A stretch of 22,957 nucleotides of DNA. It comes from a virus. Location of the stretch: positions 1-22,957 of IMG/VR virus record IMGVR_UViG_3300042397_003508. One strand, 5' to 3'. This document shows, piece by piece, positions 1-22,957 of the stretch. The position numbers and the translations under genes are program-made. Every line of letters begins with the position of its first letter. Position 1 is the first letter of the stretch. The notes under the pieces were generated by a model. The model did no database searches, had not been told where the DNA came from, and saw nothing but the letters and a program-made list of their open reading frames with translations.

Positions 1-13
1 GTTATATTATTAT

Positions 14-87
14 TCCCGAATGGTGTAGTGGCAGCACAGCAGACTTTGACTCTGTTAGTATAAGTTCGATTCTTATTTCGGGTGCCA
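14..87 (+). tRNA. tRNA-Gln (TTG)
   Basis: Anticodon arm GCAGA-CTTTGAC-TCTGT gives anticodon TTG. The T-arm has a canonical TTCGATT loop, and CCA is encoded. Positions 1 and 72 are T and T, so the first acceptor pair is open; glutaminyl tRNAs usually have a weak 1-72 pair. The CCA is also the first part of the inverted repeat that begins the following RNA element. Confidence 0.93.
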
Positions 88-277
88 TAAGTGTGACAAT
101 TGAGTGTAGATGTTGAGAAAACAAGAGCCTCGAAATTCTTGTGAGTTGGGACTAATTATCCTAGTAGCAAACAAGTAACAACTAAAACTACGTACCTCTA
201 ACCCTGTCCGGACTTTATATCAAGGGTAAAATGTAGGCGAATGAGGGAGGCGCCTAACTTAGTTGTTACACTTATGG
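85..277 (+). ncRNA. Structured spacer RNA with 15-bp terminal stem (element A)
   Basis: The ends 85-99 and 263-277 are inverted repeats (14 Watson-Crick pairs and one G-T) enclosing about 160 nt with no convincing ORF. Internal short hairpins include CAAGA/TCTTG and ACCCT/AGGGT. The 5' arm includes the CCA of tRNA-Gln, so folding of this RNA and maturation of the tRNA 3' end may compete. Positions 151-182 resemble 3746-3769 in the RNA at 3623-3780, with two 4-nt insertions, suggesting two members of one RNA family. Function is unknown. A tmRNA was considered because of a GCAAAC stretch, but no tRNA-like domain is present. Confidence 0.6.
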
Positions 278-284
278 TAATTTT

Positions 285-374
285 GGAAGTGTGGCAGAGT
301 CCGGTTTATTGCACCTGTCTTGAAAACAGACGGCTCGAAAGGGTCCGTGAGTTCGAATCTCACCGCTTCCACCA
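285..374 (+). tRNA. tRNA-Ser (TGA)
   Basis: Ninety nucleotides with a long class II variable arm. Anticodon loop CTTGAAA gives TGA, the T-loop is TTCGAAT, and the acceptor GGAAGTG pairs with CGCTTCC. CCA is encoded. Confidence 0.93.
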
Positions 375-381
375 AATTTTC

Positions 382-471
382 GGAGAGTGGGCAGGACGGT
401 AATGCACCGGTTTGCTAAACCGCAGGTTATAGAAATATGGCCACAGGGTTCGACTCCCTGACTCTCCACCA
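382..471 (+). tRNA. tRNA-Ser (GCT)
   Basis: Class II tRNA with anticodon loop TTGCTAA (GCT). The acceptor GGAGAGT pairs with ACTCTCC, the T-loop is TTCGACT, and CCA is encoded. It follows tRNA-Ser(TGA) after 7 bases, so the two serine tRNAs together cover all six serine codons by wobble. Confidence 0.92.
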
Positions 472-473
472 AT

Positions 474-564
474 GCCTCTGTAGTTTAATGGTAAAACAGC
501 GGATTTATACCCCGTAGCGCCAGATAAGCGGCTGATGTGAGTTCGATTCTCGCCAGAGGTACCA
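474..564 (+). tRNA. Class II tRNA with apparent TAT anticodon
   Basis: The acceptor GCCTCTG pairs with CAGAGGT over 7 bp, the D-arm (GTTT/AAAC) is normal, and the T-arm has a TTCGATT loop. The best anticodon arm is GCGGA-TTTATAC-CCCGT, with an A-C mismatch at 31-39, which gives TAT (codon ATA, Ile). The variable region is 21 nt, typical of Leu, Ser or Tyr rather than Ile. Identity is therefore uncertain. It could be an Ile(TAT) tRNA with an unusual arm, a degenerate Leu or Tyr tRNA, or a tRNA with an altered role. Confidence 0.6.
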
Positions 565-572
565 AGTTTTAT

Positions 573-649
573 GTGGGTGTGTAGCTGAATGGTCAGGCCG
601 CGGATTGCAAATCCGTTTTATGCAGGTTCAAGTCCTGTCACCCACTCCA
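573..649 (+). tRNA. tRNA-Cys (GCA)
   Basis: Anticodon arm CGGAT-TGCAA-ATCCG shows GCA. The acceptor GTGGGTG pairs with CACCCAC, the discriminator is T, the T-loop is TTCAAGT, and CCA is encoded. The discriminator U73 fits a cysteine tRNA. Confidence 0.92.
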
Positions 650-687
650 AAATACTTGAGTGTTTCGGTAGAGAATTAAAATTGTGC

Positions 688-715
688 TTGACAAAGAAGC
701 CAGTTCTGCTACAAT
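688..715 (+). promoter_or_regulatory. Sigma70-type promoter for tRNA/RNA transcripts
   Basis: TTGACA and TACAAT are separated by 16 bases. Downstream at 726-739 the transcript would start near a small hairpin GTTGA-GAAA-TCAAC with a GNRA-type loop. The promoter drives tRNA-Glu and what follows. Confidence 0.72.
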
Positions 716-769
716 ACATTCATGAGTTGAGAAATCAACAAGTTCTTTAAAAATTTGTAGAGTTAATAT

Positions 770-845
770 GCACCTATCGTCTAACGGTTAGGACGGCGCC
801 CTTTCAAGGCGCAAACGAGGGGTTCGATTCCCCCTAGGTGTACCA
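770..845 (+). tRNA. tRNA-Glu (TTC)
   Basis: Anticodon loop CTTTCAA gives TTC, the T-loop is TTCGATT, and the acceptor GCACCTA pairs with TAGGTGT. The CCA is encoded and is shared with the 20-bp inverted repeat of the next RNA element. Confidence 0.94.
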
Positions 846-994
846 TTTGTTTAGTGTTATCAAGGTATCGTCATAGGACGCTATGACTACTCGACAGTAC
901 GGGTGCGACCAACACTGTCTGATATAACTGTTATTCGCTTGTCAGAGTTAGCTACTTTGTTGACAAATTGGCACGATAACACTAAACAAATGGT
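842..994 (+). ncRNA. Structured spacer RNA with perfect 20-bp terminal stem (element B)
   Basis: Bases 842-861 and 975-994 are perfectly complementary over 20 bp. Inside lie a 7-bp hairpin (GTCATAG, GACG loop, CTATGAC), a 6-bp hairpin (GACAGT/ACTGTC) and a TGTCA/TGACA helix, so the whole 153 nt folds as a multi-branched RNA closed by a long helix. There is no plausible ORF. As with element A, the 5' arm uses the CCA of the preceding tRNA, and the 3' arm ends three bases before the next tRNA. The shape resembles Y RNAs, whose ends pair to form the protein-binding helix; that link is inference. Confidence 0.7.
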
Positions 995-997
995 AAT

Positions 998-1073
998 GCG
1001 CTTGTAGCTCAATGGTTAGAGCAGTGGACTCATAATCCATTGGTTAGGGGTTCAAGTCCCTTCGGGCGCACCA
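998..1073 (+). tRNA. tRNA with CAT anticodon (Met or Ile2)
   Basis: Anticodon arm TGGAC-TCATAAT-CCA shows CAT. D- and T-arms are canonical (T-loop TTCAAGT), the acceptor is GCGCTTG/CGGGCGC, and CCA is encoded. It is either elongator Met or the Ile tRNA whose C34 is modified to lysidine; sequence alone does not decide. It is the most normal of the three CAT tRNAs in the window. Confidence 0.9.
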
Positions 1074-1078
1074 ATTAT

Positions 1079-1152
1079 GGGGGTATAACTTAGTGGTAAA
1101 GTATCCGGCTTTTAACCGGAAAACCAGAGTTCAATTCTCTGTGCCCCTACCA
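1079..1152 (+). tRNA. tRNA-Lys (TTT)
   Basis: Anticodon arm TCCGG-CTTTTAA-CCGGA gives TTT. The T-loop is TTCAATT, and the acceptor GGGGGTA pairs with TGCCCCT, with G1-T72. CCA is encoded. This isoacceptor is the classic target of anticodon nucleases such as PrrC, so carrying a phage copy is common. Confidence 0.93.
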
Positions 1153-1252
1153 TATAAAAACACATTATACGCAGGAGGACAATGCCTCTGTAACTGCTGG
1201 TAACCTAGCGTGAAACTAGGGCAGTGCGTTTTCACTAGTGTGTTTCTATATG
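1151..1252 (+). ncRNA. Structured spacer RNA with 14-bp terminal stem (element C)
   Basis: Arms 1151-1164 and 1239-1252 pair over 14 positions with a single A-C mismatch. Inside are nested helices ACTGC/GCAGT enclosing CCTAG/CTAGG, and GAGG/CCTC. It begins on the last two bases of the tRNA-Lys CCA and ends nine bases before tRNA-Tyr. No ORF is present. It shows the same layout as elements A and B, with unrelated sequence. Confidence 0.6.
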
Positions 1253-1261
1253 TTAGTTTTC

Positions 1262-1350
1262 GGAGGTTGTTCCCTGTTGCCGGCTGTAACCCGGTAGGCA
1301 TTGTTAAGCAGGGTGGTTGCCAAGTAGTTCGATTCTTCCAACCTCCACCA
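1262..1350 (+). tRNA. tRNA-Tyr (GTA), D-arm missing or rearranged
   Basis: The acceptor GGAGGTT pairs with AACCTCC and the anticodon arm GCCGG-CTGTAAC-CCGGT is perfect with anticodon GTA. The T-loop TTCGATT is present on a weak T-stem (two mismatches), and CCA is encoded. Only 10 nt separate acceptor and anticodon stems, too few for a D-arm, while the variable region is about 27 nt. CCCTG (1272-1276) before the anticodon arm can pair with CAGGG after it, lengthening the anticodon arm instead of forming a D-arm. Confidence 0.8.
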
Positions 1351-1357
1351 TATATTA

Positions 1358-1432
1358 GGTTCGTAAGTGTTCATGGACGCACGTAAGCTTGTCACGCTTA
1401 AAGAAGGGGCTCGATACCCCTACGGACCGCCA
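1358..1432 (+). tRNA. tRNA-Asp (GTC)
   Basis: Anticodon arm TAAGC-TTGTCAC-GCTTA gives GTC. The acceptor GGTTCGT pairs with ACGGACC, the discriminator is G as expected for Asp, and CCA is encoded. The T-loop CTCGATA has C in place of T54. Confidence 0.92.
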
Positions 1433-1450
1433 ATTTAAAAAAGGATCCAT

Positions 1451-1945
1451 ATGAATAAACCAAATTATGACTTCAACAAAGATTTGCCAATTGCGAAAAA
1501 AACAGAAAAGCAAATTGCAGATTTTTTGGTTGAAAAACAGGACATGACTATTATCGGCACTTCTGATACAATAAAAAATGTCAGTCGCTCCGATTTTGAT
1601 GTTCGAATGAAATTCAACAAGTCAGAAAAAATTGTTGATATTGAGATTAAAGAAGATTTTACTTGTGCCCGTACAGGTAATATCGGCGTTGAATGTGAAA
1701 GTTGGGGACGACCCTCAGGCATTGCAATTTCTAAAGCCGATTTTTATTTGTACAAGGTTCATATGCCAGATGGCAAAAAAGGTGTCTACATAATTCAAAC
1801 CAACAAATTGAAAGAAATGATTGCTGATAAGTTGTATCATCGAATCGTTGTTGGTGGTGATGAAGGCTCTTACAGTAAAAATTATTTGTTTAGACTAGAT
1901 GTTGTGAAAAGTAATTTCAAATTTCTAGGCTATCTATCAGAGTAA
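1451..1945 (+). CDS. PD-(D/E)XK-like nuclease within the tRNA array
   Basis: This 164-aa protein shows the signature of a small PD-(D/E)XK nuclease: an N-terminal helix with Glu19, Asp50 in a short strand (SDFDVRM), then E65-I-K67, followed by a conserved-looking TGNIGVE and SWGRPSGI segment and an AD-F-YLYKV strand. Such proteins are usually restriction-, resolvase- or repair-type DNA nucleases; the substrate cannot be told from sequence. The start ATG has AAGGA upstream at good spacing, which supports it. It sits alone between tRNA-Asp and tRNA-Asn, 18 bases after one and 5 before the other, so it is probably co-transcribed with tRNAs, whose processing would free its mRNA. The family call rests on the motif pattern and not on a close match. 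Confidence 0.75.
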   Translation: MNKPNYDFNKDLPIAKKTEKQIADFLVEKQDMTIIGTSDTIKNVSRSDFDVRMKFNKSEKIVDIEIKEDFTCARTGNIGVECESWGRPSGIAISKADFYLYKVHMPDGKKGVYIIQTNKLKEMIADKLYHRIVVGGDEGSYSKNYLFRLDVVKSNFKFLGYLSE

Positions 1946-1950
1946 TCTAT

Positions 1951-2029
1951 TCCGCAGAATCCGAGCTAGGTGCACGGACTTGACTGTTAATCAATGATTA
2001 GCTGGGTTCGAACCCCAGATGCGGAGCCA
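1951..2029 (+). tRNA. tRNA-Asn (GTT)
   Basis: Anticodon loop CTGTTAA on a TTGA/TCAA stem gives GTT. T1-A72 with discriminator G is typical of Asn. The D-stem TCCG/CGGA has a long loop, the T-loop is TTCGAAC, and CCA is encoded. One acceptor mismatch occurs at 7-66. Confidence 0.9.
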
Positions 2030-2034
2030 GTTTT

Positions 2035-2103
2035 AGGATGAGTACAGCAAATTTAAAAGCTAAACTTTTTGGTTGTCTAGCGACAAAAATCATCCTGTTG
2101 TTT
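2035..2103 (+). repeat. TTCAGCAA-type element, copy 1 (stem AGGATGA/TCATCCT)
   Basis: A 7-bp stem (2035-2041 with 2090-2096) encloses GTACAGCAA just after its 5' strand and is followed by GTTGTTT. The interior folds as AAAAG/CTTTT and a TTGTC-TAGC-GACAA hairpin. Four more copies lie at 2632, 2934, 5350 and 5476. The stem sequence changes between copies while pairing is kept, and the inner and trailing motifs stay constant. This suggests a selected RNA structure, probably a protein-binding RNA. Confidence 0.7.
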
Positions 2104-2106
2104 AAT

Positions 2107-2183
2107 GCCCCGGTGACGGAATCGGTATACGTGTTGGTCTTAGAAACCAAATTTTGGGAGTTCAAATCTCCCCTGGGGCACCA
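2107..2183 (+). tRNA. tRNA-Leu (TAG), short variable loop
   Basis: Anticodon arm TTGGT-CTTAGAA-ACCAA gives TAG. The acceptor GCCCCGG pairs with CTGGGGC, A73 is present, the T-loop is TTCAAAT, and CCA is encoded. The variable loop is only about 5 nt (ATTTT), whereas bacterial leucine tRNAs are normally class II with a long arm. tRNA-Leu(CAA) at 5189 shares the acceptor and this feature. Confidence 0.9.
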
Positions 2184-2184
2184 G

Positions 2185-2213
2185 TTGACTCGCCTTGATT
2201 GATGGCGTATAAT
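2185..2213 (+). promoter_or_regulatory. Sigma70-type promoter inside the tRNA array
   Basis: TTGACT, then 17 bases, then TATAAT, starting two bases after the CCA of tRNA-Leu. It would transcribe the tRNA-Ala to tRNA-Trp block. Confidence 0.78.
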
Positions 2214-2234
2214 GAGACAAGTAATCAATCATAT

Positions 2235-2309
2235 GGGCTGTTAGTGCTAATGGGAACACATCTGGTTTGCAACCAGAAATTGAGAGTTCGATTCTCTCAC
2301 GGTCCACCA
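2235..2309 (+). tRNA. tRNA-Ala (TGC)
   Basis: Anticodon arm TCTGG-TTTGCAA-CCAGA gives TGC. The T-loop is TTCGATT. The acceptor GGGCTGT pairs with ACGGTCC including G-T pairs at 3-70 and 5-68. CCA is encoded. The D-stem is weak. Confidence 0.88.
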
Positions 2310-2315
2310 AATTTT

Positions 2316-2389
2316 GCTCTTATCGTATAGTGGCATTACCCTGGCTTTGTAACCCAGTGACGGCAGTTCAATTCTGTCTAGGAGCACCA
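2316..2389 (+). tRNA. tRNA-Thr (TGT)
   Basis: Anticodon loop TTTGTAA gives TGT (stem CTGG/CCAG plus one mismatch at the loop). The acceptor GCTCTTA pairs with TAGGAGC, the T-loop is TTCAATT, and CCA is encoded. Confidence 0.9.
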
Positions 2390-2399
2390 GTTTTTTTAT

Positions 2400-2465
2400 G
2401 CAGTCGGATATTAACCGTGATGGGGACCACCCATCATCTACGTGGGAATCGTAGTGACTGCTCCA
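2400..2465 (+). tRNA. 66-nt tRNA-like RNA lacking a D-arm
   Basis: The acceptor GCAGTCG pairs with TGACTGC, followed by T73 and CCA. A T-position hairpin CTACG/CGTAG carries an odd loop, TGGGAAT. The middle hairpin is TGATGGG-GACCA-CCCATCA, 7 bp with a 5-nt loop; read as a tRNA loop it has no T33, and the anticodon would be unclear (ACC if forced). Only 11 nt connect acceptor and middle stem, so there is no D-arm. It sits in register between tRNA-Thr and tRNA-Pro and would be released by flanking tRNA processing. It could be a degenerate tRNA or a functional mimic. Confidence 0.55.
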
Positions 2466-2471
2466 GTTTTT

Positions 2472-2545
2472 CTCCGATTAGTGAAATGGCATCACCCGTG
2501 GTTTGGGACCATGTAGCGCAAGTTCGATTCTTGCATCGGAGACCA
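2472..2545 (+). tRNA. tRNA-Pro (TGG)
   Basis: Anticodon arm CGTGG-TTTGGGA-CCATG gives TGG. The acceptor CTCCGAT pairs with ATCGGAG, and the C1-G72 start is typical of proline tRNAs. T-loop TTCGATT, CCA encoded. Confidence 0.92.
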
Positions 2546-2551
2546 GTCGAT

Positions 2552-2626
2552 TGCGGGTAGGTCAAGTTGACCCGGAAGGTCTCATAAGCCTTACTGAGCG
2601 TGGAGCGTTACCACGACCCGCTACCA
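2552..2626 (+). tRNA. tRNA with CAT anticodon and non-canonical T-loop (copy 1)
   Basis: Anticodon arm AAGGT-CTCATAA-GCCTT gives CAT. The T-stem CGTGG/CCACG is perfect but its loop is AGCGTTA in place of TTCRANY. The D-arm is GTCA-AGT-TGAC, with a 3-nt loop and no GG. Positions 1 and 72 are T and T; an open 1-72 pair is a hallmark of bacterial initiator tRNA, but the three G-C pairs of an initiator anticodon stem are absent. Decoding identity is Met or Ile2, unresolved. Confidence 0.8.
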
Positions 2627-2631
2627 ATTTT

Positions 2632-2691
2632 AGGATTCATTCAGCAATTAAAAAACTTTTATTGAAAAAAAGCAAAAAGAATCCTGTTGTT
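2632..2691 (+). repeat. TTCAGCAA-type element, copy 2 (stem AGGATTC/GAATCCT)
   Basis: The 7-bp stem is 2632-2638 with 2679-2685. ATTCAGCAA follows the 5' strand and GTTGTTAA follows the 3' strand. The interior is A-rich with a weak CAAT...ATTG helix. It lies between two tRNAs that both carry CAT anticodons and the unusual T-loop. Confidence 0.72.
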
Positions 2692-2694
2692 AAC

Positions 2695-2769
2695 GGTGCT
2701 ATAGCATAGACAGATATGCATGGGTCTCATAAGCCTACCAGGAAGGAGCGTTACCTTCTAGCACCACCA
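2695..2769 (+). tRNA. tRNA with CAT anticodon and non-canonical T-loop (copy 2)
   Basis: The acceptor GGTGCTA pairs perfectly with TAGCACC. The anticodon arm TGGGT-CTCATAA-GCCTA gives CAT. The T-stem GAAGG/CCTTC holds loop AGCGTTA, and the D-arm GCAT-AGACAGAT-ATGC lacks GG. CCA is encoded. The anticodon arm is close to the copy at 2552, so the two may be diverged duplicates. Confidence 0.82.
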
Positions 2770-2771
2770 AT

Positions 2772-2848
2772 CCGTCCTTAGCTCAATGGATTAGAGCACT
2801 TCGCTACGAACGAAAAGGTTGGGGATTCGAGTTCCTCAGGACGGTCCA
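2772..2848 (+). tRNA. tRNA-Arg (ACG)
   Basis: Anticodon loop CTACGAA on a TTCG/CGAA stem gives ACG. The acceptor CCGTCCT pairs with AGGACGG, the T-loop is TTCGAGT, and CCA is encoded. An A34 tRNA-Arg normally needs conversion to inosine by TadA, which the host would supply. Confidence 0.91.
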
Positions 2849-2854
2849 AGTTTT

Positions 2855-2928
2855 GCCCCTTTAGTTAAAAAGTATAACAGTCGGCTGATAACCGGCAGTC
2901 GGAGGAGCGTTACCTCCCGGGGGTACCA
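2855..2928 (+). tRNA. tRNA-Ile (GAT) with non-canonical T-loop
   Basis: Anticodon arm GTCGG-CTGATAA-CCGGC gives GAT. T-stem GGAGG/CCTCC with loop AGCGTTA. D-arm GTTA-AAAAGTA-TAAC, no GG. The acceptor GCCCCTT pairs with CGGGGGT over six positions with a mismatch at 7-66. CCA encoded. D-loop and T-loop match those of tRNA-Val at 4951. Confidence 0.85.
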
Positions 2929-2933
2929 GTTTA

Positions 2934-3034
2934 AGAATCGTTTCAGCAAACCACACGTATGACAGTGGATGTCAATTTGCCTTCTAAGCAAACCTCGCTG
3001 GTTCGAATCCAGCTACAAAAAAGCGATTCTGTTT
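2934..3034 (+). repeat. TTCAGCAA-type element, copy 3, enclosing a tRNA-like core
   Basis: The 7-bp stem AGAATCG (2934-2940) pairs with CGATTCT (3024-3030). TTTCAGCAA follows the 5' strand and GTTTTT follows the 3' strand. Between them lies the D-, anticodon- and T-arm core of an Arg-type tRNA. A closing stem below a tRNA-like domain is also the layout of bacterial Y RNAs. Confidence 0.7.
2951..3013 (+). tRNA. tRNA-Arg-like core (TCT) without acceptor stem
   Basis: D-arm TGAC-AGTGGAT-GTCA, anticodon arm TTTGC-CTTCTAA-GCAAA (TCT) and T-arm GCTGG-TTCGAAT-CCAGC are all perfect. The seven bases expected on each side to form the acceptor (CCACACG and TACAAAA) do not pair, and there is no CCA. The arms are too well kept for a decayed gene, so it is more likely a tRNA-like module of the surrounding element than a chargeable tRNA. 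A normal tRNA-Arg(TCT) is present at 7189. Confidence 0.65.
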
Positions 3035-3040
3035 TTCAAT

Positions 3041-3114
3041 ATCTCTCTGGTGTAATGGCAGCACTGCGGTCTCCAAAACCGTAAGTGGGGGTTCGAGTCC
3101 CTCGGGGGATGCCA
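3041..3114 (+). tRNA. tRNA-Trp (CCA)
   Basis: Anticodon arm GCGGT-CTCCAAA-ACCGT gives CCA. The acceptor ATCTCTC pairs with GGGGGAT including G-T pairs; A1-T72 with discriminator G is typical of bacterial Trp tRNAs. T-loop TTCGAGT, CCA tail encoded. Confidence 0.92.
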
Positions 3115-3139
3115 CATAAGTAAAAGAAAGTGAGTTAAT

Positions 3140-3610
3140 ATGTTCAACAAAAAAATTGACTTAGACGAAGTTAAAGCCTTTATTGAAAGTTGCGGTCCAG
3201 ATACCAAAATTTATCTTGGCTGTGACTCAGAAAAAGTTAAGATGAACGGACAGTGGTATGCTGACTATATCATTGCTATTGTTGTTCATATTGACGGTAA
3301 GCACGGCTGTAAAATTTTCGGACAAATCGAACGTGAAAGAGATTATGACCAACAAAAGAATAAGCCTCGGATGCGTTTGATGACTGAAGTTTACAAAGTT
3401 GCTGAAATGTATCTTGCTCTTTCGGCAATCATTGCAAATGATATCGAAGTGCATCTTGACATTAATCCAGATATGATGCATAATTCAAGCATCGTTGTTA
3501 ACGAAGCGATTGGTTACATCAAGGGCATGTGTAATGTCGTCCCACTTGTGAAACCAAATGCATTCGCCGCATCGTATGCCGCTGACAGACTGAAAAGTTT
3601 TGCGGCATAA
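3140..3610 (+). CDS. YkuK/DUF458-family RNase H-fold protein
   Basis: This 156-aa protein matches the RNase H-like YkuK (DUF458) family in length and layout. A first strand ends in the acidic motif GCDSE (Asp29), central strands hold YIIAIVVHIDG, a helix follows MTE (Glu83), then HLDIN (Asp107), GYIKG and a C-terminal KPNAFAASYAAD (Asp149). The four acids fit an RNase H-type metal site. The biochemical role of the family is not well defined; an RNase or RNA-processing role is a fair guess here because the gene lies in the tRNA array, 25 bases after tRNA-Trp and directly before a structured RNA. GAAAGTGAG upstream is only a loose ribosome site. The start is the first in-frame ATG. Confidence 0.82.
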   Translation: MFNKKIDLDEVKAFIESCGPDTKIYLGCDSEKVKMNGQWYADYIIAIVVHIDGKHGCKIFGQIERERDYDQQKNKPRMRLMTEVYKVAEMYLALSAIIANDIEVHLDINPDMMHNSSIVVNEAIGYIKGMCNVVPLVKPNAFAASYAADRLKSFAA

Positions 3611-3622
3611 GTACAGACCCCG

Positions 3623-3780
3623 GTTTACACTTTTACGTTATATAAAGTGGGTTATTGCTCCAACCACACGGGCACGGCGAGACTGTTGATGCCGCAAGAC
3701 CCGCTGACCTGGGTGCCTTGAGAAATATAGTCGGATAGAAGTGTAACTAACCTAGAAGCAAATAACAACGGACAGTGTAA
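3623..3780 (+). ncRNA. Structured spacer RNA (element D), related to element A
   Basis: Nested helices close this 158-nt region: TTACACT (3625-3631) with AGTGTAA (3774-3780); GTTATT-GCT (3651-3659) with AGC-A-AATAAC (3757-3766, one bulged A); and GGGCAC (3670-3675) with GTGCCT (3713-3718). A second AGTGTAA at 3740-3746 could pair with the same 5' arm, so two alternative folds are possible. Bases 3746-3769 resemble 151-182 of element A. A GATTGG...CCAATC hairpin follows at about 3788-3817. There is no ORF in the 214 bases between the YkuK gene and tRNA-Gly. Confidence 0.5.
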
Positions 3781-3824
3781 CAACTCAGATTGGGGCGAAA
3801 ACGGGAAACGTAGCCAATCACTAT

Positions 3825-3898
3825 GCGGGATTAGTTTAATGGTAAAACAGCAGATTTCCAATCTTCGGTTGAGAGTTCGATTCTCTCATCCCGCTCCA
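3825..3898 (+). tRNA. tRNA-Gly (TCC)
   Basis: Anticodon loop TTTCCAA gives TCC; the stem GCAGA/TCTTC has one mismatch. The acceptor GCGGGAT pairs with ATCCCGC, the discriminator is T as for Gly, and the T-loop is TTCGATT. CCA encoded. Confidence 0.92.
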
Positions 3899-3905
3899 AT
3901 TTTTC

Positions 3906-3982
3906 GCGGCTATGGTGTTTAACGGTTAGCACACGACCTTGCCAAGGTTGAAGTTCCAATTCGAATTTGGATAGCCGCTCCA
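3906..3982 (+). tRNA. tRNA-Gly (GCC)
   Basis: Anticodon arm CGACC-TTGCCAA-GGTTG gives GCC. The acceptor GCGGCTA pairs with TAGCCGC, T73, T-loop TTCGAAT, CCA encoded. The next protein gene starts six bases after its CCA. Confidence 0.93.
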
Positions 3983-3987
3983 GTTTT

Positions 3988-4437
3988 ATGAAATACTTTC
4001 TAATCTTATTTTTGTTCTTAACGCAATCTGCAATAGCTGGTGATTACATCATCGGCTTCAGAGGAATGAACGAACAATTTGATAGACAAGCATTTATTGA
4101 GTTCGCACAAAAAAGAAATTTGACTCCTTTTGTCTTTAGTCACAATCAAGTCACTTCTGCTGTCAACTTAATAAAGAGTAAAAATCAAAACTATCAGCTT
4201 TATGGTTACAGCCTAGGTGCAGTTTCTGTAAGAGAAGTTTTGATGACTCTGAAAAGAGAAAATGTTAAGATGCCAATTTTTGTGACAACTGTTGGTGCAT
4301 ACAAAACAAACAATGTTGATTTCACAAATTTTGGTGTAGGGTTTAAAAATTATTTTGATGATAGTGGTAGAGGTACAAGTTCGCCAGGTGTTTTCCTGTC
4401 TGTACCTCACCGAGAAATAATGAAACATGTAAAATAA
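3988..4437 (+). CDS. Small secreted alpha/beta-hydrolase-like protein
   Basis: I start this gene at ATG 3988, giving 149 aa; an in-frame TTG at 3967 would lie inside tRNA-Gly and would spoil the signal peptide. Residues 1-17 (MKYFLILFLFLTQSAIA) form a clear signal peptide with cleavage before GDY. The mature part has YIIGFRGMN, then a nucleophile elbow G73-Y-S75-L-G77 of the GxSxG type, a strand IFVTTVGAY, Asp124/Asp125 and His141 near the end, so a Ser-Asp-His triad is possible. At about 130 mature residues it is short for an alpha/beta hydrolase. A role in the periplasm, perhaps on lipid or cell wall esters at lysis, is inference. There is no clear ribosome site, since the upstream bases are the tRNA end. 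Confidence 0.65.
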   Translation: MKYFLILFLFLTQSAIAGDYIIGFRGMNEQFDRQAFIEFAQKRNLTPFVFSHNQVTSAVNLIKSKNQNYQLYGYSLGAVSVREVLMTLKRENVKMPIFVTTVGAYKTNNVDFTNFGVGFKNYFDDSGRGTSSPGVFLSVPHREIMKHVK

Positions 4438-4441
4438 CTAT

Positions 4442-4517
4442 GCAGGGAATAGTGTACCGGCGCGCACGACTGTCTGTGAAACAGTAAGACAGGGTTCAAC
4501 TCCCGTTCACCTGCCCA
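4442..4517 (+). tRNA. tRNA-His (GTG), weak stems
   Basis: Anticodon arm ACTGT-CTGTGAA-ACAGT is perfect with GTG. The extra 5' G (G-1) opposite C73, unique to tRNA-His, is present. The acceptor has mismatches at 5-68 and 6-67 and the T-stem has two (49-65, 50-64), so the body is weaker than in its neighbours. T-loop TTCAACT, CCA encoded. Confidence 0.85.
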
Positions 4518-4521
4518 AAAT

Positions 4522-4965
4522 ATGGAATACATAATTTTTTTTCTATTATGGACTTTTCTTATGTACTGGGTACATAGAGCGGTTCATTCTTCAAAAATTT
4601 TAGGTCATTTTCATTGGCAACATCATAAAGTTATCAATACAAAAAATACCAAGTGGCATTGGAACAATATTTTTTTATACAATGATGATATTAAGAGTAC
4701 GATTGATTTGTGGATAACAGATGTTATTCCAACTCTAGTTTTTTGTTATGTAACCGGTCATTGGTGGATATTTGTTTTGTACTATGTCTACGCCGCATTC
4801 TTCCAGGAAAATATTGAACATTCGGATAAAGTTAATGTTCCTTTTCTAAGTTCTGGTAGATGGCACTTGACACATCATAAAGATTCACGATATAATTACG
4901 GTTTCGTTTTCACTTTCTGGGATAAATTATTTAAAACAGAAAAAAACATTGGGTCCTTAGTTTAA
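4522..4965 (+). CDS. Fatty-acid-hydroxylase-type membrane diiron protein
   Basis: This 147-aa membrane protein has the histidine clusters of the fatty acid hydroxylase/sterol desaturase superfamily: H18-RAV-H22, H29-F-H31-WQ-H34-H35, H100 and H115-LT-H118-H119, which would ligate two irons. Hydrophobic segments lie at about 2-17 and 67-95. Family members use O2 to hydroxylate or desaturate lipids or carotenoids in the membrane; they are normally longer (about 200-300 aa), so this is a minimal version. ATG 4522 follows tRNA-His by four bases. The last 15 bases, including the stop, are also the first 15 bases of tRNA-Val, so tRNA maturation must cut the mRNA. A lipid-modifying metabolic gene inside a tRNA array is unusual; the substrate is unknown. 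Confidence 0.82.
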   Translation: MEYIIFFLLWTFLMYWVHRAVHSSKILGHFHWQHHKVINTKNTKWHWNNIFLYNDDIKSTIDLWITDVIPTLVFCYVTGHWWIFVLYYVYAAFFQENIEHSDKVNVPFLSSGRWHLTHHKDSRYNYGFVFTFWDKLFKTEKNIGSLV

Positions 4966-5024
4966 AAGTAGAACACCCTCCTTACAAGTGGGATACGGCG
5001 GAGCGTTACCGTCAGGACCTACCA
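4951..5024 (+). tRNA. tRNA-Val (TAC) with non-canonical T-loop
   Basis: Anticodon loop CTTACAA gives TAC on a stem with one T-T mismatch. The acceptor GGGTCCT pairs with AGGACCT. T-stem GGCGG/CCGTC with loop AGCGTTA; D-arm GTTT-AAAAGTA-GAAC without GG. CCA encoded. Its 5' end overlaps the stop codon region of the preceding gene. Confidence 0.86.
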
Positions 5025-5028
5025 ATTT

Positions 5029-5102
5029 GCTCTCATAGGTAAATGGCATACCGCATCCTTGGTAAGGATGTATTCCAAGTTCGATTCTTGGTGAGAGCAC
5101 CA
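5029..5102 (+). tRNA. tRNA-Thr (GGT)
   Basis: Anticodon arm CATCC-TTGGTAA-GGATG gives GGT. The acceptor GCTCTCA pairs with TGAGAGC, T-loop TTCGATT, CCA encoded. Confidence 0.93.
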
Positions 5103-5108
5103 ATAAAT

Positions 5109-5184
5109 GCCAACCTAGCTGATGTGGTCATAGCGGCGGTCTGAAGAACCGTGGAAAGTGGTTCGATTCCACTGGTTGGTACCA
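5109..5184 (+). tRNA. tRNA-Phe (GAA)
   Basis: Anticodon arm GCGGT-CTGAAGA-ACCGT gives GAA. The acceptor GCCAACC pairs with GGTTGGT, T-loop TTCGATT, CCA encoded. Confidence 0.93.
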
Positions 5185-5188
5185 AAAA

Positions 5189-5265
5189 GCCCCGGTGACG
5201 GAACTGGAATACGTGTCTCTCTCAAAAGGAGAATTCTGAGGGTTCGAATCCCTCCTGGGGCACCA
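5189..5265 (+). tRNA. tRNA-Leu (CAA), short variable loop
   Basis: Anticodon arm TCTCT-CTCAAAA-GGAGA gives CAA. The acceptor GCCCCGG pairs with CTGGGGC and the D-arm resembles that of tRNA-Leu(TAG) at 2107. The variable loop is about 5 nt, not the usual long leucine arm. T-loop TTCGAAT, CCA encoded. Confidence 0.9.
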
Positions 5266-5291
5266 AATACGGCAAACATTAAAAATTGATA

Positions 5292-5320
5292 TTGACTCTA
5301 CAAATTTTTTAAGATACAAT
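5292..5320 (+). promoter_or_regulatory. Promoter for the Ro60-like gene and its leader RNAs
   Basis: TTGACT, 17 bases, TACAAT. A perfect dyad CAATAC-GT-GTATTG (5317-5330) overlaps the -10 box and the expected start site, so it may be an operator. The transcript would carry element copies 5 and 4, then the Ro60-like gene and the following RNA. Confidence 0.75.
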
Positions 5321-5349
5321 ACGTGTATTGATTGATTGAGAAAGTTTTA

Positions 5350-5468
5350 AGACAAGGTTCAGCAACACTCCAAACATGGAACTGATGGGCAGAGATAACT
5401 TCAAGCCTATCAAGGTGAGTTTCGATTTCTCACTGTAATCAAAAAGTAGGAAACTTGTCTGTTATTTT
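5350..5468 (+). ncRNA. TTCAGCAA-type element, copy 5, with tRNA-like arms (candidate Y-like RNA)
   Basis: The 7-bp stem AGACAAG (5350-5356) pairs with CTTGTCT (5454-5460), with GTTCAGCAA inside and GTTATTTT after. The interior can form three hairpins in cloverleaf order: TCCA/TGGA, an 8-bp TGATGGGC/GCCTATCA helix with a 14-nt loop, and GTGAG/CTCAC whose loop holds TTCGATT, the classic T-loop. It starts about 22 bases after the promoter dyad and lies upstream of the Ro60-like gene, where bacterial Y RNAs are often found. No acceptor stem or CCA of a normal tRNA is present. Confidence 0.6.
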
Positions 5469-5475
5469 AGGTTTT

Positions 5476-5542
5476 AGGGTAGGTTCAGCAAATAAAAAGC
5501 ATTCAACTTGTAATTGAAAACGCAAAAACTATCCTGTTATTA
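5476..5542 (+). repeat. TTCAGCAA-type element, copy 4, with anticodon-arm-like hairpin
   Basis: The 7-bp stem AGGGTAG (5476-5482) pairs with CTATCCT (5529-5535, one G-T), with GTTCAGCAA inside and GTTATTA after. The interior hairpin TTCAA-CTTGTAA-TTGAA (5502-5518) has 5 bp and a 7-nt loop with C32, T33 and purines 37-38, like an anticodon arm with TGT. It ends 16 bases before the start codon of the Ro60-like gene, so protein binding here could control translation. Confidence 0.7.
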
Positions 5543-5558
5543 AGAAAAGGAAATTATT

Positions 5559-6983
5559 ATGTCAACATTTGTCGAAGCAGTTGTAAATCAAGAAGCCCGT
5601 ACCACTAATGGTATGAAGGCTCGCAAGTCTACATCTAATGCAGTTGTGGATTTGTTCTATAATGCCGGCGCAAGCCGTGGTAAGGACATTGTTCCTGCAT
5701 TCACTGCCGCTTTGGTTGAAAATCGTGAATTGGCTCTCCGTGTGACTGCATGGCTACGTGATGTACGTGGCGGTGCTGGTGAGCGCCAATTGTTCCGTGA
5801 TATTCTCAAATATCTGGAAAAGAACGATGTTCAAGCGGCTAAGGCACTGTTGCATAAAGTTCCTGAACTTGGCCGTTGGGACGATATCTTTGTGTTCGAA
5901 ACCAAAGAATTGAAAGAAGAAGCTTACACCATGCTTGGTGATGCTCTCCGTGCCAAAAACGGTCTTGCGGCTAAATGGACTCCTCGCCAAGGTAAGATTG
6001 CGGCTGAAATTCGTGCATTCTTCGGAATGTCACCAAAATTCTACCGTAAGTCTCTTGTTGAGTTGACCAAAGTTGTGGAACAAAACATGTGTGCAAAAGA
6101 ATGGGATACCATTAATTTCTCTCATGTTCCTTCCGTAGCGGCCGCACGTTACAAAAAGGCTTTTAACCGTAACACACCAAAGTATGCTGAATACGTTCAG
6201 GCTCTGGTGAAAGGTGATAAGCCTGAAGTAAAAGTAAACGCATCTGTTGCTTACCCATATGATGTGTTGAAAGGTCGTATTAACACCTACGGCATTTCTT
6301 TTGACAAGACCGAATTGGACTTGGTACAAAAGCAATGGGAAGCATTGCCAAATTATGTTGGTGATGCTAACATCCTACCTCTTGTTGACGTTTCTGGTTC
6401 TATGACCACCTCAGCAGGCAAAAACACCAAACTAACTTGTTTGGAAGTTTCTGTCTCTCTTGGCCTGTATCTTGCAGACAAGAACAAAGGAAAATTCAAG
6501 GATACGTTCCTGACTTTTTCTGATAAGCCAGAACTGTTGCACCTAAAGGGCAACATCAACCAGAAGATTGACCAAATGGTTAAATCTACTTGGGGTATGA
6601 GCACCAACCTTAATGCGGCATTCAAGAAAATTCTTGATACTGCTGTTAAAGGTGGTGTTGCAAAAGAAGAAATGCCAGGAATGGTGTTGATTCTGTCTGA
6701 CATGCAATTCAACCAATGTGTTGTGCATGACGATAGTGCAATTGAAATGATTGCACGTAAGTACCAAGAAGCAGGATATGAACTTCCAAAAGTTGTATTC
6801 TGGAACTTGAATGCTTCATATGGCAATGCCCCAGTGAAGTTTGACAAGTCTGGTACTGCTCTGGTTTCTGGATTCTCACCAGCAGTAGTGAAGCCATTGC
6901 TGAGTGGAAACCTAGATAGCTTCACACCAGAGTCCGTGATGTTGAAAACCATCATGGATGAACGTTACACAGTAAATCTGTAA
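5559..6983 (+). CDS. Ro60-like RNA-binding protein (DUF2828/TROVE-type plus vWA)
   Basis: This 474-aa protein has an N-terminal helical-repeat region of the DUF2828/TROVE kind: NGMKARKST at 17-25, RDVRGGAGERQLFR at 67-80, GRWDD at 105-109, and FSHVPSVAAARYKKAF near 187-202. A vWA domain follows from about 270, with a complete metal site: DVSGS 277-281, Thr349 and Asp381. Ro60 proteins form a ring that holds Y RNAs on the outside and binds 3' ends of misfolded RNAs in the centre; bacterial versions work with RNases in stress and RNA quality control. AAAGG precedes the ATG. Two TTCAGCAA elements form its 5' leader and an 82-nt stem-closed RNA follows its stop, all next to tRNAs, so it probably binds these RNAs. 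I am sure of the family; the phage role is inference. Confidence 0.85.
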   Translation: MSTFVEAVVNQEARTTNGMKARKSTSNAVVDLFYNAGASRGKDIVPAFTAALVENRELALRVTAWLRDVRGGAGERQLFRDILKYLEKNDVQAAKALLHKVPELGRWDDIFVFETKELKEEAYTMLGDALRAKNGLAAKWTPRQGKIAAEIRAFFGMSPKFYRKSLVELTKVVEQNMCAKEWDTINFSHVPSVAAARYKKAFNRNTPKYAEYVQALVKGDKPEVKVNASVAYPYDVLKGRINTYGISFDKTELDLVQKQWEALPNYVGDANILPLVDVSGSMTTSAGKNTKLTCLEVSVSLGLYLADKNKGKFKDTFLTFSDKPELLHLKGNINQKIDQMVKSTWGMSTNLNAAFKKILDTAVKGGVAKEEMPGMVLILSDMQFNQCVVHDDSAIEMIARKYQEAGYELPKVVFWNLNASYGNAPVKFDKSGTALVSGFSPAVVKPLLSGNLDSFTPESVMLKTIMDERYTVNL

Positions 6984-6990
6984 AACGTAT

Positions 6991-7010
6991 GGGGACTTGA
7001 AAGAGTCCTC
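6991..7010 (+). terminator. Hairpin after the Ro60-like gene, possible terminator or processing stem
   Basis: GGGGACT (6991-6997) pairs with AGTCCTC (7004-7010) around TGAAAG, 7 bp with one G-T. The following bases (ATTTTAAAG) are only weakly T-rich, and they form the 5' arm of the next RNA. Termination may be partial, with downstream RNA still made. Confidence 0.4.
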
Positions 7011-7091
7011 ATTTTAAAGTATACTGCCGAAGTTGGTTCGGTTAGGCAGGCTGCATCCAACAAGCCATGTCCGTTAGTATACTTTAAAATG
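7010..7091 (+). ncRNA. 82-nt RNA with perfect 16-bp terminal stem and kissing loop (candidate Y-like RNA)
   Basis: Ends 7010-7025 and 7076-7091 are perfectly complementary over 16 bp. The 50-nt interior forms hairpin 1, CCGAA-GTTGG-TTCGG (7027-7041), and hairpin 2, GGCAGGCT (7045-7052) with AGCC-A-TGTC (7063-7071). The loop of hairpin 1 (GTTGG, 7032-7036) is exactly complementary to CCAAC (7057-7061) in the loop of hairpin 2, so a 5-bp kissing interaction is likely, similar in spirit to a tRNA elbow. It lies 26 bases after the Ro60-like gene and 3 bases before tRNA-Leu(TAA). A long helix formed by the two ends is the Ro60-binding form in Y RNAs. Confidence 0.7.
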
Positions 7092-7094
7092 ATT

Positions 7095-7183
7095 GCGAGT
7101 GTGGTGGAACGGTATACACAGCAGACTTAAAATCTGCCAGGACCGCAAGGTCCTTGAGGGTTCGAATCCCTCCACTCGCACCA
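7095..7183 (+). tRNA. tRNA-Leu (TAA)
   Basis: A proper class II leucine tRNA: anticodon arm GCAGA-CTTAAAA-TCTGC (TAA), variable arm hairpin GGACC-GCAA-GGTCC, T-loop TTCGAAT, acceptor GCGAGTG/CACTCGC, CCA encoded. It contrasts with the two short-armed Leu tRNAs. Confidence 0.94.
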
Positions 7184-7188
7184 ATATT

Positions 7189-7263
7189 CCGGCTGTCGTT
7201 CAATGGATAGGACAGCATTCTTCTAAAGTGCGAATGGGGGTTCGATTCCCTCCAGCCGGGCCA
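7189..7263 (+). tRNA. tRNA-Arg (TCT)
   Basis: Anticodon arm GCATT-CTTCTAA-AGTGC gives TCT. The acceptor CCGGCTG pairs with CAGCCGG, G73, T-loop TTCGATT, CCA encoded. Last tRNA of the array. Confidence 0.93.
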
Positions 7264-7269
7264 ATATTT

Positions 7270-7301
7270 TTTGCATAAATACCCTAGTTGATACAATCAA
7301 C
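7270..7301 (+). promoter_or_regulatory. Probable promoter with dyad over the -10 box
   Basis: TACAAT (7292-7297) has a weak -35 (TTTGCA at 7270, 16-base spacer). A perfect dyad GTTGAT-ACA-ATCAAC (7287-7301) covers the -10 box and could be an operator or an early RNA hairpin. AAAAGGG just upstream of ATG 7318 is the ribosome site. Confidence 0.45.
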
Positions 7302-7317
7302 CTCAAAAGGGAATAAA

Positions 7318-8430
7318 ATGCTCAAAAAGTTAACCGCAATGGTGCTTTTTGTAATGTCTTTATCATCGGTCGCACAGACCACATATGATTCGAAAACCTT
7401 GGTAGATACAAACAGTACATCTACCTCGACAAGCACAGTAAACACAAACAACACTAGCACGGCCACGACCGTCAACACTAATAACACTAATGTTAATAGT
7501 GCTTCTACTAATGTCAATACAAGCACCAGTGTAAACACGAATAATAACGTGAACACTGGAACAATGACGTACAATAACAATAACGTCAATGCTTCAACTT
7601 CCACTAGCACAGTTACGAACAATAACAACAATGTGAATAGTGGTACAATGACGTACAACAATAACAACGTCAATACCAGCGCCAGCACATCTACGAATGT
7701 GAACACGAATAACAACGTGAATAGTGGTACAATGACGTACAACAATAACAACGTTAACAGCAGTGTTAATACTTCTACAAGTACAAACAACAACGTTAAC
7801 ACTGGTGACATGACCAACCGCAATATTAACACAAGTACATCAACAAATGTTAATACGAACAATAATGTGAATAGTGGTGATATGACCAATCGTAACATCA
7901 ACACTAACACATCTACTTCAGCGTCAACGTCAACAAATAATAATGTCAACACCAATGTTCAAACTGGTGACATGACAAATCGCAATATTAATGAAAGTAA
8001 TATTACACAAAGAATAATTCAACCGCCTCCAACGGCTGTTGCACCAACAATGATGAGTGGTGGTAACAATGATTTGTGTACTACTGGTTCAAGTAGCGCG
8101 GTTCAAACTCAAATTTTCGGTGTAAGTTCTGGTGGCACCGTGCGTGATGAAAATTGTGAAAGATTAAAACTATCTAAGACTCTTTACGATATGGGTATGA
8201 AAGTGGCTGCGGTTGCTACCATGTGTCAAGACCGCAGAGTTTGGGATGCGATGATGGCAGCAGGCACTCCTTGTCCGTATGAAGGCAGAATCGGCGATGC
8301 GGCTAAGTCTGCATGGGAAGCAAATGTAGACAAAATTCCTGCACCAATAAAAGAGAAAAAAGATGACACTTATACAAAGATTGGTATCGGCAGTTTCCTC
8401 GGCGTTCTTGTTCACAAGCTTATCAAGTAA
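7318..8430 (+). CDS. Secreted Asn/Thr/Ser-repeat protein with Cys-containing C-terminal domain
   Basis: The start is ATG 7318, preceded by AAAAGGG; earlier in-frame codons lie in the promoter. The 370-aa product begins with a signal peptide (MLKKLTAMVLFVMSLSSVA). Residues about 30-225 are a low-complexity region of Asn, Thr and Ser built from imperfect units such as VNSGTMTYNNNNVN and VNTGDMTNRNIN. At DNA level a 38-bp stretch (7633-7670) recurs exactly at 7717-7754. The C-terminal part (about 245-350) is ordered, with four cysteines (LCTTG, ENCERL, MCQDR, TPCPY) and a final hydrophobic segment. Similar C-terminal domains occur next to virion genes of aquatic T4-like phages, so a virion-surface or envelope role is my guess. 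The 3' end carries the signal peptide of the next gene in another frame. Confidence 0.75.
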   Translation: MLKKLTAMVLFVMSLSSVAQTTYDSKTLVDTNSTSTSTSTVNTNNTSTATTVNTNNTNVNSASTNVNTSTSVNTNNNVNTGTMTYNNNNVNASTSTSTVTNNNNNVNSGTMTYNNNNVNTSASTSTNVNTNNNVNSGTMTYNNNNVNSSVNTSTSTNNNVNTGDMTNRNINTSTSTNVNTNNNVNSGDMTNRNINTNTSTSASTSTNNNVNTNVQTGDMTNRNINESNITQRIIQPPPTAVAPTMMSGGNNDLCTTGSSSAVQTQIFGVSSGGTVRDENCERLKLSKTLYDMGMKVAAVATMCQDRRVWDAMMAAGTPCPYEGRIGDAAKSAWEANVDKIPAPIKEKKDDTYTKIGIGSFLGVLVHKLIK

Positions 8431-10090
8431 CGCACAGGATTTTACTGCGGGTCAAATATACAATACTGGTAATATAGTTCTGCCAACAAATCAAGGTGGT
8501 CCATCATCTTGGGTAAATGGTGTTTATCAAGACAACTTAACATGTTGGGCTTGGGGTAATCCTGGCTATTGCGGTCCTAACGCGATTGTTAGACCAGGAA
8601 ATAACATAAACTTTTCTTTCGGTTCAACTTACCTTTATCAGCAACAAGACATTTCAAGCATATTGCCAAGTTCTACACCTGGATTACAAGTCACTGGTTA
8701 TAATTTTGGCTTTACTGCAAAGAATGGTAATGGTTGGGACGATGGTCGCGTAGACCAATTGTCGGCACTTGTTCGTTTTTGGGATACTACGGGTGGTAGA
8801 GGCACTAACAATTTATTGTACGGCAATTCATACAATTTGAGTTACAAATATAACTGGACGAATTTTAATTTCTCTGAGAATTTTAATTCTCCATTGAATG
8901 CTTCTTCTATTGGGCAAGTTCAGTACGGGTTCATAGGCAGAGACAATAATGGTTGGGCAGGCCCTTATGGACCAGAAGTAATTAATGTTTCTTTTTCTTT
9001 GAAGTACACTGTTGACCCATGTTCTGTCAATGTGTTAAGTTCGCCTACTTGTCCTGGTTATTTAAATGCTATTAACAGTTTGACACCTGCGACTGTATCA
9101 TCCTCTACTGTAACCGTTGCTACACCAACAACCATAGTTGCTACACCAACAACAGCAGATGTTCAGCCAGCTACAGTGGTTGTTGATGTTGGTGGTGTTG
9201 AACTGTCTACGAGTGGAACAATAAGTGCGCCAGACAATATTCCACAATCAGTAAAAGAAACACAGACACAAAAAAACGAGACTGAGAAACAGGAAGAAAA
9301 AACAAAATCTGGTCCAAACATGTCGCTTGTAATGAGTGTGGTTCGCCAGGTTCAAGCAAACGATAGAGCAGTGCAAGCATCTGCCGTGCAAAATGCTTTA
9401 CAAGAAGTTTCAAGTGCAATAGCAAATGCACAAGAACAAACCAATATGGTTATTGAAAACAACCAAAGAAATAATGCGGCACAACAACAAGCGGCAGTAG
9501 AATCTCAACAAACAAGTGTTGTTAATGTTCAACTGCAAAATGCACAAACAAGCAGACAAAGCAGTTTTAATTTTGAACCTGTTGTAGTTGTAAATCAAAC
9601 TCAACAAATACAAAAACCACTAGAACAATTCAATACACAAACACAACAAGTTCAAGTTTCCAAAGTTGATTATTCATTGTTTCCTCAACCTATTCAAGTG
9701 CCCGTTTTTACACCAACAAGCGTGTTCAGACAAAACGAAAATCAGATTGAAACAGTCACTCAAACAAATTTTATGAGCAGTGACAATCCTATAAAATCTA
9801 TTTTGGAACAAAAACCTTTTGTAGAGAATACAACAACAGAACAAAAAACGGAAACGGTTAAAAGCAATGTTCAACAAAATGAACTTGCAGGAAACATAGA
9901 CATAAACAGAATGGCAGTTAACCCGCCAGGATTTAATGCTTATATGAGTTTAGCACTCAAGGATGGTCAGTTATACAAACCTGAGGAGATTTATAAAAAT
10001 CAAGTGACTGTAGATAATGTTAGAGCATTGAGACAACTATCATCGGATAGAGTACATCGAGAAATGGTCAACCAACAATACAGGAACTAA
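8363..10090 (+). CDS. Large secreted virion-type protein
   Basis: This 575-aa product starts at ATG 8363, 68 bases inside the previous gene, in a different frame. The overlapped part encodes a full signal peptide (MTLIQRLVSAVSSAFLF then TSLSSNA, cleavage before QDF), which supports this start. Residues 25-220 form a beta-rich domain with many aromatic and Asn/Gly residues; 225-275 are Thr/Val-rich; 280-500 are Gln/Asn-rich and partly coiled coil; and the last 50 residues contain PPGFNAYMS, LKDGQLYKPEEIYKNQ, VDNVRALRQL and HREMVNQQY. That C-terminal pattern recurs in proteins of marine and freshwater T4-like phages of unknown function, mostly placed among structural genes. It is probably part of a virion or envelope complex with the next three genes. 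Confidence 0.72.
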   Translation: MTLIQRLVSAVSSAFLFTSLSSNAQDFTAGQIYNTGNIVLPTNQGGPSSWVNGVYQDNLTCWAWGNPGYCGPNAIVRPGNNINFSFGSTYLYQQQDISSILPSSTPGLQVTGYNFGFTAKNGNGWDDGRVDQLSALVRFWDTTGGRGTNNLLYGNSYNLSYKYNWTNFNFSENFNSPLNASSIGQVQYGFIGRDNNGWAGPYGPEVINVSFSLKYTVDPCSVNVLSSPTCPGYLNAINSLTPATVSSSTVTVATPTTIVATPTTADVQPATVVVDVGGVELSTSGTISAPDNIPQSVKETQTQKNETEKQEEKTKSGPNMSLVMSVVRQVQANDRAVQASAVQNALQEVSSAIANAQEQTNMVIENNQRNNAAQQQAAVESQQTSVVNVQLQNAQTSRQSSFNFEPVVVVNQTQQIQKPLEQFNTQTQQVQVSKVDYSLFPQPIQVPVFTPTSVFRQNENQIETVTQTNFMSSDNPIKSILEQKPFVENTTTEQKTETVKSNVQQNELAGNIDINRMAVNPPGFNAYMSLALKDGQLYKPEEIYKNQVTVDNVRALRQLSSDRVHREMVNQQYRN

Positions 10091-10091
10091 A

Positions 10092-10712
10092 ATGTCAGAA
10101 GAAATTAAAAACGTTAATAAAAAAATAGATGAAGCTGAAGCGGCGGTAAAGAAGTATGCAAGTAAAGATACCGTAATCAGCATCGGTGGTTATGAATTCA
10201 CTCCAGCAAAATTAATGGTAGCATTCACCATCGTATCATCTACACTTGGTGGTCTTTATGGTGCATTTGAAGTCTACAAAGACTATCAAGGAATGAAGAA
10301 GAAGATTGCGGAATATATCGCGCCAGATTTATCTGAGTTCGATAAACGATTGGCAGTTATTGAAGAAAATTCATCAAAGACTTCCGATTACACACGCGAT
10401 ATCAAAAATGATTTGAAGAATGATATCCGTAGAAACGAATCTGTCACCGAACAAATTGAGCGAGGCGTTAAGCAAGCACAAAGAGAAACTGAAACAGAAA
10501 TGCGTCAAGCACGAAAAGACATTCGTGAAGATTTGGAAAAAGCTAGAGCCGAAGTAAACGGCATCCGTAAAGAAGTCGCTGACGCACGTAGAGAAATAGG
10601 CCGTGAAGTTGACGGCATGAAAAGAGAAGTCAAAAAAGATATTGACACTCTAACTAGAGAAGTTGATAACAAGATACAAAAAGCCATCGATAATCCTCTG
10701 GCAAACAAGTGA
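10092..10712 (+). CDS. Membrane-anchored coiled-coil protein
   Basis: This 206-aa protein starts one base after the previous stop. A short charged N-terminus (helix 4-22) is followed by one membrane segment at about 38-60 and then a very long charged helix (about 85-200) rich in Glu, Lys and Arg with heptad-like spacing, certainly coiled coil. No enzyme motif is present. It could be a spanin-like or virion-associated scaffold, but it lacks a lipobox and other spanin marks, so I leave the function open. Tight spacing with the neighbours suggests one operon, and the stop TGA overlaps the GTG start of the next small gene. Confidence 0.7.
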   Translation: MSEEIKNVNKKIDEAEAAVKKYASKDTVISIGGYEFTPAKLMVAFTIVSSTLGGLYGAFEVYKDYQGMKKKIAEYIAPDLSEFDKRLAVIEENSSKTSDYTRDIKNDLKNDIRRNESVTEQIERGVKQAQRETETEMRQARKDIREDLEKARAEVNGIRKEVADARREIGREVDGMKREVKKDIDTLTREVDNKIQKAIDNPLANK

Positions 10713-10861
10713 TAGCGGAAGCTTTATTAACTATTGTATTGGCTTATCAAAAGCCAGAATATGTTTGTGTAAGATGGAAATGGACAGGAGATGTTTATCA
10801 AAGAAAAGTTTATTGTATTACTTGGAAAAAAGTAGAAAAAGAAAGAAAGAAAAATGATTGA
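10709..10861 (+). CDS. 50-aa conserved-type phage protein, GTG start
   Basis: The GTG start overlaps the preceding TGA (GTGA), and the stop overlaps the next ATG, a typical chain of translational coupling. The product has a hydrophobic start (VIAEALLTIVLAY) followed by EYVCVRWKWTGDVYQRK, VYCITWKK and a basic tail. The CxRWxWTGDVYxRxVxCxxW pattern recurs as a tiny gene in this position in aquatic T4-like phages; no function is known to me. Confidence 0.72.
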   Translation: MIAEALLTIVLAYQKPEYVCVRWKWTGDVYQRKVYCITWKKVEKERKKND

Positions 10862-11348
10862 CCCAATAACAGCACTGGCAGGAATACAGAGTGCGGTTGC
10901 TTTAATCAAAAAAGTTTCAAAGACTGTAGATGATGTTGCTTCGTTGGGTCCAGTTTTGGGGAAATATTTTGATGCTAAGAGTAACGCAACTAAGGCGATA
11001 GTTGAAGCCAAGAATAGTGGTAAAAAATCCAATATGGCTGCCGCTATCGAAATAGAATTGGCCATACATCAAGCCGAAGAATTTGAAAAGCAATTACAGT
11101 TGCTTTTCATGCAGTCTGGTAAAATAGATGTTTGGAATAAAATTAAAAGTCGTTCTATGGCAATGGACATTGATGCGGCTCACCAGGCTAGAAAAGAAAA
11201 AGAACTCAAGTTAAAAAAGCAAAGAGAAATGGAAGAAGCGATAGAATTTTTATTCGCTATACTTTTGCTCATGGTTGCTGTTGCAGGAATTGCTTGGGGG
11301 GCGTTCGAATTGATGGATTATTGTCAAAAAGGCAACTGTGGTAAATAA
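10854..11348 (+). CDS. Helical membrane-anchored protein of the virion-type module
   Basis: This 164-aa protein begins DPITALAGIQSAVALIKKVSKTVDDVASLGPVLGKYFDAKS, a pattern seen beside structural genes in aquatic T4-like phages, and then has long helices rich in Glu and Lys (60-125). A single membrane segment lies near 130-150 (LFAILLLMVAVAGIAW), and a short Cys-containing tail (DYCQKGNCGK) follows. Its start overlaps the stop of the 50-aa gene by eight bases. It closes the five-gene group that begins at 7318; the next gene has its own promoter. No enzymatic motif is visible. Confidence 0.68.
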   Translation: MIDPITALAGIQSAVALIKKVSKTVDDVASLGPVLGKYFDAKSNATKAIVEAKNSGKKSNMAAAIEIELAIHQAEEFEKQLQLLFMQSGKIDVWNKIKSRSMAMDIDAAHQARKEKELKLKKQREMEEAIEFLFAILLLMVAVAGIAWGAFELMDYCQKGNCGK

Positions 11349-11391
11349 ACAACAAATAGTTGACTAGGAAAAAGTAATACTTTTGTAGCAC

Positions 11392-11419
11392 TTGACTTTT
11401 ACCGTTGGACGTGTAGAAT
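11392..11419 (+). promoter_or_regulatory. Sigma70-type promoter
   Basis: TTGACT, 16 bases ending in TG (extended -10), TAGAAT. The leader contains GTTGAGTTGATAAGG (11427-11441), identical to the leader at 18453-18467 behind another TGTAGAAT promoter. Confidence 0.75.
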
Positions 11420-11450
11420 CCATCCTGTTGAGTTGATAAGGAGATACGAA

Positions 11451-11879
11451 ATGGCTTACATGTCCCAAGAAACCAAAGCAAAAATTGTTGCCGCTGTTAA
11501 ACCTATTCTTAAAAAATACGGTCTAAAAGGCACCTTTGCTGTTAGTGGTCATTCCACTATTGTTTTGAATCTCAAATCCGGCAAAATCGATTTCATTGAG
11601 AATTATATTCAAACCGATATCGATAAGCCTTATGCGAAACACTTTTCGCAAGACCAAATCGATTATATCCGTAAAAACAAATCGATTGATATAAATCCCT
11701 ATTGGTTTCATGAACACTTTACCGGTAAAGCAAAATCTGCACTGACAGAAATTTTTGCCGCGATGAAAAAAGCAGGCGATTGGTATGATGAGTCCGATGC
11801 CCAAACGGATTATTTCAATACCGCATATTATGTTGATGTGAATGTCGGTAAATGGAACAAACCTTATCAAGTAGAATGA
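11451..11879 (+). CDS. LPD29-like conserved protein
   Basis: ATG 11451 has AAGGAG 8 bases upstream, so I prefer it to the in-frame TTG at 11433. The 142-aa product matches the pattern of the small LPD29-type proteins found in many phages and plasmids: MSQETKAKI, ILKKYGLKGT, HSTIVLNLKSGKIDFIENY, NPYWFHEHFTGKA, LTEIFAAMKKAGDWYDESD, QTDYF, and a final YYVDVNVGKWNKPYQVE. The family name comes from its presence in large polyvalent proteins; its molecular function is not established. It is monocistronic, between its own promoter and a strong inverted repeat. Identification is from memory of the family pattern. Confidence 0.75.
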   Translation: MAYMSQETKAKIVAAVKPILKKYGLKGTFAVSGHSTIVLNLKSGKIDFIENYIQTDIDKPYAKHFSQDQIDYIRKNKSIDINPYWFHEHFTGKAKSALTEIFAAMKKAGDWYDESDAQTDYFNTAYYVDVNVGKWNKPYQVE

Positions 11880-11902
11880 AACGTTATGCTCTGATTGTTG
11901 AT

Positions 11903-11953
11903 GGTAAAATTTTCGGCATTTTCTTCATACGAACATGTGCCGAAATTTTTGCC
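11903..11953 (+). terminator. Long hairpin (16-bp stem) between two gene blocks
   Basis: Bases 11903-11918 pair with 11938-11953 over 16 positions with one G-T and one T-T mismatch; the loop is 19 nt. There is no T-run directly after it, so it may be a weak terminator, an mRNA-stability hairpin or an RNA target. A TATAAT box lies just downstream at 11980-11985, without a clear -35. Confidence 0.4.
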
Positions 11954-12011
11954 TCTGGTTTTCCCAAAAGTCAAAGCTATATAATACAAGAAATAATTTT
12001 ATGAGTTGATA

Positions 12012-12317
12012 ATGCAAGGAATTTTTATTTTCCAAACCAGTGATGGTTACCGAGTCGCGCCTTTGGTTAACTATGATGCACTGTATGACGGTTATAATGT
12101 TAACATGTCGCAATATATTTTCCTTCCCTATTTTCAGAAAGCCTTCGGCAGTTGTAAAGCACTGACAGAAACCGAAGCGCGTGATGTTGCCAAAACTATG
12201 GCAAAAGCATACAATGAACTTCCTGACGGTATTAGAACAGTGACTACATACCGAAATTACAGTTTTGAGGATATAATGAATGGCAAGGCTTCCCAAAATA
12301 ACAGAACCAAAGTATGA
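12012..12317 (+). CDS. Conserved T4-like phage hypothetical protein, 101 aa
   Basis: I start at ATG 12012; an in-frame TTG at 12006 is less likely. The product begins MQGIFIFQTSDGYRVAP and has a central FLPYFQKAFGSCKAL segment, then TEARDVAKTMAKAYNELPDGIRTVTTYRNYSFEDI. The start-to-end pattern (I-F-TSDGYRV, then a helix, then DGI-T and F-DI) recurs in short proteins of aquatic T4-like phages; function unknown. There is no Shine-Dalgarno site; the leader ATGAGTTGATA echoes the GAGTTGATAAGG leader seen at other promoters. Its 3' end overlaps the next gene by 38 bases in another frame. Confidence 0.68.
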   Translation: MQGIFIFQTSDGYRVAPLVNYDALYDGYNVNMSQYIFLPYFQKAFGSCKALTETEARDVAKTMAKAYNELPDGIRTVTTYRNYSFEDIMNGKASQNNRTKV

Positions 12318-13320
12318 CGGCAAAATGACCAACCTACAGTTGGTCGAAGCTCTCAATTGGTACCACCAGAATCAGGAACCTAAGGACGCTCAAAGGTTTC
12401 TGTTAGAATACGCCAAGAAAAATAAAATTCCAGGCCGTGTCGATACTTCTAAAAGTTATCTGACATTGGCTTGGCTTTGCCGTTTGATTTCCAACGGTAA
12501 TGATGTTGGCTCCGAGGCCATTCGAAAAATTAAAAGCGGCTTGCCTGCTCTACTTGAAAAAGAAAAGGCTGAGGTTGTTGTGGAAGCAATACCTACACCT
12601 TCCATTCAGGAAAGAATGCGAGAAAAGATTGGTGAAATTGCAGGTGAACTTGAAGGTTCTATAGACGACTACATCCTAAGCGGCTTCAAAGATGCACGTT
12701 CTCCTTTAGCCTTAATGCAAGATAAGGCAAAGGGTATGCACGCCATGAAAATCATTGAGATTTTTAAGAAACGTAGGTCTGAGTTTGATGAAGTCCTGCA
12801 CACAACCGATAAAGACTTGAAAGAGGCTTATTCATACCTGAACAAGACCCAATTGAAAAAGCTTGTTGCGTATTGTGACCTGATTATTACCGATGCTATG
12901 AAGATTGCCGGTGAAGCAAAGGCTAGCCGCAAGCCTAGGAAACGCAAACAAAAAACACCTGACCAATTGGTTGCTACATTGCAATTTTGCCAGACTTCGG
13001 ATGAATACAAAGTTGCCTCAATTAAACCGAGAGAAATAATCGGTGCGATGCAATTGTGGGTATTTAATGTCAAGACAAAGAAAATCGGTGTTTATCACGC
13101 TGAGGATGCTTCAGGCTTCTCCGTGAAAGGTTCTTCATTGCTGAACTATTCTGAAATGAAATCCTTGACAAAGACGGCAAGAAAGCCAGAAGAAGTATTG
13201 ACATCCGTTATAAAAGGTGGTAAAATCATACTTAAAAATCTCTTGGGTACACTCAAGACAAAAGAATCTGCACTAAACGGCAGAATAAACAAAGACACAC
13301 TTCTACTGAGAGTTTTATAA
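12280..13320 (+). CDS. Conserved T4-like phage hypothetical protein, 346 aa
   Basis: This protein starts MARLPKITEPKYDGKM and has a first domain (10-95) with NLQLVEALNWYHQN and SYLTLAWLCRLISNG, a middle helical domain (105-205), a strongly basic linker RKPRKRKQKT (about 217-226) and a C-terminal domain (230-310) with IKPREIIGAMQLWVFNVKTKKIGVY, FSVKGSSLL and TARKPEEVL. The pattern is familiar from uncharacterised proteins of cyanophage-type T4-like phages. The basic linker and the link to RNase H just downstream (the stop shares a base with the next ATG, TAATG) suggest a nucleic-acid role in replication, but no known enzyme motif is present. Confidence 0.7.
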   Translation: MARLPKITEPKYDGKMTNLQLVEALNWYHQNQEPKDAQRFLLEYAKKNKIPGRVDTSKSYLTLAWLCRLISNGNDVGSEAIRKIKSGLPALLEKEKAEVVVEAIPTPSIQERMREKIGEIAGELEGSIDDYILSGFKDARSPLALMQDKAKGMHAMKIIEIFKKRRSEFDEVLHTTDKDLKEAYSYLNKTQLKKLVAYCDLIITDAMKIAGEAKASRKPRKRKQKTPDQLVATLQFCQTSDEYKVASIKPREIIGAMQLWVFNVKTKKIGVYHAEDASGFSVKGSSLLNYSEMKSLTKTARKPEEVLTSVIKGGKIILKNLLGTLKTKESALNGRINKDTLLLRVL

Positions 13321-14159
13321 TGCTAATTTTTGACTTTAACCAGGTTGTCATTGCCAACTTGATGGAACAAATCGGTTCTTCCCGCGAACCCGTGGAAGAA
13401 GGCCTTGTTCGCCATATGATTCTCAATACCATTCGTGCGAACATTCGAAAGTTTCGTGAATACGGTGAAGTTGTGATTGCCTGTGACGGTCAAACATACT
13501 GGCGCCGTGAAGTTTTTCCTTTCTACAAATCCAATCGCAAGAAAAACCGTGATGCATCTGGTCACGACTGGCAATCCATTTTTGATTGCATGAAAAAGAT
13601 TCGTGAAGAATTGAAACAACATTCACCCTACAAAGTTATTGAAGCCACGGGCGCGGAAGCCGATGATATTATCGGTGTTCTTTGCCGGCAATATGGTGAC
13701 AGTGAAAAGATTATGATTTTGTCTAGTGACAAGGACTTTGTTCAGCTACAGACTAATCCTAACATCAAACAATATTCACCCACACTGAAAAAATTTATCA
13801 AGTCAGATGACCCAATCCGACAATTGAACGAATTGATTGTACGTGGCGATTCTGGTGATGGCATTCCAAATATTCTTTCAGCCGATAATTCAATTGCGGA
13901 TGGAATCCGTCAGAAACCAATCACCAAAAAGTTTCTTGATGAAGTTTTGGTTAAGGCTCAAGGTTCTATGGGCGATGCATTGACCCGTAACTGGGACCGT
14001 AATCGTCAATTGATTGATTTGAATATGATTCCAGAAAGTGTGTCGAAAAATATCCTAGATACATACATGGTCACAAAGCCTGCGAATAAGCAACAGTTTA
14101 TGAATTACATGATTGCCAATCGCTTGAAAAATTTGCTTGAGGTTATCGATGAATTCTGA
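13320..14159 (+). CDS. rnh: T4-type RNase H (5'-to-3' exonuclease, FEN family)
   Basis: The 279-aa product has the acidic residues of the T4 RNase H / FEN-1 / Pol I 5'-nuclease family in order: D5 (IFDFNQ), D56 (ACDGQ), E113 with D115-D116 (GAEADD), D137 and D139 (SSDKDF), and D177/D180 (GDSGDGIPN). It also has the WRREVFPFYKSNRK segment that contacts DNA. T4 RNase H removes RNA primers and some adjacent DNA from lagging-strand fragments. Length is close to T4's 305 aa. It is coupled to the gene before (TAATG) and overlaps the next by 11 bases. I am confident of the family. Confidence 0.92.
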   Translation: MLIFDFNQVVIANLMEQIGSSREPVEEGLVRHMILNTIRANIRKFREYGEVVIACDGQTYWRREVFPFYKSNRKKNRDASGHDWQSIFDCMKKIREELKQHSPYKVIEATGAEADDIIGVLCRQYGDSEKIMILSSDKDFVQLQTNPNIKQYSPTLKKFIKSDDPIRQLNELIVRGDSGDGIPNILSADNSIADGIRQKPITKKFLDEVLVKAQGSMGDALTRNWDRNRQLIDLNMIPESVSKNILDTYMVTKPANKQQFMNYMIANRLKNLLEVIDEF

Positions 14160-14583
14160 TTTATTTTTTGAGATTTTTGAAAAATTTGAAAAGGCCGAAA
14201 AACGTGCCGACAAAATAGACATTCTGCGTAAAAGCGCAGATTCTAACTTTATTGAATTTTTAATTATCACTTTCAATCCCAATATTGAATTTGATGTTGA
14301 AATTCCAGTATACAAACCTTCACTAGACCCCGCAGGTCTAAATTACCTCTACTTACATTCTGAGGTTAAAAAGCTTTATCGTTTCATTAAGGGACATCCA
14401 AATCGTTCGACCAACCTAACACCGAAAAGGCAGAAAGAACTTTTGCTTCAGGTATTAGAAGGCCTTCATAAAAATGAGGCTGAACTTTTGGTTCGTTGTA
14501 TCAAAAAAGATTTGCGTATTCCTTTTTTAACAAAAAAGCTTGTTAAGGAAGCATTTCCCGGAATTGATTTAGGAGAAGATTAA
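14149..14583 (+). CDS. DUF6433-like phage protein
   Basis: ATG 14149 lies inside the end of RNase H; a TTG at 14137 is possible but less likely. The 144-aa product is mostly helical: FEKAEKRADKIDILRKSADSN, FLIITFNPNIEFDVEIP, LYRFIKGHPN, LTPKRQKELLLQVLEGLHKNEAELLVRCIKKDL and VKEAFPGID. This matches the layout of DUF6433 proteins that follow replication genes in T4-like phages of aquatic bacteria and somewhat resembles the N-terminal helical domain of phage DNA ligases. Function unknown. It is coupled downstream: its stop overlaps the next ATG (TTAATG). Confidence 0.68.
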   Translation: MNSDLFFEIFEKFEKAEKRADKIDILRKSADSNFIEFLIITFNPNIEFDVEIPVYKPSLDPAGLNYLYLHSEVKKLYRFIKGHPNRSTNLTPKRQKELLLQVLEGLHKNEAELLVRCIKKDLRIPFLTKKLVKEAFPGIDLGED

Positions 14584-14768
14584 TGTCTGACGGTGGAAAA
14601 GGAAGTAGACCAAGACCGTTTAGTGTTTCGGATGATGAATATTCTAAAAGATGGGATGCAATTTTTGGTCGTGACTTAGAAAACAAGAAAGAAAATAATG
14701 AAAGTAGCGGTAGTGACTCCAACGATAGGGACAACCTATCTGAGCAAGTGTCTGGAATCAGTAGATAA
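14583..14768 (+). CDS. 61-aa conserved-type small protein
   Basis: The product begins MSDGGKGSRPRPFSVSDDEY then SKRWDAIFGRD and ends in an acidic, Asn/Ser-rich disordered tail. The KGSxPRPFSV...WDxIFG core is a recurrent tiny protein of T4-like and other phages; no function is assigned that I know. Its start overlaps the previous stop. The last 71 bases also encode the start of the glycosyltransferase in another frame, which may explain the low-complexity tail. Confidence 0.72.
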   Translation: MSDGGKGSRPRPFSVSDDEYSKRWDAIFGRDLENKKENNESSGSDSNDRDNLSEQVSGISR

Positions 14769-15450
14769 TCAAACGTATGAGAACCTAACGCATTATGTTT
14801 TTCTGGATGGTAAAGAATACGGTAAAAATTTTTGGTACCAACTTGAAGGTGCATCAAAGGCAAAAACTGTAGTTCTTGAAGAAAACGTAGGCAAAGGTTG
14901 GTACGGTCATCGTGTTTATGCGGCTTGCAGTTTTCTAGTGAATGCTGATATAATTTGCTATCTTGATGAAGATAATTGGATTGAGCCTAACCATGTTGAA
15001 AGTTTGGTGAATACAATCAAACAAGGAAATGATTGGGCTTTCTCTTTGAGAAAAATTTATGATAAAGAAGGAAACTACCTTTGTGAGGACAACTGTGAAT
15101 CTCTTGGAAAATGGCCAGTATTTTTTGATGAAAATGTCCATCATATTGACACTTCAAGCTTTGCCGTTAAGCGTGATGTTGCTATTAATATCGGTCATTC
15201 TTGGTACGGGCAGTGGGGCGCTGATAGAAAATTTTTCTTCAACCTTGCAAAATTTTTTCCAAAGTATGACTGCAACCGAGAACACACCTTATGTTACCGC
15301 TTAGACGGAAATCCCAATTCCGTGAAGCATGAATTTTTTGACCAAGGAAACTTGGCGATGAGTAAAAAATATGATGGAGCTTTCCCATGGAAAATAAAAG
15401 AAGAACGGCTTTGGTCACCGGGGTCTCCGGTTACCTTGGTTCTCACCTAA
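14698..15450 (+). CDS. Family 2 (GT-A) glycosyltransferase
   Basis: This 250-aa protein opens with MKVAVVTPTIGTTYLSKCLESVDNQTY, the typical nucleotide-sugar binding start of GT2 enzymes. It has a metal-binding D90-E-D92 in CYLDEDNWIEP, and a later segment SSFAVKRDVAINIG then YGQWGADRKFF that fits the acceptor side. It would transfer a sugar from a nucleotide donor to an unknown acceptor such as a virion protein, host glycan or modified DNA base. It overlaps the gene before by 71 bases and the epimerase after by 64 bases. Pairing with an epimerase suggests that one makes the donor the other uses. Confidence 0.85.
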   Translation: MKVAVVTPTIGTTYLSKCLESVDNQTYENLTHYVFLDGKEYGKNFWYQLEGASKAKTVVLEENVGKGWYGHRVYAACSFLVNADIICYLDEDNWIEPNHVESLVNTIKQGNDWAFSLRKIYDKEGNYLCEDNCESLGKWPVFFDENVHHIDTSSFAVKRDVAINIGHSWYGQWGADRKFFFNLAKFFPKYDCNREHTLCYRLDGNPNSVKHEFFDQGNLAMSKKYDGAFPWKIKEERLWSPGSPVTLVLT

Positions 15451-16337
15451 GCAAAAGACTTAAAGAAGAAGGTTTTCGTGTCATAGGTGTTGATAAGCAA
15501 ACACCTGAACATTCCTTTTTTCATCGTTTTCACCGAACCGATGTTTTAGATTTTAATTCGTTGGAAGAAATTTTTGACAACTACGAAATCGATGTGGTTT
15601 TTCACCTTGCGGGAATGATTGAAGTCGGTGAATCCTGGAAGCATCCAACTCAATTTTGGGAAAACAATGTTGGTGGTACTGTTCGTGTACTGGCAGCAAT
15701 GAAACGCCACGGATGTGAGAAGATTATTTTTTCATCTACGGCGGGTCTTTACATTGACAGTTCTATTCCTATTGTGGAAAATGAAATAATTGTCAATAAC
15801 AATCCTTACGCCAATTCTAAACATGCTTGTGAAATGGCCATTGAAGATTCTGGTCTAAATTACGTCATCTTCAGATATTTCAACCTAGCCGGTTCTGGAG
15901 GTGATGTTGGTGAGAACCATTATCCAGAAACACACTTGATTCCTAGAATTCTTCAAAATCTAAATAGTTTTGAAATATACGGAGACGATTATGACACACC
16001 TGACGGAACATGCATTAGAGATTATGTTCATGTTGAGGATGTCGCAGATGCACACATTGAAGCAATCAAATATCTAGAAGAAGGTAAAAATTCTGAAATT
16101 ATCAACTTAGGCGCTGGCGTTGGCTACAGTGTAAAAGAGATTATTCAAACTATAGAAAAAGTTACTCTTAAGAAAGTAAACTATACAGTTTTGCCAAGGC
16201 GAAAAGGAGACCCTGAATCCTTAGTTGCGGCGATTGAGAAAGCCAAAAAACTTTTAAATTATTCACCTAAACATGACATTACCTCTATCATCAAAAGCGC
16301 CTTTGAATGGGAGAAAAAGCGGAACAGAATTAGATAA
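15387..16337 (+). CDS. NAD-dependent sugar epimerase (GalE-like extended SDR)
   Basis: This 316-aa protein has the NAD-binding T11-G-x-S-G-Y-L-G18 motif, VFHLAG at 71-76, catalytic Thr/Ser in FSSTAG (115-120), and Y141-ANS-K145. It also has FRYFNLAG and DYVHVEDVADAHI, the hallmarks of UDP-glucose 4-epimerase and relatives. Length is slightly below E. coli GalE (338 aa). The usual reaction inverts C4 of a UDP-hexose; the exact sugar cannot be assigned. The start ATG lies 64 bases inside the glycosyltransferase gene, and its 3' end overlaps the ClpP-like gene by 65 bases. The run of overlaps suggests one transcript. Confidence 0.88.
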   Translation: MENKRRTALVTGVSGYLGSHLSKRLKEEGFRVIGVDKQTPEHSFFHRFHRTDVLDFNSLEEIFDNYEIDVVFHLAGMIEVGESWKHPTQFWENNVGGTVRVLAAMKRHGCEKIIFSSTAGLYIDSSIPIVENEIIVNNNPYANSKHACEMAIEDSGLNYVIFRYFNLAGSGGDVGENHYPETHLIPRILQNLNSFEIYGDDYDTPDGTCIRDYVHVEDVADAHIEAIKYLEEGKNSEIINLGAGVGYSVKEIIQTIEKVTLKKVNYTVLPRRKGDPESLVAAIEKAKKLLNYSPKHDITSIIKSAFEWEKKRNRIR

Positions 16338-16899
16338 AGATTTTCCGCTTCCCATTCAAGATATTTACGATAACACATTTCTTAAAAACCATGTTCATTT
16401 TCTCAGTGGTGAGATTGAAGAACAGAATGTTTTAAAAGCTATACAGTGGATAATTTATGAGAATGCACTCAGCGGTTCTACAGGTGAGCCTAATACTCTA
16501 CAACTCTATGTCAATTCTACCGGTGGTGATTTGTATCACGCACTTGGTCTTATCGACATGATGAGGTTGAGCAAGAACCCGATACAAACAATTGGTGTTG
16601 GTGCTGTTATGTCGGCTGCATTTTTAATTTTTTCATCCGGCCAAAAAGGGCACAGATACATTACTAAAAATTGTAGTATAATGTGTCACCAATACTCAGA
16701 TACGTATGAGGGAAAACACCACGATTTGAAGTCTTACGCCAAATCGGCAGAAATGACAAATAATATGATGCTAAGTATTTTGCAACATGCATCAGGACTC
16801 ACAAACCGAGAGGTTAAATCTAAATTGTTGACACCAAGCGATGTTTGGTTGTCGGCTGAAGAACTTGTTAAATTAGGTATCGCAGACCATATACTTTAA
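16273..16899 (+). CDS. clpP: ClpP-like serine protease
   Basis: The 208-aa product shows ClpP folds and triad: LYVNSTGGD at 78-86, S114 in GVGAVMSAAFLIFSSG, H139 in IMCHQ, and D190 in TPSDVWLSAEELVKLGIAD. ClpP forms a barrel that degrades unfolded proteins with a Clp ATPase; phage versions may work with the host ATPase or mature virion proteins. The start at ATG 16273 gives an N-terminal tail of about 25 residues with little ClpP similarity; TTG at 16303 is an alternative. The MSA around the nucleophile differs slightly from the bacterial ASMGA. It is probably expressed with the epimerase. Confidence 0.87.
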   Translation: MTLPLSSKAPLNGRKSGTELDKDFPLPIQDIYDNTFLKNHVHFLSGEIEEQNVLKAIQWIIYENALSGSTGEPNTLQLYVNSTGGDLYHALGLIDMMRLSKNPIQTIGVGAVMSAAFLIFSSGQKGHRYITKNCSIMCHQYSDTYEGKHHDLKSYAKSAEMTNNMMLSILQHASGLTNREVKSKLLTPSDVWLSAEELVKLGIADHIL

Positions 16900-16922
16900 A
16901 GGAGGTTTATTTAAAAACAGAT

Positions 16923-17114
16923 ATGATAGGTGCGATTAAAGTAGAAAAAATAGAAAAGACCAAATTCCGAAAGGCGGATGAAAGTCTTGACTACAATATG
17001 AGTGGTAAGAAAAAGAAAAAACACCATGACAAAAGTTTTTATAGATTAGCGAGGGAAGAGGACGATGACTACAATTTTGATGGATACGATAAAAAAGCAA
17101 ATAAAAGATATTGA
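16923..17114 (+). CDS. 63-aa basic/acidic small protein
   Basis: A strong GGAGG (16900-16904) lies upstream, though 18 bases from ATG 16923 is a long spacing. The product has a Lys-rich first half (VEKIEKTKFRKADES, GKKKKKHHDKSFYRL) and an acidic second half (REEDDDYNFDGYDKK). KHHDKSFYRL is a pattern seen in tiny phage proteins before ClpP- or helicase-type genes; function unknown. Its 3' end overlaps the next gene by 50 bases. Confidence 0.6.
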   Translation: MIGAIKVEKIEKTKFRKADESLDYNMSGKKKKKHHDKSFYRLAREEDDDYNFDGYDKKANKRY

Positions 17115-17238
17115 GTTAAAAATTGAAACTCAACAAGGTGATGTTGAGCAATTGAAAAAAATGCTTGAACGACTGAAGTATCAACAATTCGAAGAAGATA
17201 TCCGAGAATCGGATTCCAGGCAATTGTTGAAGGGTTGA
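17065..17238 (+). CDS. 57-aa coiled-coil protein
   Basis: ATG 17065 has GAAGAGG just upstream. The product is one continuous helix with heptad character (IKKQIKDIELKIETQQ, VEQLKKMLERLKYQQFEED) and a polar tail. It overlaps the 63-aa gene in another frame and ends just before a strong promoter. Similar short coiled-coil proteins are common in T4-like early regions; function unknown. Confidence 0.6.
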   Translation: MTTILMDTIKKQIKDIELKIETQQGDVEQLKKMLERLKYQQFEEDIRESDSRQLLKG

Positions 17239-17258
17239 CTCCGTAGCAACACTTCAGG

Positions 17259-17287
17259 TTGACAGGCAAGAGTTCTTGTCATATAAT
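17259..17287 (+). promoter_or_regulatory. Consensus sigma70 promoter
   Basis: Perfect TTGACA, 17 bases, perfect TATAAT. The spacer side carries a dyad TGACA (17260-17264) with TGTCA (17277-17281), overlapping both boxes, which could be a repressor site or chance. It drives the GTG-start gene at 17312 and the coupled genes after it. Confidence 0.88.
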
Positions 17288-17311
17288 GAATGTATTCTTG
17301 AAAGGAACAGT

Positions 17312-17539
17312 GTGATTACATTAGAAAACTTGACACCCGAACAAGTTGAAATGCTCAACATTCTTTGGTCTATGACCGAATTGTCTGAGGTTGAAGAATG
17401 GCAGGAAACTCTTACTGAAGAAGAAAGAGAAATGAGTGAGGCTCTTATTCGACTTGTGATTTTGGAATCTATGGATAAAATTATTACAAGTGATTTGAGT
17501 GATGCACAGGAAGTTTTGAAAAAGTTTACTAAGGGTTGA
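17312..17539 (+). CDS. 75-aa acidic phage protein, GTG start
   Basis: The in-frame codons upstream lie inside the promoter -10 box, so GTG 17312 with AAAGGA at 5-6 bases upstream is the credible start. The product reads (M)ITLENLTPEQVEMLNILWSM, SEVEEWQETLTEEEREMSEAL, IRLVILESMDKII and a tail. It is helical and strongly acidic. The LTPEQVEMLxxxWSxxxxEExxEWxxTL pattern recurs in early regions of phages of aquatic proteobacteria. No function known. Confidence 0.75.
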   Translation: MITLENLTPEQVEMLNILWSMTELSEVEEWQETLTEEEREMSEALIRLVILESMDKIITSDLSDAQEVLKKFTKG

Positions 17540-17541
17540 TT

Positions 17542-17739
17542 ATGGATAAGTTTGATTTCATGGTGGATTTTCTGATTAATGATAAACAGAGGTCTTACGA
17601 TAACATTTTGCTTGAAGATGAGGAACTTGAAAATGCTTCCTCGGCATTTGTCGAAAGTATTTTGCTGAATGCTTATAACGTCACTGACCGGCGACTTTAT
17701 AAAACTACTCTGAAAAAAGTTACGGAGTTGGTAGAATGA
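17542..17739 (+). CDS. 65-aa small protein
   Basis: ATG 17542 lies two bases after the preceding stop, with AAGGGTTG as ribosome site. The product MDKFDFMVDFLINDKQRSYD, then helical NILLEDEELENASSAFVESI and LNAYNVTDRRLYKTTLKKVTELVE, is helical and unrecognised. Its stop overlaps the next start (ATGA). Confidence 0.65.
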   Translation: MDKFDFMVDFLINDKQRSYDNILLEDEELENASSAFVESILLNAYNVTDRRLYKTTLKKVTELVE

Positions 17740-17873
17740 GTCACGAAATCGAGTTTCACTTTTATCTTGATGCATGGTTGTGGTGCCGGCAAAATGGTTT
17801 TGATTTTAAACGTGAATACATGGTGAAAAAAGATTTTAGAACCTGGACGCTTGCCATACCTGAAGATGTGTGA
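17736..17873 (+). CDS. 45-aa small protein
   Basis: ATG 17736 overlaps the previous stop (ATGA), a classic coupling. The product MSHEIEFHFYLDAWLWCRQN then GFDFKREYMVKKDFRTWTLA and IPEDV is rich in aromatic residues and is unrecognised. It is third in a row of tiny coupled genes behind the 17259 promoter. Its 3' end carries the next promoter. Confidence 0.6.
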   Translation: MSHEIEFHFYLDAWLWCRQNGFDFKREYMVKKDFRTWTLAIPEDV

Positions 17874-17879
17874 TACAAT
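17851..17879 (+). promoter_or_regulatory. Sigma70-type promoter
   Basis: TTGCCA, 17 bases ending in TGTGTGA, TACAAT. It overlaps the end of the 45-aa gene and precedes the 17903 gene. Confidence 0.72.
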
Positions 17880-17902
17880 TCTTCCGTTTGTGAGGAATTA
17901 TT

Positions 17903-18256
17903 ATGATGATTTATGTGAAATCTTCTTCAAAAAAGAAGAACATTACAAAAAAGAAAAAAGCCGAATATGATGCATGGTTAGATTCGGTAAAAACCATGCC
18001 AGGAATCCAAGGACGCAAATTTACTGGTGCAAAGTTAGTAAGCACTAACACACTTCCAAAATTGTCTGCTCCTCCTGGTCGAGAGACAACTTACTACAAA
18101 AGTGTTACAACCCCAGGTGGTGACTGCACAAAGCCAAACCTTCCTAAAGTTTATACCGGTACAGCCATGAAGGGTATTGGTACGTTGCACAAATCCAACG
18201 CTGTCCCAGTGTTCACGGATGAAGATATGCTGGCGCAGGCTTCGATGAGGAGGTAG
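17903..18256 (+). CDS. Conserved phage hypothetical protein, 117 aa
   Basis: Two adjacent ATGs (17903, 17906) could start it; TGAGGA lies at a suitable distance. The product has a Lys-rich N-terminus (SSSKKKNITKKKKAEYDAWL), then LSAPPGRET, CTKPNLPKVYTGTAMKGIG, TLHKSNAVPVFTDEDM and ASMRR at the end. The APPGRE and TGTAMKGIGTLHKSNAVPVF blocks recur widely in phages and some prophages; the function is unknown. Basic and probably partly disordered at the N-terminus, so a nucleic-acid or host-protein contact is possible. Confidence 0.78.
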   Translation: MMIYVKSSSKKKNITKKKKAEYDAWLDSVKTMPGIQGRKFTGAKLVSTNTLPKLSAPPGRETTYYKSVTTPGGDCTKPNLPKVYTGTAMKGIGTLHKSNAVPVFTDEDMLAQASMRR

Positions 18257-18257
18257 G

Positions 18258-18380
18258 ATGATTATCGGACTATCAAACCTCTGGCTTGTCGCCTTAGGAG
18301 CGTTCCTAGGCGCTCTATTTGGTAGAACTTTAACATTCGGTTTTATGGCTGTTGCTTTTTTGATACAATTACTACTTTAG
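18258..18380 (+). CDS. 40-aa membrane mini-protein
   Basis: ATG 18258 has a strong GAGGAGG upstream, in the end of the previous gene. The product MIIGLSNLWLVALGAFLGAL then FGRTLTFGFMAVAFLIQLLL is almost wholly hydrophobic with two possible membrane segments and small-residue motifs (GAFLGALFG). Candidates are a small membrane effector or holin-like peptide; nothing proves a role. The ribosome site and spacing argue that it is real. Confidence 0.62.
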   Translation: MIIGLSNLWLVALGAFLGALFGRTLTFGFMAVAFLIQLLL

Positions 18381-18417
18381 TATTACTGTTGTTTTTTTAC
18401 AAATCTGCAAAAAATGG

Positions 18418-18445
18418 TTGCCATTCCTGCCGGAACCTGTAGAAT
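18418..18445 (+). promoter_or_regulatory. Extended -10 promoter with shared leader
   Basis: TTGCCA, 16 bases ending in TG, TAGAAT. The leader holds GTTGAGTTGATAAGG (18453-18467), identical over 15 bases to that at 11427-11441. Confidence 0.72.
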
Positions 18446-18474
18446 AGACTTTGTTGAGTTGATAAGGCAATCGA

Positions 18475-19224
18475 ATGAAACTTCTTTCTACTGGTAATCC
18501 TAAGGTCTTGAAAGGTCTTAAACAAGGCTTCAATACCTACATTTTGCACCTTGCACCCGCTAACGTTTCTGGTTATGAAACTTGTCCTAAGCGGACCGCT
18601 GGTTGTACCGCGGCATGTTTGAACACCGCAGGTCGCGGCGGTATGTTCAAAAAAGGTGAATCGACCAATGTCATTCAAGAGGCACGTAAACGCAAAACAA
18701 AAATGTTTTTCGAGAACCGTACCGAGTTTATGGCACTTCTGGTTAAAGATATTGAATTGGCAATCAAGCAAAGCAAAAAATTGGATTTGGTTCCCGTTTT
18801 TCGCTTGAATGGCACTTCGGACTTATCGTTCGAAAAATATGAAGTTGTCCGTAACGGTCAACTATTCCGCAATATCTTTGCTGCCTTCCCTGATGTTCAA
18901 TTTTACGACTACACAAAAATCCTTGGTCGTAAAGTGAAAGATATTCCTAACTATCAATTGACCTTTTCGGCTGCCGATGGCAATGATACGGATGTCCTCC
19001 GTGCTATTGCTGAAGGTCTGAATGTCGCTACCGTTTTCGGTCTGAAAAAGACCGAGGCAATGCCTGAAACCTACAATGGTCGCCCCGTGTTTAACGGTGA
19101 TGAATCTGATTTGCGATTCCTTGACCCCAAAGGTGTTATTGTTGGTTTGTATGCCAAAGGTAAGGCTAAAAAAGATACTAGCGGCTTCGTTAAGTATCCT
19201 ACTATTATGTTGAAGGCCGCATAA
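18475..19224 (+). CDS. GP88-family phage protein
   Basis: This 249-aa protein has the features of the gene-product-88 family known from mycobacteriophages and many T4-like phages: LHLAPANVSGYETCPKRTAGC then TAACLNTAGRGG (about 25-56), with cysteines C37, C44 and C48 spaced like a metal or cluster site; then TEFMALLVKDIELA, PVFRLNGTSDLSFEKY, FYDYTKI (near 143-149) and a C-terminal PKGVIVGLYAKGKAKKD. The alternating strands (VFRLNGTSD, FYDYTK, TFSAADGN, TVFGL) look like a TIM-barrel, so an enzyme with a Cys-bound metal is plausible. Its biochemical role is not known. It has its own promoter; the start is set by TAAGG seven bases upstream. Confidence 0.8.
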   Translation: MKLLSTGNPKVLKGLKQGFNTYILHLAPANVSGYETCPKRTAGCTAACLNTAGRGGMFKKGESTNVIQEARKRKTKMFFENRTEFMALLVKDIELAIKQSKKLDLVPVFRLNGTSDLSFEKYEVVRNGQLFRNIFAAFPDVQFYDYTKILGRKVKDIPNYQLTFSAADGNDTDVLRAIAEGLNVATVFGLKKTEAMPETYNGRPVFNGDESDLRFLDPKGVIVGLYAKGKAKKDTSGFVKYPTIMLKAA

Positions 19225-19239
19225 TTGCCTAAAGACTGG

Positions 19240-19268
19240 TTGCCGAAAGGTAATCGGTCTGCTATACT
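19240..19268 (+). promoter_or_regulatory. Sigma70-type promoter
   Basis: TTGCCG, 17 bases, TATACT, ahead of the winged-helix gene at 19300, which also has TAGGAG before its ATG. Confidence 0.68.
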
Positions 19269-19299
19269 TCGTTCATGTTCATTCTATTAGGAGTTTGTT

Positions 19300-19650
19300 A
19301 TGTCTAAAACTACCAAGGCTGTAAAGCTAAAACCTTTCGAAAAAGTCCTCAATGTTCTTATTTCTGGTCAAGTCACCAGTAAAGAACAACTAGATGCACT
19401 TCTAGGAAAAGAAATTATGATGTACCGCATTTCCACTTATATGTGGCACATCAAAACAATTGCGAACGGTATTATCCGTGTCGCTAAAGATGGTCGTAAA
19501 GTTACTGGTTATCAACTTGTCAATGTCAATGAGGTTAAAAAATACCTTGAAGATAATGGCCTTCTATTGTCCAAGGTTGAAAAGCTTTCGGATATTTCTG
19601 AGCCGGTTGAACAGGTCGAAGTCGCCAAGGCTGATGCTGAAACTGTCTGA
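19300..19650 (+). CDS. Winged-helix DNA-binding-type protein
   Basis: The 116-aa product reads as a compact winged helix-turn-helix: KPFEKVLNVLISGQVTSKEQLDALLG (helices 1-2), EIMMYRISTYMWHIKTIA (recognition helix region), and a wing NGIIRVAKDGRKVTGYQLVN. A helical, acidic C-terminal tail follows (75-116). Similar small proteins occur widely in phages and are treated as transcriptional regulators. It stands alone between a promoter and a strong terminator, which fits a regulator made at a set level. DNA target unknown. Confidence 0.78.
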   Translation: MSKTTKAVKLKPFEKVLNVLISGQVTSKEQLDALLGKEIMMYRISTYMWHIKTIANGIIRVAKDGRKVTGYQLVNVNEVKKYLEDNGLLLSKVEKLSDISEPVEQVEVAKADAETV

Positions 19651-19669
19651 CAACTTAAACACTACAGAG

Positions 19670-19697
19670 GTCCGAGCTTTGCCTCGGACTTTTTTTA
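19670..19697 (+). terminator. Rho-independent terminator
   Basis: GTCCGAG-CTTTGC-CTCGGAC is a 7-bp perfect G/C-rich stem followed by a run of eight T (counting the first base after the stem). It ends the winged-helix transcription unit. Confidence 0.93.
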
Positions 19698-19708
19698 TGG
19701 AGAATTGA

Positions 19709-19864
19709 ATGTGGAGATTGTGGGCTAAAGCACTAGGTGAGAAAGCATCCGAGGATGATAAAGAAGCCGATAAAATCGCTTGCATTCGCACTGCGATTGT
19801 GTTATGCTACATCATTACAAACATTTTTATTGTTGCTGGCGTTATTCGCCATTGGAATGACTGA
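19709..19864 (+). CDS. 51-aa single-span membrane protein
   Basis: ATG 19709 has GGAG 8 bases upstream, within the terminator's downstream side. The product starts MWRLWAKALGEKASEDDKEA and then DKIACIRTAIVLCYIITNIF followed by IVAGVIRHWND: a charged amphipathic N-terminus, then one membrane helix (about 27-46) and a short tail. The MWRLWAKALGEKASxDDxEAD pattern recurs in T4-like phages of aquatic bacteria. Function unknown; a holin or membrane regulator is possible. Its stop overlaps the next start (TGATG), so the two are coupled. Confidence 0.72.
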   Translation: MWRLWAKALGEKASEDDKEADKIACIRTAIVLCYIITNIFIVAGVIRHWND

Positions 19865-20403
19865 TGAATATTTTCTACCTTGACCCTGACCCAAAAGTTT
19901 GTGCGGAGATGCACAACAACAAGCATACCGTAAAAATGATTATTGAGTATGCACAACTCATGTCCACGGCTCATCGTTTGCTTGATGGTGAAGAATACAC
20001 CGACATGACGGCTAATGGTCGCCGTATCAAACGCTGGCGCCTAGGTGATGAGCGTGAACAACAACTAATGAAGGCTTCACATATCAATCACCCCTCTGCT
20101 GTTTGGTGCCGTGCTAACCATGAAAATTATGATTGGCTTTATATGATGTGGAAATGCCTATTGAAAGAGTACACCTATCGTTACGGTAAAGTACATGCAT
20201 GTGCAAGACTTGTTGGTGTACTTTTTAATTCACCAAAAAATATTCAGCGAGGTAATTTTTTTCCTCCCACGCCTGCGATGCCTGATGATGTAAAAATTCC
20301 TGGTGATTCTCTTGCCTCTTATCGTAATTATTACAATAAGAATAAGACGCATCTAGCCGATTGGAAAAAACGGCCGGCACCGAGTTGGTATTCGGCTATA
20401 TAA
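19864..20403 (+). CDS. Pyrimidine-dimer DNA glycosylase family protein
   Basis: This 179-aa protein begins MNIFYLDPDPKVCAEMHNNK then HTVKMIIEYAQLMSTAHRLL and continues with SHINHPSAVWCRANHENYDWLYMMW, EYTYRYGKVHA, PTPAMPDD and YRNYYNKNKTHLADWKKRPAPSWY. This His-rich layout corresponds to the family annotated as pyrimidine-dimer DNA glycosylase in phages, distantly linked to T4 endonuclease V. It would excise UV-damaged bases, useful in sunlit water, but activity has not been shown for most members and catalytic residues are not certain from sequence alone. Coupled to the membrane protein before it. Confidence 0.68.
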   Translation: MNIFYLDPDPKVCAEMHNNKHTVKMIIEYAQLMSTAHRLLDGEEYTDMTANGRRIKRWRLGDEREQQLMKASHINHPSAVWCRANHENYDWLYMMWKCLLKEYTYRYGKVHACARLVGVLFNSPKNIQRGNFFPPTPAMPDDVKIPGDSLASYRNYYNKNKTHLADWKKRPAPSWYSAI

Positions 20404-20413
20404 GGTTATCAAT

Positions 20414-20731
20414 ATGCCAACTTATAGTTTTTTTAATTCTGAGACAGGTGAGGAGTTCGAATCGTTCATGAAAATTTCTGAGCGTGATGAATATCTGAAA
20501 TCCAATCCACACATTCAACCTGTGGTGACTGCGCCAGCAATCGTATCTGGCGTGTCTACCTCTATGCAGAACCGTGTGCCAGATGGCTTTAAAGAGGTTC
20601 TCTCTAAAGTGTCTGAAGCACATCCGGGAAGTGCCCTAGCACAAAAACATTCTAGGAAATCCATCAAACAAGCCAGGACCGAACAGGTTGTGAAGAAGCA
20701 CGTAGAGAGGAAAACTGGCGTAAAAATTTAA
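20414..20731 (+). CDS. FmdB-like conserved phage protein lacking zinc cysteines
   Basis: The 105-aa product begins MPTYSFFNSETGEEFESFMK then ISERDEYLKSNPHIQPVVTAPAIVSG, which matches the start of FmdB/zinc-ribbon-type small proteins but without the CxxC knuckles. A second part reads RVPDGFKEVLSKVSEAHPGS then a basic tail (SRKSIKQARTEQVVKKHVER). This form is common in T4-like phages, often close to phoH, as here (10 bases upstream). Role unknown. Confidence 0.75.
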   Translation: MPTYSFFNSETGEEFESFMKISERDEYLKSNPHIQPVVTAPAIVSGVSTSMQNRVPDGFKEVLSKVSEAHPGSALAQKHSRKSIKQARTEQVVKKHVERKTGVKI

Positions 20732-20740
20732 AGGGTCTCA

Positions 20741-21481
20741 ATGGCTAGAAAAGCAAACACCAGAATACATCTTGAGGATGAGCAACCAAAGATTACGAAT
20801 GCACTTAAGGTTCGTATAGATGATTTAAAAACATTTGAGCCACTGACAGAAAATCAAAAGATATTTTTTGATGCATATAAAAGAGGAGATTATTTTGTAG
20901 CATTGCATGGTGTTGCAGGTACAGGTAAAACTTTTTGTGCCCTATACAAAGCACTAGAAGAAGTTTTGGATAAGAGTAATCCATTTAGAAAAATTATTCT
21001 TGTTCGTTCGGCCGTTCAATCTAGAGAGATTGGTCATTTGCCTGGTGATGTTACAGAAAAGATGGAAATCTATCAACAACCTTACAGACAAATTTGTGAG
21101 ACATTGTTTGGTAGAAAAGATGCATATCAGAGACTTGAAGAACAAGGTTTCATTGAATTCATTTCAACTTCATTCATTCGTGGTATGAGTTTTGATGATG
21201 CAATCATTATTGTTGATGAAATGCAAAACTTAACATTCGAAGAAATTGATACTGTTATGACCCGTGTTGGTTATCGCTCAAAGATTATTTGGTGTGGTGA
21301 TTATAGACAAACAGACTTGAACAAAAAGAAAAATGATATGAGTGGCATTCTTAAATTTTTTGACATTGCATATCACATGGGAGCCTTCACAAGGATTGAG
21401 TTTACACCGGAAGATATCGTTCGAAGTTCTTTAGTGAAAGACTATATCTTAGCTAAAATGGTTTATGAGGATAATAATTGA
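20741..21481 (+). CDS. phoH: PhoH-like ATPase
   Basis: The 246-aa product carries Walker A G57-VAGTGKT64, LVRSAVQSREIGHLPGD (88-103), and Walker B IIIVDEMQN with D159-E160; the SKIIWCGDYRQTDL segment is the sensor region. It is a single PhoH domain, without the PIN domain seen in some bacterial forms. PhoH is often present in marine phages and was first linked to phosphate starvation, but its reaction is unclear; RNA-helicase or nuclease-helper roles have been proposed. GGGTCTC precedes the ATG as a weak ribosome site. The stop overlaps the next start (TTGA). Confidence 0.92.
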   Translation: MARKANTRIHLEDEQPKITNALKVRIDDLKTFEPLTENQKIFFDAYKRGDYFVALHGVAGTGKTFCALYKALEEVLDKSNPFRKIILVRSAVQSREIGHLPGDVTEKMEIYQQPYRQICETLFGRKDAYQRLEEQGFIEFISTSFIRGMSFDDAIIIVDEMQNLTFEEIDTVMTRVGYRSKIIWCGDYRQTDLNKKKNDMSGILKFFDIAYHMGAFTRIEFTPEDIVRSSLVKDYILAKMVYEDNN

Positions 21482-22056
21482 TTGACAGTGCAAAATTTCT
21501 GGAAGAAAACGGCTATCTTTTTCTTCCAGACTTTATAGATAAAGATAGCTGTAGACTTATGGCTGAATCGATGATTGAAGCTGTAGAGTCTGGTCGAGGT
21601 GAAAAGGACCCTCAGTGCCCAATGTCCTATTCTTTCATTGATGTTTTTGATAGCGCACATGATGAAATTTTACCGCATCTTAAAAAAGTGAGTGGTAAAA
21701 ATTTACTGAAAACTTTTAATTATTGTAGACTGTATCAACCGGGTGAAACTTTAGAAAGACATACGGACAGAGACTCATGTGAATATTCAATAACATTAAC
21801 TCTCGGTTTTGAAGGTAAACCTTGGCCATTTTTTATTGAGGACAAAAAAGGATTCGAAAAAGAAATTTTAGCTTCGGTTGGTGATGTGATTTTTTATAAA
21901 GGAATTGAAAGACCTCATTGGAGAAATTCATACAAAGAAGGGAAGTGGCAAGCACAAGTATTTTTTCATTACGTCGATGCCGAAGGTGAATATAAAAACC
22001 AACCTATAATTGAAATGTTTAGAAAAGAAAAAAATGTTTTTGTTGAAAAAACCTGA
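21478..22056 (+). CDS. 2OG-Fe(II) oxygenase
   Basis: TTG 21478 overlaps the phoH stop; no ATG gives full length, so a coupled TTG start is most likely. The 192-aa product has the double-stranded beta-helix iron site H95-x-D97 (LERHTDRDS) and distal H147 (RPHWRN). N-terminal DSAKFLEENGYLFLPDFIDK is typical of prolyl-hydroxylase-like family members in aquatic phages. The enzyme would use O2 and 2-oxoglutarate to hydroxylate a protein, nucleobase or small molecule; the substrate is unknown. It overlaps the next gene by 23 bases. Confidence 0.85.
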   Translation: MIDSAKFLEENGYLFLPDFIDKDSCRLMAESMIEAVESGRGEKDPQCPMSYSFIDVFDSAHDEILPHLKKVSGKNLLKTFNYCRLYQPGETLERHTDRDSCEYSITLTLGFEGKPWPFFIEDKKGFEKEILASVGDVIFYKGIERPHWRNSYKEGKWQAQVFFHYVDAEGEYKNQPIIEMFRKEKNVFVEKT

Positions 22057-22699
22057 AGCACTAAATTTTGATTTGAATGCTGAAAATTCTCCTTCAGGTA
22101 GACTTTATAAAACACCTTCAGGAGAAAAATATCCTTCCGTTACAACTATACTTTCTTCATACGGAAAGAAACAACTGTTTGAGTGGCGCGAACGTGTTGG
22201 TGCTGAGGAAGCAAATCGTATAGCAGCCAAAGCATCACGCCGAGGCACGGCTTTACATACCGTTTGTGAAAAGTACCTACTCAATGAATTGACAGGTATG
22301 AAACTTGCTAGTATGATTCCTTCAACAAAGGAACTTTTCTTTAAAATGAAAAGCTTGTTGGATGAAAACATAACAACGGTTTATTGCCTTGAACAAGCAT
22401 TGTATTCTGATAGAATGCGTATCGCTGGCCGTGTTGACTGTATCGCCGAATGGAATGGCAAAATTTCAGTTGTTGATTTCAAGTCATCTACCAATCAGAA
22501 AGAAAAAGAAAAAATTGGAAACTATTTCATGCAATGCACCGCATATGCATTGATGTATGAAGAAATTGTAGGTGTACCCATTGAACAGATTGTTGTTTTG
22601 ATTGGTACTGAAAATGGACCAGGTCAAGTTTTTATCGAAAAGAAAGATGATTACATTGAAGAACTGGAAAAATACGTGAGGAAACACCATGACAAATGA
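22034..22699 (+). CDS. PD-(D/E)XK exonuclease (RecB/Cas4-like)
   Basis: I use ATG 22034 (221 aa) over a TTG at 22010. Motifs appear in order: YPSVTTIL (33-40), RRGTALHTVCEKYL (69-82, His75), G132-RVD135, V-V-D148-F-K150, and Q167-CTAYALM. That set (His, Asp, D-x-K, QxxxY) is the RecB/AddB/Cas4-type nuclease site, common in phage exonucleases that process DNA ends for recombination and host DNA breakdown. Weak AGAAAAG upstream. The gene lies within an overlapping chain: phoH, oxygenase, exonuclease, PP-loop protein. Confidence 0.87.
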   Translation: MFLLKKPEALNFDLNAENSPSGRLYKTPSGEKYPSVTTILSSYGKKQLFEWRERVGAEEANRIAAKASRRGTALHTVCEKYLLNELTGMKLASMIPSTKELFFKMKSLLDENITTVYCLEQALYSDRMRIAGRVDCIAEWNGKISVVDFKSSTNQKEKEKIGNYFMQCTAYALMYEEIVGVPIEQIVVLIGTENGPGQVFIEKKDDYIEELEKYVRKHHDK

Positions 22700-22957
22700 T
22701 GAAATTTATTTTTACAGTGAAGATGGCACAAAATTCAAATCAAAAATTAGTGCTATTGAATACTCACAAAAAACTGGTCAACAAATAAAATTTTATTTCC
22801 ATGATGAAATCTATTCCAAAGTGGACTGGAAAAAAGAGTTGCCACATGATTTGAATTATTATTACAAACAACAGGCTCTACGGCTTCGTGAAAAATTTGA
22901 CTATCTGGTTTTAGCATATAGTGGTGGAGCAGACTCAACTTGTATACTCGAAACTTT
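22689..22957 (+). CDS. PP-loop ATP pyrophosphatase, N-terminal part (cut by window edge)
   Basis: ATG 22689 lies inside the end of the exonuclease gene; the reading frame is open to the last base. The 89 visible residues show an N-terminal segment MTNDEIYFYSEDGTKFKSKI, then KVDWKKELPHDLNYYYKQQA and LREKFDYLVLAYSGGADST. S78-GGADS83 is the PP-loop that adenylates substrates in N-type ATP pyrophosphatases (QueC, TilS, PAPS reductase, Asn synthetase). The N-terminal extension of about 70 residues differs from TilS or QueC, so the subfamily is open. A link to tRNA or deazaguanine modification is possible in a phage with so many tRNAs, but cannot be claimed from this fragment. Confidence 0.78.
   Translation, partial: MTNDEIYFYSEDGTKFKSKISAIEYSQKTGQQIKFYFHDEIYSKVDWKKELPHDLNYYYKQQALRLREKFDYLVLAYSGGADSTCILET

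What the first reader, a model, noticed from the sequence alone, without database searches (positions are those of the whole stretch)
5292..7091. Candidate phage Ro60/Y-RNA-like system inside a tRNA array
A Ro60-like protein (DUF2828/TROVE-type plus vWA with complete DxSxS metal site) is flanked by unusual RNAs. Upstream are two elements with a 7-bp closing stem and TTCAGCAA, one of which has tRNA-like arms with a TTCGATT loop. Directly downstream is an 82-nt RNA whose ends pair over 16 bp. Known biology: Ro60 binds Y RNAs through the helix formed by their ends, and bacterial Y RNAs carry tRNA-like modules and often lie next to the Ro gene. Inference: the phage encodes its own Ro RNP, perhaps to tether an RNase, guard phage tRNAs or degrade host RNA.
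Basis: partly seen in the sequence, partly recalled or inferred. Interest (0 to 1): 0.93.

Follow-up and report, generated by a model that had tools for sequence, protein, structure and literature searches.

The report
Phage Ro60-like protein with Y-like RNAs
A lake-type phage carries a relative of the RNA-quality-control protein Ro60 together with an apparently uncatalogued family of small tRNA-mimicking RNAs that sits beside this protein's gene in very distant phages and in bacteria, and that resembles a noncoding RNA class thought to be unique to social amoebae.

Summary
The protein at 5559-6983 (Pfam DUF2828 + DUF7788) has a predicted full-length Ro60 fold: only Ro60/TROVE structures match both domains. 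The two upstream elements are two of five window copies of one RNA family: a 7-bp end helix (AG...CT), NTN-CAGCAA just inside, GTT after it. In relatives the helix covaries. The family lies beside DUF2828 genes in T4-like, cyano-, Listeria, Enterococcus, Staphylococcus and Mycobacterium phages and in bacterial genomes (64 elements on the gene strand, 1 opposite). Phages with tRNA arrays but no such gene lack it (0 of 6). The helix closes variable modules: anticodon-arm mimics, tRNA bodies without acceptor stem, and circularly permuted tRNA bodies that match Rfam YrlA, the bacterial Y RNA. So the Ro60/Y-RNA reading is right in kind. The 82-nt downstream RNA is a different, lineage-restricted long-helix RNA whose link to the protein is unproven. 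Binding and function are untested. The end signature also resembles Dictyostelium Class I RNAs, reported as unique to social amoebae; homology there is open. Best filed as a new variant of the Ro60-Y RNA kind.

The parts
5559..6983 (+). Ro60-like protein, 474 aa: N-terminal helical-repeat domain (DUF2828) plus C-terminal vWA domain (DUF7788) with DVSGS metal site; PHROG 850
   Evidence: AF2 model matches Ro60/TROVE structures over residues 9-473
5476..5535 (+). CAGCAA RNA, compact; end helix AGGGTAG/CTATCCT; anticodon-arm mimic TTCAA-CTTGTAA-TTGAA; ends 23 nt before the start codon
   Evidence: (R1 66.3 bits)
5350..5460 (+). CAGCAA RNA, long; end helix AGACAAG/CTTGTCT; T-arm-like hairpin GTGAGTTTCGATTTCTCAC
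   Evidence: (R1 26.2 bits)
2934..3030 (+). CAGCAA RNA with tRNA body (D arm, anticodon arm with loop CTTCTAA, T arm TTCGAAT) and the end helix AGAATCG/CGATTCT in place of the acceptor stem
   Evidence: (tRNA model hit 2957-3017, 34.5 bits)
2632..2685 (+). CAGCAA RNA, compact; end helix AGGATTC/GAATCCT; sub-threshold Rfam hit to Dictyostelium Class I RNA
   Evidence: (36.2 bits; gathering 41.5)
2035..2096 (+). CAGCAA RNA, compact; end helix AGGATGA/TCATCCT
   Evidence: (67.1 bits)
7009..7092 (+). Long-helix RNA directly downstream of the gene (18-bp terminal helix, variable interior); separate family, link to the protein unproven

Best explanation
The locus encodes a Ro-type ribonucleoprotein: a DUF2828-branch Ro60-like protein and a set of small RNAs that it binds. 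The constant part of each RNA (short helix of its own ends, CAGCAA just inside, GTT after) is the handle recognised by the protein, as the end helix of Y RNAs is by Ro60. The variable part (anticodon arm, tRNA body, or circularly permuted tRNA body as in YrlA) is an adaptor presented on the ring. Most likely the adaptors make the particle a tRNA-oriented RNA surveillance or degradation scaffold during infection: they recruit or occupy tRNA-binding proteins or nucleases and gate the ring, as Y RNA does for Ro60 and PNPase in Deinococcus. Shown here: fold (predicted), RNA family, covariation, linkage, tRNA mimicry. Inferred: binding, recognition by CAGCAA and the end helix, adaptor role, target. 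My odds: an RNP of these two parts about 0.85; surveillance or degradation scaffold about 0.45; decoy for anticodon or tRNA nucleases about 0.2-0.25. The confidence given below is for the RNP claim, not for the target.
For: Fold: AF2 model (pLDDT 78) matches TROVE 9kop (Z 17.0), Thermus phage Ro60 9l5y (16.1), Xenopus Ro60 (about 15), D. radiodurans Rsr 2nvo (12.3) over about 375-410 residues; all other listed hits cover essentially only the vWA domain. Linkage: 90 of 93 viral loci have an element within 3 kb upstream, 234 on the gene strand against 8 opposite. RNA-first scan: of the 12 records of 95 kb or more in the batch without a local gene copy, 10 carry the gene elsewhere. Gene-first control with a PhoH-like protein: 0 of 23 RNA, 1 of 23 protein. 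Six tRNA-array phages without the gene: 0 of 6 RNA, KVP40 +/+. Whole named phages with the gene: 14 of 19 RNA-positive, adjacent to the gene in Listeria, Mycobacterium, Staphylococcus and APT65. Bacterial genomes: 64 against 1 near the gene, 2 and 3 in 171 kb of distal sequence. A bacterial-style RNA pattern alone found 2 viral contigs, both with the gene beside the RNA. Y RNA body: YrlA hits inside CAGCAA elements, e.g. E=5.5e-5 and 9.1e-5, 2e-4, 1e-5. Anticodon-arm mimics in 61 of 83 compact elements against 2.5 expected; T arms in 45 of 51 mid-length ones against 0.5.
Against: No binding data and no expression data for this phage. No TROVE Pfam hit; sequence resemblance to Ro60 is weak (PDB profile E 0.004 to TROVE entries). 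Named phages with the gene but no whole-genome R1 hit: Synechococcus B23, Felix-like SP116, phiN3, Campylobacter F361, Enterococcus EfV12 (the last does have an element by direct scan). Two large RNA-positive contigs lacked the gene. Elements used for the model were picked by pairing, so the 100% pairing is by construction; the strand asymmetry and the linkage are the independent evidence.
Confidence: 0.8

Rival explanations
1. The RNAs are free decoys or sponges against host anticodon nucleases or other tRNA-targeting defence: compact ones display anticodon arms of the UNU type (Thr UGU, Lys UUU, Arg UCU), larger ones whole tRNA bodies. The protein stabilises them or is a separate RNA-repair factor.
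For: Loops CTTGTAA, CTTTTAA and CTTCTAA dominate. PrrC-type and PARIS nucleases cut tRNA-Lys (established knowledge, from memory). The Listeria phages carry an RtcB-type ligase in the same gene block.
Against: Many elements carry no anticodon arm (permuted T-acceptor-D bodies, A/T-rich loops). The CAGCAA end handle is constant whatever the module and is tied to one protein.
Confidence: 0.2
2. The elements are cis-acting leaders: structures in the mRNA upstream of the gene that autoregulate it, or processing signals between tRNAs.
For: 46 of 93 loci have an element ending 60 nt or less before the start codon.
Against: Many copies lie kilobases away among tRNAs, or downstream of the gene in Mycobacterium and Staphylococcus phages. 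Inserts differ completely while the ends stay constant.
Confidence: 0.08
3. The elements are DNA-level repeats (transposon ends, recombination sites) or decayed tRNA genes.
For: Short inverted ends; tRNA arms in many copies; location in tRNA arrays.
Against: The arms covary instead of being constant, orientation follows transcription, and the CAGCAA end recurs next to one gene family across phages of different phyla of hosts.
Confidence: 0.03

Closest known systems
Ro60 (TROVE) and Y RNA particles of animals and bacteria (Ro60, Rsr, YrlA)
   Same: Two-domain fold (helical-repeat ring plus vWA with metal site); small RNA closed by its own ends, encoded beside the gene; tRNA-like body in the T-arm, capped acceptor, D-arm order of the Rfam YrlA model, with several direct YrlA hits.
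   Different: Protein is DUF2828/DUF7788, not TROVE, by sequence. RNA end carries CAGCAA/GTT; the TROVE loci examined (two with YrlA hits) show no CAGCAA element. Many RNAs per phage, with anticodon-arm or complete D-anticodon-T modules.
Mycobacteriophage 'Ro-like RNA binding protein' and phage Y RNAs (Chen et al. 2014, as cited in PMC12282133); Listeria phage CKA15 Rsr-like protein (PMC12282133)
   Same: Same DUF2828 protein branch here (17 of 17 homologues, Tyson and Listeria included); RNAs next to the gene.
   Different: The CKA15 authors only speculated on Y RNAs. Their hottest noncoding region (26,236-26,727) coincides with a ROOL RNA hit, not with the CAGCAA cluster. I could not read Chen 2014, so some mycobacteriophage elements may already be described there.
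Dictyostelium Class I RNAs (Rfam RF01414; PMC7919456)
   Same: Start AAG, end CUGU, 6-bp end helix, about 60 nt, 11-nt motif (CCUUACAGCAA in the Rfam consensus) just inside, variable loop, many clustered copies. All eight RF01414 hits with E<=1 lie on CAGCAA elements.
   Different: Reported only in social amoebae, with an RRM protein partner (PMC7919456). Hits are below the gathering score, and none appeared in nine bacterial loci.
Ro60 of Thermus phage phiLo (PDB 9l5y)
   Same: Phage-encoded Ro60 fold (Z 16.1).
   Different: Named a TROVE-domain protein by its depositors; its RNAs were not examined here.

Membership tests
Ro60 protein family | Two-domain Ro60 fold: helical-repeat ring plus vWA | tested here: met
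   on a predicted model, full-length matches only to Ro60/TROVE structures
Ro60 protein family | TROVE domain by sequence (PF05731) | tested here: not met
   DUF2828/DUF7788 instead; no TROVE hit in 17 homologues
Ro60 protein family | vWA metal-site motif DxSxS | tested here: met
   D277, S279, S281 invariant in 17 homologues
Ro60 protein family | Binds Y RNA on the outer surface and misfolded RNA in the central hole | not testable with these tools
   Needs binding assays or structures
Bacterial Y RNA (YrlA) | Encoded next to a Ro60-type gene | tested here: met
Bacterial Y RNA (YrlA) | 5' and 3' ends form a helix | tested here: met
Bacterial Y RNA (YrlA) | Permuted tRNA-like body (T arm, capped acceptor, D arm) | tested here: inconclusive
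   Present in a subset of relatives, not in the five window copies; all hits below Rfam's gathering score of 69
Bacterial Y RNA (YrlA) | YrlA's own Ro-binding end sequence | tested here: not met
   The ends carry CAGCAA and GTT; YrlA hits match mainly the body
Dictyostelium Class I RNA | Start AAG, end CUGU, 6-bp end helix, 11-nt motif | tested here: inconclusive
   Closely similar ends (PMC7919456); CM scores 26-36 bits, gathering 41.5; none in nine bacterial loci
Dictyostelium Class I RNA | Protein partner Rnp1A (RRM) | not tested
   Not sought; a DUF2828 protein in Dictyostelium could not be looked for in these collections
tRNA | Acceptor stem with CCA end | tested here: not met
   The ends are the AG..CT helix followed by GTT

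The most novel reading that the evidence does not exclude
DUF2828 proteins and CAGCAA RNAs form an ancient second branch of the Ro60-Y RNA system, spread over phages, bacteria and perhaps archaea, and Dictyostelium Class I RNAs are its eukaryotic RNA arm, bound by an amoebal DUF2828 protein.
Probability: 0.35. Interest if true: 0.93.

Novelty: new variant of a known kind. Interest (0 to 1): 0.83.

Why it matters
It would give a function to DUF2828 (667 phage records in one collection, and many bacteria), define a recognisable RNA family with a likely protein partner in well-studied phages such as KVP40 and P100/A511, and make phage Ro particles testable in laboratory strains. It extends Y-RNA tRNA mimicry to three module types on one constant handle. 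If Class I RNAs are homologous, it offers a partner and mechanism for an abundant amoebal RNA class of unknown function.

Tried and rejected
T4 rnaC/rnaD as relatives: no R1 hit and no CAGCAA in the stretch read. cka15's hottest noncoding region as the CAGCAA cluster: it is a ROOL hit. Rfam search of nine bacterial loci for Class I or YrlA hits: none, although three other bacterial loci with tRNA-like inserts gave YrlA hits in two. NCBIfam: no family for the protein. The downstream 82-nt RNA as a CAGCAA or Y RNA: no signature; treated as a separate family. Papers: Chen 2014 and the bacterial Ro60 review are not held; nothing found on DUF2828 function, on YrlA in such phages or on phiLo Ro60. 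Whole-genome R1 in four bacteria was uninformative because only 150 candidates each were scored. Only four weak-to-good TROVE loci were available as contrast.

Full report
WHAT IS THERE. The window is a virus record (22,957 bases) whose first 7.3 kb is a tRNA array with about 28 tRNA genes. Inside it lies a 474-aa protein (5559-6983). Pfam gives DUF7788 (E=4.7e-48) and DUF2828 (E=2.1e-20), and only a hint of the Ro60 vWA model (0.0099); PHROG 850 calls the family 'RNA-binding protein'.

RNA FAMILY. Each starts AG, has a 7-bp helix between its ends, then three nucleotides, CAGCAA, a variable insert, the pairing strand ending CT, and GTT. In 80 viral loci fetched by the protein alone plus the window, a simple structural scan gave 227 elements on the gene strand and 17 on the other. 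Five of the seven pairs change on both sides among 42 compact elements; since elements were chosen by pairing, full pairing is by construction, and strand bias is the independent evidence. A covariance model R1 built from them scores all five window copies; three of the five were in its training set.

LINKAGE. Of 93 viral loci with at least 1 kb upstream, 90 carry an element within 3 kb (234 against 8 on the opposite strand); in 46 it ends within 60 nt of the start codon. These loci include those found by RNA pattern. Starting instead from an RNA pattern alone, 40 of 120 stretches hold the gene locally, and of 12 further whole records of 95 kb or more 10 hold it. A control sample drawn by a PhoH-like protein gave 0 of 23 records with R1 and 1 of 23 with the protein, at a contig end. 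Six phages with tRNA arrays but without the gene, T4 included, have no R1 hit, while KVP40 has both. In 19 named phages with roughly 30-49% identical proteins, 14 have R1 hits. In Listeria LMTA-57 (P100-like) three copies stand in tandem just before the gene, in Mycobacterium Tyson and Staphylococcus CF9 three stand just after it, and in Aeromonas APT65 four just before it. Enterococcus EfV12 has a copy found by direct scan.

BACTERIA. DUF2828 relatives also occur in genome contigs of Ruminococcus, Lachnospiraceae, Clostridia, Chloroflexi and others; some may be prophages. Within 800 nt of the gene, 64 elements lie on the gene strand and 1 opposite, in 32 of 54 loci; 171 kb of distal sequence has 2 and 3. 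All 42 R1 hits are on the gene strand. The bacterial form is typically AAGGCAC-TTACAGCAA...GTGCCTT-GT. Scanning viral contigs with that RNA pattern alone gave two contigs, and both have the gene beside the RNA.

WHAT THE RNAS CARRY. Compact elements (50-66 nt) mostly hold an anticodon-arm mimic: 61 of 83 against 2.5 expected in dinucleotide shuffles, with loops CTTGTAA, CTTTTAA and CTTCTAA; T-arm mimics occur in 45 of 51 elements of 70-119 nt against 0.5 expected. Window 2934-3030 holds D, anticodon and T arms with the AG..CT helix where the acceptor stem would be. Others are circularly permuted: T arm, capped acceptor hairpin, D arm, with the end helix where the anticodon stem would be. That is the layout of Rfam's YrlA model, and YrlA hits fall inside CAGCAA elements: L054 38.4 bits E=5.5e-5, L057 37.7 bits, L067, L004, Tyson 36.4 bits, and Akkermansiaceae L371 41 bits E=1e-5 and others. 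None reaches the gathering score of 69. TROVE loci L436 and L438 have YrlA hits but no CAGCAA element, so the body is shared while the end handle differs; this contrast rests on very few loci.

PROTEIN FOLD. An AlphaFold2 model from 55 window-family sequences (pLDDT 78) matches, over both domains, only Ro60-type structures: 9kop TROVE (Foldseek E=1.1e-8; Z 17.0 over 400 residues, 4.6 A), Thermus phage phiLo Ro60 (Z 16.1), Xenopus Ro60 (Z about 15) and D. radiodurans Rsr (Z 12.3). The other listed matches cover essentially only the vWA part. By sequence it is not TROVE.

THE DOWNSTREAM RNA. 7009-7092 folds with an 18-bp terminal helix (z=-6.8). Twenty-nine loci, close relatives, have an RNA at the same place with a helix beginning CATTTT; the first nine pairs are nearly invariant, pairs 10-16 covary, and the interior varies. 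It lacks CAGCAA and is absent from most relatives. It is real but not shown to belong to the Ro system.

CLASS I RNAS. Rfam's Dictyostelium Class I RNA is hit by the window copy 2633-2686 (36.2 bits, E=0.0013 for the window; gathering 41.5). In three searches all eight hits with E<=1 lie on CAGCAA elements. Kjellin et al. (PMC7919456) describe those RNAs as starting AAG, ending CUGU, with a 6-bp end helix, an 11-nt motif, about 60 nt and variable loops, found only in social amoebae. The bacterial elements often share TTACAGCAA, AAG starts and UGU ends, but gave no Class I hit. Homology is possible; convergence on a common binding mode is not excluded.

MECHANISM. Best reading: the constant end is the protein's handle and the variable tRNA-like part an adaptor, so the particle is a tRNA-oriented RNA surveillance or degradation scaffold. 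RNA family and linkage are shown and the fold is predicted; binding, the adaptor role and the target are inferred. The main rival is that the RNAs are decoys for tRNA-targeting nucleases.

PRIOR WORK. Phage Ro60-like proteins and Y RNAs have been noted: Chen et al. 2014 for mycobacteriophages (cited in PMC12282133; not readable here), a TROVE protein in jumbo phages (PMC7824862) and a Listeria phage with an Rsr-like protein and abundant noncoding RNA nearby (PMC12282133). I found no report of the CAGCAA family, its link to DUF2828, or the Class I resemblance, within the libraries held.

Noticed in passing
window 2552-2626, 2695-2766, 2855-2925, 4951-5021: Four tRNA-like genes share the T-loop AGCGTTA instead of the canonical TTCRANY, while 21 T arms in the window are canonical; in relatives 21 such loops against 3098 canonical ones.
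   Followed up: partly
window 83-279, 841-995, 1152-1256: Further RNAs with long terminal helices (23, 21 and about 13 bp) between tRNAs, like the downstream 7009-7092 RNA but of other sequence; no perfect long helix of this kind in four shuffled controls.
   Followed up: partly
L331 1609-2160 (Listeria phage LMTA-57; cka15 about 26,206-26,757): Rfam ROOL RNA hit (88.5 bits, gathering 99.1) coincides with the most transcribed noncoding region reported for Listeria phage CKA15, so that region is probably ROOL rather than a Y RNA (PMC12282133).
   Followed up: partly
L331 about 1145-1470: Another promoter-like TTGACA site followed by a noncoding stretch upstream of tRNA-Pro in Listeria phages; possibly one of CKA15's other abundant RNAs.
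   Followed up: no
L331/L350 gene block, cka15 CKA15_050: An RtcB-type tRNA splicing ligase gene lies a few genes downstream of the DUF2828 gene in Listeria phages, recalling bacterial Ro60-RtcB operons.
   Followed up: no
window 7288-8430: ORF with long N/T/S-rich repeats (such as NSGTMTYNNNNVN) next to the tRNA array.
   Followed up: no
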